NCBI GenBank assembly: GCA_020631235.1
Contig: JAHDHQ010000004.1
Coordinates: 1-64,000, forward strand
Direction: 5' to 3'
Source of the DNA: Saprospiraceae bacterium
GTDB taxonomy: Bacteria > Bacteroidota > Bacteroidia > Chitinophagales > Saprospiraceae
DNA length: 64,000 nucleotides
Positions 1 to 64,000 of the stretch are shown piece after piece. The notes beneath the pieces are model-generated. The model had not been told where the DNA came from. It saw only the letters and a list, made by a program, of their open reading frames with translations, and made no database searches. Every line of letters starts with the position of its first letter. The first letter of the stretch is position 1. The position numbers were made by a program, and so were the translations under genes.

Positions 1-520
1 GCTTCTCCATCACAATCCTCGTCCACCTCATTATTAGGTATCTCGCTCGACCCGGGATTTATGCCGGCGTCGGCGTCATCGCAGTCTTCATCTGAATTAA
101 AACCATCCCCATCCTCGTCAATAATAAGTACTTCTCCATCACAATCTTCGTCCACGTCATTATTCGGTATCTCGCTCGACCCGGGATTTATACTGGCATC
201 GGAGTCATCACAATCTTGATCCGAATTAAAACCATCCCCATCCTCATCAATGATAAGTGCTTCTCCATCACAATCCTCGTCCACGTCATTATTCGGTATC
301 TCGCTCGACCCGGGATTTATTCCGGCGTCGGAGTCGTCACAATCCTCATCCGAATTAAAACCATCTCCATCCTCATCAATGATAAGCGCTTCTCCATCAC
401 AATCCTCGTCCACGTCATTATTCGGTATCTCCTCCGATCCAGGATTTATACTGGCGTCGAGGTCATCACAATCCTCATATGAAAAATATCCATCCCCATC
501 CATATCTATTAAAGCTTCGA
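1..520 (-). repeat. 129-bp near-identical tandem repeats inside the MopE-type gene
   Basis: The same coding segment recurs with period exactly 129 bp. The conserved string gcttctccatcacaatc, or its variant acttctcc..., begins at 1, 130, 259 and 388. The copies differ by only a few bases, so they are recently expanded or homogenised. The left edge of the window cuts the array, so the total copy number is unknown. Confidence 0.93.
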
Positions 521-1457
521 AATCAGTACAAAATTCTGGTGCTCCACCGTTGATCCAATGTTGGATCTTTTCCAAATCAGCAGCATTGATCTCACCCGAA
601 GCTCGGTCATTCATGGATGGTGGATTAATCGGTGATCCACAGCCATCATACGTGGATATAGTTATGATACTAACCAAATTATTCCCTGAAAACATATTGG
701 TGCCACACTTGTTGCCTCCCATAAGTGTGGAAGTGTAGCTGCGTAAGTCAAGCCCACCTATCTGGCTATCGCCATGACAACCATTGCAGCCAGCTTCAGA
801 AAATATTGGACCTATTTCATCCCATCCCAATGCACCATCGTCACAGCTATCCAAATCATTATCGACGTAGTTTTCAGGCTGTTCGCAAGCGGTTATGCTA
901 TTATCAGGATCACCAAGACCATCACCATCTTGATCAAGATACCAAGTTTGTTCACCAGGTCCATCACAAACACCACATTCATCAAGTACACCATAGCACT
1001 GTGTAGTATCAACAAAAAACTGAATTTCAGCCAATGCTGCACAATTTCCGTCACCAAAAGTTTTGCTGACTGTTATCAGTATACTTTGAAGTTCTACGCT
1101 TTCAAAATTGGGACCACTAAATCCCGCGTAATCTAAGGCTTCATTTGCTTGAGGAAACTCGAATAGCCCTAATTCTATCCAGTTTTCTCCATCTAAAGAA
1201 TAATCAATGTATGCTTCAGCTATGCCTTGATTACTTTCTCCGAGTCGATTAGCATTCCAAAAATGAGTTGAATCAATAAATTGATTTTCGTGAAAGGAAT
1301 ATAATAACCAATGTGAATTGGGTCGATCAGGATTTGGGTTTTCGGAAAGCTGGCAAGAAACCCAGGAATCATTCCAGTAATTTCCATTATCAACACACTG
1401 CGCATGGCTTTGTAGAGCACAACAATATATAATCGAATAGATGATGTATTTTTTCAT
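1..1457 (-). CDS. Secreted c-type cytochrome with MopE-type metal-binding repeats (C-terminus beyond window)
   Basis: About 485 residues are visible and the frame stays open to the window edge, so the C-terminus is missing. A signal peptide (MKKYIIYSIIYCC...SHAQ) is followed by a discoidin-like domain (about residues 25-145) and a DECGVCDGPG / DQDGDGLGDP calcium-type segment. Next comes a cytochrome c domain with CNGCH at 224-228 and the typical ending LEKIQHWINGGAP. From about residue 300 there are tandem repeats of the form DEDGDGF..DEDCDD..INPGS.EIPNNDVDEDCDG, which is the MopE/thrombospondin-3-like metal-binding motif. The repeat is 43 residues (129 bp), nearly identical at DNA level. It starts 17 bases after the DUF1501 gene and probably shares its operon. 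The protein is exported and haem-binding; a type IX sorting domain may lie in the missing part. No electron-transfer partner is visible here. Confidence 0.85.
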   Translation of the reverse strand, partial: MKKYIIYSIIYCCALQSHAQCVDNGNYWNDSWVSCQLSENPNPDRPNSHWLLYSFHENQFIDSTHFWNANRLGESNQGIAEAYIDYSLDGENWIELGLFEFPQANEALDYAGFSGPNFESVELQSILITVSKTFGDGNCAALAEIQFFVDTTQCYGVLDECGVCDGPGEQTWYLDQDGDGLGDPDNSITACEQPENYVDNDLDSCDDGALGWDEIGPIFSEAGCNGCHGDSQIGGLDLRSYTSTLMGGNKCGTNMFSGNNLVSIITISTYDGCGSPINPPSMNDRASGEINAADLEKIQHWINGGAPEFCTDFEALIDMDGDGYFSYEDCDDLDASINPGSEEIPNNDVDEDCDGEALIIDEDGDGFNSDEDCDDSDAGINPGSSEIPNNDVDEDCDGEALIIDEDGDGFNSDQDCDDSDASINPGSSEIPNNDVDEDCDGEVLIIDEDGDGFNSDEDCDDADAGINPGSSEIPNNEVDEDCDGE

Positions 1458-1474
1458 TTCTTTTAATTCAATGT

Positions 1475-2884
1475 TTAAGAAAACATTTGTAGAGGTCCAT
1501 CTTCATTAGGTATCCAAAAGTTGCCTATGTTAGGAAGGATTTGATATAAATCTGAAGCCGATGCTCCGAACCAAAGGGCTAACTCAGCAAAGTACTCATC
1601 ACAAGAGGTCGTCGGTATCAATCGACCACTACCTATATCTTGGTCATTGCCTAAATATAAATCTGGATAGGTGCCAAAGATTTGTTTTCCCTTAACACCT
1701 CCACCAAAAACAAAACTATTACCTCCCCAAGCATGATCGGAACCATCTCCATTTGAAGTTAATTTTCTTCCAAAGTCTGACATGGTGAAGCCTAAAACAT
1801 CATCTTCCACGCCAAGTTCTATCATAGCTTCTCTAAATGAGCCGATAGCCGCATCTAACTGGGATAATAAAGCTGCATGATTTTCCAGCATATCATCATG
1901 CGTGTCCCAACCACCTAGTTCGACAAAAAACGTTTGATTATTGACACCTAAAATATCTCGTGCAGCGATGGTTTTTGCAATCATCAACAATCTTTGAGAA
2001 AAATTATCTTCACCAAACTCGGTGTTGATTTCCATTCCTGAAGCTATGGCATTACTAAACTCAAATGAAGCGACATTCGAATTGACGACTGTATTAGAAT
2101 AGGCTGTTTTTAATATATTATGATAGGTATCGTCTAACATATTATCGAGCGTCTGTCTTTTTAATGTTTCGTACAAGCTATTGCTTTCTATCCCGTTTAA
2201 TAGGACGCTTCCAGTATTTTCGAATCCGATAGCATACTCTTGGATCACATTTCCTTTTTGGAAAAGATTGACACCATTGAGTGAAATGTTCATGGAGATA
2301 TCTTGATTAGCATTATTTGTATACAATATATCAGCCATTCTCCCACCCCATCCTAAGGCATTGATATCTTGCGGTACGCTCGTTTGCCAATGCTTCCGCT
2401 GATCTAAATGAGAAAACAAAGCAAATGGCAAATTCCTATCATTAAAATAATCATTAACTGTAGTCGGCTCCACTAGAGCACCCACATTTGCCACAAATGC
2501 AGCATTGCCTTCTTCGAACAAGTTTTGCAGATTAATCAGTGAAGGATGAAGGCCATATTCCTTATTACTGATATTTGTCGGATTTATGGGCAAAAGTGAT
2601 TCCCTTGGAATGGATAAATCTGTCCGTATACCAGCATACTCTTGATATTCACTTTGTCCCCTTGGTATCAAGGTATTAAAACTATCATTTCCACCCGATA
2701 GCATAATACAAACTAATCCTTTATAGCCACTAGAACCATTTATGGACCTATTAGCTGCCGCCGCGGCATTCATTAATCCAAGGTTAGTAATCCCAGAATA
2801 CAAAGGAGTCAGTCCTAATGACGCGCAGCCTACGGATAATGAGCCTAAAAATTTCCTTCTTGTTAATTTATGATGATGTGACAT
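1475..2884 (-). CDS. DUF1501 family exported protein
   Basis: 469 residues, the usual length for DUF1501 proteins, which are distantly related to sulfatases/alkaline phosphatase-like enzymes and have unknown substrates. The N-terminus carries a twin-arginine signal (LTRRKFLGSLSVGCASLGL), so it is probably exported folded. Family-typical segments are visible: LVCIMLSGGNDSFNTLIP near residue 57, ELGGWDTHDDM around 320, and TMSDFGRKLTSNGDGSDHAWGG, a motif with likely metal-ligand Asp and His, around 370. It lies 42 bases after the DUF1800 gene and 17 bases before the cytochrome/MopE gene. DUF1800 and DUF1501 genes are very often paired. The reaction is unknown; the family assignment is firm. Confidence 0.9.
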   Translation of the reverse strand: MSHHHKLTRRKFLGSLSVGCASLGLTPLYSGITNLGLMNAAAAANRSINGSSGYKGLVCIMLSGGNDSFNTLIPRGQSEYQEYAGIRTDLSIPRESLLPINPTNISNKEYGLHPSLINLQNLFEEGNAAFVANVGALVEPTTVNDYFNDRNLPFALFSHLDQRKHWQTSVPQDINALGWGGRMADILYTNNANQDISMNISLNGVNLFQKGNVIQEYAIGFENTGSVLLNGIESNSLYETLKRQTLDNMLDDTYHNILKTAYSNTVVNSNVASFEFSNAIASGMEINTEFGEDNFSQRLLMIAKTIAARDILGVNNQTFFVELGGWDTHDDMLENHAALLSQLDAAIGSFREAMIELGVEDDVLGFTMSDFGRKLTSNGDGSDHAWGGNSFVFGGGVKGKQIFGTYPDLYLGNDQDIGSGRLIPTTSCDEYFAELALWFGASASDLYQILPNIGNFWIPNEDGPLQMFS

Positions 2885-2926
2885 TCTTCTAGTTTTAAAT
2901 GCAATGAAATTTCTATGTATGTACTT

Positions 2927-4768
2927 TTATTCTAGAATAACAAAGTCAGGTGAAACCATTATAAAATATAAGGCAGACTCTACTATCTCTTTGCTGGAAA
3001 AGCCAATATCATTCTTGTATTGTTCCAATGTCGATTGTATTGTGTTGTGATTTTTTTCGCTTAAACGGCCATGGCATAAGATCAAACTCAAGCGATCAAG
3101 CAAGGCCGAAATACCTTCATTTTCCAACAATTCGATTTCCTCGTCGAAATTTAGAAATGGATTATCATCAGTATTATATCTTAACCTGGGATTATTATTA
3201 TTTACTCTAGTACGGTTTGGAAATGGTGTTTCTTGCAATCCAGTTTCCATGAAGTTTAAGTAGTTTATGGCAGTTACTGCATGGAGTACTTGGAATTCTG
3301 GAGATACCATATCATTAGGCGCTACATATTCGTCTTCAGCGTAGAAAGGTGTCCAGAAATTAAAAACGGTAGGAGAAGCCATAAATGCTTGCCCCAAATT
3401 TGATCGAATGAGTTCAGTGTCATTAAACCAAAGATTTCCACTCGGGCTATCAATATCAAATGCTCGAAATAATTGAGTTAGGCGTTCGATGGGTTGTTTA
3501 AGTTTTCCTGTACTAGGATCATCCAACCATGCACAATCTCTTGCTTCTGGATCTAAGAGGACTGCTCTAAATACTGCCGCCATATCTCCTCTAACACCTT
3601 GTCCATTATTGTTAAAAGCTGTAGCTACTCGCTTGATATATGCCGGACTAGGATTGGATTTTACCATTTGCTGAATTAATCGAAAAGCCAAAAATGGTCC
3701 AACGTTAGGATGATTAAACAGTACATCTAAGGCCATTTGGATATCTTGTATTCCTGGTTGTCCTGCGGGGATTATAGTGCCGTCAATCATTACTTTTTCT
3801 CCCTGATCATGATATTCTTCATACATCATCATAGGCACCGTGATATCGTAAACGCGTAAAGGTCTATTAAACCGTACTGCTTGTCCAGCTAAATCTGGGT
3901 ATTCTTCTAGATTATAGGCTCCTCCAGATAATCCGGTAAAAACCTTGGCTAATTCTTGAATATCTTCAATGTCATAAGTTGGTATTCGTTCTCCATTATT
4001 ATCTAATTTATAGGAGCCATCAATGTTTAATTCAAACAAACCGATGCTAAACAATTGCATAATTTCTCTTGCATAGTTTTCATCCGGCAGGGTGCCCAAT
4101 TCAGGGTCTCCCTTTTCGTTTTGAAGATGGCTTAGGTAATAGCCCATCATGGTATGTAGGCTGACAGACTCTAACATATCTCTAAAATTGCCAAAGGCGC
4201 CTTCACGAAGTGTGTCAAAATAACTTGCATGACCTTTACTAGCCATACCTAATACAATACTCGATCTAGAAACTACTAATATTTGAAGTAAAGAAAATGC
4301 GGCTTTGGTGCGGAGTACATCTATATCTTTTAAGGCCGCCTCATAAAATATAAAACTAGTGAATTCACCGGGTCTATCCATCACTTGACCTGGATGTACT
4401 GTTTGGATCAATTGGTTAATTTCAGATTCTAGTACATCTAATTTGTCACGATAGCTTGTATAAGGTAAACTCATTTGTTCATCTATCCAAGCTTCTACCC
4501 CTATTTGCGTGACATATTCGATCTCATCGTAATTAGCCCCTAAGCTAGCTTGGCCAAGGAATCTAGAAGCTCCTACTAAATCTGGAAGATAACCCGTACC
4601 ACTCAAAGTATTACTTGCCTCGTTATCTTCTACTTCGGAACTACTGCTGATAGTGACCCCAAGGTCATGTCCTGCTCCAAAATAATCAGGGTAAGTCTGA
4701 CTAAAGAGATGATGACTACCAAATACCAAAGTTATTACAAGGGTAAAATAAATAGGAATATATTTCAT
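2927..4768 (-). CDS. DUF1800 family exported protein
   Basis: 613 residues with a Sec-type signal peptide (MKYIPIYFTLVITLVFGSHHLFSQ). The body is the alpha-helical DUF1800 fold. Characteristic pieces are SRFLGQASLGANYDEIEYV near residue 68, NYAREIMQLFSIG with the conserved ENYARE/LMELF-type block, DIQELAKVFTGLS, and NHPNVGPFLAFRLIQQMVKSNPSPAYIKRV. The family has no proven biochemical role; partners are usually DUF1501 proteins, as here. It is the first gene of the minus-strand run DUF1800, DUF1501, cytochrome/MopE. No clear -7 box was found in the 306 bases upstream. Confidence 0.9.
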   Translation of the reverse strand: MKYIPIYFTLVITLVFGSHHLFSQTYPDYFGAGHDLGVTISSSSEVEDNEASNTLSGTGYLPDLVGASRFLGQASLGANYDEIEYVTQIGVEAWIDEQMSLPYTSYRDKLDVLESEINQLIQTVHPGQVMDRPGEFTSFIFYEAALKDIDVLRTKAAFSLLQILVVSRSSIVLGMASKGHASYFDTLREGAFGNFRDMLESVSLHTMMGYYLSHLQNEKGDPELGTLPDENYAREIMQLFSIGLFELNIDGSYKLDNNGERIPTYDIEDIQELAKVFTGLSGGAYNLEEYPDLAGQAVRFNRPLRVYDITVPMMMYEEYHDQGEKVMIDGTIIPAGQPGIQDIQMALDVLFNHPNVGPFLAFRLIQQMVKSNPSPAYIKRVATAFNNNGQGVRGDMAAVFRAVLLDPEARDCAWLDDPSTGKLKQPIERLTQLFRAFDIDSPSGNLWFNDTELIRSNLGQAFMASPTVFNFWTPFYAEDEYVAPNDMVSPEFQVLHAVTAINYLNFMETGLQETPFPNRTRVNNNNPRLRYNTDDNPFLNFDEEIELLENEGISALLDRLSLILCHGRLSEKNHNTIQSTLEQYKNDIGFSSKEIVESALYFIMVSPDFVILE

Positions 4769-5074
4769 AAAGAATAGTGTCGTTTGTTATTGCACCAACA
4801 TTGGACAATAGAAATAAAAGTGCACTCAAGGCTTAGACTAAAAAAGTAATGGAAGGTTTAACTAATTTAAAAAAAAAGTAAAATTTAATAAGCACATAAT
4901 TCAGTGAATATTAAATCATGGCAAGGATTTTTCAGGTTCTATACTGGATATACTTTGCTACCGTGGAAATTAACGCTTTCAAAAATTCATTTCTAAATCT
5001 ATATGTTATCTTAGGGGACATATGTTAATTGAAACTAACAAACTTTTCTTTTTGTTATAAAAGGATCAGTATGC
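4769..5074. other. Intergenic region between divergent operons, no gene seen
   Basis: 306 AT-rich bases separating the DUF1800 operon (minus) from the ATPase gene (plus). It must hold promoters for both. I found only a weak plus-strand match, TTG at 5029-5031 and TCTTTTTG at 5047-5054, with a 15-base spacer that is shorter than usual. A 36-codon open frame starting at 4918 has no supporting signal. Confidence 0.4.
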
Positions 5075-7660
5075 ATGCGTTTAATCAACTTAATGGTGAA
5101 TACCAGTACAATGAATAAAACCAGTGAAAAAATAGTGAGTCGACTGCTTGAACACATCCAAGTAAAGCATCAAGATTTGACTCAAATCCCGAGCTTTATA
5201 AAACAAGAGACACAATCTTGCATTGATTTTTATAATCAAGACATAGCTCAGTTTCAAGAGGAAGATTCCTTATTAAATCGGTATTATCAATCGGAAATTG
5301 CTTTAGAATTAAAGCAATACCTTTTATTTCTGCGCAATACTTTAATTGAGTGGAATAAAGCTAGTGTTAAACTTGAATCCAAGGGAGTCAATGAGCTTAC
5401 ATTTACTGATTTTAACGTCCAATTACATCGTTCGATTGCCGAAACGAGATCTGAATTATCTAGTATTTTACAAGAAAAAGTTCAGCTTTTTTGCGAAGCA
5501 GACTACAAAGACAAATATAAATATCAAGCGAGCTTAGAGAATGATGCTAGCAGTATTTACAATGATCAATTTGCGACTATAAAAGAACAAGTCCAAGTAT
5601 TACTTAGTAATGAAAAAAAGGCAAAGAAGGTCAATAATCAGTTTAATTATATCAATGCAAAATTAGCTAAGTACTTCGATAACATAGTCAGCTTTATTTC
5701 TAAAATCCAAGATATACCCAGTAAGGAAATTTCACAATTAAACACGAAAGCAGATATAGAAGCATCGCTTATAGAATCACATAAAATCATCGAACAAACC
5801 ATCCACGAACTAAATAAGGATGATTATACGAGTAAGAATTTGCTTGAGTTTATTCAAAATATGGAAGAAATACCACTCATCGTAGATTATGATGGAGGTC
5901 AAGTGATCGAACGAAAATTTAAGCTCAATAGTCAATTAGAACGATGGTTTAATGTAGAAATACTTAGTCTCCACAGTCAACTAAAAAATAAGCTTTTCCT
6001 TTTTACCCAATTAGCAGAAAAAAAACACAGAAACTCATTAGCCAAAATCCATTTAGTCAATAAGGAAAATGAAGTTCAGTATCTAGACGAAATCAAAACT
6101 TTGATGGCGGAGCATTTCGAGGACACTGAAAATTTGCATGCATTACTTAAGCAACAGATAGAAAATAAGAAAAGCAACATTGAACAAACCCTAAATATAA
6201 ATCAGCTATATAATAATAGTGCATGGTTAGATTTAGGTTTACAAAATGCTTTTTCTCAGTTTAAATTAGGCACCGAAGGTGTTTTTAAATATTTATCAGA
6301 CAAATACGAACTTGTCAAAGAGAAGATAAACACATTTAAGGAGAAGAACCTTTATCAAACAAAGGAAAGACTAAATGAATCTATAGTTAGATATATAAGA
6401 GATCGTAGTCTTACACCCAAAGAGCTTTCCTATACTGACATTTTTCTAGATAATATTAATGTGTCCAACTACTATTTAGTGAATCGTAAAAAACAGCTAG
6501 ATAAAATCCAGTATGCTTTTGAGACGTGGCAAGAAGGTTTTGGTATTTCGGCTATTATTACCGGCGCTCCTAACTCTGGGAAAACCACTTTTGTGCAACA
6601 AATTTGTAATGAATTTTGGCCAAAAACGAGTTTTCACCTTGCTCCCAATAGTCAGCAAGTAGTCATGGGTCGAAAATTTAACACGAGCTGCGATCTTGGG
6701 GAAGCGCTCATCGAGATGTCTAAGTCCACTAATACAGATGACTACATTTGTGTAATCATTGATGATCTGGAGTTGTGGCGAGATGAACAAATTTCATTAG
6801 AAGAAAATGTGCAGTCACTCATGCATTTTTACAGCCGCAATAAATCGAATATTTTCTTCATTTGTGTGTTGAATCCCCAATTATTGAGGGCTTTGAATAT
6901 CATTTACGATTTCCAACAAATTTTTACTTATGTCATCGATTTATCGAAGGCTACCGAACAAGAATTTTTAGATTCTACTAGAATACGGCATGAATCGACG
7001 CATAAAAATCTAATCAATAAAGATGGTAGCACTATTTCACAAATAAATTTGAGAAGGAAAGCCCTAAGTATTTTCCACGAAAACCATTTTAACTTAGGGG
7101 CTTCCCTACTAGAATGGGCCAGCAGTGTACATACATCCGATGGTTCCGATGTGATATTTACTAAACACGAATCCGTGGCTCCTTGGCTATTGAGTAGCAA
7201 GTATATTTATATACTCAACTATATTTTACTCCACGGAAGCATTAGTGAAATAGAAATCATTAAGACCTTAACACCTTCTGAGAAAGAGGAAACGAGGGCA
7301 TTTTTAGGAAAGATGTTGATGCTGAAATTGTTAATTCGCGGGGAGGATCAAAAAATCCAACTTAACCCCGTTATCTCGAATGAGATTTATTACCAATTTT
7401 CTTCCATTGCTAATGAAGAGGTATTCTCTTATATCATAAGATCTAATAAAGTCGAAGTAGATTTAATCGATGTAAAACAAAAGGTGGTAAGTTTATTATT
7501 TAGATATCCTTTCGAACTCTTAGACACAAACGTCGAAATAACCATACATACAAAAAGAATGAGCATAGAATTGCGTACAGGTGAAGAGCCTGCCCAAATA
7601 ATTGCTTATTTAAATGACCATTTAGATCAAATAACTTTTGAATTTCTACACAGATTATAA
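5075..7660 (+). CDS. Large coiled-coil P-loop ATPase, STAND/AAA-like, co-transcribed with an antiporter
   Basis: 861 residues; I do not recognise a named family. Residues 1-460 are charged and helical with long coiled-coil stretches. About residues 465-480 (YLVNRKKQLDKI) resemble the N-terminal signature of STAND-type NTPases. Walker A is GAPNSGKT at 497-504; Walker B is CVIIDDLELW with D563 D564. After the ATPase core a segment near 700-760 (HGSISEIEIIKTLTP...) looks like a winged helix. No signal peptide or membrane segment is seen, so it is cytoplasmic. ATG codons at 5075, 5093 and 5111 are all possible starts. The stop is 3 bases before the antiporter start, which indicates one transcript and a functional link. 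A role as regulator of the transporter is my inference. Confidence 0.6.
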   Translation: MRLINLMVNTSTMNKTSEKIVSRLLEHIQVKHQDLTQIPSFIKQETQSCIDFYNQDIAQFQEEDSLLNRYYQSEIALELKQYLLFLRNTLIEWNKASVKLESKGVNELTFTDFNVQLHRSIAETRSELSSILQEKVQLFCEADYKDKYKYQASLENDASSIYNDQFATIKEQVQVLLSNEKKAKKVNNQFNYINAKLAKYFDNIVSFISKIQDIPSKEISQLNTKADIEASLIESHKIIEQTIHELNKDDYTSKNLLEFIQNMEEIPLIVDYDGGQVIERKFKLNSQLERWFNVEILSLHSQLKNKLFLFTQLAEKKHRNSLAKIHLVNKENEVQYLDEIKTLMAEHFEDTENLHALLKQQIENKKSNIEQTLNINQLYNNSAWLDLGLQNAFSQFKLGTEGVFKYLSDKYELVKEKINTFKEKNLYQTKERLNESIVRYIRDRSLTPKELSYTDIFLDNINVSNYYLVNRKKQLDKIQYAFETWQEGFGISAIITGAPNSGKTTFVQQICNEFWPKTSFHLAPNSQQVVMGRKFNTSCDLGEALIEMSKSTNTDDYICVIIDDLELWRDEQISLEENVQSLMHFYSRNKSNIFFICVLNPQLLRALNIIYDFQQIFTYVIDLSKATEQEFLDSTRIRHESTHKNLINKDGSTISQINLRRKALSIFHENHFNLGASLLEWASSVHTSDGSDVIFTKHESVAPWLLSSKYIYILNYILLHGSISEIEIIKTLTPSEKEETRAFLGKMLMLKLLIRGEDQKIQLNPVISNEIYYQFSSIANEEVFSYIIRSNKVEVDLIDVKQKVVSLLFRYPFELLDTNVEITIHTKRMSIELRTGEEPAQIIAYLNDHLDQITFEFLHRL

Positions 7661-7663
7661 ATT

Positions 7664-8950
7664 ATGAATTTATTTTTTTTAGCCGGCGGCTCATTTTTTG
7701 AAGACCCATATAGTTTAATTATAGCGGCATCCGCTATTATTATTTTGTCTTTCTTTTTTAATCAAATATCTAAAAAAACCAATATCCCATCCGTGTTATT
7801 GTTGATTATTCTAGGGATTGTGCTGAAATTTGGTTTGGATGCTTCAGGTGTCGAACATGATTTTTTCCCAACCTTAGAGATTTTGGGTATTGTTGGCTTA
7901 ATTATGATTGTCCTTGAAGCTGCCTTGGAGCTAAAGCTTGAAAAAGAAAAAATGATTCCGATTCTCTTAGCCTTAGGTCTAGCTGTGGTCGGCTTGATAG
8001 CTAGTACATGGATTGCAAAACTTATACTTCAGTATTTTATTTCAGATATCACCAATTTGCAAGCATGGGTTTATGCTACTCCTTTATCCATATTATCTAG
8101 TGCCATCATTATCCCGTCGGTTGCTGATCTAAGGGCAGACAAAAAAGAGTTTCATATTTATGAAAGTACTTTTTCCGATATAATCGGAATTATGATGTTT
8201 TATTACTTACTTGGGAATGTAGATCCTAGTTCTAGCGGTAGTGGGTGGTTAGCCTTTACAGGCAATCTTTTCTTAACTATTTTTATAGCCCTTTTGTCGA
8301 GTTATTTAATCATATTAATATTCCAAAATCTTAAATCGCACGTAAAGCTTTTTCTTTTAATTGCGGTCTTACTATTGCTGTATGCGATTGCCAAGAAATT
8401 TCATTTATCAGCCTTGATAATCATTCTCATTTTTGGATTAGTGATAGCCAATATGAAGTTGTTTTTCCCAGGAAAAATGAAGAAATATTTAAATTATAAA
8501 AAGGCAATCCACATTTATGAGGAGCTACACATTATCACCTTAGAGACAGCCTTTGTGGTGCGCACATTTTTCTTTGTGATCTTTGGTTTAACGATTGTAT
8601 TAAGCACGCTTATGGATTTACAAGTAGCTCTAATCAGTATATTGATTATTGCATCGATCTATATTATCCGATTCGTCATGCTGCGTATAGCTTTTGGAAA
8701 AGATATATTACCACAAATATTTATAGCTCCTCGTGGCCTCATAACGATTTTGTTGTTTTATGCCATTCCGGTAGAATTACAACTAGAATCCTTTAATTCT
8801 GGTATTTTACTATTTGTAATAATTGGGACGAGTTTAATTATGACTGGTGCCATGATCTTTGACAAACGTAGGTCTGAAAAATCCGTTAAAAAAGCAGAGG
8901 CTGTACCAGTAGGCTATCTAAAATGGAAGCCTAAGAGCCTGGAAGAATAA
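7664..8950 (+). CDS. Cation:proton antiporter (CPA superfamily, Na+/H+ exchanger type)
   Basis: 428 residues, almost entirely hydrophobic, with about 12 predicted membrane helices. The opening helix pair (YSLIIAASAIIILSFFFNQISKKTNIPSVLLLIILGIVL) is typical of Na+/H+ exchanger family proteins, including the TNIPSVLLLIILG block. The polar stretch DIIGIMMFYYLLG in the centre matches the ion-binding region of the superfamily. The protein ends with a short charged tail (DKRRSEKSVKKAE...) and lacks the C-terminal TrkA-N/TrkA-C domains seen in KefB-like relatives. The ATPase encoded just upstream might take that regulatory role. The ion specificity cannot be told from sequence. The gene is followed directly by a hairpin repeat array. 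Confidence 0.82.
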   Translation: MNLFFLAGGSFFEDPYSLIIAASAIIILSFFFNQISKKTNIPSVLLLIILGIVLKFGLDASGVEHDFFPTLEILGIVGLIMIVLEAALELKLEKEKMIPILLALGLAVVGLIASTWIAKLILQYFISDITNLQAWVYATPLSILSSAIIIPSVADLRADKKEFHIYESTFSDIIGIMMFYYLLGNVDPSSSGSGWLAFTGNLFLTIFIALLSSYLIILIFQNLKSHVKLFLLIAVLLLLYAIAKKFHLSALIIILIFGLVIANMKLFFPGKMKKYLNYKKAIHIYEELHIITLETAFVVRTFFFVIFGLTIVLSTLMDLQVALISILIIASIYIIRFVMLRIAFGKDILPQIFIAPRGLITILLFYAIPVELQLESFNSGILLFVIIGTSLIMTGAMIFDKRRSEKSVKKAEAVPVGYLKWKPKSLEE

Positions 8951-9265
8951 TCTCGATGAACCTTCGGTTATCGAAGACTCTGTACTCGATGAACCTTCGG
9001 TTATCGAAGACTCTATGCTCGATGAACTATGCTTATCGAAGACATTGCACTCGATGAACTTATGCTTATCGAAGATCTTGCGCTCGATGAACCTATACTC
9101 ATCGAAGAAATTGTACTCGATGAACCTTCGGTTATCGAAGACATCGCCTCTCTGAAACTTTGATGATCAAAAGACTTAATTAATGCTTAATCAAGCTTTG
9201 GTAATCCAACATTTATCTGCCTCCTGAGTAACTTTACCTATAAATCTTAATCAACTTAATCGCCC
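8951..9265. other. Convergent intergenic region filled mostly by a tandem repeat
   Basis: The 3' ends of the antiporter (plus) and isocitrate dehydrogenase (minus) face each other here. About 230 of the 315 bases are the 33-bp repeat array. The rest (9182-9265) is plain AT-rich sequence in which I see neither a gene nor a clear T-tract terminator. Confidence 0.6.
8952..9148. repeat. 33-bp tandem repeat, six units, each an imperfect palindrome
   Basis: Units start at 8952, 8985, 9018, 9050, 9083 and 9116; the third is 32 bp, the others 33. Each unit begins ctcgatgaac and contains the dyad TCGATgAACC-ttc-GGTTATCGA or a variant that keeps TCGAT...ATCGA while the inner stem changes. A decayed seventh unit may span 9149-9181. 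There are no unique spacers, so this is not CRISPR. The array starts one base after the antiporter stop codon, so its RNA would be a string of hairpins at the 3' end of the transcript. Confidence 0.9.
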
Positions 9266-11497
<2,232 letters not shown>

Positions 11498-11650
11498 TTA
11501 TGTAACTCAATTTGCCGCAAATTTAAGGATTTCCAACAAAGCATGTGTATGTGTGTTGATATAGAATCAAAAAGCAGCCCTGAAGTATATCAATAATCGA
11601 ATGTCCACTGGTTTCTATTTGCAACAGTCTTAGTATCTAATGATACTATC

Positions 11651-11682
11651 TTGTTAATAAAGTTTAAATTTTCCCATTTTTG
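11651..11682 (+). promoter_or_regulatory. Bacteroidota-type promoter for the fatty acid desaturase
   Basis: TTG at 11651-11653, a 21-base spacer, then CATTTTTG at 11675-11682, which matches TAnnTTTG except for the first base. Transcription would begin about 11689, before the ATG at 11716. The in-frame TTG at 11680 lies inside this box, which argues against it as a start codon. Confidence 0.6.
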
Positions 11683-11715
11683 TACTACTATTGCAAATGC
11701 TTTAAACCATACAGA

Positions 11716-12774
11716 ATGAGTCAAGAAACTTTAAGTAGAGTTGACCAAGAAATTCTTGAAAAACTCAAAAATTGGAAAGAAATCATTAGTAAGTATCAAC
11801 GACCCAATTCAATCAAAGCCATAGGACAATTAGTTAATACATTTTTACCTTATATTGGCTTATGGATTTTAATGTATTTTACGTGGAACTACTCTATCCT
11901 ACTCACTTTTTTTCTAGGTTTGATCAATGCTTTTTTCTTGGTAAGAATATTTATCATTCAGCATGATTGCGGACACCAGTCTTTTCTAGGGTCTAAGAAG
12001 TGGAATAATGTTGTGGGTTGGTTTTGTAGTTTTTTCAGCACATTGCCTTTTAAGTATTGGGCAAAAGTACATAATCATCATCACGGCCATAGTGGTCAGT
12101 TAGAAGAAAGAGACATTGGAGATATTAACTTTATCACTGTTGATGAGTTTAGAAATAGGTCTAAATGGGGGCGATTTAAGTATCGTGTTTTTAGACATCC
12201 ATTGGTGTTATTTGTGATTGCTCCTTTGTACTACTTTACTGTTTCTAACCGCATACCGACAATTCGGATGAAGACATGGAAAAAAATTGGTCGATTTCAA
12301 TTGCTTAATAACCTCTTACTAGCAGCCATTTATTTGTTGTTAGGATGGTTAGTTGGTTGGGTAAAGTTTTTTGCCATACAATTGTTTATTGTTTTTACTT
12401 TTTTCATTATTGCTTTTTGGTTTTTTTATGTTCAGCATCAGCATGAAGAAGGTTATATGCGATGGAGAAAAAATTGGAATTTTCTGTTGGCATCCATAAG
12501 AGGCGCATCTTATTATAAGTTACCTAAAGTATTGCAGTGGTTAACGGGCAATATTGGTTTTCATCATGTACATCATCTTAGTTCACTTATACCAAATTAC
12601 AATTTAGAACAGTGTGTCAAAGAGAACCCAATATTATCCAAATTTGCCAATGTGGTTACCCTGTGGGATAGCTTCAAACTAGTAGCTAACAAATTATGGG
12701 ATGAGGAAAGAAAACGAATGATTTCTTTTGCCGAATTTTATCAATTGGAGAGGGTGAGAGTTCGAGCTTACTAA
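11716..12774 (+). CDS. Membrane fatty acid desaturase
   Basis: 352 residues from the ATG at 11716; an upstream in-frame TTG at 11680 falls in the promoter and was rejected. All three histidine boxes of membrane di-iron desaturases are present: HDCGH at 83-87, HNHHHGH at 119-125, and HHVHH near residue 285 (GNIGFHHVHHLSSLIPNYNL). Two pairs of membrane helices flank the second box (about 42-80 and 190-250). The protein introduces a double bond in acyl chains of membrane lipids, using oxygen and an electron donor. It is a single-gene unit followed by a strong terminator. Regiospecificity is not readable from sequence. Confidence 0.9.
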   Translation: MSQETLSRVDQEILEKLKNWKEIISKYQRPNSIKAIGQLVNTFLPYIGLWILMYFTWNYSILLTFFLGLINAFFLVRIFIIQHDCGHQSFLGSKKWNNVVGWFCSFFSTLPFKYWAKVHNHHHGHSGQLEERDIGDINFITVDEFRNRSKWGRFKYRVFRHPLVLFVIAPLYYFTVSNRIPTIRMKTWKKIGRFQLLNNLLLAAIYLLLGWLVGWVKFFAIQLFIVFTFFIIAFWFFYVQHQHEEGYMRWRKNWNFLLASIRGASYYKLPKVLQWLTGNIGFHHVHHLSSLIPNYNLEQCVKENPILSKFANVVTLWDSFKLVANKLWDEERKRMISFAEFYQLERVRVRAY

Positions 12775-12793
12775 GGAATAAGAATAAATATTA

Positions 12794-12829
12794 AAAATCC
12801 CTTATCAAATATTGGTAAGGGATTTTTTT
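12794..12829 (+). terminator. Intrinsic terminator after the desaturase
   Basis: Perfect 11-bp stem AAAATCCCTTA (12794-12804) with TAAGGGATTTT (12816-12826), continued by a T-tract to 12829. The A-run on the other side lets it serve the convergent minus-strand gene ending at 12838 as well. Confidence 0.88.
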
Positions 12830-12837
12830 ATGTATTT

Positions 12838-13836
12838 CTATTTTTCTCCAACTATATAAATGATGAGTGGTTGCTCTTCTTCTTTTTCGCGAATCACATT
12901 ATTTAAGACTTCTTCCATGAGTATAGGCACGTCACCTAACTGATCGGTAATATATTTTATTCTTCCATATTTATCAACAATAAGGCCTGTGTTATTGATG
13001 TCTTTAGCTATATTTTCACACACTACATCCGTTTGATTCACGGCTTCATGCATATTACAATTCCAAGGAATATCTTCAATCTTCAACTGCCTTGCCCAGT
13101 TTTTTTTAGCTTGTTTATAATTCCCTTCAGGATCTAGTGTAAATTCTCTATGGGTAAATCTAAAGAATACGATGTGGCAAACTTCAAAGCCCAGATGTTT
13201 ATTAGCTTTATATATTTCTTTAAGATATCTTCGGTTTTCGACAGCTGCGTCTGAAAAGGCTGTGCTTCTATCTTCGAAAAAAATAAAGCTTACTTCACCT
13301 AAGTGCTCGTAAATACTCGTAATTTCTCCTTGTGCATTTGGTAGTTTAAAATTAGGAATGGGCTCGTTGATCGCTAATTTGAAATTTGAGTTTTTATGCA
13401 GTTCGTCTTGCAGAGTAAATACTATGGGTAGGGTAAATAAAACAGGAACTGCCTCACCATTTATTATTCCAGGCACCCATTTCATTTCAGACATTCTCAT
13501 TTGCTCAAGAGCAGTGATGGTCGCAGTCCCTATGCCCCCAGCTAATTTGTTTTTTATCTCTATATCCCCAATTCTCCCGTTGGGATATATATAAAATTGG
13601 GCTACACATTCTCCTTCCAAACCTCTATACTTCGCGCTGGCCGGATATAATAAGTTTTGCTTCAAATACAATCTGATTTGATCTAGAGAACATCTATATG
13701 GGTTGTCTGACTCTCCACATTTTTCTAAGTATGGCAATTGATCAACGGTAGTGAAAATGTTTTTCACTGATTTAACTTGACCTGGTAGAACTGAGTAAAA
13801 GAATAGGCAAACGAGTGTTGAAAAGAAGTATTTCAT
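12838..13836 (-). CDS. TonB C-terminal domain fused to a thioredoxin-like domain lacking CXXC
   Basis: 332 residues from the ATG at 13836, chosen because it begins a clean signal peptide (MKYFFSTLVCLFFYSVLPGQ). Residues about 50-140 form a TonB C-terminal domain: LYPASAKYRGLEGECVAQF, then YPNGRIGDIEI and a late WVPGIINGEAVPVLFTLPI. Residues about 155-310 look like an AhpC/TlpA-type thioredoxin fold (NEPIPNFKLPNAQGEITSI, then GEVSFIFFEDRS). The usual WCxxC active site is replaced by FFEDRSTAF, so redox activity is unlikely. No membrane anchor or proline-rich linker of a true TonB is present. It probably acts in the periplasm or outer envelope; the function is unknown. Its start overlaps a 44-codon upstream frame. 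Confidence 0.75.
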   Translation of the reverse strand: MKYFFSTLVCLFFYSVLPGQVKSVKNIFTTVDQLPYLEKCGESDNPYRCSLDQIRLYLKQNLLYPASAKYRGLEGECVAQFYIYPNGRIGDIEIKNKLAGGIGTATITALEQMRMSEMKWVPGIINGEAVPVLFTLPIVFTLQDELHKNSNFKLAINEPIPNFKLPNAQGEITSIYEHLGEVSFIFFEDRSTAFSDAAVENRRYLKEIYKANKHLGFEVCHIVFFRFTHREFTLDPEGNYKQAKKNWARQLKIEDIPWNCNMHEAVNQTDVVCENIAKDINNTGLIVDKYGRIKYITDQLGDVPILMEEVLNNVIREKEEEQPLIIYIVGEK

Positions 13837-13967
13837 AAACAATGGATAGTAAAATGATTTAAAATGCAAGGTAGTAGTAGCAGATGGTAAGATGGTTTAT
13901 TATTTTCAATTTCTTCGACAGCAGATTCTGCCCTTTCTTGAAAATTCTGATTTAACAAATCTGACAT
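13833..13967 (-). CDS. Possible small upstream protein, 44 aa, overlapping the next start
   Basis: An open frame begins MSDLLNQNFQERAESAVEEIENNK and ends in a hydrophobic tail (HLLLLPCILNHF...). A purine-rich stretch (aaaaaaagaaacc) precedes the ATG. Its TGA overlaps the ATG of the TonB-C/thioredoxin-like gene as ATGA, the usual geometry of translational coupling. The first half looks like real protein; the second half is less convincing. It could be a leader peptide, a real microprotein, or a remnant of a longer gene. Confidence 0.35.
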   Translation of the reverse strand: MSDLLNQNFQERAESAVEEIENNKPSYHLLLLPCILNHFTIHCL

Positions 13968-14074
13968 GGTTTCTTTTTTTAAGTGATACTTAAAATTAAA
14001 TCGTCAGTCTTTTGATTGCAAGGTATTCGCTGGAATTAAGGTGGAAATAGTAGTGTATTGGCCAATGTCGAGGC

Positions 14075-14581
14075 CTATAATTGACTTAACAACCGCTTTA
14101 GATATCTACCTTTTAAAATATAGTTCTTCAGCGCTGAATATTCCTTCTCGGTCACTTTCCCTTCAGAAAAAGCATCATTTATTTGACTCAGTTGATCGCT
14201 CAATTCACTTTGAAATTGAAGAATATGGTCTTTAGCTTTATGGATATCTTCTTCTTTGCCTTCCATCTTTGCATCCATGAGCAGCTCATTGATTTCCATC
14301 ATTTGCATGAGAAAATCAGCTGGCAACTTATTTCCTCCTTCTTCTATCTTATGACCAGATATTTCCAGTAAATACTCTATTCTTGATGTTTGATCTAATA
14401 GAATTTTATAAGCTTTATTTGTTTGCATCGCTAAGTTACGATGCACAATTTGCTCATCTTCACTTAAATGTATGGCATGATCCGGATGATATTTCTTGAT
14501 CAGCTGATAGTATTTCTTTTTTAATGCCGTTTTGTCTACCAGTAAATCCTTTTCTATTTCGAAGAGTTCAAAATGATCCAT
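14075..14581 (-). CDS. hscB: Fe-S cluster co-chaperone HscB (J-domain protein)
   Basis: 168 residues, normal for HscB. The J domain occupies residues 1-75, with HPD at about 36-38 (KKYHPDHAIH), which stimulates the HscA ATPase. The C-terminal three-helix domain (residues 85-168) contacts the IscU scaffold. HscB helps transfer new Fe-S clusters from IscU to target proteins in the cytoplasm. The ATG overlaps the rseP stop by one base (TAATG), so the two are co-translated. hscA and iscU are not in the window, although an IscA-type gene lies 7 kb away. Confidence 0.88.
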   Translation of the reverse strand: MDHFELFEIEKDLLVDKTALKKKYYQLIKKYHPDHAIHLSEDEQIVHRNLAMQTNKAYKILLDQTSRIEYLLEISGHKIEEGGNKLPADFLMQMMEINELLMDAKMEGKEEDIHKAKDHILQFQSELSDQLSQINDAFSEGKVTEKEYSALKNYILKGRYLKRLLSQL

Positions 14582-15897
14582 TAAAACAACCTAGATATAT
14601 CTAAACCAATGGCATATAACATGAAGATCATCAGAATAAAGAATCCAACCATAGTTGAGTATTCCATAAACTTATCACTTGGTTTACGCCCTGAAACTAC
14701 TTCATAAATCAAAAACATTACATACCCTCCATCCAATGCTGGTATCGGCAGTAAATTTAAAAAAGCCAATATTATGGAAAGCATAGCCGTCATATTCCAA
14801 AACCGCCGCCAATTCCAAGTGGTACCAAATTGTTTGCCAATGGTAATAAAACTGCCCAGACTATCTTTTGCTTTTATTTTACCGGTAAACATTTTGCCGA
14901 AAGCTTTGATCTGATCGGTAAGAAAACGTACACCTTGCTGCACACCCATAATCATAGATCTACCAAAACCAAAAGTTTCTGCAACAGTTGCAGGCATGAC
15001 ATTTGTAAAACCTAAAATATCTTCTTGACCAATGGTAAAATCAGCCGATAATGTATCGGTGTTGTTTCGGATGTATGATAAGGTCGAAGCCTTCCCTTTC
15101 GACTCCGCTAGCACTTCCTGAAATTCATGAAAATATTGCGTCTGTTTTCCATTGATTGCAATCAGTTGATCACCCGTCTTCAATCCTAATTCTGCCGCCT
15201 TTGAAGCTTCCATAACCTCGTTAATCACTGTTGGAATTCTTGGACCAAACAGTTGTTTGCCTCCATTAGAGTGACTAGTCAGCATAAAGACATGATCCTC
15301 AGTCATGGGCAGCTGTACCTCCTGTCCATTTCTTTGAACACTGATCGTTTTAGCATCATTAATCGCTAATTCTCTAAATATTATTCCTTGATTAAACTTC
15401 TCAAAAGGCGTATCTCCCACTTTCAAAATTTGATCACCATCTTGCAAACCTAGCTCGATACCCAAGCTGTCTACATAAATACCTTCAGTGACATTCTCTG
15501 CAGGAATATAACTCTTACCCCAAGTAAAAATGATAATCCCAAATAAGAAAAAACCAAGCACAAAATTGACTGTAACACCTCCTACCATAATGATGAGACG
15601 TTGCCATGCCTTTTTAGCTCTAAACTCCCAAGGTTGCACAGGTCCTTCCATTTGCTCTTTATCCATGCTCTCATCTATCATCCCAGAAATCTTAACATAA
15701 CCACCCAATGGAAGCCATCCTATGCCCCATTCTGTTTCTCCTATCTGCTTTTTAAACAAAGAAAAGTATGGATTGAAAAATAAATAAAACTTTTCTACTC
15801 TGGTTTTAAACCATTTGGCTGGAAGAAAATGCCCAAACTCATGAAGAACAACTAATATTGATAAACTCAGAATAAACTGAGCAATGGTAATCCACAT
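14581..15897 (-). CDS. rseP: RseP-type site-2 zinc metalloprotease
   Basis: 438 residues, an inner-membrane protease of the M50 family. The first membrane helix carries the zinc motif HEFGH (VVLHEFGHFLPAKW, about residues 19-23). The third zinc ligand sits in the late helix LNLLPIPALDGGYVMF (NxxPxPxLDGG). Two PDZ domains lie between them, near residues 130-200 and 215-290 (GLQDGDQILKVGDTPF; GLKTGDQLIAINGKQ). Members cut anti-sigma factors or clear signal peptides inside the membrane. The gene is first in a pair with hscB and divergent from rsmE. Confidence 0.92.
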   Translation of the reverse strand: MWITIAQFILSLSILVVLHEFGHFLPAKWFKTRVEKFYLFFNPYFSLFKKQIGETEWGIGWLPLGGYVKISGMIDESMDKEQMEGPVQPWEFRAKKAWQRLIIMVGGVTVNFVLGFFLFGIIIFTWGKSYIPAENVTEGIYVDSLGIELGLQDGDQILKVGDTPFEKFNQGIIFRELAINDAKTISVQRNGQEVQLPMTEDHVFMLTSHSNGGKQLFGPRIPTVINEVMEASKAAELGLKTGDQLIAINGKQTQYFHEFQEVLAESKGKASTLSYIRNNTDTLSADFTIGQEDILGFTNVMPATVAETFGFGRSMIMGVQQGVRFLTDQIKAFGKMFTGKIKAKDSLGSFITIGKQFGTTWNWRRFWNMTAMLSIILAFLNLLPIPALDGGYVMFLIYEVVSGRKPSDKFMEYSTMVGFFILMIFMLYAIGLDISRLF

Positions 15898-15993
15898 CTA
15901 TTTTATGTATTTTAGTGCTTAACTAAATGACCGCAAAGGTAGTATATTATTTATATTCCATAAAACATACAATTCTTCTAATAAAAGGGTTCA

Positions 15994-16689
15994 ATGACTA
16001 TTTTTTATACCACACAAATACACAGAGATTCCTTGATCTTAGAAGGAGATGATTTCAGACATTGCGTAAAATCATTGAGAAAAAAAGAAGGGGAGAAAAT
16101 CTATGTAGCAGATGGTTTTGGCCAATGTTATTTATCGATCATACAAACCATAAAGAAAGACTGCTTAGTGGCCACCATAAAAGAGCAGCAATCATTTGAT
16201 CAGAAAAACGGTTTATGCATCGCTATTGCCCCCACTAAAAACGCATCAAGGATCGAAACTTTTGTTGAAAAAGCGACTGAAATAGGTGTAAGAGAAATTC
16301 GTTTTGTCGATTTTCATTACGGAGAAAAACCGAGAATAAAATTGGAAAGGATACAAAAAATAGCGCTCAGTGCTATGAAGCAATCAAAACAATGGTGGCT
16401 TCCAGAAATCTTTCCACTACAAAAATTTGAAAATTTTATGGCCGATTTACCATCAATGCCTGCTTTCTTTGGGCATATGGATAAAAACACACCATTATGG
16501 AGTACTCAAATTAAAGACCAGTTCCCCGCTTTGATCATCATTGGACCTGAAGGACATTTTCATTCTAAAGAAATTACCACAATGATCAATAAAGGCATAG
16601 CACCTTGCAGCCTGGGATCCACTATACTCCGAGTCGAGACCGCTGGAATTGTTGCTGCAAGTTTATTTTCTCACCACAATAAAATATAA
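15994..16689 (+). CDS. rsmE: 16S rRNA m3U1498 methyltransferase RsmE
   Basis: 231 residues, the standard size. An N-terminal PUA-like domain (residues 1-70, with HCVKSLRKKEGEKIYVADGFG) is followed by a SPOUT knot domain. AdoMet-binding motifs are visible: EKATEIGVREIRFVDF, the conserved IIIGPEGHFHSKEI near 183-196, and SLGSTILRVETAGIVAASL at the end. It methylates N3 of uridine 1498 in 16S rRNA. It is first in a plus-strand run with the DUF4159 and PspC genes. Confidence 0.94.
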   Translation: MTIFYTTQIHRDSLILEGDDFRHCVKSLRKKEGEKIYVADGFGQCYLSIIQTIKKDCLVATIKEQQSFDQKNGLCIAIAPTKNASRIETFVEKATEIGVREIRFVDFHYGEKPRIKLERIQKIALSAMKQSKQWWLPEIFPLQKFENFMADLPSMPAFFGHMDKNTPLWSTQIKDQFPALIIIGPEGHFHSKEITTMINKGIAPCSLGSTILRVETAGIVAASLFSHHNKI

Positions 16690-16694
16690 CTTTG
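16687..16694 (+). promoter_or_regulatory. -7 promoter box upstream of the DUF4159 gene
   Basis: TAACTTTG is a perfect match to TAnnTTTG, 19 bases before the ATG. It overlaps the end of rsmE. The -33 TTG is weak: only TTTA occurs at the right distance. An internal promoter for the DUF4159/PspC genes is plausible. Confidence 0.4.
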
Positions 16695-16713
16695 TTATCT
16701 TAGTTTATATCAT

Positions 16714-17397
16714 ATGAAGCATTTAAAAAAATGGTTAGTCTTAGAATTGGTGGCTTTAGCTATCATCCTATTAGCATCAGGCTTTACGACAAACTATAAG
16801 GATTATACCATTGAGATTGCTTTGCTAAAATATAATGGCGGCGGCGATTGGTATGCAAATCCGACTTCGTTGACTAATTTGGCGAGATACTGCAATAATA
16901 AAATGGATACAAATATAAACCCAGATTATCCGACCGTAGAAGTCGGAAGTGTGGAGTTATATAATTACCCAATGGTGCATATGACCGGACATGGAAATGT
17001 AGTTTTCTCAGCTGGAGAGGCTGAAAACATGAGAAATTATTTGATGGCTGGCGGCTTTCTTCATATTGATGACAACTATGGAATGGACCCATATGTACGT
17101 CCAGAACTAAAAAAAGTATTTCCTGAACTCGATTTGAAAGAAGTACCATTTGATCATCCTATTTATCACTTGCACCACTCTTTTAAAAACGGCCTGCCTA
17201 AAATCCACAAACACGATGACAAACCCGCTAAAGGATACGGTTTATTTTGGGAAGGTCGGTTGGTCTGCTTTTATTCTTATGAGACAGATCTAGGTGATGG
17301 CTGGGAAGATCAGAGTGTACATAAAAATTCAGAAGCTAAGCGATTAGAAGCACTAAAAATGGGAGCTAATATTGTTAAATATGCTTTTACCGACTAA
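16714..17397 (+). CDS. DUF4159 domain protein
   Basis: 227 residues with one N-terminal membrane segment or uncleaved signal (LKKWLVLELVALAIILLASGFTT). The rest is a DUF4159 domain: IALLKYNGGGDWYANPTSLTNLARY, then VHMTGHGNVVFSAGEAENMRNYLMAGGFLHIDDNYG, then FDHPIYHLHHSF. The fold resembles class I glutamine amidotransferase-like or ThuA-like domains, but no catalytic cysteine is apparent. Relatives are often encoded near MoxR ATPase and vWA batteries, which are absent here. It lies 2 bases before the PspC gene and is probably cotranscribed. Function unknown. Confidence 0.8.
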   Translation: MKHLKKWLVLELVALAIILLASGFTTNYKDYTIEIALLKYNGGGDWYANPTSLTNLARYCNNKMDTNINPDYPTVEVGSVELYNYPMVHMTGHGNVVFSAGEAENMRNYLMAGGFLHIDDNYGMDPYVRPELKKVFPELDLKEVPFDHPIYHLHHSFKNGLPKIHKHDDKPAKGYGLFWEGRLVCFYSYETDLGDGWEDQSVHKNSEAKRLEALKMGANIVKYAFTD

Positions 17398-17399
17398 TT

Positions 17400-17606
17400 A
17401 TGATAGAATGGGTTGAAAAATATTCTTTTGGTGTCTGTAGCTATTTAGGTGACAAAATGGGGCTCTCTTCAGCCAGAATAAGACTCTATTTTATTTATTC
17501 ATCATTCTTGTCCTTTGGATCGCCTTTGCTCATTTATTTAGTCCTTGCTTTCTGGATTAATATCAAGACATATCTTAGAAAAGGCGTAGATTTCATGCTT
17601 CGATAA
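17400..17606 (+). CDS. Small PspC-domain membrane protein
   Basis: 68 residues. It has the PspC pattern: an N-terminal segment followed by GVCSYLGDKMGLSSARIRLYFIYSSFLSFGSPLLIYLVLAFWI, with a membrane segment over residues 28-52. PspC domains take part in phage-shock-type envelope stress responses, but small stand-alone copies have no assigned role. The start follows the DUF4159 stop by 2 bases, so the two proteins are likely translated from one message. Confidence 0.75.
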   Translation: MIEWVEKYSFGVCSYLGDKMGLSSARIRLYFIYSSFLSFGSPLLIYLVLAFWINIKTYLRKGVDFMLR

Positions 17607-17700
17607 GCGCATTTCTCAACTTATTCGTTAAAATCAAAGTGGATTTAATTTTGGTTTGTTATTTTGTTCGTTTAAACTATTAAATATCAAACCAAATTTT

Positions 17701-18900
17701 ATGAAACAATTTTTATTTACAGCAACAGCTACGCTATTTGCGCTGAGCTTATCTGCACAACGTGTAGACATAGATAAATACAGCTTTTATGTTGAACACG
17801 CTCAAATGCCAACACATTACGTAGACAAAGCAGATCGAACATATTCTGCTAAAGTTACCGGCAGTGACCAATTTAACCACGAAATGATCGAAGGAGAACT
17901 TGCCATGAGAGGATGGGAAAGAGTTGACGAAAATGGAACTGTGGAAGTCAGAGTAAGTTTATCAAATTTCAGTCGTGGCGAGCCAACACGTCAGAAAAAG
18001 ACAGACCAAAAGAAAAACAAGGAAGGTAAGGTAATAAGCAGCACAACCAATTATTGGTACGAAGCGATCATGATGGGAAATGGATCAGTTAGGTACTATG
18101 GACCCAAAAACGAATATGTAAGCAAGAAGAAATCAGATAAAGCCGCTGAAAAATCTAAAAAGAAAGGAAAAAAAGAAGAGGCAAAACCTGAAGAAAATCC
18201 ATTTCTTGCTGGGGTCGATATACAAGTCGAAGATGATGAGCCTAAAGGTGAGTTAGTCAGAACGGCGAGCTTAGAAAAAAAATACAAAATAAAAGGTAAC
18301 TCCTCAACAAGTAGTTCTAAAGCGAGGGACTCCTATTGGTTAAAAGCAGATGGAGCATACGATGACAGCTTTGAGGATTTTGCGGGTGGTGTTTCTGCAA
18401 GAGTTAATGCGGGGATGAATGCTACCTATGGATTTAGTCGTAAAAAAGAATGGTTAAAATTCAGAATCTTGGATTCGAAAAAGCATCCTGAATATGACAC
18501 TTACCAAAATGCAGTAAAAGCCATGAAAGCCATTCTTGAAAAAAAGCGCTTTAATAAAACTCACGACGAAATAGAAGCAGCTCTAGGTCCGATCATCGAA
18601 TACTTTGAAGCAACAATAAAAAAATACGGCGCTGATGACAAACATGAGAAAAGATTAAAATCAGCAACTATGTATAACTTGGCAAAATTGTACTATGTAT
18701 TAGACAAACCAGAAAAAATGAAAGAAATAGCCAGTGATTATGCTAGATGGGGACACGATGAGGCTTATTCTAAAGATTTTAATGTAATGGCTGACGAACT
18801 AGCTCATTTACTTAATTTCCATAATGTCGAAGGAAGATACTTTGTAACTGACGAAGACGCAGATGCTGTTGAAGCAGAAGAAGGTGAAAAGATTGATTAA
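17701..18900 (+). CDS. Secreted protein of unknown function
   Basis: 399 residues from the ATG at 17701, which starts a clean signal peptide (MKQFLFTATATLFALSLSAQ). An in-frame TTG at 17656 is less likely. I recognise no domain. Residues 120-185 contain a lysine/glutamate-rich low-complexity stretch (SKKKSDKAAEKSKKKGKKEEAKPEE) that is probably disordered. The part before it is beta-rich; the last 150 residues are helical and mention no known motif. The tail is acidic (EDADAVEAEEGEKID). A strong terminator follows immediately. Location is periplasm or outer envelope. Confidence 0.7.
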   Translation: MKQFLFTATATLFALSLSAQRVDIDKYSFYVEHAQMPTHYVDKADRTYSAKVTGSDQFNHEMIEGELAMRGWERVDENGTVEVRVSLSNFSRGEPTRQKKTDQKKNKEGKVISSTTNYWYEAIMMGNGSVRYYGPKNEYVSKKKSDKAAEKSKKKGKKEEAKPEENPFLAGVDIQVEDDEPKGELVRTASLEKKYKIKGNSSTSSSKARDSYWLKADGAYDDSFEDFAGGVSARVNAGMNATYGFSRKKEWLKFRILDSKKHPEYDTYQNAVKAMKAILEKKRFNKTHDEIEAALGPIIEYFEATIKKYGADDKHEKRLKSATMYNLAKLYYVLDKPEKMKEIASDYARWGHDEAYSKDFNVMADELAHLLNFHNVEGRYFVTDEDADAVEAEEGEKID

Positions 18901-18930
18901 TCTCTAATAAAACAATCAATATAAAATACA

Positions 18931-18960
18931 AAAGAGGACTTTAAGGAGTCCTCTTTTTTT
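18931..18960. terminator. Bidirectional intrinsic terminator
   Basis: Perfect 10-bp stem AAAGAGGACT (18931-18940) / AGTCCTCTTT (18947-18956), six-base loop, T-run to 18960 on the plus strand. Read on the minus strand the stem is followed by TTTTGTATTTT, so it can also end the small convergent gene. Confidence 0.88.
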
Positions 18961-19159
18961 ATTTACTAGTGAGTAAAGTCATGTTCATTTTTTGCACTGT
19001 AAACTCATTGTCCGAGTTAGTATCTCCTAAAAGGCATGTACTTATACCTATTAGGCCCACAAATATTATGGCTCCTATAATCAAAAATTCTTTTGATCGT
19101 TTGGTGAATTTCACCTTCGGATTCTCGGTAATGGTTTCAGCAAATGGGATAGCTTGCAT
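18959..19159 (-). CDS. Possible small membrane protein, 66 aa
   Basis: From the ATG at 19159 the frame reads MQAIPFAETITENPKVKF, then a charged TKRSKEF, then one membrane helix (FLIIGAIIFVGLIGISTCLLG) and a short polar tail. An alternative start at 19216 adds 19 unconvincing residues. The stop abuts a bidirectional terminator, which supports a real convergent transcript. I see no family and no clear promoter. Confidence 0.45.
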   Translation of the reverse strand: MQAIPFAETITENPKVKFTKRSKEFLIIGAIIFVGLIGISTCLLGDTNSDNEFTVQKMNMTLLTSK

Positions 19160-19262
19160 GAATAACGGATTTTGGTACTGTAAATATACATGCAAATAAC
19201 CATAAATAAAACACATTAAATATTTTCATATGTATTAATAGCTTACATTAAACAACATAAAC

Positions 19263-19298
19263 ATAATTAAATTTAATATTTATGTTAAATTTAATTAT
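19263..19298. repeat. 14-bp perfect inverted repeat, all A/T
   Basis: ATAATTAAATTTAA (19263-19276), an 8-base loop TATTTATG, then TTAAATTTAATTAT (19285-19298). It sits 165 bases before the DUF3467 gene. It has no T-run and no G/C stem, so it is not an ordinary terminator. It may be a protein site or a cruciform. Confidence 0.7.
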
Positions 19299-19462
19299 AT
19301 AGTCTATTAGCAAACAATGGCATACACATATATTTTTATTGATTTGAGCCTAATAGATCCAGGAATACCTAAAAAGAAAGTTTTTAACTTTTTTCAAAAA
19401 AAATCTTCACTTCATTAAAACTTATAGACATTTGTGTATTATTTAAAAAAATCTAGCACCTC

Positions 19463-19774
19463 ATGGCTCAAGAAAAACAAAAAAACCAAGTAAATATCGA
19501 ATTGCCAGAAGATATAGCTGAAGGAGTATATGCAAATCTTGCTATTATTTCACATTCGCAATCTGAGTTTGTTGTGGACTTTATCCGCATGGTGCCGAAT
19601 GTACCTAAGGCTAAAGTAAAATCGAGGGTCATTTTAAGTCCTGGTCATGCCAAGCGCTTGCATCAAGCACTCACTGAAAATATAAAGAAATTTGAAGCCC
19701 AGCACGGTCCTATAAAAACGGACAATAAACAACATATGCCTCCGATGAATTTTACACCCACAGCTCAGGCCTAG
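19463..19774 (+). CDS. DUF3467 family protein
   Basis: 103 residues, the normal size for DUF3467. The conserved block is visible: INIEL-type strand, EGVYANLAIISHSQSEFVVDFIRMVPNVPKAKVKSRVILSPGHAKRLHQALTENI, with the diagnostic ANLA..SHS..EFV.DF and SRV.LSP.HAK. The family is small, cytoplasmic and of unknown function, widespread in Bacteroidota and beyond. A -7-like box GACATTTG lies at 19427-19434. It converges with ruvB, whose stop is 27 bases away. Confidence 0.85.
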   Translation: MAQEKQKNQVNIELPEDIAEGVYANLAIISHSQSEFVVDFIRMVPNVPKAKVKSRVILSPGHAKRLHQALTENIKKFEAQHGPIKTDNKQHMPPMNFTPTAQA

Positions 19775-19800
19775 GGTTTACTGGACGAACAATTTCTCGA

Positions 19801-20826
19801 TTAAAAGAGCGTATTCTCTGCTCTTGGAGGATTTTTACCTAAATGATTATAAGCTTTTGGAGTTACAACCCTACCTCTCGGTGTGCGTTGTAAAAAACCT
19901 TCCATAATTAAAAATGGTTCGTATACTTCTTCTATGGTTCCTGACTCCTCTCCTACAGCAGTGGCTATAGTAGTTAATCCGACAGGTCCACCATTAAATT
20001 TATCGATGATGGCATTTAATATCCTATTGTCCATTTCATCCAAACCATGTTCATCAACATTCAGCGCTTTCAAACCATATTGCGCTATATTTAAATCGAT
20101 GTTTCCGTTTCCTTTTATCTGAGCAAAATCTCTAACTCTACGAAGCAAAGCATTGGCTATTCTCGGTGTTCCACGACTTCTAGATGCTATTTCTGCTGCG
20201 CCATCATGGTCGATGTCCACATTTAATATACTAGCACTTCGTTTAATAATGCGAATCAAGGTCTTAACATCATAATAATCTAAGTGGCAAGTGATCCCAA
20301 AGCGAGCTCGCAAAGGAGCCGTCAATAGTCCCATTCTAGTGGTAGCACCTACCAAAGTGAATGGATTAAGATCTATCTGTATACTTCGAGCACTCGGTCC
20401 AGAATCAATCATAATATCGATCCTATAATCTTCCATAGCAGAATATAAATACTCTTCTACCACATTATTTAGTCGATGTATTTCGTCAATAAATAATACA
20501 TCACCTTCCTCCAAATTAGTTAGCAAGCCTGCTAAATCGCCTGGTTTTTCAAGTACAGGACCACTAGTGAGCTTAAAGGATGCTCCTAATTCATTAGCTA
20601 TAATATGAGATAATGTCGTTTTCCCGAGGCCAGGAGGCCCGTGCAAAACCACATGATCCAGTGGTTCATTTCGCAATTTGGCCGCTTGGATAAAAATTTG
20701 CAGGTTATCTACAATCTTATCTTGCCCTTTAAAATCATCAAGCAATTTAGGCCTTAAGGCTTTGTCTACCTGTTGATCATCGGGTGTAAACTGCGCACCA
20801 GTAGCATCTAAGTAAGGGTTTTGCAT
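19801..20826 (-). CDS. ruvB: Holliday junction branch migration ATPase RuvB
   Basis: 341 residues, standard length. Residues 25-190 are the AAA+ module: [18 protein letters not shown], Walker A GPPGLGKT (63-70), Walker [10 protein letters not shown], and sensor [19 protein letters not shown]. Residues 250-341 are the DNA-binding winged helix, ending [15 protein letters not shown]. RuvB hexamers with RuvA drive branch migration during recombination repair. ruvA and ruvC are not adjacent, which is common outside the proteobacteria. Confidence 0.97.
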
Positions 20827-21018
20827 TAAATATTTCTTTGATAACTATAAAGATACATATTATGTATTTGTACCCTATAATATTCAGATAGCTTTTCACG
20901 GTATATTTGGGATGATCAATATCAAGAATCAACTAAAAGTTTACTCATTTATCATTTTTTGGTCCAATGCCATCCCCAATAAAACGATATCTTTTGATTT
21001 ACAAATAGCAACGTCATA

Positions 21019-21055
21019 AAAAAAAAGTTGCCGACTCAGCTCTCTGAGTCAGCAA
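21019..21055 (-). terminator. Minus-strand intrinsic terminator
   Basis: Stem TTGCcGACTCAG (21028-21039) with CTGAGTCaGCAA (21044-21055), 12 positions with one mismatch and a 4-base loop. A run of A just before it (21019-21026) gives the T-tract on the minus strand. Confidence 0.85.
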
Positions 21056-21166
21056 ACAAAACCTCAAATATTAATCTTTCAATCCCCTTTTTATTCAGGC
21101 AATTAATATTTAAAAATAAATGTAATTGGAATTGCCATAGATGGGCTAAATTAGGTTTAAAATTTG

Positions 21167-21196
21167 GTGAACGACATCAAATTTGAAGTGAACGAC
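21167..21196 (-). promoter_or_regulatory. Two 9-bp direct repeats, LytTR-like site
   Basis: GTCGTTCAC occurs twice on the minus strand (plus positions 21167-21175 and 21188-21196) with a 12-base spacer, i.e. 21 bp centre to centre. LytTR regulators are known to bind two 9-bp direct repeats with a 12-bp spacer and core GTTN[AG][TC]; the core matches in both copies, the first two bases do not. A LytTR regulator is encoded at 50723. The link is inference. Confidence 0.4.
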
Positions 21197-21259
21197 AACG
21201 TGTTTTACAGTCAAAAGGCGAATGTAAGCGTAGCCATCATTCATTTTCTTCATTAAAAT

Positions 21260-21856
21260 TTAACCCCAGGACCAACCAAATTTAAAACGCAATCCCATAA
21301 AAAAGCTCGACAAATCTTGATCCGTAAAATCGAAGGATTCGTTGCTCCCAATCGCAAACCTATAACCTCCCTCTAAACTAATGCGAATCCAACGAATAGC
21401 ATTCAGTTCCACTCCAACAACAGGCTTAAGAACAAAAACATTATCGTTTAATGAATTCACCGTGACTGGGTTGGTTTGTATAATTCTGGAAGAGCCTGCA
21501 CCTAACATTATTATTGGATGTATTGACTTATAGCTTTTGTGGGCATAACCGAATAAAAGCTCATTGGTAAATAAAGTAAAAGCTAAATCATCAGGACCTG
21601 ATCCCTTGGTGTTGAAATTGTTCCAACCAATCAAAAAATCCTTATTTAACTCAGCTAAAACAAAGGCACCATGACCCACTTTAGTATTTTCATACAAACT
21701 GGCATAATGATTAGATCCAGCCCAAATGCCCGTGATACGAATAGACTTACCATCCAAAAGGGTTTGATCCTGTGTCCCACTATCCTGAGCCTGTAGAGTG
21801 CCTAAACACACAAACAAGCTCAATACAACACCAAAGAGAAACTGGTTATTTATCAT
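21260..21856 (-). CDS. Outer-membrane beta-barrel-like protein, unknown
   Basis: 198 residues from the ATG at 21856, which begins a signal peptide (MINNQFLFGVVLSLFVCLGTLQAQ). A longer frame from 21910 overlaps the IscA gene and is less likely. The body has alternating beta-strand character with aromatic ends (FVLAELNKDFLIGWNNF, FTNELLFGYAHKSY, ISLEGGYRFAIG) and finishes with FFMGLRFKFGWSWG, the kind of terminal strand recognised by the BAM complex. It is probably a small outer-membrane barrel. The specific role is not recognisable. It starts 11 bases after the IscA-type stop. Confidence 0.65.
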   Translation of the reverse strand: MINNQFLFGVVLSLFVCLGTLQAQDSGTQDQTLLDGKSIRITGIWAGSNHYASLYENTKVGHGAFVLAELNKDFLIGWNNFNTKGSGPDDLAFTLFTNELLFGYAHKSYKSIHPIIMLGAGSSRIIQTNPVTVNSLNDNVFVLKPVVGVELNAIRWIRISLEGGYRFAIGSNESFDFTDQDLSSFFMGLRFKFGWSWG

Positions 21857-21866
21857 AGAAAAGATC

Positions 21867-22208
21867 TTAAGCTGAAAAAGAAGTGCCGCAACCACAGGTT
21901 TCTTCGGCATTTGGATTATTAAATGTAAAACCTCTATTTGACAAACCTTCTAACCAGTCGATTTCCATACCTAATAAATAAATAGCATGCGACTTTTCCA
22001 TATACACTGTTAAGCCATCAATCTCGAAAGACTGATCTTTCTCTTTCTTTTCATCAAAACCTAAAATGTAAGAAAAACCAGAACAACCACCACCTTTTAC
22101 ACCAACTCTCAACCCATAGTTTTCAGGTACATTTTTTTCCTCTCTCAGCCGTTTTAACTGGTGAAGCGCATCGGCTGTAATTTTTATAGCTTGTACTTTA
22201 GTTTCCAT
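21867..22208 (-). CDS. Iron-sulfur cluster assembly protein, IscA/ErpA (HesB) family
   Basis: 113 residues, typical size. The three cluster-binding cysteines are present: GVKGGGCSGFSYILGF (first) and CGCGTSFS at the C-terminus (second and third). It carries or delivers Fe-S clusters to apoproteins in the cytoplasm. IscA, ErpA and SufA cannot be separated from sequence alone. A perfect minus-strand -7 box (TATTTTTG, plus 22281-22288) lies 73 bases before the ATG. Divergent from the gene at 22345. Confidence 0.92.
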   Translation of the reverse strand: METKVQAIKITADALHQLKRLREEKNVPENYGLRVGVKGGGCSGFSYILGFDEKKEKDQSFEIDGLTVYMEKSHAIYLLGMEIDWLEGLSNRGFTFNNPNAEETCGCGTSFSA

Positions 22209-22344
22209 AATTATTTGATGTTTGTACTGATAAACATTTTAAATAAATCTAAAGAAGTATTATTTAATACAGTTAAACCACAAAAATAGCCCTAAAGTTT
22301 TTGAACCTTTGTAATTTGACGATTCTTTTACAAAATTTATTCGA

Positions 22345-22854
22345 TTGGAAATTTTAAAATATACTTTACCGGCTTTAATTGTACTAGCGACAGCTTACTT
22401 GCTCTTAAAAAAGTTTCTTGATGCACAACAGCAGAAAGAATGGTTAAAATATCAACAACAGATTGCTGATAAAAAGCTCCCCTTAAAATTACAAGCCTAC
22501 GAAAGATTGATGCTTTTTTGCGAGCGTATCGATCTTAGAAATCTTGTCTTTAGGATAAGAACAGCTGAAATGGATGTAGCCACTCTTTCTGCTGCACTGC
22601 TAATTACTGTGCAAAAAGAGTACGAACATAACATGGCCCAGCAGATATACACTTCAGACAACCTTTGGAAAATAATAGAGACTGCAAAGGACCAAACCAT
22701 GCACACTATCACCCAATTTGGTGGGAAATTCCAAGCAAATACACCATCTGATGAATTTTCAAATGTGTTAATGGCTGCTGCACAAACAGATGATAATCCA
22801 TTAAATACAGCAAGGAAAGCCATTAAAGAAGAAGTTAAATTATACCTCAATTAA
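22345..22854 (+). CDS. Conserved membrane-anchored protein, unknown
   Basis: 169 residues. The start is a TTG (gat-TTG-gaa): the frame is closed by TAA at 22332 and there is no ATG before the conserved N-terminus. Residues 1-24 form a membrane helix (LKYTLPALIVLATAYLLLKKFL), then a charged linker and a soluble helical domain (LPLKLQAYERLMLFCERIDLRNLVFRI...). The protein resembles a small Bacteroidota family of unknown function with YERL.LF.ERI motifs. The stop is 2 bases before the next gene, so it heads a likely operon with the split 5'-nucleotidase. Confidence 0.65.
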   Translation: MEILKYTLPALIVLATAYLLLKKFLDAQQQKEWLKYQQQIADKKLPLKLQAYERLMLFCERIDLRNLVFRIRTAEMDVATLSAALLITVQKEYEHNMAQQIYTSDNLWKIIETAKDQTMHTITQFGGKFQANTPSDEFSNVLMAAAQTDDNPLNTARKAIKEEVKLYLN

Positions 22855-22856
22855 TC

Positions 22857-23603
22857 ATGCGGAGATTAGCCTTATCATTCATTCCCTTATTGTGTATTCT
22901 GTACAGTTGCACTTCGATTAATCACATCGCAGACGTACAATCAAATACTGTGCGCTTAGATACTTTAATGCTTTTGGAAGACAAAAGTATGGAATCAAAG
23001 ATAGCGCCTTATAGAGATGAATTGCTTGCTCAAATGAATGTTCCTATTGCAACATTAGATAGTGATTTAAAAAAAGCAAGCCCTAATTCGACCTTAGGAA
23101 ATTGGTTTGCAGATATACTGCACAATGCAGGGGAGAAAATATTTGAAACGGAAGTAGACTTTGCCTTACAAAATTCTGGAGGCCTCAGAATCCCTGGCAT
23201 AAAACAAGGAGCCATAACCGTAGGCCAGATATACGAATTAATGCCTTTTGACAATACCTTACAATTAGTGTATCTAGAAGCAAAAGATATCCGACTGTTA
23301 ACGGCTAAGATGGTAGATAAAGGTGGATGGCCCATCAGTCATGGTCTAGAAATGAGTGTCCTAGACAGTACTGTGCAATCCATAAAAATTAAAGGCAAAC
23401 CACTCGAAGAAAATACAAGCTACAAAGTCATCATCCCGGACTACATTGCCAATGGAGGTGATAATTGCAATTTCTTAATCCCATTAAAAAGAGAAGAATC
23501 ACCGAAGATGATTAGAGATGTGGTCATCGAATATTTAAAAGAGCAAACAAAAGATAGTATAACACAATCCGCCATCACTACTAAAAGATTTATTAGGCTA
23601 TGA
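22857..23603 (+). CDS. 5'-nucleotidase C-terminal domain lipoprotein
   Basis: 248 residues with a lipoprotein signal (IPLLCILYSC). The rest is the C-terminal substrate-binding domain of UshA-type 5'-nucleotidases: SPNSTLGNWFADILHNAG, DFALQNSGGLRIPGIKQGAITVGQIYELMPFDNTL (the conserved NxGGxR and PFxN blocks), and YKVIIPDYIANGGDN. It has no metallophosphatase domain; that is encoded by the next gene, which overlaps by 4 bases (ATGA). Together they probably make a two-subunit nucleotidase or phosphoesterase in the periplasm. Confidence 0.87.
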   Translation: MRRLALSFIPLLCILYSCTSINHIADVQSNTVRLDTLMLLEDKSMESKIAPYRDELLAQMNVPIATLDSDLKKASPNSTLGNWFADILHNAGEKIFETEVDFALQNSGGLRIPGIKQGAITVGQIYELMPFDNTLQLVYLEAKDIRLLTAKMVDKGGWPISHGLEMSVLDSTVQSIKIKGKPLEENTSYKVIIPDYIANGGDNCNFLIPLKREESPKMIRDVVIEYLKEQTKDSITQSAITTKRFIRL

Positions 23604-24514
23604 TGAAAAGAAGAACATTTTTAGATCAGATGGCTAAAGGAGGGATGATACTAGCCAGTGGATTGCCACTGGGTATGTTTGATAAAGCTGAAGTTACAAA
23701 GGTCACCATTTTGCATACCAATGACATGCATAGTAGAATAGATCCCTTTCCTATGGATGGAGGAAGGTTCCAAGGACTAGGGGGAATGGCCAAAAGATCT
23801 GCCTTAATTAAACGGCTTCGTTCGGAAAACGACCACGTGCTTTTACTTGATAGTGGAGATATTTTTCAAGGTACACCTTACTTTAATTTCTTTGGTGGGG
23901 AACTAGAGTTTTCCTTAATGAGTGATATGCAATATGATGTAGCGACCATGGGTAATCACGACTTTGATGCGGGTATAGATGGATTTAAGAAACAGCTTAA
24001 ACATGCCAACTTTGATTTTGTATCCTCAAACTACGATTTTAGAGACACACTTTTAGAAGGACAAATTGCTTCGCACAAAATAATAGAAAAAGCAGGCATA
24101 CGCTTTGGCATCTTTGGTTTGGGCATAGAATTAAAAGGGCTTGTGCCAGATGCTCTTACCGGAGGAGTACAATATAATGACCCTATAAGTATCGCGCAAC
24201 AAACAGCATTGAAGCTAAAAAATGAAAAATCTTGTGATTATGTGATTTGCTTATCTCATTTAGGATTTAAATATCGCGAAAATAAAGTGAGTGATCTTGT
24301 GCTCGCAAAAGAGACATCGAATATCGATCTGATTCTGGGTGGACATACACATACTTTTCTAAAAGAAATCGTCATTAAGGAAAATGCCGTCGGAAAACCA
24401 GTCTGCATAAATCAAGCTGGATGGGCAGGAATTCTTCTTGGAAAAATTGATGTTTATTTCGAAAAAAATAAAAAATCGCACTGTAAAACATGCAAAAACT
24501 TAAGAGTGAATTGA
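23600..24514 (+). CDS. Exported metallophosphatase, 5'-nucleotidase N-terminal domain
   Basis: 304 residues. A twin-arginine-like signal (KRRTFLDQMAKGGMILASGLPLG) precedes a calcineurin-like phosphoesterase domain. Metal-binding motifs are all visible: LHTNDMHSRIDPF, LLLDSGDIFQGTPYF, TMGNHDFDAG, VICLSHLG and LILGGHTHTF. This is the catalytic half of UshA-like nucleotidases; the C-terminal half is the preceding gene. Start codons at 23600 and 23603 are both possible. The domain order on the DNA is the reverse of the fused enzyme. Confidence 0.88.
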   Translation: MMKRRTFLDQMAKGGMILASGLPLGMFDKAEVTKVTILHTNDMHSRIDPFPMDGGRFQGLGGMAKRSALIKRLRSENDHVLLLDSGDIFQGTPYFNFFGGELEFSLMSDMQYDVATMGNHDFDAGIDGFKKQLKHANFDFVSSNYDFRDTLLEGQIASHKIIEKAGIRFGIFGLGIELKGLVPDALTGGVQYNDPISIAQQTALKLKNEKSCDYVICLSHLGFKYRENKVSDLVLAKETSNIDLILGGHTHTFLKEIVIKENAVGKPVCINQAGWAGILLGKIDVYFEKNKKSHCKTCKNLRVN

Positions 24515-24760
24515 TTATTCATAAGGCTTAAAAAATATGCGTAATAAACTGATATTGTTGTATTTACATGTATGTAAAATTTATATCTGTTAATAATAGA
24601 TATTTTTCCTACTTATTTTAAAAATACTTCGTCTAACATTTTTTTTGTTCTGATATTTTTCCAACTTTTGTTAAGACCAACGAAACCTCCTTCCCGGAAC
24701 CAACTTATACGTTTGACAAATTTTTATTTGAATTTGTGTTATGAATAGAAAGCTGACTTA
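24515..24760. promoter_or_regulatory. dnaA upstream region with -7 box and inverted repeat
   Basis: Very AT-rich. TACGTTTG (24708-24715) matches the -7 consensus perfectly, 45 bases before the dnaA ATG, but no TTG sits at proper distance. An inverted repeat TTTACAT-GT-ATGTAAA spans 24563-24578. I found no TTATCCACA-type DnaA boxes, so there is no evidence that the origin is here. Confidence 0.45.
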
Positions 24761-26167
24761 ATGATCAGAATAGAGAATGAGACTAAAGATAAGCACACTC
24801 AAACTTGGGATGAGTGTCTTAACATCATAAAAGAAATAGTAGCTGAAAAACAGTTTAAAACTTGGTTTGAACCTATTAAAGCAGTTAAGCTAGAAGATGA
24901 AGTGTTAACCATTCAGGTACCTAATAAATTCTTTTATGAATGGCTAGAAGAACACTATTTGTCGGTTCTAAGAAAAGCTATATTAAATGTACTCGGTAAC
25001 AAAGGGAGACTAGAGTATCTTATCATGGTAGAAAACCATCAAAAGATATCTGGCAGCAACTACCAAACACAACAATTTCAAAAAAACGTATACAAAAACC
25101 CTTATGCCGCACCCGGTATTAAGAAGGTAAAGATTCACCACAACCTAAATAAAAAATACACTTTCGACTCTTACATCGAAGGAGATTGTAATAGACTGGC
25201 AAGAAGTGCAGGCAAAGCTGTGGCAGAAAGACCAGGAGGAACAGCCTTTAATCCATTATTTATATATGGTGGTGTAGGTCTTGGTAAAACGCATTTAGCG
25301 CATGCTATAGGAAACGAAATCATCGACAAAGGACAATCATCCAATGTCTTATACATGAATACGGATCAGTTTACTACTCAGATTATTCAAGCCATAAAAA
25401 ACAACACGATTTCTGACTTGATCAGTCATTTTCAGCTAATCGATGTACTTATTGTTGATGACATACAATTCTTAGCAAAAAGGGAAAAAACCCAAGAGAT
25501 CTTCTTTAATATTTTCAACAGGATGCATCAATCTGGAAAGCAAATAATTTTGACTTCAGATAGACCCCCGAAGGATTTAGAAGGTATGGAAGATCGACTG
25601 ATTTCTCGTTTTAAATGGGGATTATCTGCAGATTTACAAACTCCAGAGTACGAAACGAGGGTAGCTATTCTTCAAGACAAATTTGGGGCTGAAATAGAAG
25701 CTGTTCCCCCGAACGTCCTAGAATATGTTTGCTTCAATATAAAAAACAACATACGTGAGTTAGAAGGTGTTATCATTTCTCTGATTGCACAATCTACTTT
25801 AAATCACAAAGATATCGATATAGATCTTGCTAAAGAGATCATCAAGAAATACGTTAATCCATCAAGCAAAGAAGTTACTCTTGACAATATTAAAAAACTA
25901 GTCGCGGAGCATTTCGAAGTACCCGTGGAAAAGCTGCAAGGTAAAACTAGGAAACGAAATATTGTTATGGCTAGACAATTATCCATGTATTTAGCCAAGC
26001 AATACACTTCTAAATCCTTGAAAAATATCGGTGAAAACTTTGGTGGAAGAGACCACAGCACGGTTATATATTCAGTGCAAGCCATCCAAAACTTAATGGA
26101 CACTGATTTAATATTTAAAGATCAAGTAGAGGAAATAGAACGGAAGGTTTCTATGTCTATTGGCTAG
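24761..26167 (+). CDS. dnaA: Chromosomal replication initiator DnaA
   Basis: 468 residues, normal length. Domain I (residues 10-85, WDECLNIIKEIVAEKQFKTWFEPI) and a short domain II are followed by the AAA+ core with Walker A GGVGLGKT (170-177) and Walker B DVLIVDDIQFLAKREKTQEIFF. The C-terminal domain IV carries the DnaA-box helix-turn-helix and the signature GENFGGRDHSTVIYSVQAI. It opens the replication origin and is also a regulator. Its neighbours are not dnaN or other origin genes. Confidence 0.98.
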   Translation: MIRIENETKDKHTQTWDECLNIIKEIVAEKQFKTWFEPIKAVKLEDEVLTIQVPNKFFYEWLEEHYLSVLRKAILNVLGNKGRLEYLIMVENHQKISGSNYQTQQFQKNVYKNPYAAPGIKKVKIHHNLNKKYTFDSYIEGDCNRLARSAGKAVAERPGGTAFNPLFIYGGVGLGKTHLAHAIGNEIIDKGQSSNVLYMNTDQFTTQIIQAIKNNTISDLISHFQLIDVLIVDDIQFLAKREKTQEIFFNIFNRMHQSGKQIILTSDRPPKDLEGMEDRLISRFKWGLSADLQTPEYETRVAILQDKFGAEIEAVPPNVLEYVCFNIKNNIRELEGVIISLIAQSTLNHKDIDIDLAKEIIKKYVNPSSKEVTLDNIKKLVAEHFEVPVEKLQGKTRKRNIVMARQLSMYLAKQYTSKSLKNIGENFGGRDHSTVIYSVQAIQNLMDTDLIFKDQVEEIERKVSMSIG

Positions 26168-26174
26168 AAATAAT

Positions 26175-26747
26175 TTAAATACTAAAATCGACATTGGACA
26201 ATGTCATAAAAATAGCTGACAGGCTATGTGGGTGATTAATACCTCCCTTTTTTATCAAGGCATTAAATTCCTCTCGAGTAAATAGATGTACTATAATTTG
26301 CTCTCCATCATCTAAGTTTACATCTTGTACTTTTACTGCTCCCTTAGCTAAAAAATGATGAATGTGGGCGTCGATAAATACCGGGTTAGAAGGCACTTTT
26401 CCTAAGTAGGTCCAATAGCGAGCTTCATACCCCGTTTCTTCTAATAATTCTCTGGCACATGCTTGCTGAATGTCCTCTTCCGGCTCTATTAATCCGCCTG
26501 GAAACTCTAGGGTCCATTCTTTGGTCCCAAATCTAAATTGCTCTATAATAAGTATTTTATCATCTTCAGTGATGGCAATCACATTAGCCGCATCCTTAGA
26601 CTGGACCACTAACATATACATCTCCTCTTGATTTCTCAAATTTTTAACTGTATCAATCCTTAGGTCAAATAAGCTAAAAGAATGTGCTTTGCGTTCGCGA
26701 ATATATTCCCAGCCTTCCTTGTCTTGATTTATCTTATTAATCATCAT
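26175..26747 (-). CDS. NUDIX hydrolase, ADP-ribose pyrophosphatase-like
   Basis: 190 residues. The NUDIX box is complete: [24 protein letters not shown] (about residues 92-115, pattern G-x5-E-x7-RE-x2-EE-x-G). The preceding strand [27 protein letters not shown] is typical of ADP-ribose/NDP-sugar pyrophosphatases (NudF-like). It cleaves a nucleoside diphosphate linked to another group; the substrate is not certain. The start overlaps the obg stop by 11 bases, so it is the last gene of adk-obg-NUDIX. Confidence 0.87.
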
Positions 26748-27732
26748 TTAGCATTTGCCAAAGCTGATCCTTTAGTGAATCTATACCTATATTTCCTACA
26801 GATGAAATGAAGGCTGTCGGTTCTGACCAGTTTATTTCTGCCTTAACTAAATCTAGTAATTCGTCATCCACTATATCCACTTTAGTAAGAACTATAAGCC
26901 TGGGTTTATCTAATAATTCACGATTAAATGCTTCTAACTCACTCAAAAGCACACGATACTCTTCATTTACGTCATCCGAATCAATAGGGATCATCAACAG
27001 TAATACGGCATTACGTTCGATATGCTTTAAAAAACGATGACCAAGGCCTTTACCTTGATGAGCATTTTCTATAATTCCCGGTATATCAGCCATAACAAAT
27101 GAACGGCCATCACGATAAGAAACGATGCCTAAATTAGGTACCATCGTAGTGAAGGGATAATTTGCAATCTTAGGTTTAGCTGCAGTTACAACAGACAACA
27201 AAGTTGATTTACCGGCATTAGGGAAACCAACTAAGCCTACATCTGCTAATACTTTTAGCTCGAGAATCTTCCACTCTTCTTTTCCTGGTTCTCCTTGCTG
27301 TGCAAAACGAGGTGCTTGATTAGTGGCTGATTTAAAATGAGTGTTGCCTAATCCGCCTCTACCACCGGCAAGTAATATTCGCTCTTCTTTATCATGACTT
27401 ATCTCAAATAGGACCTCTCCGGTTTCAACGTCTTTAGCAACAGTGCCAAGCGGTACTTCCAAAATTATATCTTCTCCATTAGCACCTGTTTTACCACTTT
27501 GACTACCATTAGCTCCATGCTTGCCTAAGATATGCTTTCTGTATTTCAGGGATAACAAAGTCCATAATTGCTTATTCCCTTTAAGAATTATATGGCCGCC
27601 ACGTCCACCATCACCACCATCTGGGCCACCTTTCGAAGTAATTTTATCTCTTCTAAAATGCGCAGAACCTGGTCCACCTGCACCTGATCGACAACATATT
27701 TTTACATAGTCAATAAAATTCTGCTCAGCCAT
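26737..27732 (-). CDS. obgE: Obg-family GTPase
   Basis: 331 residues. The glycine-rich Obg fold occupies residues 1-158 ([63 protein letters not shown]). The G domain follows with P-loop GFPNAGKST, switch [28 protein letters not shown] and TKVDIVD. The optional C-terminal OCT domain is absent. Obg associates with the large ribosomal subunit and links GTP state to growth. It lies 8 bases after adk. Confidence 0.95.
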
Positions 27733-27740
27733 GATTTATT

Positions 27741-28313
27741 TTATACTTGATCGATGACATCCGTCAATCGAGTAAATATCTCATCGATAGTTCCTAGACC
27801 ATCCACTGAAGAAGAAACGCCCTTTTTGTCATAGTAGTCATACACTTGGCGCGTATTTTCATTATAGACATTAATCCTATTTCTTATAATGGATTCGTCA
27901 TTATCATCTGCTCTACCGGAGGTCTTTCCTCGTTCTAAGATCCTGCTGATGATTTCTTCATCTTTGACACTTAGTGCAATCAACTTATCTATTTTCTGAT
28001 CTAAACTTTCCATGAGTTGATCCAATGCTTTAGACTGATCGATGGTCCGTGGAAATCCATCGAAAATATATCCTTTAACATCGGGGTTTGCTTGCACCTT
28101 ATTTTTTAACATCCCGATGGTTATAGAGTCGGGTACCAGTTCTCCTTTCTCAATAAAAGATTTGGCTTCCAGTCCTAAGGGTGTGTCATTGCCCATTTCG
28201 TATCGAAATAGGTCTCCTGTAGATATATGAAGAAAACCATACTTATCAACCAGCTTAGCTGCTTGTGTACCTTTACCAGAACCAGGAGGACCAAATAATA
28301 TAAGATTTACCAT
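27741..28313 (-). CDS. adk: Adenylate kinase
   Basis: 190 residues from the ATG at 28313, the start that matches other adenylate kinases (MVNLILFGPPGSGKGTQAAKLV). An in-frame ATG at 28376 would add 21 residues (MIEWFKRLFGIG...), and the promoter lies upstream of both. Visible motifs are the P-loop GPPGSGKGT, HISTGDLFR, GYIFDGFPRTIDQ and a short LID (ERGKTSGRADDNDESIIRNR) without zinc cysteines. It interconverts ATP + AMP and 2 ADP. First of the adk-obg-NUDIX operon. Confidence 0.94.
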   Translation of the reverse strand: MVNLILFGPPGSGKGTQAAKLVDKYGFLHISTGDLFRYEMGNDTPLGLEAKSFIEKGELVPDSITIGMLKNKVQANPDVKGYIFDGFPRTIDQSKALDQLMESLDQKIDKLIALSVKDEEIISRILERGKTSGRADDNDESIIRNRINVYNENTRQVYDYYDKKGVSSSVDGLGTIDEIFTRLTDVIDQV

Positions 28314-28409
28314 TTTTTTATATGAGTTTGTAGAGTTTGTTCCGATGCCAAACAGTCGCTTAAACCACTCTATCATAAGAACTAATTATTTAAATCGTGT
28401 TAAAACACA

Positions 28410-28443
28410 CAAAAGTAACCTAACAAATGAAAGTTGGGTTCAA
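28410..28443 (-). promoter_or_regulatory. Promoter for adk
   Basis: On the minus strand: TTG (plus 28441-28443), a 23-base spacer, then TACTTTTG (plus 28410-28417), a perfect -7 box. Transcription would start near 28403, 27 bases before the ATG at 28376. Confidence 0.55.
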
Positions 28444-28470
28444 CTTTCTACCAATAAATAAAAAAATGGC

Positions 28471-28992
28471 CTATTTATGCTTAGAAATAATGTTTCTAGC
28501 AAACATATACTTCGATTTCCAATAAGCAGACTTATCTAAATTTTCTTCAATTACGCCTTTAGAACTAGTGCTGTGTATGATGTAAACATCATTTTTGTAA
28601 ACTTTTGAAACTAAAGCCACATGGCTTATTTTACGGTTTGTCCCAAAAAATATTAAATCGCCTGCTTTAACCTTATGCTTATTAACATGTAATCCTTTAT
28701 TAGCTAGTTGGCGAGAAGACCGCCCCCCATCATATCCATACTGAGCTAATACATGGGTCACAAAACCAGAACAATCAAATCCACGTGGTGTGGTACCTCC
28801 GTATTTGTATTTAGCTCCTAAATATTTTCGAGCAGATTTTGTTACCGATTCTCTTAGACGTTGTTCTTTCTTTTTACTTCGCTTGTCACCTTCTTTGCTA
28901 ACAAGCTCTGTCTTTTCCTCTAAAAATTCAGTGGGTGTATCTGCGACTGAAAAAGCCAATAAAAAACTTAGTAATAATTGAATTGCAAACAT
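28471..28992 (-). CDS. NlpC/P60 (C40) cell-wall peptidase
   Basis: 173 residues with a signal peptide (MFAIQLLLSFLLAFSVADT). The NlpC/P60 domain (residues 50-170) has the catalytic cysteine in RGFDCSGFVTHVLAQYG, the catalytic histidine in KISHVALVSKVYKNDVYIIHS, and the third polar residue in that last segment. A positively charged linker (KEGDKRSKKKEQRLRES) precedes it. It hydrolyses peptide bonds in peptidoglycan stems outside the inner membrane. Single-gene unit. Confidence 0.88.
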   Translation of the reverse strand: MFAIQLLLSFLLAFSVADTPTEFLEEKTELVSKEGDKRSKKKEQRLRESVTKSARKYLGAKYKYGGTTPRGFDCSGFVTHVLAQYGYDGGRSSRQLANKGLHVNKHKVKAGDLIFFGTNRKISHVALVSKVYKNDVYIIHSTSSKGVIEENLDKSAYWKSKYMFARNIISKHK

Positions 28993-29142
28993 TATATATT
29001 ATATTTTTTCATAATATATCAACATTCATACCAAAGGAAAACCATAAGGCTTGAGATGATATTACAACTATGTTCCATTAAAAACGAAAGAAGATTCCGT
29101 TTTAGCCTTAAACAGATTAATATTTCAAGTTGGATAAAACGC

Positions 29143-29172
29143 AAAAAAAAGCCGTTTTAAAAAAAACGGCTT
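29143..29172 (-). terminator. Terminator after rplY
   Basis: Stem AAGCCGTTTT (29149-29158), loop AAAA, AAAACGGCTT (29163-29172), all paired. The A-run at 29143-29150 is a T-tract on the minus strand. Confidence 0.9.
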
Positions 29173-29197
29173 CAATATAATTTGTATATTTTTTCTC

Positions 29198-29815
29198 TTA
29201 CTCTTCAGTTGCCTCTGCTGGTTCTGCTGCTGCTCCTTCAGCCTCAGCTGCTGCTTCAGCACTTTTAAGTGCTCTAGGAATCTCTACCCCTGCCACAGGT
29301 GTAGCTTCATTTGTCATGACTTCCATACCTTCTGGTAAGTTAATGTCACGGACTCTTACTACATTTCCTAACTCTAAATTAGAAATATCTATCATTAAAT
29401 GATCCACTAATGATTTAGGTGTACACTTTACCTTTACCCTACGCATGGATTGGATTAGTTTACCACCCGCAATTACACCTGGAGAAGTACCTTCGAATCT
29501 GACTGGTAATTCTACCTTAATGGTATTTTCGCCTACCATTTCTATAAAGTCGATGTGCACTATCGCATCTGTTACTGGATGGAATTGTATTTCTTGCATT
29601 ATACAAGAGTGAGTAGCTCCATCTATAGTGATGTCAGCTTGTTTAAAGTCTGGCGTATAAACGATAGGCTTTAAGTCTTTGTGCGTAGTACTAAAATGAT
29701 GTACTCCAGACTTACTATATATAACTGCTGGGATACGTCCATTCTTACGCAACACCTTGTTGCCTGACTTTCCAAAGTTATCTCTTTTTTCTCCTGATAT
29801 TTCTACAACTTGCAT
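29198..29815 (-). CDS. rplY: 50S ribosomal protein L25 (Ctc type)
   Basis: 205 residues, the long Ctc/TL5 form. Residues 1-90 are the 5S rRNA-binding domain (GEKRDNFGKSGNKVLRKNGRIPAVIYSK, with the conserved G.vRxxGxIPAViYG-like block). Residues 95-190 are the second TL5 domain (VELPVRFEGTSPGVIAGGKLIQSMRRVKVKC). The tail is alanine/glutamate-rich and probably disordered. It follows prs by 70 bases, the usual gene order. Confidence 0.95.
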   Translation of the reverse strand: MQVVEISGEKRDNFGKSGNKVLRKNGRIPAVIYSKSGVHHFSTTHKDLKPIVYTPDFKQADITIDGATHSCIMQEIQFHPVTDAIVHIDFIEMVGENTIKVELPVRFEGTSPGVIAGGKLIQSMRRVKVKCTPKSLVDHLMIDISNLELGNVVRVRDINLPEGMEVMTNEATPVAGVEIPRALKSAEAAAEAEGAAAEPAEATEE

Positions 29816-29885
29816 GATCTTAAATTTTCATTCCTGTAAAAGGACTGCAAAGATATAAATAATCCTTTTATCCGCAACTTATTTT

Positions 29886-30812
29886 TTAAACGAACAATGC
29901 CGCTATGGATTTGAATTCGTGTGTATTCCTGATTGCTCTTGCAAAAAGCTTTGAAGCCGTCAACACTTCTATCTTATCTGAAGATCCTTTTAAAGGTATT
30001 GTATCTGTCACAATCAACTTATCCAAGTTGGAATTATTAATGTTTTCATAGGCATTTCCAGATAAAACGGCATGAGTACATAGTGCTTTTACTGATTTTG
30101 CGCCTTTGTCTAATAAGGCATCGGCTGCTCGACACAATGTACCAGCTGTATCTACCAGATCATCGATTAAGATAATGTCCTTCCCTTCTACTTCACCGAT
30201 AACCGTAATCTTTTTTACCTCATTTGCTTTTCTGCGTTCCTTATCACAAATCACTAAATCACTACCAAATATTTTAGCAAAATTTCTGGCTCTCTTAACT
30301 CCGCCCACATCTGGCGAGGCAAAAACTGTATTAGACAAATCATCTTTTTCTAAATAAGGATGATAAATAGCATCGCTAGACAAATGGTCCACTGGGATAT
30401 CGAAAAAACCTTGTATCTGATCTGCGTGCAAATCCATCGTCATTAAACGATCTACTCCAGCAGCTTGCAATATATTAGCGATCATCTTAGCTGAGATAGG
30501 TACTCTTGGCTTATCTTTCCGATCTTGTCGAGCATAACCAAAGTATGGTATTACAGCAGTGATATATCCAGCGGAAGCTCGTTTAGCAGAATCTATCATT
30601 AATAATAGTTCCATTAAATTATCCGTCGGAGGAATAGTAGATTGTATAAAAAACACATAAGAGCCTCTAACTGACTCATTAATAACGGGTTGCATTTCAC
30701 CATCACTAAAACGATTAATGTGACACGAACCCAATTTATCACCATAATAATCGGCAATATTTTCGGCTAATTTGTGAGAGGCACTACCTGCAAATAATTT
30801 TACGTCTACCAT
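29886..30812 (-). CDS. prs: Ribose-phosphate pyrophosphokinase
   Basis: 308 residues from the ATG at 30812 (MVDVKLFAGSASHKLAENIA), which agrees with the family; a 13-residue extension to 30851 is unlikely. Motifs present are the flexible loop YARQDRKDKPRVPISAK, the metal site DLHADQIQGFFDIPVDHL, and the PRPP-binding signature IILIDDLVDTAGTLCRA. It makes PRPP from ribose 5-phosphate and ATP for nucleotide, histidine, tryptophan and NAD synthesis. First gene of prs-rplY. Confidence 0.96.
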   Translation of the reverse strand: MVDVKLFAGSASHKLAENIADYYGDKLGSCHINRFSDGEMQPVINESVRGSYVFFIQSTIPPTDNLMELLLMIDSAKRASAGYITAVIPYFGYARQDRKDKPRVPISAKMIANILQAAGVDRLMTMDLHADQIQGFFDIPVDHLSSDAIYHPYLEKDDLSNTVFASPDVGGVKRARNFAKIFGSDLVICDKERRKANEVKKITVIGEVEGKDIILIDDLVDTAGTLCRAADALLDKGAKSVKALCTHAVLSGNAYENINNSNLDKLIVTDTIPLKGSSDKIEVLTASKLFARAIRNTHEFKSIAALFV

Positions 30813-30915
30813 TGGTTTTAATTGAAGCGTGAACTTAGTAAAAATAAACATATACCAAGTCTTTACATGTATTGAAATTATTCACACGTTTCCACATTTG
30901 TATCTGATAAGCAGC

Positions 30916-30923
30916 TACCTTTG
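30916..30923 (+). promoter_or_regulatory. -7 box for the EamA transporter gene
   Basis: TACCTTTG is a perfect -7 match, 18 bases before the TTG start. The nearest TTTG upstream (30897-30900) gives only a 15-base spacer, so the -33 element is weak. Confidence 0.45.
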
Positions 30924-30941
30924 TAATCTAATTAAAAATCA

Positions 30942-31838
30942 TTGCACCGTTTTAAACTAGAAAATAATCATCGATTAGCTTGGGCGATTTTAATCCTATT
31001 AAGTGTCATATGGGGTAGCTCGTTTATACTGATCAAAAAATCGTTGCTAGCTTTCACTGGTGTAGAAGTAGGCCTCACTCGTGTAGCGATTTCTTTTCTA
31101 GCCTTTCTGCCTTATGTTTTAATCCAAATTAAGCATGTAGATTGGACGAGATGGAAACTTTACTTGTTAGTGGGCCTGACAGGTAACGGATTACCTGCCA
31201 TTTTATATGCCGTTGCTGAAACACAAATTGACAGTGCCATTGCAGGAGTATTGAATTCATTAACGCCAATCTTTACGCTAATTCTAGCATGGATTATATG
31301 GAAGCAAAAAAGTAATGTCTGGCAGGTATTAGGAATTATTCTTGGATTTTTAGGGACTTCTTGGTTATTAATACTCGGAGTAGATGGAATTTCGTTCGAC
31401 AACATACCTTATGGTTTATTAATTGTGCTGGCTACTTTTTGTTATGGTATAAGTGCCAATGTTGTGCAGCATAAATTGTCCGATTTATCTCCTAGTATGA
31501 TTGGTGCGCTTTCCTTTCTGTTTATTGGACCGTGGGCATTCGTTTATTTATTGTTTAAAACCGATTTTATCCATCATCTCACAACCAGCGAACACGGTTT
31601 ATTTTCCTTCAGTATGGTAAGTATTTTAGCGATTGTGGGAACGGTAATTTCTAGTATCATTTTCTATCGCTTGGTACAACTCACGAATGCAGTGTTTGCG
31701 TCCATGGTTAGTTTTTTAATTCCGATTGTAGCATTGGGATGGGGAATTTTAGATCAAGAGGCTTTGGTTTGGATGCATGTTTTTGGTATAATTGCTATAT
31801 TGATGGGGATTTATTTAGTTAAACTTAGGAAGCCATAA
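30942..31838 (+). CDS. EamA/DMT family transporter
   Basis: 298 residues with 10 predicted membrane helices in two EamA repeats. The typical opening is clear: LAWAILILLSVIWGSSFILIKKSL, and the second repeat starts near GLLIVLATFCYGISANVV. The start is a TTG: an in-frame TAA at 30933 and the lack of any ATG before the first helix leave no other choice. The family exports metabolites or amino acids; the substrate is unknown. Divergent from prs. Confidence 0.87.
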   Translation: MHRFKLENNHRLAWAILILLSVIWGSSFILIKKSLLAFTGVEVGLTRVAISFLAFLPYVLIQIKHVDWTRWKLYLLVGLTGNGLPAILYAVAETQIDSAIAGVLNSLTPIFTLILAWIIWKQKSNVWQVLGIILGFLGTSWLLILGVDGISFDNIPYGLLIVLATFCYGISANVVQHKLSDLSPSMIGALSFLFIGPWAFVYLLFKTDFIHHLTTSEHGLFSFSMVSILAIVGTVISSIIFYRLVQLTNAVFASMVSFLIPIVALGWGILDQEALVWMHVFGIIAILMGIYLVKLRKP

Positions 31839-32042
31839 CGGCTCATGACTATTATCAGAAACTGCCTACTATAGAAATCTTCCGTCTTGGTTGTTTTATT
31901 CCTTAAGATGGACACCATTTTTTTGCAAAGACTGATTATAATCGTTTATAGGACTAATTGAGTTTGTTCATTTTTGAGATTTAATATTATAAGTAGACAA
32001 CTTGAGCCATAAAAATCATTATAGAATTCTAAATTATATTTT

Positions 32043-32927
32043 GTGAGAATATTCTACCTTCCATTGATTTATATAATAGCTTGGTCTTGTCAAACTGAAA
32101 TACTCCTTCCTGAAACAAATGATGGGAATTCGGACTTAATTTTTCAATGTATTATTAGCCCAACCAATAACTTTGAAATTTTTGTTAGTGAATTTGGAGA
32201 CATCTATGATGAAATGAATCCGATCAAAGCCATTTTATATGAAAATGAAATCGCCTTTGATTCATTAATTCTTGATTCACTTGGTCACATACGATCTGAC
32301 AAATTCAATAACTTAATAGATTACAACAATGAATACCAACTCGTATTGTATAATAACCAAAATGCTATAGCTCATACATCGATTATTAAAACCATAGATT
32401 CAATACTAATCACAACTTGTGAATTAAAAGACACAATAGCAAACCCTTCTTCTAATAATTTAACCCTCGAAGGATATTTCGATTTTGAAAAACAAATGGC
32501 TGACAAACAAATTTCAGCAACCTTGGAAATAAAAGAATTGCGTCCAAGGTTTTCATTACCAGATACCATCATTGATAGTCAATATAGTCCTTTTATACTA
32601 ATTAATAATTCATGCGTGCCTTCAGAAAACATCTATCCTTTTAGGTATTATTCTTCGATGGATATTTCTTGTTTGGAAAATGAACTAAATAGAATTTATT
32701 TTAGAAATCCTAATTTCAGCAAACAAGATTCAATGGTTTCAGGCAAGATAAAACTTTGTAATATTTCAAATGAAACAAGGTTGTATTTTGAGAGTATTGA
32801 TCAATATTTTGAAGGAACAGAGTTTTTCTTTGAACCAACAGGAAGCATAGAATTCAACATACAAACTGCGGAAATTAAAGGTCATTTTTCCACTATTTCT
32901 TGCTCTGAATTCGAAATCAACTTGTAG
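32043..32927 (+). CDS. DUF4249-type lipoprotein partner of a TonB-dependent receptor
   Basis: 294 residues starting at a GTG codon. The N-terminal signal ends in a lipobox-like AWSC. The rest is beta-rich with the DUF4249 pattern (early NSDLIFQCIISPTNNFEIFVS strand, NEYQLVLYNNQ, and repeated short strands) and CSEFEINL at the end. DUF4249 proteins are encoded next to outer-membrane receptors and are thought to be surface-exposed lipoproteins. The stop is 2 bases before the receptor gene, so the two are one unit. The ligand is unknown. Confidence 0.72.
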   Translation: MRIFYLPLIYIIAWSCQTEILLPETNDGNSDLIFQCIISPTNNFEIFVSEFGDIYDEMNPIKAILYENEIAFDSLILDSLGHIRSDKFNNLIDYNNEYQLVLYNNQNAIAHTSIIKTIDSILITTCELKDTIANPSSNNLTLEGYFDFEKQMADKQISATLEIKELRPRFSLPDTIIDSQYSPFILINNSCVPSENIYPFRYYSSMDISCLENELNRIYFRNPNFSKQDSMVSGKIKLCNISNETRLYFESIDQYFEGTEFFFEPTGSIEFNIQTAEIKGHFSTISCSEFEINL

Positions 32928-32929
32928 CT

Positions 32930-35194
32930 ATGAAAGGAATTATACTTTCTTGTTTACTAGTTTTAAATAGTACTTGTTTATCTCAGGTGAAGCTTTCAAT
33001 TCTTGATCAATCAGACTCCCCTATCAGCAATGTTATTGTCTCTATCCAAGAAGGCGAGATAACTTATGAAAGTAATTTAGAAGGAAAAGTAACTATTCAA
33101 AACATAAACGACGGTAATAATAAACCTATTAAGTTAAGTTTTTATCATTTAAGTTATGAACGTTTAGATACAATACTGGAACCTGCAACAACGCCTCTTT
33201 TTAATATATATTTAAAGGAAAAAAATTATGTAGATTCCATATTTATCATAGGTGAAAAAAAAGTATCAGTGATTGAGAAACACACAAAAAGTACAATCAC
33301 AACAGCTCAATTAATGAGAACTCCCAACATCTTGGGATCCTTAGATTACACAAAAACACTGCAATTATTACCAGGTGTTTCCGCTAGCTATGACTTTTAT
33401 TCCGGTTTAAATGTGAGAGGTGGTTCAGACGCACAAAATGGAGTGTTCCTTGACAATATACCAATCATCAATTCAAATCATATTTTAAGCCTAGTTCCCA
33501 CTATCAGTGGAGAAATTATCGAAAAAGTAGATTTCCATAGGGGTCCGTTTTTATCATCCAATACTGGCCATCTCTCATCTGTCACAGAGATCGAATCTAA
33601 GAAATTAAGCCACAAAAAGAAAGCGTCATTCCGAATTGGCTTATTGGACAGTAACTTAAGCTTTGAGAAAAAGTTATCTAAAAAAATCAGTTGTTTTAGT
33701 AATACAAGGACCTTTCACCTAGCTCCAATTTCATTAATTCAAAATTGGTTGTATAATAAAGGAGCACTCGAAGACGCATTCAATCTTGGCTTTTATGATA
33801 CGTTTAATAAGATTAAACTTGAGACAAATCATTCAGGCACTATTTCTCTTAATACATATTTTTCTAAAGACTATATAAAGCAAAAACTAATTGATGGCGA
33901 CATTAAAAACACCACAAATTGGAGTAATACTCTTCTTTATTTAACACAAGAAAATACGCTTAGAAACAAGATCTTCTATAGAAACTCAATTGCATATATT
34001 GGATATAATCGAAATCAAACTAATGCTGAAATTGCAGCAGGAAACGAGACTAGTATAGCCAATAAAACAAAGGTTAAATCTATTCAATTCTATACTTTCT
34101 GGGATTGGTTAGGGAATCATGGAGATCGGAAAAAGTTTGAGCTTAGAATATTACATCGCAATTTAAGACCCCTCAGTAATTTTGAAAATGATGTGCAAAC
34201 TAATATTGACGAAAACCAAGTAGTAACTGAAATCAAACCATATTTTTCGTGGTCTAAAAACATAAAACGATTTAAACTACAAACAGACTTTAACGGCTTA
34301 GTAGCTTTTGATAAAAATGAACTCTTACAAAGAAAAATATATCCCAATATCTTCTTGATGTACTACATTTCACCATCCTTCGAACTCAGTATGAGTTTTG
34401 GTCAAAACTATCAATCTATCTTTAATTTAAGTTCACCGCTAGTTGGCTTTGGACCTCAATTTATTGTTCAAAGTAGACCAAGCTTGCCCTATCAAATGTC
34501 AAACATTTCTACGTTGAATATGTCCTTCAATAAGAAAGATTTTTCTATTAACAGTTCCATATACTATAAAACACAAAGATGTCTTTTCGAAGAACAAATC
34601 AATTCTATACTTCTTTTTGAAACTGATTATCATCAACTATTAGAAAGCTTACATACGAATGGTACGCTTACAAGTTATGGTGTAGATTTCAGTAGTAATT
34701 TTATCCTAAAAAATAGAAATATTTATTTAGCGTATAGCTATTCAAAAGCAGAAAGAAGTTTTCCATCCATTTTTGAAGGAGTTCAATATCCATTTAAGTT
34801 TAATCGCAGGCATACTATTTCTGCTAGCCTTAACAGAAAACTAAATCAATATTGGGAATTGACATCTTTATTTTCTTTCACTTCTGGACTTAACATCTCT
34901 CTTCCTGCTCAAAAGTATCCTGATATTTCTGGGAATGAGGTTAATCTTTATACTGAAAGAAATAATTACGAACTTCCTCCATATCATAGATTGGATTTAT
35001 CACTGATAAAAACATCAAAAAACAGACTTAATATCTATGCTTTTAGTATTATTAATCTATACAATAGGAAAAATATCAGTTTTTTAGAAGATGTAAAAAG
35101 TGAAGATATAGGTGGGTTTAATAGGTATCAAAAAACAACCTTATTACCCTTTATAGCTTCCTTCTCTTATACCAGAAATTTTCAAAGTAAATAG
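32930..35194 (+). CDS. TonB-dependent outer-membrane receptor with carboxypeptidase-like domain
   Basis: 754 residues. After a signal peptide (MKGIILSCLLVLNSTCLSQ), residues 20-95 form a CarboxypepD-regulatory-like beta-sandwich (VKLSILDQSDSPISNVIVSIQEGE). The plug follows (LGSLDYTKTLQLLPGVSASYDFYSGLNVRGGSDAQNGVFLDNIPI), with the diagnostic LPGV and NVRGG. The remaining 500 residues are beta-barrel strands. It imports a ligand across the outer membrane using TonB energy. It is shorter than SusC-type receptors (about 1,000 residues) and has a DUF4249 rather than SusD partner. Confidence 0.9.
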   Translation: MKGIILSCLLVLNSTCLSQVKLSILDQSDSPISNVIVSIQEGEITYESNLEGKVTIQNINDGNNKPIKLSFYHLSYERLDTILEPATTPLFNIYLKEKNYVDSIFIIGEKKVSVIEKHTKSTITTAQLMRTPNILGSLDYTKTLQLLPGVSASYDFYSGLNVRGGSDAQNGVFLDNIPIINSNHILSLVPTISGEIIEKVDFHRGPFLSSNTGHLSSVTEIESKKLSHKKKASFRIGLLDSNLSFEKKLSKKISCFSNTRTFHLAPISLIQNWLYNKGALEDAFNLGFYDTFNKIKLETNHSGTISLNTYFSKDYIKQKLIDGDIKNTTNWSNTLLYLTQENTLRNKIFYRNSIAYIGYNRNQTNAEIAAGNETSIANKTKVKSIQFYTFWDWLGNHGDRKKFELRILHRNLRPLSNFENDVQTNIDENQVVTEIKPYFSWSKNIKRFKLQTDFNGLVAFDKNELLQRKIYPNIFLMYYISPSFELSMSFGQNYQSIFNLSSPLVGFGPQFIVQSRPSLPYQMSNISTLNMSFNKKDFSINSSIYYKTQRCLFEEQINSILLFETDYHQLLESLHTNGTLTSYGVDFSSNFILKNRNIYLAYSYSKAERSFPSIFEGVQYPFKFNRRHTISASLNRKLNQYWELTSLFSFTSGLNISLPAQKYPDISGNEVNLYTERNNYELPPYHRLDLSLIKTSKNRLNIYAFSIINLYNRKNISFLEDVKSEDIGGFNRYQKTTLLPFIASFSYTRNFQSK

Positions 35195-35214
35195 ATAGCA
35201 AAGCGAGTCAAAAT

Positions 35215-35805
35215 TCATACTATTTCTCTTCTGTTTTTGACTTGCTTTAAATCTGTTAGTTGGCTCTTCCAATTATAAAAACCTACCACAGCCAACACAG
35301 TATATAAAACCATAATACCCACAAACAGCCAAGCTTCTTGCTTACCATAAATGTATATGTATGCCAGATCGATAAGAACCCAATAAATCCAATTATCTAT
35401 ATACCTATAAACCAATAAAAAAGTGGCAATAATCGAAAAGCCAGTAGTTATAGCATCTAAATAGGGTAAGGAAGTTTCAAAAAACTGTAAACCTATCTTA
35501 GCCATTAAGACCGAAGCCAGCAAACCTAAACCCACAACTATAACATGTTGGATAATACTTAAATAACTTAATTGCCGTTTGCTCGCCTCTACTCCCCTCT
35601 TCCATTGAAGGAATCCATATATACTCATCAACACATAAAAGCATTGTAAAAAACCATCGAAATATAAATTGATATTTACAAAGTCTTCATAAGCCCAACA
35701 AGCTGCACCTATAAGCCCAAATACAAAACAAATGGGCTTGTTTTTAACCGCATAAAAAATATAGAGGATACCAAAAAGTGTGGCTAAAACCTGAAAGATG
35801 CTCAT
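35215..35805 (-). CDS. pnuC: Nicotinamide riboside/mononucleotide transporter PnuC
   Basis: 196 residues from the ATG at 35805 (a TTG at 35817 is also in frame). Seven predicted membrane helices. PnuC features are visible: CFVFGLIGAACWAYEDFVNINLYFDG, VLMSIYGFLQWKRG (the WxxW-like substrate motif region), and DAITTGFSIIATFLLVYRYIDNWIYWVLIDLAYIYIYG (the conserved W.xW..vd..y). It imports an NAD precursor across the inner membrane by facilitated diffusion. It follows the CarboxypepD-like gene directly and converges on the TonB receptor gene. Confidence 0.9.
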   Translation of the reverse strand: MSIFQVLATLFGILYIFYAVKNKPICFVFGLIGAACWAYEDFVNINLYFDGFLQCFYVLMSIYGFLQWKRGVEASKRQLSYLSIIQHVIVVGLGLLASVLMAKIGLQFFETSLPYLDAITTGFSIIATFLLVYRYIDNWIYWVLIDLAYIYIYGKQEAWLFVGIMVLYTVLAVVGFYNWKSQLTDLKQVKNRREIV

Positions 35806-35817
35806 AAAAGCAAACAA

Positions 35818-36486
35818 CTATTTCTTTTTCCTTTTGAAGTCCCCATTTTTCCAAGCTTTAATAAATTTGGACCAAGCTATAGGGTCGAAAATATGTTGGG
35901 GTTTGTACTGTCCTTCATAGCGATATTCATTCCAGGCGCGTGCATTTTCGTAATTAAAGGTTTCCTTCCCATCAGCAGGCATCTCATAAACCATGGCTTC
36001 TAATAATTCTTCAGCCATATTTTCCTCAGCTAATTGGCGCAACTCATCACTGACATCCATAGCTAAAAACTCAATTTTATAATGTTCTCTACTAGGCCAT
36101 GGATAAATAACCGCTTCAGGCAAAAGCACATTATCCTGGGACATAACTTGATACCATGAATAAAAATCGTCACTTAAAGAATCTGCAATGACATGTTCTA
36201 CATCTTGATAACCCACACGACTAAAAACCACTGTGTCGCCTGCTTCGGCAACAATACTAAAAAAACCATCAAACTCCGAAATCGTACCTCTACTGGTGTT
36301 TAATATGGCGATGTTTGTATAAGGTAAAGGTTCAGGATCTCCATTTTCGTCCTCCGTAACTACTACTCCAGAAAACTGGACGTATTTAGGATCATTATCT
36401 TGGCCAAATAGCGAAGCACTGTATAAAGTAATCAGTAAAAAGAAGCAAACTTGTTGGATCGTGATTTGTATTCTCAATGGTATCAT
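35818..36486 (-). CDS. Exported CarboxypepD_reg-like domain protein
   Basis: 222 residues with a signal peptide (PLRIQITIQQVCFFLLITLYSASLFGQ). Residues 35-115 are a carboxypeptidase-D regulatory-like beta-sandwich (VQFSGVVVTEDENGDPEPLPYTNIAILNTSRGTISEFDGFFSIVAEAGDTVVFSRVGYQ), the same domain that opens many TonB receptors. The rest is charged, with no barrel, so it is a stand-alone version. It ends in a basic tail. Probably periplasmic or surface located, cotranscribed with pnuC. Function unknown. Confidence 0.75.
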   Translation of the reverse strand: MIPLRIQITIQQVCFFLLITLYSASLFGQDNDPKYVQFSGVVVTEDENGDPEPLPYTNIAILNTSRGTISEFDGFFSIVAEAGDTVVFSRVGYQDVEHVIADSLSDDFYSWYQVMSQDNVLLPEAVIYPWPSREHYKIEFLAMDVSDELRQLAEENMAEELLEAMVYEMPADGKETFNYENARAWNEYRYEGQYKPQHIFDPIAWSKFIKAWKNGDFKRKKK

Positions 36487-36797
36487 TTTTAATAGAAGAC
36501 TTAAAAATAGTCCTAATCGTTGGGTTAATATGCTAAACTAACGGAGAATTTCGGTTTTAACAGTTAAAACGAAAATACATTAAGCTTATATTAACTAAGC
36601 CTCAAAGGGACCAAGACCTTTCTCGAACAATTATATTTCAAGGTGTAAACAAAATACTCGGAATGAATGGTCATCAAAACGATAAGTGACATTTTGGATG
36701 CTTTGAAATTATATGAGCATTAATTAAACGTCTCAAAAGAAAAGGTGATTAGTTTTATTGCTAATCACCTTTGCTTACTTTTTACTTTACTTTTTTA
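36487..36797. other. 311-bp intergenic region with an inverted repeat and a terminator
   Basis: No gene is seen. GTTTTAAC-A-GTTAAAAC at 36554-36570 is a perfect 8-bp inverted repeat about 70 bases before the CarboxypepD-like gene and may be an operator. The hchA terminator occupies 36741-36772. No full promoter was recognised. Confidence 0.55.
36741..36772 (-). terminator. Terminator after the Hsp31 gene
   Basis: Perfect 12-bp stem AAAGGTGATTAG (36741-36752) / CTAATCACCTTT (36761-36772), followed on the minus strand by TTTTCTTTT. Confidence 0.87.
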
Positions 36798-37658
36798 TCA
36801 GCTAAGTCCTTTTAATAATTCTCTTGCGGCTAATTTACCAAGTTCGTTAGAAGCCAAAGGACTAGAACCAGTAATGAGCTTTCTATCAACACAAACGGTT
36901 TTATCCATTTTCTTGTTCATTAAATTTGCTCCCAAGGTCTTTAGTTGCTCACTTAATCCGTAAGGCATTTTGCCAGGCAGATAGCCAATCTTTGGTGTTT
37001 GCTGATCTACAGAGTCAGGGAAAACAGCCATGTTATAACCTTCGTATAGAAAATCCTTGTTGTCTAGAGTTGTTGAAAGGAAAGCTCCAGGTCCATGACA
37101 AAGACTTATGGTATACAATCCATGTTCATGTGCCCACCTAAGAATGGTATCTACATTTTTATCTTCAGGAATACCGATCATGGCTCCATGACCACCAGGA
37201 ACAAAAATGGCTGCATACTGATCTGAGTGATTTAGCGAAGTACTTATAAAGTCAGCGAGTCTTGCAGGGTTTTCAAAGCTTGCTTTGTGCTCCTTGTAGA
37301 TGGTTTTTACCGCTTCGTCTTTTTGAGGGAAAGCCCACATTTCAAAAACAGCTGGTTTCCCAGTTGGCGTAGCAATTTCAAATTCGAATCCTGCATTCTT
37401 TAAATGAAGCATAGGTAACAAGCATTCTACTGGGTGATTTCCTGTAGAAAAGAGTTTTCCATTTTTCATTTTTAAATTTTTCTCTTCCGTACAAATTACC
37501 AGGATTTTATTTTTCTTTCCTTTGTACTTTTCGTAAGAAATATGCTCAAAATCTGTTTTAGCAGGCACACCCATTTTAAGTGCTAATTTCGAAGGACTAT
37601 AAGATCCATCTCTTTCTAAATTGGGAGCAATTCCTAGTAGTTTCTTGATCATAATCAT
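36798..37658 (-). CDS. hchA: Hsp31-type glyoxalase III/chaperone, DJ-1/PfpI superfamily
   Basis: 286 residues, Hsp31 length. The nucleophile elbow TISLCHGPGAFLS puts the catalytic cysteine at 187. GGHGAM at 156-160 and the conserved NHPVECLLPMLHL and FEIATPTGKPAVFEMWAF identify the HchA branch. It converts methylglyoxal to lactate without glutathione and protects proteins from glycation. The start may be at the third codon (37652). It lies 6 bases after the nitroreductase and ends a three-gene stress cluster. Confidence 0.9.
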   Translation of the reverse strand: MIMIKKLLGIAPNLERDGSYSPSKLALKMGVPAKTDFEHISYEKYKGKKNKILVICTEEKNLKMKNGKLFSTGNHPVECLLPMLHLKNAGFEFEIATPTGKPAVFEMWAFPQKDEAVKTIYKEHKASFENPARLADFISTSLNHSDQYAAIFVPGGHGAMIGIPEDKNVDTILRWAHEHGLYTISLCHGPGAFLSTTLDNKDFLYEGYNMAVFPDSVDQQTPKIGYLPGKMPYGLSEQLKTLGANLMNKKMDKTVCVDRKLITGSSPLASNELGKLAARELLKGLS

Positions 37659-37664
37659 TGATAT

Positions 37665-38294
37665 TTAAATGTAATTCACTAATTCATTCATCGGTTTTCT
37701 CACCTTTTTAAGGTTTACTAACCAATCCTTTTCAGCCTCTCGATATCCTATCGGAAGAAGTAAAGTGCTTCGAAGACCTTTTTCTTCCAGACTTAATATT
37801 TTATCCAATGCTTTATTATCAAAACCTTCCATAGGAGTGCTATCAAGCCCTTCCACAGTGGTTTGTGTCATTGCTGTCATGATCGCAATATATGTTTGTC
37901 TAGCAGCGTGTTCGAAGTTTTGCTGAGGATCCTTTTGTGTATAATTAGATAATAACTGCTGGCGATAATTTTCCCAACCTTCGTTTTTAAAACCTCTAAT
38001 TTCATTGGTGAGATCAAACATGTGATTAATTCTATCTGCGGTATAGTTATCCCATGCTGCAAACACCAAAAGATGCGAGCAATCCGTAACTTGAGATTGG
38101 TTCCAGGCTATCTCTCTTATCTTAGATTTCACTGCTTTATCTGTAATTACAAAAACTTCAAATGGCTGTAAACCACTCGATGTGGGTGCCAATCTTACGG
38201 CCTCCAAAATGCGTTCAATTTTCTCTTCAGAAACCACTTTACCATTCATGGCTTTAGTGGCGTATCTCTTATTTAACAGTGTTAGGTAATCCAT
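37665..38294 (-). CDS. NAD(P)H-dependent nitroreductase, NfsB-like
   Basis: 209 residues, an FMN-binding nitroreductase fold. The start LNKRYATKAMNGKVVSEEKIERILEAVRLAPTSSGLQPFEVFVI is typical, as is the end LEEKGLRSTLLLPIGYREAEKDWLVNLKKVRKP. It transfers two electrons from NAD(P)H to nitroaromatics or quinones. It is followed by hchA and preceded by a CRP-type regulator on the same strand, which suggests joint control of electrophile defence. Confidence 0.9.
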   Translation of the reverse strand: MDYLTLLNKRYATKAMNGKVVSEEKIERILEAVRLAPTSSGLQPFEVFVITDKAVKSKIREIAWNQSQVTDCSHLLVFAAWDNYTADRINHMFDLTNEIRGFKNEGWENYRQQLLSNYTQKDPQQNFEHAARQTYIAIMTAMTQTTVEGLDSTPMEGFDNKALDKILSLEEKGLRSTLLLPIGYREAEKDWLVNLKKVRKPMNELVNYI

Positions 38295-38359
38295 TGTACT
38301 GATTTAGAACACAAAGGTCAGTATTCAAATCAGATTAAAAATTGATCTATGGTAAGAAA

Positions 38360-38935
38360 TTAAGCGTTTGCAATTCCTTTTCTAACACGACTTAAACTTT
38401 CTGGAGTAATTCCTAAAAAGGACGCTATCTGATAATTTGGTATGACTTCATGAAATACCTCATAGTCTTTAATAAATTGCTCATATTTTTCTTTTGCGCT
38501 AAGTGTGAGTAGCCCAAAGATTCTTTTTTGCAGTGTCGCAATTCTATTTTGAAGATTCATGCGATGCGCTAATCCAAATTCAGGAAATTTGGAATAAAGT
38601 TTTTCAAGTTGTATTTGCTCGATAATTATGATCTTTGAATGTGAAAGACTTTCTATACTCAGAATTGATTTTTCATTATTGAATATGGTCATGTAATCAC
38701 TAATCCACCAATTTTTGGTTGCAAATTGCAGGGTGTGATCTTTCCCCTTATCTGTTTTATAAAAAGCCCTTAGGCATCCACTAGCAACGAATATTTGGAT
38801 TTTCCTGCTTGAGTTTTTTTGCAAGATAATTTCACCTTTTTCTAGCTTTCGTTCAACAATGATGTCCTTCAAATCATGGAAAATATCATCTGATAAAGAA
38901 ATACTTTTTTCGATATATTCGATTAGTTCTTTCAT
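38360..38935 (-). CDS. Crp/Fnr family transcription regulator
   Basis: 191 residues. Residues 1-120 are a cyclic-nucleotide-binding-like beta-barrel (LEKGEIILQKNSSRKIQIFVASGCLRAF). The C-terminal helix-turn-helix reads YQIASFLGITPESLSRVRKGI, the Bacteroidota form in which SRVR closes the recognition helix. The cAMP-contacting residues of true CRP are not evident and there are no FNR cysteines, so the signal is unknown. It lies 65 bases upstream of the nitroreductase-hchA pair and probably controls it. Confidence 0.88.
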   Translation of the reverse strand: MKELIEYIEKSISLSDDIFHDLKDIIVERKLEKGEIILQKNSSRKIQIFVASGCLRAFYKTDKGKDHTLQFATKNWWISDYMTIFNNEKSILSIESLSHSKIIIIEQIQLEKLYSKFPEFGLAHRMNLQNRIATLQKRIFGLLTLSAKEKYEQFIKDYEVFHEVIPNYQIASFLGITPESLSRVRKGIANA

Positions 38936-39068
38936 ATGGATTCATTAATCTCTTGAAATGAATGTCAATGTCTTGGACTGCACAAAATCACAGCTTGTAA
39001 TCTAAGGCGGTGTGCCATTTTATACTTGGCCAATGTGCATTCTAAGTCAAAAACTAAACTTGTACTAT

Positions 39069-40679
39069 TTACAAGATAATTAGTTTTTTAGTCATTTTAT
39101 TTCCATCCGTTTCTACTGTGATAAAATATATCCCACTTGACAATGTGCTTAAGTCCAATTGTTTAACTGATTCATCTATCGGAGTAGAAATATATTTCTT
39201 TCCTTTGGCGTCATGAATTACTATTCGCTCTCCTTTGAGTTTATACAGCAAAATATTATCACTTGCGGGATTAGGGGCAAAAGAAAAATTAATATTGCTT
39301 ATTATAGGTTTTGTTGAGGAAATATCGTCTTCACAATTGCCTACCATATTTTCATCCATCCATTCTATACGTTCTTGGATCCAGCTTTTCATATAGCTGA
39401 TTTCTTCTTCGTAAGTTTCTGGAATTGGAAAAGGCTCGAACCAGATATTATTTCCTATAAAATCCCACCTTTCAAAGTTTCTTTCCAATGACTCTTCTAA
39501 AAATGCTGTCTGCGTATCCATCCACAGGAAAAGCGAATCTTCTTGTAGAAAACTATCCCTAAAATCTTTCCATCTGCAATTAAGTCGGTTAATAAACGTA
39601 GGATCGGTCATCATCTCTTGCCACCATAATGGCATTGTTCCGACATCCTCACAATTCTCTTGATTTTGTAAATAAGTCCACCCTGTGGTAATATGGCTAG
39701 AACATACAATAGACAAGCCATAAGATTGATCAAAATCCCAAATTGGACCTGCTGTCAGTTTTCCCCCTTTGCTGTCCTTATCCTTGTGCATATAAGTACT
39801 TAATTTATATCCGTCAGAATTTTTTGTGAACTCATTTATGAGCAGAAAATCAACGAAAGAATTTAGGTCTATATAGTCGGTATAACGGAAATCCTCATCG
39901 TTTGTGAAATCAGGAGAGAAAATGGCGTCTTCAAAGTCATGTATATAGTTGCTGATGTATTCCTTTTGTTGCGGCATAATTTTATGTGGCTTCGGATAAT
40001 ACCATTGGTATTTCATCGGAATGTCTCCTTGAGATTCATAATTGGATTCAAAAAGATCTTCATCTTCTACGTCCCATGTCCAATCAATCCGTAAAATATA
40101 TCCACCCGTCAAGGAGTCTCCTGCAATGTCGTCATCATCCAATTTTGCGATGTCTACACGATCATCATCCCTTTTAATATTTTCTGTTAAAATATATATC
40201 CCTTGATATTCTCCATCTATGACTAACTCCACAAATCTATAGTGTGCTGCGTAATGTCCCATTTTTCTAAAAAGATCAAAACTCAATGGAACGCGCAATT
40301 GAGTTTTATCAAGTACCATAGCGTGTAATATCCAATCTTCTTCTTTACCCATGCCTAGAAGTGGCGCTGCTATTTCATTTTGCACTTCATCCCATAGTTC
40401 AATGGTATATGTTTTTTTCTCATACAGCTGCGTAGAATTCCCCCGTGTTTCTATGCCTATGTGACCGTTATAATGATTGAATATATCGTCGATATTATTC
40501 AGTTGTCCAGGGCCATTATCGACAATACCCATTAAAGCCGGAATTTTTGGCTCATCTGGAATTTCATTAGCATTGGTGTTGATACTAATAATTGGCAACT
40601 TGCTTTCTGTTAAAATTTGTGCGTTTACTGATTGATTAACGAGCCAGAGAAACAACAAGACACCTTGCAAAATTTTCAT
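39069..40679 (-). CDS. CotH kinase family protein with type IX sorting domain
   Basis: 536 residues. A signal peptide (MKILQGVLLFLWLVNQSVNAQ) leads into a CotH domain: GHIGIETRGNSTQLYEKKTYTIELWDE, then LLINEFTKNSDGYKLSTYMHKDKDSKGGKLTAGPIWDFDQSYG (kinase-like active-site region). The last 75 residues form a type IX secretion C-terminal domain (FAPNPASDNILLY, then LSSGIYFITVETDGNKMTKKLIIL), so it is sent to the cell surface. CotH proteins are atypical kinases acting on secreted proteins. No partner is adjacent. Confidence 0.88.
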   Translation of the reverse strand: MKILQGVLLFLWLVNQSVNAQILTESKLPIISINTNANEIPDEPKIPALMGIVDNGPGQLNNIDDIFNHYNGHIGIETRGNSTQLYEKKTYTIELWDEVQNEIAAPLLGMGKEEDWILHAMVLDKTQLRVPLSFDLFRKMGHYAAHYRFVELVIDGEYQGIYILTENIKRDDDRVDIAKLDDDDIAGDSLTGGYILRIDWTWDVEDEDLFESNYESQGDIPMKYQWYYPKPHKIMPQQKEYISNYIHDFEDAIFSPDFTNDEDFRYTDYIDLNSFVDFLLINEFTKNSDGYKLSTYMHKDKDSKGGKLTAGPIWDFDQSYGLSIVCSSHITTGWTYLQNQENCEDVGTMPLWWQEMMTDPTFINRLNCRWKDFRDSFLQEDSLFLWMDTQTAFLEESLERNFERWDFIGNNIWFEPFPIPETYEEEISYMKSWIQERIEWMDENMVGNCEDDISSTKPIISNINFSFAPNPASDNILLYKLKGERIVIHDAKGKKYISTPIDESVKQLDLSTLSSGIYFITVETDGNKMTKKLIIL

Positions 40680-41482
40680 ACTATTTCTTTATATATACTA
40701 TATCCAAGGTCATTTGGAATGGTTGCGTAGTTTAAATTAAATTTGATAACTAAAGTATCTAATTTTTTTTGAGGTATAAGAAGAGTCTTAGTTTCAAAAC
40801 ATCAAATTAATAATTTAACAAAATGCAGCCCTGGAAGCTCGACGTTAGATGTTAGATGTTAGATGTTAGATGTTAGATAGTTCTAAATACTAAAATCTAA
40901 TAATCTAATATCTGAGTATTAGGGATTCTCAGCTGCAAGCTGAGACTAGCTACTGACTTTAGACTTTAGACTTTAGATAGCTCTAAATACTAACATCTAA
41001 TAATCTAATATCTGAGTACTAGGAATTCTCAGCTGCAAGCTGAGACTAGCTACTATTATAGACTTTAGACTTTAGACTTTAGATAACTCTAAACACTAAC
41101 ATCTAATAATGTAATATCTGAGTACTAGGGATTCTCAGCTGCAAGCTGAGACTAGCTACTATTATAGACTTTAGACTTTAGACTTTAGATAACTCTAAAC
41201 ACTAACATCTAATAATGTAATATCTGAGTACTAGGGATTCTCAGCTGCAAGCTGAGACTAGCTACTATTATAGACGTTAGACTTTAGACTTTAGACTTTA
41301 GACTTTAGACTTTAGATAGCTCTAAATACTAACATCTAATAATCTAATATCTGATTACTAAGGATTCTCAGCTGCAAGCCTGAGACTAACTCCCGTGATA
41401 GACGTAAGATATTTCTAAATACTAATATCTAAGTACTAAATACTAAGTACTAAGTACTAATATCTAAATACTCCCAACATCC
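40680..41482. other. Intergenic region of 803 bp dominated by a nested tandem repeat
   Basis: About 630 bases are the repeat array described separately. The first 160 bases (40680-40843) upstream of CotH are AT-rich without a clear promoter. No protein gene or T-tract terminator is recognisable. Confidence 0.6.
40844..41475. repeat. Nested tandem array: 100-127 bp units with a palindrome and a 7-bp variable repeat
   Basis: Five copies of the 8-bp-stem palindrome TCTCAGCT-GCA-AGCTGAGA lie at 40927-40945, 41027-41045, 41133-41151, 41239-41257 and 41366-41385 (the last with one extra C). Spacings are 100, 106, 106 and 127 bp. Between them lies gactttagacttta, a 7-bp repeat with 3 copies in most units and 6 in the last interval, which explains the 21-bp growth. 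The array opens with five gttagat units (40844-40878) and ends in decayed ctaagta pieces. Confidence 0.92.
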
Positions 41483-43879
41483 CTAAGCCAAAGCCGTCTT
41501 ATACACCTCACTCATCTTCTCCACATAAATAAACTCGACATTCTTGATGAATGAAGGGTTAATTTTCTCGACATCTTTTTGATTGTCCTTACAAAGCATG
41601 ATTTTCTTCATGCCTGATCGCTTCGCTGCGAGAATTTTTTCTTTGATACCACCTACAGGTAATACCTTTCCTCTCAATGTAATCTCTCCGGTCATTGCTA
41701 AATTAGGCGTGATCACTTCCTGTTTAAATGCCGAAACTAAAGCCGAAAAAATAGTAACCCCGGCACTGGGGCCATCCTTTGGAATCGCTCCTTGGGGTAC
41801 GTGGATGTGTACATCATTTTCAGCAAACAAAGTGGAGTCAATATTAAACTCGTCTGAATGGGACTTGATATAACTCAGTGCGGTAGTTGCGGACTCTTTC
41901 ATTACATCGCCCAGATTACCGGTTAAGGTCAGCTTCCCTTTACCTTTGCTTAAACTGGTTTCGATAAACAAGATATCTCCACCTACTTGCGTCCAAGCTA
42001 AACCAACAGCCACTCCTGGTGTTTCTGTTTTATTATCTCGTCCAATATTGTACTTAGCCGCACCAATCATATCTTTTAAATTGCCTGCTTTTACGGATGC
42101 TTCATAACTTTCTTCCATGGCCACTTTTTTAGCCACATGACGCATAACTTCTGCAATCTTTCTATCTAATGATCGAACTCCTGCTTCCTTAGTGTAGTTT
42201 TCTACCAATGCAGTTAATGCTGGCTTAGCAATTTTAATGTCTTTTGTTTTTAAGCCATGCTCTTTGCGCTGTTTAGGTACCAAATGTTTTTGGGCAATCT
42301 CCACTTTTTCTTCGGTAGAGTAACCAGCAATTTGTATGATTTCCATCCGATCCAATAAGGCTGGCTGTATGCTGCTTAAAGAGTTAGCTGTAGCCACAAA
42401 AAGTACTTTAGAAAGGTCATATTCTAGTTCTAGGTAGTTATCATAAAACTTGTCATTTTGCTCTGGGTCTAGGACTTCCAAAAGCGCCGAACTAGGGTCT
42501 CCTCGAAAATCTTTGCCCATTTTATCTATTTCATCCAAAAGAAAAACTGGATTAGACGAACCTGCTTTTTTCAAGGATTTGATGATTCGCCCTGGCATTG
42601 CTCCAATATAGGTTTTTCTATGCCCTCTGATTTCACTCTCATCATGCAAACCGCCTAATGACATTCTGATAAATTCACGATCTAATGCTCTGGCAATGGA
42701 TTTCCCTAAACTCGTTTTTCCTACACCTGGAGGACCCACTAAACAAATGATGGGAGCTTTCATATCTCCTTTCAGTTTGAGTACGGCTAGATGTTCTAAA
42801 ATTCGTTCTTTTACATCTTCGAGTCCGTAATGATCGCCGTTTAATATTTTTTCTACTTTTTTAAGGTCAAAATTTTCTTCCGTATACTCTCCCCACGGCA
42901 AATCCAACAACATTTCAAGATAACTCAGCGTTACTGAGTATTCTGCTATTTGGGGATTTAAACGCTTAGCTCTATTTAATTCTTTGGCAAAATGTTTTCC
43001 AATGTCGTCCGTCCATTTTTTGTCTTTTGCCCTTTTTTCTAGATTTACTAGTTCTTCAGCTTGCGGGTTTTGTCCGAGCTCATCCTGAATGGTCTTTAGT
43101 TGCTGATTTAGAAAATAATCACGTTGCTGCTTTTCGATACCTCCACGTACTTTTCCTTCGATTTGCTTTTTCAGTTCGAGCATTTGCAATTCCGTATCTA
43201 CTTCAGCAAGCACTAATTTAGCTCTATCGTCTGGTTTGTCAGCACTCAAAATATTTTGTTTTTTTACTACATTCTTATTCAAATTAGATGCAATAAAATT
43301 GACCAAAAAATCACGCTTCTTAATGTTATCTAGCATGACTACGGCCTCATTAGGAATGGTAGGTGACAACTCAATGATTTTACGAGCAATATCTTTTAAT
43401 GAAGAAACGGTGGCATCATATTCTAACTCTTTTCCTATAGGTCCATCGGGGATGGCTGTCACCTTTCCTTGTAAATAGGGTGATTCTTGATCTAAGAAAT
43501 CAAGTCTTACTCTAGCTCTTCCTTGCAAAATTGCTGTCGTACTGCCATCAGGCATTTTGATTAGTTTTACCACTCGCGCAATCACTCCAATGTTGTATAG
43601 ATCATCAAATGAAGGATCCGCGACTTCGATGTCTTTTTGAGCAAATACACCGATAAATTTGTTTCCATCATGAGCTTTCTTTACCGCGTTGGTTGATTTC
43701 TCTCTACCAATAGTTATAGGAATCACTGTACCTGGAAAAAGCACCGTGTTTTTCAAAGCAATAACAGGCAATGAATCAGGTATCTCGCTTTGTGCGTTTT
43801 CTTCTTCATCGCTTAAAGCAAATAAGGGAGGAAACTCATTATCTTGATTCTCTGGAGACAAATGTAAATGGTCAAACAT
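41483..43879 (-). CDS. lon: ATP-dependent protease Lon
   Basis: 798 residues, normal for Lon. The N-terminal substrate domain (LPVIALKNTVLFPGTVIPITIGREKS) is followed by a coiled coil and the AAA+ module with Walker A GPPGVGKTSLGKSIARAL and Walker B PVFLLDEIDKMG. The proteolytic domain has the Ser-Lys dyad: PKDGPSAGVTIFSALVSA (Ser) and GKVLPVGGIKEKILAAKRSGM (Lys). It degrades damaged and regulatory proteins in the cytoplasm. The gene ends directly at the tandem repeat array. Confidence 0.97.
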   Translation of the reverse strand: MFDHLHLSPENQDNEFPPLFALSDEEENAQSEIPDSLPVIALKNTVLFPGTVIPITIGREKSTNAVKKAHDGNKFIGVFAQKDIEVADPSFDDLYNIGVIARVVKLIKMPDGSTTAILQGRARVRLDFLDQESPYLQGKVTAIPDGPIGKELEYDATVSSLKDIARKIIELSPTIPNEAVVMLDNIKKRDFLVNFIASNLNKNVVKKQNILSADKPDDRAKLVLAEVDTELQMLELKKQIEGKVRGGIEKQQRDYFLNQQLKTIQDELGQNPQAEELVNLEKRAKDKKWTDDIGKHFAKELNRAKRLNPQIAEYSVTLSYLEMLLDLPWGEYTEENFDLKKVEKILNGDHYGLEDVKERILEHLAVLKLKGDMKAPIICLVGPPGVGKTSLGKSIARALDREFIRMSLGGLHDESEIRGHRKTYIGAMPGRIIKSLKKAGSSNPVFLLDEIDKMGKDFRGDPSSALLEVLDPEQNDKFYDNYLELEYDLSKVLFVATANSLSSIQPALLDRMEIIQIAGYSTEEKVEIAQKHLVPKQRKEHGLKTKDIKIAKPALTALVENYTKEAGVRSLDRKIAEVMRHVAKKVAMEESYEASVKAGNLKDMIGAAKYNIGRDNKTETPGVAVGLAWTQVGGDILFIETSLSKGKGKLTLTGNLGDVMKESATTALSYIKSHSDEFNIDSTLFAENDVHIHVPQGAIPKDGPSAGVTIFSALVSAFKQEVITPNLAMTGEITLRGKVLPVGGIKEKILAAKRSGMKKIMLCKDNQKDVEKINPSFIKNVEFIYVEKMSEVYKTALA

Positions 43880-44011
43880 AGTTTTTAATTAAAATAGTAA
43901 CAAGATGAGTATATGGATAGTCAATTTCTATTCCACGTCTAAAAGTCGGAAACTTTGTCAAAAACCAAGCCGGATCGGAAGATAAAGGTGACAATACGTC
44001 AGCAATTGTAC

Positions 44012-45919
44012 TTAGCTTACTGCCTCGGTAATAGCCTGCTCTTCAGAAGGAATGTCCATTACTTCTTTCTCTTCAGATTTATCTACTTCTACTTTGAGGT
44101 TATCGATGATAAACTCTTGCCTTTCGCGTGTGTTTTTACCCATAAAATAAGCTAAGATATCCTCGATTACAGCTCCTTCGTTGAGGACTACTGGCTCTAA
44201 GCGAATGTTATTCCCAATAAAGGCCCCAAATTCGTCTGGCGAAATTTCACCTAGACCTTTAAATCGCGTAATTTCAGCCTTACCTCTAAGGGCTTTAATC
44301 GCTTCTTGCTTCTCTTTTTCAGAGTAGCAATAAAACGTTTGTTTTTTGTCTCTAACACGGAATAGTGGAGTCTCTAAAATATACAGGTGACCATGTTTTA
44401 CCATGTCTGGAAAGAAGCTTAAGAAGAAAGTAAGCAATAACAATCGTATGTGCATTCCATCGACGTCGGCATCCGTAGCAATTACCACTTGATTGTATCT
44501 TAGATGTTCAATGCCGTCTTCTATATTTAATGCATGTTGCAGTAGATTTAGCTCTTCATTTTCGTATACTACTTTCCTGGTGTTTCCATAACTATTTAGA
44601 GGTTTTCCACGGAGACTAAATACTGCTTGAGTCTGTACATCTCTAGCTTTTGTAATGGATCCACTGGCTGAGTCTCCCTCGGTAATAAATATGGTAGAAG
44701 CTAATTTTTTGTCTTGATCTCCACGTTTATCACTGAAGTGGACGCGGCAGTCTCTAAGCTTCTTGTTGTGGACATTGGCTTTTCTAGCCCGTTTATTAGC
44801 TAATTCTTTAATGCCCGCAATTTCTTTTCTTTCACGTTCGGATTGCTGGATTCTTTTCAATAATTGTTCCGCAACGTCTTTATTTTTATGTAGATAATTA
44901 TCAAGGTTTGTTTTGACAAAATCCATGATAAATGACTTAACAGTAGGACTATCAGGGCCCATATTGAGTGAACCCAATTTAGTTTTAGTTTGAGACTCAA
45001 AAACGGGTTCTTCTACTCTTACACTGATGGCACCGATGACCGATTGTTGTATGTCTTTTGTGTTGAAGTTCTTATTAAAGTGGTCTCTGACTGTTTTAAC
45101 TATGGCTTCACGATAAGCTTGTAAATGAGTCCCCCCTTGTGTGGTGTTTTGTCCGTTTACAAAAGAATAGTATTCTTCACCGTATTGATTGTTGTGACTC
45201 AAAGCAATTTCGATGTCATCTCCTTTTAAATGTATAATGGGGTAACGAAGTTTTTCGACATCTGTTTTCCTAGTCAATAAATCTAAAAGACCGTTTTTAG
45301 AATAAAGTACTTTTCCATTAAAATGCAGTTTTAAGCCAGCATTTAAATAGGCATAGTTCCATAATTGATTTTCGACATAATCTGGTCTGTATTTATAATT
45401 ATGGAAAATGCTTTTATCTGGTATAAACTCCATCATAGTTCCATTGGACTCAGTTGTTTTGCCTATTTTTTTATCCGTAACTAGTTCGCCTCTATTAAAT
45501 TCAGCCAGTTTACTTTTACCTTCTCTAAATGCTTGGACTCTAAAAAAATCTGAGAGAGCATTTACAGCTTTAGTCCCTACTCCATTCAGTCCTACTGATT
45601 TCTTAAAGGCTTTAGAATCATATTTACCACCCGTGTTTATTTTAGAAACACAATCAATCACCTTACCCAGTGGTATCCCACGACCATAATCTCTCACTCT
45701 AACTTTCCCTTCTTCTATTTCGATTTCGATCTTATTTCCGAAACCCATCACAAATTCGTCTATGGAATTATCTATAATCTCTTTTAGTAAAATATATACA
45801 CCATCATCCATGCTGGATCCATCTCCTAATTTCCCGATATACATACCTGGTCTTAGGCGGATATGTTCTTTCCAATCCAGTGACCGTATATTATCTTCTG
45901 TATAATTTACTTGAGCCAT
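44012..45919 (-). CDS. parE: DNA topoisomerase IV subunit B
   Basis: 635 residues, the ParE size (GyrB of this phylum is similar, so the choice rests on motifs). GHKL ATPase motifs are [26 protein letters not shown] and [15 protein letters not shown]. The TOPRIM domain has [17 protein letters not shown] and [21 protein letters not shown]. The absence of a GyrB-type insert and the [14 protein letters not shown] opening fit ParE. It decatenates daughter chromosomes together with ParC, which is not in the window. Confidence 0.88.
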
Positions 45920-45938
45920 AGCTTTTAGGTTTAGGATA

Positions 45939-45969
45939 TAAAGTTACATATATTATAGAAAAACTCAAT
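45939..45969 (-). promoter_or_regulatory. Promoter for parE
   Basis: On the minus strand: TTG (plus 45967-45969), 20-base spacer, TAACTTTA (plus 45939-45946), one mismatch to TAnnTTTG. Transcription would start near 45932, 13 bases before the ATG. Confidence 0.45.
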
Positions 45970-46114
45970 ATGAACCAGAGCAGTTATTCCTTATATTACA
46001 TCTAAAAAAGCGATTATTTTGTCGAAAATGGCATACGCTTGTAACTTTTGGCCGTTCCCATACGGAACTATTATATCATACATTTTTTTTATAACTATGT
46101 ACAAAAACACAATT

Positions 46115-46804
46115 ATGAAAAAGCAATCAATATTTATCCTTCTACTTGTTCTAGGGCTTGTGGGTTTCACTGCACAGTCTTGTATAACAGATGCAAGTGC
46201 TGCTGATACCGCCGAAGAATTCTTAACCGCCTTATCTGAAGGCAACCTTGACAAAGCGCAAAACATGGCAGAAGATGGGACTAAAAGTTTATTAAAATCC
46301 ATCAAAAAATCACATAAGGATATCAAAAAAGGAAATCAAAAAGTAATTATCCTGAATGATGATCAAAATGGGGATGCTGCTACGGTAAAGTTTAGATACG
46401 ATGATAGTGATGAAGTGAATGTATTACATCTTTCGCTTGATAACGAAGAATGGAAAATCGCTATCGATGATAAAAACGAAGACATCATGATCGGCGATCA
46501 ATCGATGAAAGAATTAATGGGCGACTTAAACACTACTTTACAAAGGGCTATAGAAGTGGGTGCTGTCGCCTTAGATAATTTTTTAACGGGTGATAATGGA
46601 TTAATAAAAGTGGCCAGCGAATTATTAAAAATGAGTGGTGATGCGGCTTCTCAGATGGCTGACTCTATAAATATCAGCAGTTCCGATTTTGAAAAAGCAA
46701 TACAAGAACTATCGAGCAAAAACAATCCTGAACTAGAAGAAGCTAAAAACGAATTAAAAAAAGCAGCTGAAAAACTTAAGGAAATATTTAATGACAAAAA
46801 ATAA
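46115..46804 (+). CDS. Lipoprotein with a DUF4878-like domain
   Basis: 229 residues from the ATG at 46115, where a lipoprotein signal begins (MKKQSIFILLLVLGLVGFTAQSC). The longer frame to 46019 gives an unconvincing N-terminus. Residues 30-130 (ADTAEEFLTALSEGNLDKAQNMA, then VKFRYDDSDEVNVLHLSLDNEEWKIAID) look like the small NTF2-like fold of DUF4878. The C-terminal 100 residues are helical and end with a coiled coil rich in Lys and Glu. Anchored in the inner or outer membrane; role unknown. Confidence 0.72.
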   Translation: MKKQSIFILLLVLGLVGFTAQSCITDASAADTAEEFLTALSEGNLDKAQNMAEDGTKSLLKSIKKSHKDIKKGNQKVIILNDDQNGDAATVKFRYDDSDEVNVLHLSLDNEEWKIAIDDKNEDIMIGDQSMKELMGDLNTTLQRAIEVGAVALDNFLTGDNGLIKVASELLKMSGDAASQMADSINISSSDFEKAIQELSSKNNPELEEAKNELKKAAEKLKEIFNDKK

Positions 46805-46822
46805 AAGGCTAGATTAAGCATT

Positions 46823-46866
46823 AAAAAAAGCACTATGGATGATTTTTGCATCCATAGTGCTTTTTT
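46823..46866. terminator. Strong bidirectional terminator
   Basis: The stem GCACTATGGATG (46830-46841) pairs perfectly with CATCCATAGTGC (46849-46860) around a 7-base loop, flanked by seven A and six T. It ends both the DUF4878-like gene (plus) and the vWA gene (minus). Confidence 0.93.
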
Positions 46867-46878
46867 ACATCTATCTCT

Positions 46879-47988
46879 TTATTTCTTACTATATCCTGCT
46901 TTTTTCATTTCCTTATTTAGAGAAGTTACAATAGATGATTCCAAGCCATTTTCACCGTCTAAGGCTTGTTTTTTCTCGGCAATGTAGGCTTCTCGTTCTT
47001 TAGCTAAACATTCTATTTCTGACTGAATCCGCGCGCGATCCTTTTTCATTGTTTCTATTTGCTGCTTAATTTCTTGCTCGCTTTTATCTTGCAGTTCAGT
47101 TGGGAGTTCTTGCTTTTCTTCGATGATAGACTCATTCTCTTCATAGGCATCTACTAAGTCCCATTGACTATTTTTATACTGTTTCTTACTCTTATAAATC
47201 GAGCGATTTACATAATTTGATTTACCATAAACATTAGCGTTTGCATCTTGCTGGATTTGGTTGTCGCGATACTTACTCCCCTGCGATCCATAGTACATAT
47301 AGGTACTATTTAGCAACTGGTTTAAGCGTAAAATTTCATCATCGTATGGCGAATTAATATGGACTGTCTCCTGATTATGGTCAATATGCGTATAACTGCC
47401 TCTGGCTAAAACAGCCGCAGTATTCCAAAACATATTGACACCTTGCTGATAATCACCACAAAAAATAGTGTTAACGATCACCGATTGCTCTACCGCCTCA
47501 GCTAGAGCCGTTCTGTAAGGATATCTTCCTTGCGCAAAGGATTCGTTACCGGCAATATAAATTGCTTTTAAACCAGCAGATGGGCTCCATGCTAATTCAT
47601 TTAAGCTTCTATGAATAACCGTACCACAGTACTCTTGACTACCTCCAGTGGTCAATCTAAATAACTGATCAGAAATCAAATCCATATCACTGGTAAAGGG
47701 TACGATCATTTTTAAATAATCTTGGTAAGCAGGTACTGATCCACTTCCATATTCATACAAGGCAATTTCAAAGGCAATATCATCTTCCTCGTTTTTGTAC
47801 TTCGTTAAATCGTTGACTATATTCCACAATTGGGCCTTGGCTTGCTCTATCAGACCATTCATCGATCCGCTGGTATCTAATAGTATTGCCATTTGGACAT
47901 GGGTGTTTTTCGTTGGTTTATCTGCATGCGCAAAGGTGGATTGTGTATGGATGACTAAAAGGAAAAAAATCATTAGACCGTATTTCAT
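46879..47988 (-). CDS. Exported von Willebrand factor A domain protein
   Basis: 369 residues. After a signal peptide (MKYGLMIFFLLVIHTQSTFA) a vWA domain covers residues 30-225, with the metal-ion site MAILLDTSGSMNG (DTSGS at 38-42) and the later threonine/aspartate positions in FRLTTGGSQEYCG. Residues 290-369 are a charged coiled coil (EKQELPTELQDKSEQEIKQQIETMKKDRARIQSE...). vWA domains bind protein ligands. It follows the 48024 gene on the same strand with a 35-base gap. Function unknown. Confidence 0.8.
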   Translation of the reverse strand: MKYGLMIFFLLVIHTQSTFAHADKPTKNTHVQMAILLDTSGSMNGLIEQAKAQLWNIVNDLTKYKNEEDDIAFEIALYEYGSGSVPAYQDYLKMIVPFTSDMDLISDQLFRLTTGGSQEYCGTVIHRSLNELAWSPSAGLKAIYIAGNESFAQGRYPYRTALAEAVEQSVIVNTIFCGDYQQGVNMFWNTAAVLARGSYTHIDHNQETVHINSPYDDEILRLNQLLNSTYMYYGSQGSKYRDNQIQQDANANVYGKSNYVNRSIYKSKKQYKNSQWDLVDAYEENESIIEEKQELPTELQDKSEQEIKQQIETMKKDRARIQSEIECLAKEREAYIAEKKQALDGENGLESSIVTSLNKEMKKAGYSKK

Positions 47989-48023
47989 AATTGATAGTTT
48001 ATTAGTGAATGTTGTTTATAGTT

Positions 48024-48671
48024 TTAGTATTCTTTTTCTGTTGGTTCGAGCATAAACTTATTAGACTTCAAGCTTTGTTTCCATGCGATTTTTTCGCCCT
48101 GGCAATTTTTTACAGTACCCTCTGAGTTAAATTGATAATCGACTTCGAAGTAGCATTTATTCTCTCTCCTAGGCATTGCAACCCAAAGCCTTTTGCGAGT
48201 GCCTGATGGTATGCAGATGTAATTATTTCTGCTAATCCATAAGTCTTTGTATGGATTAGAGGAATAGTCTTTTGACTCGAAAGCGAGGCTTGTTTTTATC
48301 GCTAGGGCGCAACTCAAATGACTGGCTAATCCATTGACTTCGGTGGACTGTTCTAGTGTTTCTTTAACGACGGCAGCTTTTAATCGACCGTGACTTCCTT
48401 CGACATACACATCCTTGACGGATTGGTTGACTACCTCTGCTTGGGTAATCACAAATGTGCTATCGAAGATTTCTTTAAAAAGACCTTGATCTACATCGAC
48501 ATAGAGCCAAATACTCTTAGAAAAGGTATCTATAAAGTGATGGCTATCCTTAGGCTGACTCAGTGACCAAGAAGCATCAGCAAGCAGTGTGTTTTGCTGG
48601 GCCAATGTTGCTTTACTACGAAACAAAAGGAGAACTATAAAAAGAATGCATATGTATTGTCCCTGATTCAT
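48024..48671 (-). CDS. Secreted protein of unknown function
   Basis: 215 residues with a signal peptide (YICILFIVLLLFRSKATLAQ). No known domain. It contains two cysteines in the second half (LSCALAIKT, NNYICIPSG) and two near the end (NKCYFEVDYQF, VKNCQGEKIAW), which may form disulfides. The composition is soluble and beta-rich. It precedes the vWA gene and is divergent from the histidine kinase at 48846; the shared intergenic region is 170 bases. Confidence 0.65.
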   Translation of the reverse strand: MNQGQYICILFIVLLLFRSKATLAQQNTLLADASWSLSQPKDSHHFIDTFSKSIWLYVDVDQGLFKEIFDSTFVITQAEVVNQSVKDVYVEGSHGRLKAAVVKETLEQSTEVNGLASHLSCALAIKTSLAFESKDYSSNPYKDLWISRNNYICIPSGTRKRLWVAMPRRENKCYFEVDYQFNSEGTVKNCQGEKIAWKQSLKSNKFMLEPTEKEY

Positions 48672-48845
48672 TGTGATTGATTACTTCATCAAAATTGAAT
48701 CAAAAAAACAGTAAGAAAAACTTAGAATGGGTAGACTCAAATGCTTACTGGGTGAAACAGTCATTTGACTTTGTAAGCAAGTAAAAAAAGCCCAATTATC
48801 AAAAAACACATCCGTTAAAAAGCCTGTATCTTTATACTTGTGAAG

Positions 48846-50726
48846 ATGTTAAACCATATCAGTTTCATACTACTTATCCTATGTTTTGGAATTAGTCCGA
48901 CATTGGCACAAAAAAAGAAAAGTAGCGAAGGCAAAGAAAGTCTTAAAACATATACCATTAGGGATGCAGAGCAACTCATGAAAAAAGATAGAGCTGCCGC
49001 CATCACAATCTTAGCAGACATCATAGAAGAAGCGAAAAACACGGAAGATCTGAAGGCACTATATGATGCTAATATCTTATTAGGAAATATAAATAGCTCA
49101 GCTGGATTTAGCCAATTGGCTGCAGAAAGATATCAGCAAGCCATAGGCATCGAAGGCAGTTTAAGTCCAAAACCCAAACTGACAGCAGCCGAATACTTAG
49201 CCGATGTATATCTAAGTACAAACGACCCGCGCACGCTGAAAGGTTTTCAAATGTGTATCGATAATACCAGCGACATTGAACAAAAATATAGGTGCCAAGA
49301 AGGGCTAGCCTTAAGTTATCTAAACGAAGAAAAAACAGAAGAAGGACTTAAAATACTGAGCGAACTAGAAAGCATATATAAACAATCTAATAATCCTAGC
49401 TTAGCCAGAATCCAAGCCAGAATCGCGCAAGTAGAATTAGCTAGAAACAACATCGAATTAGCCCAGCAAAACTTGAATAATGCCTACTCCAATTATAAGA
49501 CGAGCCCGGCTTCAGATTATGACATTATACAAGAAAGCAAAGCGGATGTTTTAGAGGAAACCGAAGATCTCGAAGAAGAAATCAGCATCCTAAAAACCAA
49601 CGTAGATTTAAATGTGGCTAAACCAGAAATAGCTGTACCCGAACAAATAGAATTAGCGGAAGCTTACCTTAAAAACAATGAGGTGGACAAAGCAAAAGCT
49701 ACCATTAATAAGGCAAAAAAAATCATCGATAAAGTAGATGATTCTAAAACCAAAGCAAAGCTTTACAAAAAGGCATCAGAAACATATGCCGCACAAGGAA
49801 ACTACGAAGAAGCGCTCAAAGAATACACCGCTTACCAAAATGTACAAAGTAAATTGCTCAAAGAAAAAGAAGCAGAAGTTAATGAACAGTTAGCCATTTT
49901 GAGCAGCCAGAAGGATATAGAAATTTCGGAAAAAACCTACGACTCTAGGCAAAAACTTTCCGCTTCCGAAGCCAGCAGAAGCAAAATCCAAGGCTATATT
50001 ATCGTATTACTTTGTCTCCTATTGTTGACTGCCATTATAGGAGGCTATACCATCTGGAGAAACTTGAAAGCTAAAAATATAGCCAATAAAAAACTCCAAT
50101 TGCAATCTTTGCGCGCACAGATGAATCCTCATTTTATTTTCAATGCACTCAACTCAGTCAATGAATATATTGCTACTCAAGATGAACGCAGAGCAAATCG
50201 ATATCTGAGTGATTTTAGCCAACTGATGCGCTCTGTACTTGAGGTAAATCAAAAGGAAACCATACCATTACAGGATGAAATCCAATTGTCTAAATTATAC
50301 CTGAAGCTGGAGCAAGACCGTTTTCAAGATAAATTTGAGTACCTAACGGAAATAGATCCTGAAGTAGAACAATCTGATTTGCAAATTCCTCCACTTTTAC
50401 TCCAACCCTATTTAGAAAATGCCATCTGGCATGGACTTCGTTATCGCACAAAGAAAGGAACATTGCAACTCATTATGAAAGAGTTAGATGAGCATCTACA
50501 AATCACCATGATGGACAATGGTATAGGACGGGCGCAATCACAAGCATTAAAAACAAAACATCAAAAAATACATAAGTCCACAGGAATGGAAAACACAAGA
50601 TCTCGAATGGAGATAGTAGAAGGTTTGTACGGAAATCGGTACGAAATACAGATTGAAGATGCTTATGATGACCCTGATTATCCTGGCACCAAAGTAACGA
50701 TCCTCATTTCAAAAAAAGCAGTTTGA
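48846..50726 (+). CDS. Sensor histidine kinase with periplasmic TPR domain (LytS/YehU type)
   Basis: 626 residues from the ATG at 48846 (a GTG two codons earlier is possible). A signal peptide (LNHISFILLILCFGISPTLAQ) is followed by TPR-like helical repeats over residues 40-350 (LAAERYQQAIGI, LAEAYLKNNEVDKAKATINKAKKI, YAAQGNYEEALKEYTAYQ). One membrane helix lies near 380-402. The kinase core is of the His_kinase type: LRAQMNPHFIFNALNSVNEYI with phospho-histidine 429, then a HATPase with PPLLLQPYLENAIWHGLR and MDNGIGR. It pairs with the LytTR regulator, overlapping by 4 bases. Confidence 0.92.
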   Translation: MLNHISFILLILCFGISPTLAQKKKSSEGKESLKTYTIRDAEQLMKKDRAAAITILADIIEEAKNTEDLKALYDANILLGNINSSAGFSQLAAERYQQAIGIEGSLSPKPKLTAAEYLADVYLSTNDPRTLKGFQMCIDNTSDIEQKYRCQEGLALSYLNEEKTEEGLKILSELESIYKQSNNPSLARIQARIAQVELARNNIELAQQNLNNAYSNYKTSPASDYDIIQESKADVLEETEDLEEEISILKTNVDLNVAKPEIAVPEQIELAEAYLKNNEVDKAKATINKAKKIIDKVDDSKTKAKLYKKASETYAAQGNYEEALKEYTAYQNVQSKLLKEKEAEVNEQLAILSSQKDIEISEKTYDSRQKLSASEASRSKIQGYIIVLLCLLLLTAIIGGYTIWRNLKAKNIANKKLQLQSLRAQMNPHFIFNALNSVNEYIATQDERRANRYLSDFSQLMRSVLEVNQKETIPLQDEIQLSKLYLKLEQDRFQDKFEYLTEIDPEVEQSDLQIPPLLLQPYLENAIWHGLRYRTKKGTLQLIMKELDEHLQITMMDNGIGRAQSQALKTKHQKIHKSTGMENTRSRMEIVEGLYGNRYEIQIEDAYDDPDYPGTKVTILISKKAV

Positions 50727-51478
50727 GCACAAACAAAACATATAGCTGTCTAATTGTAGATGATGAGTCATCGAGCCGAAATATCATGCAATCCTTTGTA
50801 AAGAAGTACTGCCCTCAACTCCATGTGGAAGGAGAAGCGAGCAATATCATCGACGCAAAAAAACTAATAGACAAAGTGAGTCCGCAAATAGTTTTCTTAG
50901 ATATCGAAATGCCTCACGGAACAGCTTTTGATCTCCTCGACCAATATCCAAAGATCGATTTTCATGTCATATTTATAACCGCCTACAGTCAATACGCGAT
51001 CCAAGCATTTAATCTCGCCTCAGCTAAATACCTATTAAAACCTATCGACATCGACCAACTAATAGAATCGGTGGAAGATGTATGTGACCGGATTGATACT
51101 CAGGAAAAATCAGCCATTACTCATGTTTTAATGGACAACTTAAAGCAAAAGCAAGTTGACAAGGTGATTATTCCCCTTATGGATGGTTTTGAAATAGTTA
51201 AAACAAATGAAATTATTTACATCAGTGCTAATGATAACTTTTCAGTTTTCCAATTGACATCTGGAAGAAGTATTATGGCTTGTAGAAAATTATCTTTTTA
51301 TGAGGATAATTTGTCCAATGCTGGTTTTCTTAGGATCCATCGTTCGACTATTATAAATGTAGACAAACTGAAGAAATACCAGAAAGGAAAAGGCGGAGTA
51401 GCCATTATGGAAAATGGAAAAGAGCTCGATGTGTCTCAGAGTCGAAAAAAACGCTTGTTGGAATACTTTAAGGCATAA
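50723..51478 (+). CDS. LytTR-family response regulator
   Basis: 251 residues. The start is TTG, in the overlap TTGA with the kinase stop; a later ATG would delete part of the receiver. The receiver domain (residues 5-125) has the acidic pair VDDE, phospho-acceptor Asp60 (VFLDIEMPHG) and ITAY. Residues 145-250 are the LytTR DNA-binding domain (VIIPLMDGFEIVKTNEIIYISANDNFSVFQL, FLRIHRSTIINVDKLKKY). Such regulators bind 9-bp direct repeats spaced 12 bp. The coding overlap shows it works with the kinase just upstream. Confidence 0.93.
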   Translation: MSTNKTYSCLIVDDESSSRNIMQSFVKKYCPQLHVEGEASNIIDAKKLIDKVSPQIVFLDIEMPHGTAFDLLDQYPKIDFHVIFITAYSQYAIQAFNLASAKYLLKPIDIDQLIESVEDVCDRIDTQEKSAITHVLMDNLKQKQVDKVIIPLMDGFEIVKTNEIIYISANDNFSVFQLTSGRSIMACRKLSFYEDNLSNAGFLRIHRSTIINVDKLKKYQKGKGGVAIMENGKELDVSQSRKKRLLEYFKA

Positions 51479-51504
51479 AAAAGAAGGACCTTTCAGCCCT
51501 TCTT
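51477..51504 (-). terminator. Terminator after the cysteine-rich gene
   Basis: Stem AAGAAGG (51481-51487) / CCTTCTT (51498-51504), 10-base loop, followed on the minus strand by six T. The 7-bp stem is short. Confidence 0.6.
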
Positions 51505-51525
51505 CCTACTAATAAAACAAAAGGC

Positions 51526-51924
51526 TTAAACCTTGCCTTTTTTACATTTTTTTGCACAAGCAGCTTGTTGTGCTTTAGTGCACTTCTTTGCGCACGCTGC
51601 TTTTTCAGCTTTTGTGCAACTCCTTTCCGCTTTTGCTGGAGTTATTTCGTTGCCTATTAAAATAACTTCTGCACTGGAGCTCGCGCTTGCTGTCTGTGTA
51701 GTTGTGGTCTGACCACCTAATTTTTTCAAACAACATTTCTTATCGCCTTTTAAGCATTGTTTTGCACAACTCGCTAGGCATTCTGCCACAGACATCCCGT
51801 TTGCCTTAGCACATTGTTCGATGGATGCGCAACATTTTTTACTGGCGGATTGTACCGATTCTTGAGCCATCATACTTACACTCATCATTAGGAAAGCTAC
51901 CGCTAACAACATAATTCTTTTCAT
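51526..51924 (-). CDS. Secreted cysteine-rich protein, likely metal-binding
   Basis: 132 residues from the ATG at 51924 (an ATG at 51942 adds 6). Signal peptide MKRIMLLAVAFLMMSVSMMAQ. The mature part has 13 cysteines: KKCCASIEQC, AECLASCAKQC, KKCCLKKL, then SCTKAEKAACAKKC and a near repeat TKAQQAACAKKC. A Thr/Ser-rich linker separates the two halves. The spacing (C-x3-C, CC) suggests metal or disulfide-rich binding. I know no family. It is divergent from the two-component system at 52106. An inverted repeat ACTCAG-N5-CTGAGT lies at 51945-51961. Confidence 0.75.
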   Translation of the reverse strand: MKRIMLLAVAFLMMSVSMMAQESVQSASKKCCASIEQCAKANGMSVAECLASCAKQCLKGDKKCCLKKLGGQTTTTQTASASSSAEVILIGNEITPAKAERSCTKAEKAACAKKCTKAQQAACAKKCKKGKV

Positions 51925-52054
51925 GATATAATCTTTTTTCATTCACTCAGAAGCGCTGAGTTGCCGCTTTATAATCACCATACAAAGTTGGAGCGCCGAC
52001 GACTAACTTGCTGTTTATCAATAGCCAAAAAGCTGTTAAAGACCTGTTAAACGC

Positions 52055-52086
52055 TTGTCATGTTTCATTTTATAAGTTCATCTTTG
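52055..52086 (+). promoter_or_regulatory. Promoter for the histidine kinase at 52106
   Basis: TTG (52055-52057), 21-base spacer, CATCTTTG (52079-52086), one mismatch to the -7 consensus and the same spacing as the desaturase promoter. Transcription would start near 52093, giving a very short leader before the TTG start at 52106. Confidence 0.55.
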
Positions 52087-52105
52087 AAGCAGAAAAAGAC
52101 AAGTA

Positions 52106-53377
52106 TTGATCTGTCCTACTAAACATAACATTAAAGAACCTGTCCTTATTTGTGCGGTCAGTTGCGTACTCATTCTTTTAGTCGCATTACAATTAGCTTG
52201 GCTTAATCAGTCACGAAACTTGCTTTGTGAGCAATTTGATCAAAATGTCTCGCAAGCCATCGGCAACACTTTAACATCATTTAATCATAAATACGATACT
52301 GATCTCGAATTATCAGAATTTACCACTTGTGGCCCCACTGAAAATTGCAAGTATATTGAGATAGGTCAAGATCGACTAAATGATGGTTCGGTCAGTTATC
52401 TTGGGTCTCAATTGTCTTGTTCGTTGTCTTGTTATGGTATGAGTGATGACTATGACTTAAAACTTATGGATGCAGACAGTGAACCCATTGTCGATTTGAC
52501 TCTATTTAATTGTTCGGCTAACAATACCTTACCTAAGTTAGAAGAAGAAGCCTATATTTTAGGTGTGAGTTTCACCACAAGGAATGAATACATTATGCGA
52601 CAGATGGGCTGGATGATTGCTTCGATGATCGCTGTCTTTTTACTATTGGCTTTTGTATTGTTTTACATATTAAATTCGCTCATCCGTCAGCGGCGAATTA
52701 CAGAAAACAATATTGACTTTTTTAATAACACAGCACACGAATTAAAGACTCCACTGACTAATATTTCCTTAGCATTGAGGTTGCTGCGTAAAAAGCACAT
52801 GAGTTTAGCCACTAACAAATATGCCCAGATTATTAATGATGAAAACGAAAAGCTAGCTAGTCAAATAGAAAGAGTATTGTACCTGTCTCGAATGGAAAAT
52901 GGGCAATACACCCTCAAAAAAGAACCATTAGTTTTACAAAATTTATTACAAGAAGTCGTAGGCCACTTAAGTCTTATCCTAGAAGAAAAAGAAGGCCAAA
53001 TCCATTTAAATCTACCTGAAACCGAATGTACTGTAGAGGGTGATCCATTCCACTTAAAAAATGTCTTTCGAAATTTAATCGACAATGCATTAAAATACAA
53101 CATTAACAAGCCTTTCATACATATTACACTCGAGGAAGTAGAAGAAGGATTTCGATTAATATTTGAAGACAATGGTATAGGTATTAACAAACAAGATCAG
53201 GAACATATTTTTGAAAAATTCCAACGGGTTAATACAGGAGATATCCGTGAGGCTAAAGGTTTTGGAATCGGCTTAAGCTATGTAAAAAAAGTAGTGGAAA
53301 TGCATCATGGCATCATTAAAGTCCTTTCTGAACTGAATAAAGGAAGTCAATTTGAAGTTTTTATTCCTACGAAATAA
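52106..53377 (+). CDS. Sensor histidine kinase with cysteine-rich periplasmic domain
   Basis: 423 residues with a TTG start; an in-frame TGA at 52085 and no ATG before the first helix leave no alternative. Membrane helices lie at about 13-32 (VLICAVSCVLILLVALQLAWL) and 164-190. The periplasmic loop between them has at least six cysteines (LLCEQF, TTCGPTENC, LSCSLSCYG, LFNC). The cytoplasmic core has phospho-histidine 211 (AHELKTPLTNI), the N box FRNLIDNALKYN, and EDNGIGI and GFGIGLSYVKK in the ATPase. The next gene, its response regulator, follows at once. Confidence 0.93.
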   Translation: MICPTKHNIKEPVLICAVSCVLILLVALQLAWLNQSRNLLCEQFDQNVSQAIGNTLTSFNHKYDTDLELSEFTTCGPTENCKYIEIGQDRLNDGSVSYLGSQLSCSLSCYGMSDDYDLKLMDADSEPIVDLTLFNCSANNTLPKLEEEAYILGVSFTTRNEYIMRQMGWMIASMIAVFLLLAFVLFYILNSLIRQRRITENNIDFFNNTAHELKTPLTNISLALRLLRKKHMSLATNKYAQIINDENEKLASQIERVLYLSRMENGQYTLKKEPLVLQNLLQEVVGHLSLILEEKEGQIHLNLPETECTVEGDPFHLKNVFRNLIDNALKYNINKPFIHITLEEVEEGFRLIFEDNGIGINKQDQEHIFEKFQRVNTGDIREAKGFGIGLSYVKKVVEMHHGIIKVLSELNKGSQFEVFIPTK

Positions 53378-54070
53378 ATGAAGTTAGAAAAGAAAATATT
53401 GCTCGTTGAAGATGACCTGAATTTAGGTTTTTTATTAGTCGATTTTTTGCAGTCAGAAAATTATTATGTAAAACTTTGCAGAGATGGTATTTCTGGACTG
53501 AATGCGGCATTGGACCAAAAATATGACCTATGTATTTTCGATGTAATGATGCCCAAATTAGATGGTTTCTCTTTAGCCAAAACCCTTAGGAAAAAAGGAG
53601 ACGAAACCCCATTTATATTCCTGACTGCTAAATCTATGAAAGAGGATCGACTAAAGGGCTATTCTGTGGGTTGCGAAAACTACGTGGCTAAACCTTTCGA
53701 TGAAGAAGAACTACTTTGCATGATAAAAGTGATCCTTCGAAGGCAGCATCAAGATCCATTAGCTGAAGCACCTACCCAATTCCAAATAGGCTCATTTAAT
53801 TTTAATTACGACCGCCAAGAACTCACCCGATGTGATCAAGTGTATCGTATGACTGAAAAAGAAAATGAAGTATTGCGCTTACTATGTATCCATCAAAATA
53901 AAATACTCAAGCGTGAAGATGCTGTGTCGCATATCTATGGACGCAATGATTATTTCCTAGGTAGAAGTTTTGATGTTTATATTTCAAGATTGCGCAAATT
54001 ACTAAGTGAAGACACCAGCATAGAAATACAAAATGTTTTTAAGGTTGGTTTTATTTTGAATGTTGCTTAG
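53378..54070 (+). CDS. OmpR-family response regulator
   Basis: 230 residues. The receiver domain has LLVEDDLNL, phospho-acceptor Asp55 (LCIFDVMMPKLDG) and the conserved FLTAKSM / YVAKPFDEEEL. Residues 135-228 are an OmpR/PhoB-type winged helix (RMTEKENEVLRLLCIHQNKILKREDAVSHIYG...FDVYISRLRKLL). Its ATG directly follows the kinase stop (TAA-ATG), so the two are translated together. The cysteine-rich gene upstream on the other strand is a plausible target. Confidence 0.95.
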   Translation: MKLEKKILLVEDDLNLGFLLVDFLQSENYYVKLCRDGISGLNAALDQKYDLCIFDVMMPKLDGFSLAKTLRKKGDETPFIFLTAKSMKEDRLKGYSVGCENYVAKPFDEEELLCMIKVILRRQHQDPLAEAPTQFQIGSFNFNYDRQELTRCDQVYRMTEKENEVLRLLCIHQNKILKREDAVSHIYGRNDYFLGRSFDVYISRLRKLLSEDTSIEIQNVFKVGFILNVA

Positions 54071-54194
54071 AGTACCAATCCTAGTTCTCTTAGGTTAACA
54101 TTGTTTAAATTGCTAGGAATCACTATGCCCAGTCTTAAATTTAGCTTATCTATGTAAGATAATCTAACTCCATTATTTAGATAAAAATCAAATC

Positions 54195-56630
54195 ATGAAA
54201 CGCTTATTTCTACTTTTTATGTTATTATCCACATTGCATTTAGATGCTCAATTAGACCTAGATTATCAGCAACCCCATGACGACATCATGGTCTTAGCCG
54301 ATGCTGATTTAGCCCCTTCCATACGTATGAATGATGAAGGTACACAAGCAGTTTTATTATACAGAAGTCAGTTTAAAAGCATACAAGAATTATCGGAAAC
54401 TGAAATGAGGCTTGCCGGCTTGCGTATCAATCCTAAAACCAATATTTCCAGTCGAGAGCGATACTATAATGCTATGAGAATGTATGATATAGCCGAAAAA
54501 AAAGAAAGTGAAATAACTGGTTTGCCTACGGATGCCAGGCTGAGCAACTTTGCTTGGTCACCGACTAAAAATTATATGGCTTTTACCAATACCACCCAAA
54601 ATGGTGTGGAAATTTGGCTTCTAAACCTTGCTAAAAAGGAAGCAAAAGCATTAACAGAAGCTACAATCAACGCAAATATGCGTGATGTAATCAATTGGCT
54701 AAAAGACGATGCGGGTATTTTATACACCAAATTACCAGCTAATCGAAAAGCACTCATCGACACAAAAAGTGCTGTACCGTCTGGACCTACCATCTCTATA
54801 AATGATGGAGGCAAAAAAGCACAAAACAGAACCTACCAAGATTTGTTGAAAAATCCAGTCGATGAAGAGAACTTCGCAACCCTAGCCAGTTCAGAGATAT
54901 GGAAAGTAGATCTAAAAGGAAATGAGTCCAAATGGAAAGATGCTGCCTTATATTCTAGCATAAGCATTTCACCAGATGGTAATTATGTTAAGATTCAAGA
55001 TATTAAAAAGCCTTTTTCTTATCTGGTACCTTACAGAAGATTCCCTTCTTCGATTAACATCTATGACCTTTCTGGTAAGCTGGTGCACAACTTGCTGGAA
55101 TTACCTTTAATCGAAGATCTTCCCAAAGGATTTATGTCCACACGCACTGGCCCTAGGTCTATAGCCTGGAGAAGTGACAAACCCGCCACTCTTTATTGGG
55201 CAGAAGCATTGGATGGCGGAGACGCTGAAAAAGAAGTCGAATATAGAGATGCCATATACCAATTAGAAGCACCATTTAATGGAGAAAAATCTTTTTTATT
55301 AAATACAAAAGAGAGATACAACACTATCATATGGGGTTCGGATGATTTAGCCTTATGCTATAATTATTGGTGGGACACCAGAAACCTGCGCATGGATTTC
55401 TTCAATCCATCAGATAGTAAGGCACCTACTCAATTATTTAACGAAAGAAATTATCAAGACCGTTATTCAGATCCAGGTGATTTTGTCATGACTAAAAATG
55501 AATTTGGAAAAGATGTTCTCCATTTATTTGAAGGAGAGATGTATCTATTAGGTGACGGATATTCCGATGAAGGTAAGTTTCCATTTGTTGATAAATACAT
55601 GTTAGCCAGCGATCAAACAGAACGTGTTTTCCAGTCGACTGAGACCGAAAAATTAGAATCTTTAATTAAGGCTATCGACATTGAACAAGGAAAAATCCTC
55701 ACTCGTATAGAGTCAAAAAATGAGTATCCTAATTACTTTTTTAGAAACCTTAACGATGGATCACTGAGTCCTGTGACTGAATTTAAAAATCCATTCGAGG
55801 CGATTCAAGACGTACATAAAGAAGTCATTAGTTATGAACGTGAAGATGGATTAGAATTAAATGGAACCTTGTATTTGCCTGTAAGCTATCAGAAAGGGAA
55901 AAAATATCCAATGATCATGTGGGCTTATCCGGTAGAATATAAGGATAAAAGCTCTGCAGGACAGGTGACTTCATCGCCTAATGAGTTTACTTACCCATGG
56001 TATGGCTCTCCGATTTTTTGGGTAAATCGTGGTTATGTTGTTTTAGATGATGCTGCCTTCCCAATTGTAGGAGAAGGTGACGAAGAACCAAATGATAGTT
56101 TTAGGAAGCAATTAGTGGCCAATGCAAAAGCTGGAATTGACGCCGTCGATAAAATGGGTTACATTGACCGAGAAAAAGTAGCTGTAGGAGGTCACTCATA
56201 CGGGGCGTTTATGGTCGCTAACTTGCTGAGTCATTCTGATTTATTTGCAGCAGGCATCGCACGCAGCGGTGCCTATAATCGGACTTTAACGCCTTTTGGC
56301 TTTCAGTCAGAGCAACGCAATTACTGGGAGGCACCAGAAGTATATTACACAATGTCACCATTTATGCATGCAGAAAAAATGAAAACACCATTATTGCTGA
56401 TACACGGTGAAGCCGATAACAATTCTGGTACCTACCCTATGCAAAGCGAACGATATTTTAATGCTTTAAAAGGCTTAGGAGCTACTGTCCGTTTAGTGAT
56501 GTTACCAAAAGAAAGTCATGGATACGTGGCTAAGGAATCCATTATGCACATGTTATGGGAACAAGACGAATGGTTAGAGAAATATGTAAAAAATAGAGAA
56601 AATTCGATGGATGGATCCGAAGGAAAATAA
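54195..56630 (+). CDS. Exported prolyl oligopeptidase family (S9) serine peptidase
   Basis: 811 residues. A signal peptide (MKRLFLLFMLLSTLHLDAQ) precedes a beta-propeller-like N-terminal domain (residues 30-560, with segments such as LSNFAWSPTKNYMAFT and SISPDGNYVKIQD). The alpha/beta hydrolase domain follows, with catalytic Ser668 (GGHSYGAFM), Asp741 (HGEADNNSG) and His775 (KESHGY). It cleaves peptides in the periplasm or outside the cell. A TTG-N23-TAAATTTA element at 54110-54143 is a possible promoter. The last 20 bases overlap the HD gene. Confidence 0.93.
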   Translation: MKRLFLLFMLLSTLHLDAQLDLDYQQPHDDIMVLADADLAPSIRMNDEGTQAVLLYRSQFKSIQELSETEMRLAGLRINPKTNISSRERYYNAMRMYDIAEKKESEITGLPTDARLSNFAWSPTKNYMAFTNTTQNGVEIWLLNLAKKEAKALTEATINANMRDVINWLKDDAGILYTKLPANRKALIDTKSAVPSGPTISINDGGKKAQNRTYQDLLKNPVDEENFATLASSEIWKVDLKGNESKWKDAALYSSISISPDGNYVKIQDIKKPFSYLVPYRRFPSSINIYDLSGKLVHNLLELPLIEDLPKGFMSTRTGPRSIAWRSDKPATLYWAEALDGGDAEKEVEYRDAIYQLEAPFNGEKSFLLNTKERYNTIIWGSDDLALCYNYWWDTRNLRMDFFNPSDSKAPTQLFNERNYQDRYSDPGDFVMTKNEFGKDVLHLFEGEMYLLGDGYSDEGKFPFVDKYMLASDQTERVFQSTETEKLESLIKAIDIEQGKILTRIESKNEYPNYFFRNLNDGSLSPVTEFKNPFEAIQDVHKEVISYEREDGLELNGTLYLPVSYQKGKKYPMIMWAYPVEYKDKSSAGQVTSSPNEFTYPWYGSPIFWVNRGYVVLDDAAFPIVGEGDEEPNDSFRKQLVANAKAGIDAVDKMGYIDREKVAVGGHSYGAFMVANLLSHSDLFAAGIARSGAYNRTLTPFGFQSEQRNYWEAPEVYYTMSPFMHAEKMKTPLLLIHGEADNNSGTYPMQSERYFNALKGLGATVRLVMLPKESHGYVAKESIMHMLWEQDEWLEKYVKNRENSMDGSEGK

Positions 56631-57270
56631 ATTAATAGAAGAGACCGCACTATTTGTCCAAGAACAACTAAAAGAAGCCGAAGGAGGCCATGACTGGTGG
56701 CATATTTTGAGGGTCTGGAATAACACTAAGCTTATAGCAAAATCTGAGGGTGTTGACCCACTGATTGTTCAGCTGAGTGCCTTGCTACATGACATAGCTG
56801 ATCCAAAGTTTCATAATGGTGATGAGACGATAGGACCTAGCATTGCTCGAGAATATTTAGAAAGCAAAGATGTTATGGAGCCTATTATTCAGCATGTGGT
56901 AAGCATCATTGAAAATATGTCCTATAAGAATAGTCTTGGAGAGCTAAGCTTTAATTCTACTGAAATGCAAGTCGTGCAAGACGCAGATAAGTTAGATGCA
57001 ATTGGCGCGATTGGAATAGCTAGAGCATTTAACTATGGTGGTTTTAAAAATCGAGCCATTTTCGATCCGACAATAAAGCCTCAACTGGATATGACTAAAG
57101 AGGAGTATAAAAATTCTACAGCTCCTACCATTAATCATTTTTATGAGAAGTTATTGTTGCTAAAGGATATGATGCATACAAAAACTGGCAAGCAAATAGC
57201 TGAGCAAAGGCATAGGTATATGGAGGACTATCTAAAGCAGTTTTATGGTGAATGGGAAGGGAGACTTTAA
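56611..57270 (+). CDS. HD-domain phosphohydrolase
   Basis: 219 residues. The metal-binding residues of the HD superfamily are visible: H27 D28 (EGGHDWWHILRV), H60 D61 (LSALLHDIADPKF), and D in VVQDADKLDAIGAIGIARAF. This is the YpgQ/YedJ-like subgroup of small HD hydrolases, which act on nucleotides or (p)ppGpp-like substrates. The start lies inside the last codons of the S9 peptidase gene (20-base overlap), so the genes are translated together. Confidence 0.88.
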   Translation: MDPKENKLIEETALFVQEQLKEAEGGHDWWHILRVWNNTKLIAKSEGVDPLIVQLSALLHDIADPKFHNGDETIGPSIAREYLESKDVMEPIIQHVVSIIENMSYKNSLGELSFNSTEMQVVQDADKLDAIGAIGIARAFNYGGFKNRAIFDPTIKPQLDMTKEEYKNSTAPTINHFYEKLLLLKDMMHTKTGKQIAEQRHRYMEDYLKQFYGEWEGRL

Positions 57271-57326
57271 TAAACCTAGAGCCGGTGATCTTTAATCAAT
57301 TATAAAATCAACTTAAATCATCAACC

Positions 57327-58028
57327 ATGAGAAAAGCATCCATTTGTTTACCTTTTATACTAATATTTATATGTTCTTGTGCGCCAGAGGTTACCATCTT
57401 TTACCCTTCAGACTTCGTAAAAGAAAATACAGTAATTATTAATAATGAAATCGATCTAAAAGATTTAATAACTGAAGAAAACTATTCAAGTTTCGTTACT
57501 TCAGCAGGTAATGTATCATTGAGTATAAATGGTGAAGTGAAAAAAATTACAACCCAAAAAGGCGGATTGCTCAATCTCAATAAAGAAGATTTTGTCATTT
57601 TCCCTATTTACTATGGAAACTCAACATTTCCTGCCTGGGATGGAGCCCCACGCCCAATTATGATAGATTCCGTTTTATATTATAGTAATTTTTTAGAAAA
57701 AAGCAGTGATAGCACCCTACTTGCTATGGTAGATAAATACACTGATTTTCCATATAATCCCAAAAAATCAAAAGATCTAGAACTTTCTAAAGTATTAAAA
57801 GAAGATTTTTTTGTAGAAAAAATTTGGGACTTTGATATTAGTCAAGACATCCCTGAACAAATAGAAGTCCAAGTTAAGCAAAACTCGATAAGTATTGGAG
57901 GTGATAACAACATTAGAAGTTCTAAAAGAATAATAAGGAAAGCAAACTTTTTTAAAGTTTATACTCTACTCTCAGAAGATTTTAATTCTCGGGATCTCAG
58001 AGACTCAACTTCAAGGATGATTGAGTAG
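57327..58028 (+). CDS. Lipoprotein of unknown function
   Basis: 233 residues with a clear lipoprotein signal (KASICLPFILIFICSCAPEV). No known domain. The mature protein is polar and mixed alpha/beta (VNINNEIDLKDLITEENYSSFV-like start, then SINGEVKKITTQKGG). It ends with a basic segment. It lies 56 bases after the HD gene and 54 bases before the VF530 gene. Probably a membrane-anchored periplasmic protein. Confidence 0.65.
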   Translation: MRKASICLPFILIFICSCAPEVTIFYPSDFVKENTVIINNEIDLKDLITEENYSSFVTSAGNVSLSINGEVKKITTQKGGLLNLNKEDFVIFPIYYGNSTFPAWDGAPRPIMIDSVLYYSNFLEKSSDSTLLAMVDKYTDFPYNPKKSKDLELSKVLKEDFFVEKIWDFDISQDIPEQIEVQVKQNSISIGGDNNIRSSKRIIRKANFFKVYTLLSEDFNSRDLRDSTSRMIE

Positions 58029-58082
58029 TTTGTAAAGCGCATTCTTCAACTATTTCTCATCTATCATACTTAGATAAACTAT

Positions 58083-58301
58083 ATGAAACAAGCAAACAAC
58101 CCGCTACATGGTATCAAATTACAAGCTATTGTAGTATGGTTAGTGGAAAATATTGGTTGGAAAAATATGGCTAAAGAAATCAACATTAATTGCTTTAAAA
58201 ATGACCCTTCTGTAAAATCGAGTTTAAAATTTTTAAGGCGGACCCCATGGGCTAGAGCTAAAGTAGAGCGCTTGTATTTAGATCTACAAACAAAAAAATA
58301 A
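58083..58301 (+). CDS. VF530 family DNA-binding protein (DUF2132)
   Basis: 72 residues, the family length. The sequence [58 protein letters not shown] matches VF530: NPLHG..L, the conserved W-L and [19 protein letters not shown]. The fold is a small all-helical DNA-binding domain found in many proteobacteria and Bacteroidota. The biological role is not established. A strong bidirectional terminator follows. Confidence 0.9.
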
Positions 58302-58306
58302 ACCCA

Positions 58307-58354
58307 TAAATAAAAATCGCCGCCCACATTAAAATGGACTGCGATTTTTATTTA
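58307..58354. terminator. Bidirectional terminator, 14-bp stem
   Basis: TAAATAAAAATCGC (58307-58320) pairs perfectly with GCGATTTTTATTTA (58341-58354). The stem ends in A/T runs on both sides, so it can stop the VF530 transcript and the convergent carbonic anhydrase transcript. Confidence 0.85.
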
Positions 58355-58406
58355 AAACGAACAATGCTTGACTATCCTCTAAGGCAAGCAGTCTTTGCTA
58401 TTAATT

Positions 58407-59048
58407 CTATAAAAATGATACAGCACCCGTTTTTACATCATACATTGCACCTACCACATTGATTTCACCTTTTTCTATCATTTCATTAAGTACTGGACTA
58501 TCTTCTTTCAGCCTCGCAATAGTTAAATGCACGTTTTCAATGGCTACTTTATTTACAAAGTCTAAATTTTTAGAACTTCTGTCTTCTCCATCGGCTGTTT
58601 TTACTTTGTCCAATGCAGGGTTAATGTTTTCTAACATGGCTGTAAGATTACCTAATTTTGCATGGTCACAAGCACCTTTCACAGCTCCACATGAGGTATG
58701 CCCCATAATCACTATAAGCTTTGATCCGGCTAGTTTACAAGCAAATTCCAAGCTTCCTAAAATGTCCTGATTGACAAAATTACCCGCTACTCTAGCATTA
58801 AAAATATCTCCGATACCTTGATCAAAAATGATTTCTGTAGGTATACGAGAATCTATACAGCTTACCACAGCTGCAAAAGGATATTGCCCTGTCGAAGTAT
58901 CATTTATTTGCCCTCTTAAGTCTCTGTTTAATGTATCATTATTTACAAATCGATGGTTCCCTTCCTTTAGGATGGTCATCGCATTTTGTATTGTTAATGC
59001 AGTTTGTGAGTCTTTAGTTTGTGTTAGATTATTTGCGTACGTATTCAT
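58407..59048 (-). CDS. Beta-carbonic anhydrase
   Basis: 213 residues. Zinc ligands Cys64, His117 and Cys120 are present (VVSCIDSRIPTE and IMGHTSCGAVKGA), with the active-site Asp66-Arg68 dyad. The NARVAGNFVN and GSLEFACKLAGSK blocks are typical of the beta class. It interconverts CO2 and bicarbonate. It follows a SulP transporter by 14 bases on the same strand; such a pair suggests bicarbonate uptake or supply. Confidence 0.93.
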   Translation of the reverse strand: MNTYANNLTQTKDSQTALTIQNAMTILKEGNHRFVNNDTLNRDLRGQINDTSTGQYPFAAVVSCIDSRIPTEIIFDQGIGDIFNARVAGNFVNQDILGSLEFACKLAGSKLIVIMGHTSCGAVKGACDHAKLGNLTAMLENINPALDKVKTADGEDRSSKNLDFVNKVAIENVHLTIARLKEDSPVLNEMIEKGEINVVGAMYDVKTGAVSFL

Positions 59049-59062
59049 TATGTATTTGATTT

Positions 59063-60670
59063 TTAATTGGCTAATGCAGGTTCTAATTCAAATTCCTTTA
59101 TCGAACTTTCCAAGATTTTCATTGGAGAGTCTTTAATACCTTTATTTTTTCTGCTAATGATGTCTACTTCTATATTTCTTTCTTTAGCATTTACCTCAAA
59201 CTCTTCGATAATTTCGATCACATCATGGTGGATGTTGATTGATTTTGATGCGTCTATGGTCACCTTACTTTCGTTAGGTATTAATTGTAACGCACGTTGG
59301 ATGTTGGCTTTATTTAAAAATGTTACATCTTCACTTAAGGTTAAGGTGAAGTTGCCATCTTCTTGCATAGCTTTATCACTTTCAAAGAAAAATGGCTTTT
59401 TATAATTCTCATACAAAATAAAGAATATAGCTACGGCCATTCCGATACCAATTCCCATTAATAAATCAGTAAATACAATAGCTAAGATCGTAACAATAAA
59501 AGGAATAAAATTAGTCCACCCAGTTTTAAACATTTGCTTAAATAAGGCCGGTTTTGCTAATTTATATCCTACCAAAATAAGGATGGCAGCTAAACTTGAA
59601 AGTGGGATTAAATTAAGCAAACTAGGTATTAACATCGCACTTCCTAATAAAATAAATCCGTGCATTATAGCAGAAACTTTAGTTTTACCTCCTGATTGAA
59701 TGTTTGTCGAACTACGAACAATCACTTGCGTAATAGGTAACCCTCCGATTAATCCTGAAATTAAGTTCCCGATACCTTGAGCTCTTAATTCTTTATTAGC
59801 CGGACTCACTCGCTTCATCGGATCCAGTTTATCAGTGGCCTCTAAACAAAGCAAAGTCTCTAAAGATGCTACAATAGCTAATGTAATTGCCACCGTGTAG
59901 ACTTGTGGATTATTCCATTGTGAAAAATCAGGTAAAGTAAATAGCTTGATAAACCCAGTAACACTGTCTGCCACAGGAATAGATACAACTTGATCAGTTT
60001 GTAAACCTAAGCTAGAACCAGCAAAGACAAGGTTGAAAATAATGCCCAATGCCACGACTACTAAAGGACCTTGAACAATTTTAAACAATGAAATTTTCTT
60101 CATAAACTTTTGCTCCCACAAGATGAGTATGGCTAGAGAAACGAGTGAAATAGTGATAGCACCTGGGGTTATTGATTCAAGCATGTAATAAAACTGCGAA
60201 AAGGTGTTGTGCCCATCATTTTGCATAAATGCCAAGCTACCTTCATAATTTTTGTCATATCCAAAAGCATGAGGAATTTGTTTTAAGAAAATAATGACCC
60301 CAATTCCTGCAAGCATGCCTTTAATTACAGAATCAGGAAAATAATATCCAATGATTCCAGCTTTAAGAACTCCCAAAATAAATTGAAAAACACCGGCAAA
60401 TACTACAGCAAGTAAAAAAGTCTCGAAAGCACCTAAATCTTGAATGGCTGTTAAAACTATAACCGCTAAACCAGCTGCTGGTCCACTTACTCCTAATTGC
60501 GAACCACTCAATGCACCACAAACGATACCACCTACGATACCGGCAATAATTCCTGAAAATAAAGGAGCTCCTGATGCCAAAGCAATCCCTAGACATAAAG
60601 GTACAGCAACTAGAAATACAATAATAGAAGCTGGTATGTCATGTTTTAAATGTTGAAAATATGTCTTCAT
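59063..60670 (-). CDS. SulP family anion transporter, probably bicarbonate or sulfate
   Basis: 535 residues, 10-12 membrane helices, SulP/SLC26 fold: VAVPLCLGIALASGAPLFSGIIAGIVGGIVCGALSGSQLGVSGPAAGLAVIVL, then LETLLCLEATDKLDPMKRVSPANKELRAQGIGNLISGLIGGLPITQVIVRSSTNIQSGG. The C-terminal cytoplasmic part (residues 430-535) is a STAS-like domain (SEDVTFLNKANIQRALQLIPNESKVTIDASKSINIHHDVIEIIEEF). The next gene is a carbonic anhydrase, so bicarbonate import is the best guess. Confidence 0.9.
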   Translation of the reverse strand: MKTYFQHLKHDIPASIIVFLVAVPLCLGIALASGAPLFSGIIAGIVGGIVCGALSGSQLGVSGPAAGLAVIVLTAIQDLGAFETFLLAVVFAGVFQFILGVLKAGIIGYYFPDSVIKGMLAGIGVIIFLKQIPHAFGYDKNYEGSLAFMQNDGHNTFSQFYYMLESITPGAITISLVSLAILILWEQKFMKKISLFKIVQGPLVVVALGIIFNLVFAGSSLGLQTDQVVSIPVADSVTGFIKLFTLPDFSQWNNPQVYTVAITLAIVASLETLLCLEATDKLDPMKRVSPANKELRAQGIGNLISGLIGGLPITQVIVRSSTNIQSGGKTKVSAIMHGFILLGSAMLIPSLLNLIPLSSLAAILILVGYKLAKPALFKQMFKTGWTNFIPFIVTILAIVFTDLLMGIGIGMAVAIFFILYENYKKPFFFESDKAMQEDGNFTLTLSEDVTFLNKANIQRALQLIPNESKVTIDASKSINIHHDVIEIIEEFEVNAKERNIEVDIISRKNKGIKDSPMKILESSIKEFELEPALAN

Positions 60671-60686
60671 CTGTCCGTTTTTTTTG

Positions 60687-60716
60687 CAAACATAATATTA
60701 ATATTAGTTTTACTAA
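60687..60716. promoter_or_regulatory. SulP promoter with overlapping TetR-type operator
   Basis: On the minus strand TATGTTTG (plus 60687-60694) is a perfect -7 box, 17 bases before the SulP ATG. Directly upstream lie a 14-bp palindrome TAATATTAATATTA (60693-60706) and an inverted repeat TTAGT-TTT-ACTAA (60704-60716). Both are in the region shared with the divergent TetR gene, so they are good operator candidates. Confidence 0.5.
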
Positions 60717-60819
60717 CATCATTATTTGCATAATTGTTTAATTTGTAAGCAGATTTACATTTTTTGTGAGTATATCATATTAACAGGACGGGTTTATTAC
60801 TTATATTAGTATTCATATT

Positions 60820-61500
60820 ATGTTTGTATTATCAGCGTCACCCATACCAGAAGGACTTTGTATTAAAGATCCTTTACAAAGTAAACTTGGCAAGAAAATC
60901 ATCAGTCATGGAATACTTTTGATAGATGAATTAGGATTCGAGTCATTTACCTTCAAAAAATTGGCTAATGCCATGGGGTCTAATGAAACTTCTTTGTATA
61001 GATATTTCGAAAACAAGCATTTATTATTGCTTTATTTGGTGGTTTGGTATTGGAATTGGGTAACCTATTTGATTGACTACAACACAAAAAACATTGAAGA
61101 TCCTAATCGAAAGCTAGATCTGATTATAGATAATATAGTAGACGCCACTAAAGAAAACCCATCCGTTGATTTTGTAAACGAAAGAGTACTTCACCGCATA
61201 ATGATTACAGAGTCTTCCAAAGCATATCATACTAAAAACATTGATGAAGAAAATAAACACGGCTTTTATTTTAGCTACAAACAATTAATCCAAAAAATTG
61301 CCGACGTAGTCTTAGAAATCGACAAAAAATTTCCTTACCCACATTCTTTTGCCAGTAATTTATTCGAAATGGCTAACAATGAAATTTACTTTGCTGAACA
61401 TTTACCAAGACTTACGGACATCAAAGTAAAAAATGAAAATTATGACGAAGTAGCTGAACTTCTAAAGTTTTATAAGAAACGCATCCTCAATAAAGTCTAA
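60820..61500 (+). CDS. TetR/AcrR family transcription regulator
   Basis: 226 residues. The DNA-binding helix-turn-helix lies at about 30-75: ISHGILLIDELGFESFTFKKLANAMGSNETSLYRYFENKHLLLLYL. The C-terminal ligand domain (residues 80-226) is helical and unlike named members. It is divergent from SulP-carbonic anhydrase, with palindromes in the shared 149-bp region, so it probably represses that pair and itself. The ATG at 60820 overlaps a TATGTTTG string; the family N-terminus begins there, so I keep it. Confidence 0.88.
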   Translation: MFVLSASPIPEGLCIKDPLQSKLGKKIISHGILLIDELGFESFTFKKLANAMGSNETSLYRYFENKHLLLLYLVVWYWNWVTYLIDYNTKNIEDPNRKLDLIIDNIVDATKENPSVDFVNERVLHRIMITESSKAYHTKNIDEENKHGFYFSYKQLIQKIADVVLEIDKKFPYPHSFASNLFEMANNEIYFAEHLPRLTDIKVKNENYDEVAELLKFYKKRILNKV

Positions 61501-61767
61501 GTATCCTTAGAGTCCGGTTATAGAAATTCGCTAACACAAGTTTTTAAAGAAATAAGGCTTGTATTTTATTTTGTCCAATGTCGTTTCGATAAAGGTCATC
61601 CTTTGCCATTTATAATTTTTCTCAGCTCATCAGTTACTTTTTGATAAAGCTTCTAGTATTCTGTGTCGTAAAAAAAACATGCCCACCTATCCTTCTTAAA
61701 AAGCCTCTGACTATTTCTTACATTTGATTTTTCACATAAGGTTATAAGCTTTTTGACACAGACATCT
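61501..61767. other. 267-bp intergenic region, no gene seen
   Basis: Plain sequence between the TetR gene and the hydroxylase gene. The only signal is TTG (61724-61726), 21-base spacer, GCTTTTTG (61748-61755), a weak promoter (two mismatches in the -7 box) for the downstream gene. Confidence 0.4.
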
Positions 61768-63516
61768 ATGTATGACAACAATCCTTTGCTGGAACAATTA
61801 CCAAAGCATCTAAAACAGTTTATCAAACCTCAAAACTATGAGGACTACACGCCTATCAATCAAGCAGTTTGGAGGTATGTTTTAAGGAAAAATGTAGCTT
61901 ATCTTTCCAAGGTAGCCCATCATTCTTACATAGATGGGCTCAAAAAAACGGGTATCGAAATTGAACAAATACCTAGTATGTATGGCATGAATAGGATACT
62001 GAAAGAAATTGGCTGGGCAGCCGTCGCGGTCGATGGATTTATACCTCCTAATGCATTCATGGAGTTTCAGGCCTATAAAGTGCTTGTCATCGCTTCTGAT
62101 ATCCGCCAATTAGAAAATATAGAATATACACCTGCTCCAGACATCATCCACGAATCGGCCGGACATGCACCCATTATAGCAAATCCTGATTATGCTGAGT
62201 ATCTTAGAAGACTCGGTGCCATAGGCGCAAAAGCTATTCTCTCTAAACACGACATTGATCTATATGAAGCTGTTAGAAAACTATCCATTTTAAAGGAAGC
62301 TCCCAACACAGATCCACAAGAAATCGAGAAAGCAGCTATGGAAGTGGAACAACTTCAAAACGAAGAGGTAGAACTATCTGAAATGGCTCAAATAAGAAAT
62401 CTTCAATGGTGGACGGTGGAGTACGGACTAATAGGCGATATAAACGAACCAAAAATATACGGCGCAGGATTACTTTCGTCCATCGGAGAAAGCCAATGGT
62501 GTATGAAACCTGAGGTACAAAAAATACCATATTCTGTCGAAGCGGCGAAACAATCGTTTGATATAACTAAACCCCAACCTCAACTCTTTGTCACGCCCGA
62601 TTTTTCTTACCTTATGGAAGTCTTAGAATCATTTGCTAATACTTTAAGTTTAAGAAAAGGAGGAAGCCAAGGTATCCAGAAATTGATAGGATCTCACATG
62701 ATTGGCACCATAGAAATAAATACAGGACTTCAAGTTTCAGGCAAATTTTCCAGAGTCATCCTTAATGATGACAATGAAGTGATTTACTTTTTCACCGAGG
62801 GTCCTACTGCATTAGCTTTTAGAGAAAAAGAACTAATTGGCCATGGCATTGATTATCATACAAATGGATTCAGTTCGCCTCTAGGAAAGCTAAAAAACAT
62901 AAATCTCCCGATCGAAGACATGGGGCCTTACGACTTAAAAGCCTATAACTTTTATGACAACAAATGGCTTTCCTTCGAATTTGAAAGCGGGATAAAAGTA
63001 GAAGGCCTAAACATTACTGGAATCAGAAATATCCAAGGAAAATTAATGCTTATCCAACTTAAAGATTGTACGGTTAGCTATAAAAATGAGTTACTATTTA
63101 AACCATCATATGGCATGTTTGACATGGTTATAGGAAGCAGCATTATTGCTGCCTATGCTGGAAGTGCCGACCATCGATCATTTCCTAATGTGTATCATGC
63201 CTCAACGATCAAAACCGCGTCGACAAAAAAGAGCTCACAACTCACTTTGCTAGAAAAACACTATCAAAGCATTAGAGAAATGCGAACGCAAAAAACCATA
63301 AACCAAAACCAACTTGAAAGTATGTGGATAGAAATAAAAACTGCCTATCCAGAAGAATGGTTACTCCAATTAGAAATGCTAGAACTCACTGAAGAAAACG
63401 AATTAAAAAAATCCATCGAGCAATCACTGTTGCACCTAAGTGAAAAACATCCGCAACTAAAAAATCTTATCATAGAAGGAATGCAACAATTAACTCCATT
63501 TTTAGCTTCTACATAG
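61768..63516 (+). CDS. Aromatic amino acid hydroxylase (phenylalanine 4-hydroxylase-like)
   Basis: 582 residues from the ATG at 61768; an in-frame TTG at 61753 lies just after a promoter box and is less likely. The catalytic core is biopterin-dependent: HESAGH with iron ligands His128 and His133 (PDIIHESAGHAPIIANPDYAEYL), and the third ligand is expected as a glutamate near 168-230 (LQNEEVELSEMAQIRNLQWWTVEYGLI). The C-terminal 290 residues exceed the roughly 260-300 residue bacterial enzyme and have no domain I recognise. It converts phenylalanine to tyrosine or a related step. A methyltransferase gene follows 14 bases later. Confidence 0.87.
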   Translation: MYDNNPLLEQLPKHLKQFIKPQNYEDYTPINQAVWRYVLRKNVAYLSKVAHHSYIDGLKKTGIEIEQIPSMYGMNRILKEIGWAAVAVDGFIPPNAFMEFQAYKVLVIASDIRQLENIEYTPAPDIIHESAGHAPIIANPDYAEYLRRLGAIGAKAILSKHDIDLYEAVRKLSILKEAPNTDPQEIEKAAMEVEQLQNEEVELSEMAQIRNLQWWTVEYGLIGDINEPKIYGAGLLSSIGESQWCMKPEVQKIPYSVEAAKQSFDITKPQPQLFVTPDFSYLMEVLESFANTLSLRKGGSQGIQKLIGSHMIGTIEINTGLQVSGKFSRVILNDDNEVIYFFTEGPTALAFREKELIGHGIDYHTNGFSSPLGKLKNINLPIEDMGPYDLKAYNFYDNKWLSFEFESGIKVEGLNITGIRNIQGKLMLIQLKDCTVSYKNELLFKPSYGMFDMVIGSSIIAAYAGSADHRSFPNVYHASTIKTASTKKSSQLTLLEKHYQSIREMRTQKTINQNQLESMWIEIKTAYPEEWLLQLEMLELTEENELKKSIEQSLLHLSEKHPQLKNLIIEGMQQLTPFLAST

Positions 63517-63530
63517 TACAACTAGTAGTT

Positions 63531-64000
63531 ATGAATACAAAGGAAGAAAGAGCATATTGGAGCAAAAGATATCAAGAAAGATTAACTGGTTGGGATATTG
63601 GCTATCCCAGTACACCTATTAAATCCTATGTAGACCAACTCGAAGATAAACAGATCAAAATCTTGATTCCCGGCGCAGGAAATGCTTATGAAGCAGAGTA
63701 TTTATTTAAACAAGGTTTTAAGAATACTTATATAATAGATATTGCGGAAGAACCATTAAGCGCCTTCCGTAAAAGAGTTGCCGATTTTCCTGAAGAACAT
63801 TTAATCTTAGGCAATTTTTTCGAACATGCTGACCAATATGAACTAATCATTGAACAAACATTCTTCTGTTCATTCCCGCCCACTCATGAAAACCGAGACC
63901 TGTATTTTAAAACAATGGCAAAATTGCTGCAACCCAGCGGTAAATTGGTTGGTTTATGGTTTGATATTCCTTTATCTGGTGATATGATTAAACGTCCATT
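63531..64000 (+). CDS. Thiopurine methyltransferase-like (TPMT) protein, C-terminus beyond window
   Basis: The first 156 residues are visible. The opening YWSKRYQERLTGWDIGYPSTPIKSY and motif I ILIPGAGNAYEAEYLFKQGF are typical of the TPMT branch of class I AdoMet methyltransferases. Later IIDIAEEPL (acidic loop) and IIEQTFFCSFPP are also family-like. These bacterial proteins methylate thiols, halides, selenium or tellurium compounds. The gene runs off the right edge. It is 14 bases after the hydroxylase, so the two are likely cotranscribed. Confidence 0.85.
   Translation, partial: MNTKEERAYWSKRYQERLTGWDIGYPSTPIKSYVDQLEDKQIKILIPGAGNAYEAEYLFKQGFKNTYIIDIAEEPLSAFRKRVADFPEEHLILGNFFEHADQYELIIEQTFFCSFPPTHENRDLYFKTMAKLLQPSGKLVGLWFDIPLSGDMIKRP

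Follow-up and report, generated by a model that had tools for sequence, protein, structure and literature searches.

A AAA+ ATPase gene paired with a cation/proton antiporter gene in a Saprospiraceae bacterium: a possible reduced ion-transport module of Bacteroidota

Why would a large cytosolic ATPase be encoded directly ahead of an ion antiporter? The window that we analyzed, 64,000 nucleotides of a Saprospiraceae genome, contains an ATPase gene (5075..7660; 861 amino acids, ATG start) whose product has no transmembrane helix predicted by hydropathy and has full-length homologs. After a gap of 3 bases (7661..7663), the site of an MscS-like gene in other loci, it is followed by a gene annotated as a Na_H_Exchanger (CPA) antiporter (7664..8950; 428 amino acids, ATG start). 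These and all features below lie on the forward strand. The original prediction was a STAND-like switch that gates ion flux, and its gene length, motif positions (Walker A at residues 497-504, Walker B at 563-564) and 3-base spacing were all confirmed from the open reading frames. The genes around the pair appear housekeeping-like.

The ATPase begins with a helical, coiled-coil-like region (residues ~1-450, 5075..6424). These ~450 residues are nearly all helix in an AlphaFold2 model, with helices up to residue 444, in agreement with the long coiled-coil N-terminus first proposed. Haemagglutinin coiled coils matched residues 156-273 and made up most of the best 60 of 98 PDB chains in a profile search that accepted E up to 1; we rejected them as coiled-coil bias. 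The AAA+ core (residues 459-699, 6449..7171), placed by VIA-align and Foldseek matches, is an alpha/beta P-loop core with Walker A (GAPNSGKT, 6563..6586) and Walker B (Asp563-Asp564, 6761..6766). A winged-helix-like domain follows (residues ~708-775, 7196..7399), and other window-type ATPases end there.

This order of AAA+ core and winged helix is that of Orc1/Cdc6-like proteins. VIA-align matched the ATPase to NSF D2 (Z 14.6 over 459-773/699) and to archaeal Cdc6/Orc1 2qby (Z 13.4 over 449-759), the latter at an rmsd of 8.1, so the domain arrangement differs from Orc1/Cdc6. The best Foldseek match was Orc/Cdc6 7tji (E 3e-6). Judged from the model, the fold is AAA+ of the Orc1/Cdc6/NSF-D2 type with a winged helix. 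No Pfam AAA-type family scored above its curated cut-off with the window ATPase (AAA_16, 21.6 against 32.6 bits; AAA, 19.1 against 21.2), and membership therefore rests on fold and motifs. Unlike Orc1/Cdc6 and NSF D2, the protein has a long N-terminal helical stalk, linkage or fusion to transporters, and a Walker B Asp-Asp that is present in 127 of 172 distinct homologs.

STAND NTPases have a P-loop, a Walker B Asp-Asp, and helical and winged-helix parts. The window-type ATPase resembles STAND/NACHT proteins in all of these, but it has no family match above cut-off. The nSTAND3 family matched 1/26 ATPase family members at E 0.0028, below usual significance, and we find the proposed STAND membership unsupported (absence from fold-match lists counts as no evidence in this question). 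Walker A Lys503 is kept in 151/172 distinct homologs; 16 have Arg, and Arg or another residue occurs in 21/172. We read the ATPase as an ATP-binding protein that probably hydrolyzes ATP too; given the replaced Lys in these 21 homologs, hydrolysis may not be needed.

The antiporter assignment holds, with PF00999 at 64.2 bits (cut-off 26.2; E 1.2e-17). Hydropathy gives 11 TM-like stretches. CPA antiporters have a catalytic Asp in an ND or DD motif, preceded by Asn or Asp. A PDB search with a close antiporter alignment found nothing at E 0.01, and a wider alignment matched NHA2 (E 1e-7). Ser171-Asp172 (8174..8179) aligns with the Asp-Asp of human/bison-type NHA2; D172 is the second Asp of that motif and takes the place of the CPA catalytic Asp, and Ser171 stands where Asn or Asp is usual. 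Both residues are invariant in 25 linked antiporters, and D172 in 17 diverse ones. The window antiporter's own evidence for K+ is solely a weak match to the K+/H+ antiporter NhaP2/CvrA type (NCBIfam PRK05326; E 6e-7), at 28.3 bits far under the cut-off of 355.

The antiporter was also said to lack its usual regulatory domains. No second Pfam family, RCK domain included, scores above cut-off in the window protein, but this does not set it apart: stand-alone relatives, 394-467 amino acids long, are without a regulatory domain as well. A short conserved C-terminal tail is present instead (residues 401-428, 8864..8947; core VPVGYLKWKP), with Trp421 invariant in the close alignment. A pattern finds the tail in 143/149 ATPase-linked rows, and by eye it occurs in 0/29 unlinked ones (one spurious pattern match). 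Seventeen unlinked antiporters are nested inside the linked clade, and in these seventeen ATPase, MscS-like gene and tail were lost together.

In 84/86 window-type ATPase loci (86 genomes, 45 genera) the ATPase gene has an antiporter gene downstream of it on its own strand, and an MscS-like gene stands between the two in 82/86. Both counts are of 101 window-type loci minus 15 with less than 2.4 kb of downstream sequence, and exclude the loci of family f45 and one fragment (L204). In three apparent exceptions (L168, L210 and L271) six-frame profiles detect the genes. A second species of the genus (G002) has the pair at 81% (ATPase) and 85% (antiporter) identity, also with a 3-base gap. Because this species keeps both genes and the antiporter is downstream in 84 of the 86 loci, the pairing is not chance, which supports a functional pair. 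A further genome of the genus (G001) has neither gene; in an empty-site comparison its matches to the flanking genes fall on separate contigs, with just 41% identity for the one of DUF1800 type. The two-part system first described thus stands as a pair, but in its usual form it includes an MscS-like protein as a third component, which is missing from the window.

Sampling was broader than the window type. A family-level search gave an ATPase match in 155/398 genomes, a patchy distribution, and supplied 79 usable loci picked to favor diverged members and different genera. The phylum-level sample covers 20 of 38 newly matched genomes. Named carriers are represented by the best 80 among at least 584 relatives, and this set overlaps the other locus set. 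In three further types of distant ATPase homologs, an MscS-like gene follows in 21/21, 14/14 (12/12 plus 2 short contigs) and 9/9 loci. Homologs widespread without the antiporter had been named as evidence against the original prediction, and this is half of what is seen: distant homologs are widespread without this antiporter, but most of those examined are accompanied by an MscS-like gene, and a different ion transporter is present in some. Neither partner occurs in five f45 loci. Conversely, 17 of the best 80 named loci (of at least 584) have an antiporter at 65-70% identity and no ATPase, so the ATPase is not obligatory for the antiporter. One more locus (L280) has the MscS-like gene and antiporter with no ATPase detected.

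The same ATPase module is also joined to other transporters. In family f97 a single polypeptide combines Na_H_Exchanger and ATPase (9/79 genomes, 6 genera), which further favors the functional pair. The order is antiporter::ATPase-MscS-TrkH-TrkA in 9/9 loci; the last gene encodes 229-231 amino acids and is TrkA by Pfam in the 2 tested of 9. The TrkH/TrkA K+ uptake genes that directly follow the MscS-like gene there are absent from the window locus. Identity between this fused antiporter domain and the window antiporter is only 20-21%. In 14 loci the ATPase module is fused to an N-terminal domain resembling K-Cl cotransporters (SLC12), with an MscS-like gene next; this domain differs from true cotransporters in its fusion and in scoring under the curated cut-off (TIGR00930 in L202, E 1e-115, yet 388 against 953 bits). 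In 4 loci CorA is found close to the MscS-like gene.

The middle-gene product of relatives has 240 amino acids and matches MscS nearly end to end (Foldseek E 3e-11 to 5e-11; VIA Z 11.8 over 209 residues; PDB profile search E 6e-5). It has the TM3, beta-domain and C-terminal domain of the MscS family, and PF00924 is above cut-off in two of these proteins (L080 and L082). Its length of 240 amino acids, and an operon shared with ATPase and transporter genes, set it apart from known MscS-family channels. At the window locus no MscS-like ORF lies inside the pair or next to it, and pore helices and beta-domain are absent; four further MscS-like genes of the genome are all away from this locus. What the window has is a single fused domain, an extension of the ATPase (residues 782-861, 7418..7657) that resembles the MscS-like C-terminal alpha/beta domain by hhalign.

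This extension of ~80 residues occurs in the window and three other loci (L058, L189 and L196), all without the MscS-like gene. A profile of the four sequences matched 108 MscS-like C-domains at P 9.9e-6, against 2.2e-3 for the best of 20 control slices. hhalign on two sequences only gave 0.14, and the value against 33 C-domains, before L189 and L196 joined, was 0.0021. When the profile was compared with just the two nearest MscS-like proteins, P was 0.026, with 20 controls at 0.17 or worse. Taken singly against the 33 C-domains, the window extension was outscored by 261/5000 shuffles and at least 9 non-self background tails, and that of L058 by 9/5000. The numbers of single-sequence shuffles, per 3000, that outscored the extension were 24 for the window, 10 for L058, 0 for L189 and 283 for L196. 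The single-sequence tests are weak, so the case for the remnant is built on the joint profile, on L189, and on position and tree; L196 by itself is unconvincing.

On this sequence comparison, the window lineage lost most of the MscS-like gene and fused its C-terminal domain onto the ATPase; the window is best read as a derived, channel-less form. In the ATPase tree L196 groups with L058 and the window on long branches. Since the tree warns of long branches meeting, it is likely, but no more than likely, that the channel-less form arose once. A separate clade of 5 loci lost the MscS beta-domain and kept the C-domain.

Our preferred reading, at a probability of roughly 0.58, is that the pair is a reduced Bacteroidota ion-transport module whose ATPase switches the transporter by docking, following energy state, and tension where the ring is complete. 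The full module would have three parts: the secondary cation transporter, its dedicated AAA+ ATPase, which is cytosolic and has a long stalk of helices, and an MscS-like protein in the membrane. Gene adjacency, the fusions, the loss of domains and the shared tail are observed; we infer a physical complex and gating, and likewise the ion, the signal and the direction of control: the ATPase would dock onto the transporter both directly and via the MscS-like C-terminal domain, and would turn it on or off, so that exchange of K+ (or another monovalent cation) for H+ tracks the energy state of the cell. With a complete MscS-like ring, transport may also track membrane tension; loss of most of the MscS-like gene and fusion of its C-domain would have left the window lineage with ATPase and antiporter but no tension sensor. 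The module is best read as regulating K+ transporters of Bacteroidota in an ATP-dependent way, possibly with input from turgor, and it probably aids control of salt content and swelling. Points for this explanation are the synteny (84/86 and 82/86), the f97 and K-Cl fusions, CorA, the C-domain extension, the beta-domain loss and the antiporter tail. Points against it are the replaced Walker A Lys, the loci without ATPase (17 of the best 80 named, of at least 584, and L280), the 20-21% identity in f97, the five f45 loci and the weak K+ match of the window antiporter.

More tentatively, the AAA+ and MscS-like module could be a general clutch: by sensing both ATP and membrane tension it would engage K+ carriers of unrelated structure (CPA antiporters, K-Cl-cotransporter-like proteins, Trk, perhaps CorA), giving Bacteroidota a means of volume control. 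The MscS relative would then be a sensor or adaptor and not a valve, and the window a case of the adaptor domain outliving the pore.

The ATPase could instead be an assembly or quality-control machine for the MscS-like and transporter membrane proteins, with no gating of transport. Its AAA+ core is nearest to the remodelling ATPases NSF D2 and Orc/Cdc6, and strong physical linkage suits a dedicated chaperone equally well. We consider this unlikely: covalent fusion in three transporter contexts, and TrkH/TrkA operons, suit regulation better, the 17 of the best 80 named loci (of at least 584) manage without the ATPase, and the Walker A Lys is replaced in 21/172. We give little credence to an ATPase that chiefly gates the MscS-like channel for regulated osmolyte release, with transporters as secondary passengers. 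The most frequent partner of the ATPase is indeed the MscS-like gene (82/86, 21/21, 12/12 plus 2 short contigs, and 9/9 loci), but two clades lost pore parts and keep ATPase, C-domain and antiporter, and the window locus has no pore, even if the genome carries four other MscS-like genes outside it.

A defence or abortive system, with an ATPase that opens an ion leak on sensing infection, is very unlikely. The patchy distribution (155/398 family genomes) would suit it, as would the fast divergence of the ATPase (22-28% identity, where the adjacent antiporters have 59-70%). The TrkH/TrkA operon context and the housekeeping-like neighbors in the window speak against it, and neither of two PADLOC scans produced a convincing match (weak ones only: BrxB, 3e-4 over 52 residues, 326-377; Csx3, 0.0098 in L202). 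Nothing points to the cell death that was originally suggested. A scan of viral contigs for close relatives of the ATPase gave 14 pattern stretches and confirmed no relative. That the two genes are mere neighbors with no functional link is hardly credible, the 17 of the best 80 named antiporter loci (of at least 584) without ATPase notwithstanding, given adjacency in 84/86 loci over 45 genera and independent fusions.

Returning to the regulated module, its component families are all known and the novelty is in the kind of assembly. The module appears undescribed: ATPases of one kind, in most cases accompanied by an MscS relative, are attached to several unrelated, mostly K+-moving transporters. 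We know of no dedicated AAA+ ATPase covalently joined to secondary ion transporters or paired with an MscS relative, and none was found in the open literature searched. Kef K+/H+ efflux systems consist of a CPA2 antiporter with an RCK domain, plus KefF/KefG. They are likewise monovalent-cation/proton antiporters controlled by a dedicated cytosolic partner (PMC10224563). They differ from the window system, where the partner is an AAA+ ATPase with an MscS-derived domain and the antiporter has no RCK domain.

If the preferred reading is true, energy status, and possibly turgor, is tied to K+ flux, and two lineages, both of which shed parts of the pore while retaining one and the same cytosolic domain, provide a natural experiment on whether MscS-fold proteins can act as adaptors. 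Named cultured carriers, among the best 80 of at least 584, include Gillisia, Algoriphagus, Cellulophaga baltica and Lewinella cohaerens, and make the module testable.

The window encodes an AAA+ ATPase (5075-7660, forward strand, 861 aa) and an antiporter (7664-8950, forward strand, 428 aa). The two open reading frames of the original prediction are present in the window sequence, as are the Walker motifs and the 3 bases between the genes, and the lengths agree. The genome (4.19 Mb, 43 contigs) contains a single copy of this ATPase, for which Pfam returned only sub-threshold AAA matches. In a structure model based on 26 homologs (mean pLDDT 74.5), the N-terminal half is long and helical; it is followed by an AAA+ core (residues 459-699) and then a winged helix (708-775), while the C-terminus is of poor prediction quality. 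The top Foldseek matches are Orc/Cdc6 chains (E 3e-6), and VIA-align gives Z 14.6 against NSF D2 and 13.4 against archaeal Cdc6/Orc1. Because the Walker A lysine is kept in 151 of 172 distinct homologs longer than 600 aa (16 have arginine, 5 another residue) and 127 show Asp-Asp at Walker B, we predict that nucleotide binding is general and ATP hydrolysis likely, if not universal.

The ATPase is present in 27 of the 119 nearest genomes, all of which also have the antiporter. Outside the genus of the window, the two genes are separated by a ~240 aa open reading frame that is MscS-like. The MS_channel beta-domain was found in 15/24 members (E up to 0.05), and their profile matches MscS structures (E 6e-5). 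The model (pLDDT 88.6) aligns to MscS over 236-238 columns (E 3e-11 to 5e-11); since the domains differ in arrangement, TM-scores are low and rmsd is large. Z is 11.8 against MscS, and the C-domain taken by itself is also similar to common ferredoxin-like folds (Z ~9). We counted window-type ATPase loci by six-frame profiles, and 86 of 101 have at least 2.4 kb downstream. The MscS-like gene occurs in 82 of these and the antiporter in 84; the former is missing from the window, L189, L196 and L218, the latter from L163 and L218. Another locus, L280, has antiporter and MscS-like gene with no detectable ATPase.

The ATPases of the window (residues 782-861), L189, L196 and G002, another species of the same genus, extend ~80 residues beyond the end point of the others, and the MscS-like gene is missing at all four loci. 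Compared jointly by hhalign with the C-terminal domains of 108 MscS-like proteins, the four extensions score P 9.9e-6, against P 2.2e-3 at best for 20 slices taken elsewhere in these ATPases; single-sequence tests had a mixed outcome. In the ATPase tree, which carries a long-branch warning, the four ATPases fall into a single clade (support 99). A second, separate clade (L115, L190, L193, L194, L195) has MscS-like proteins of 174-189 aa that lack the beta-domain and keep the C-domain. The C-domain thus survived twice where pore parts were lost, a pattern that points to it as the coupling element.

The window antiporter matches PF00999 (E 1.2e-17). When 17 diverse relatives are combined into a profile, mammalian NHA2 is matched at E 1e-7, with Ser171-Asp172 opposite the Asp-Asp motif of NHA2; Asp172 is invariant among the 17. 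Antiporters linked to the ATPase close with a short segment (core VG..xWKAP; VPVGYLKWKP in the window). The strict pattern occurs in 104 of 149 linked rows, which contain duplicates, and in 0/29 unlinked antiporters. A relaxed pattern finds 143 of the 149 (of the other six, five have by eye a V-R/N-x-V-K-W variant and one runs off the end of its contig) and one apparently spurious unlinked match. Among the best 80 of at least 584 named relatives, 17 unlinked antiporters (Maribacter, Zobellia, Aureibaculum and others) are 65-70% identical. In a midpoint-rooted tree of 122 distinct linked and 29 unlinked sequences, these 17 form a clade within the linked ones (support 98 at a 38-row fork), having jointly lost ATPase, MscS-like gene and tail; this may be the correlated loss of a putative docking site.

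ATPase homologs occur in 155/398 genomes at family level, 19/295 at class level and 43/296 at phylum level. An MscS-like gene follows the ~1000 aa homologs in 21/21 loci examined, none of which has a co-directional antiporter (L116 has a converging one). It also follows ATPases fused to an SLC12-type domain in 12/12 loci examined, with two more on short contigs. That domain, seen in 14 loci and Pfam-supported in the three tested, scores in L202 as a K-Cl cotransporter (E 1e-115), yet under the cut-off. CorA adjoins the MscS-like gene or sits one gene beyond in L126, L128, L129 and L130. In family f45 (L118-L121, L123, L124) the ATPase homologs form a branch of ~1120 aa proteins, and the five f45 loci with enough downstream sequence have neither MscS-like gene nor antiporter. 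In 4/4 loci tested (L344, L347, L353, L356), the gene after the MscS-like one is peptidase-M49-like. L083 (1810-4200 and 4201-5244) has a 796 aa fusion of an Ion_trans channel domain with an antiporter whose core is 57% identical to that of the window antiporter; CorA is adjacent.

In family f97, 9/79 genomes (6 genera) encode a 1475-1510 residue frame with an N-terminal Na_H_Exchanger and a C-terminal ATPase module, 43-61% identical to that of L355 over its length. All nine loci have the order fusion, MscS-like gene, TrkH (Pfam-confirmed in two) and a 229-231 aa gene (TrkA in the two Pfam-tested). Because the antiporter domains are only 20-21% identical to the window's, we take the fusion to be a separate case of coupling, with a distant antiporter, that strengthens the association without being orthologous. 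The K+ operon, antiporter::AAA+, MscS-like, TrkH, TrkA, is seen in L355 and L369-L376; an upstream 414 aa gene is a second Na_H_Exchanger in L376 and has no Pfam match in L355.

Trk, K-Cl cotransporter-like carriers, antiporters and MscS are all familiar in turgor control. The recurring carrier partners move K+ (Trk and K-Cl cotransporter-like carriers, probably also the antiporters). We therefore propose that the ATPase would exert ATP-dependent control over K+ transport. The MscS-like ring would serve as a sensor of tension or as an adaptor at the membrane, and the window would retain just its adaptor domain. Physical coupling of ATPase and transporter is predicted with support from the fusions; we infer the regulatory sense, ion and signal. 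Every part of the module is a known family. To our knowledge, no kind of system joins a dedicated AAA+ ATPase, secondary ion transporters and an MscS relative, so the assembly appears new, with a putative function. Among matches listed from the open literature, we found no description of such a module; in excerpt, PMC10219603 deals with salinity-related gene content and not with this module.

Directly after the antiporter stop codon is a 33-bp-period repeat with six register copies (8952-9158), including three exact copies of CGATGAACCTTCGGTTATCGA, which is found nowhere else in the window at up to 3 mismatches. Upstream of the ATPase, on the opposite strand, are two genes of 469 and 613 aa (1475-4768), which we take to be DUF1501/DUF1800-like. 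The 613 aa gene also adjoins the cassette in G002 (59% identity).
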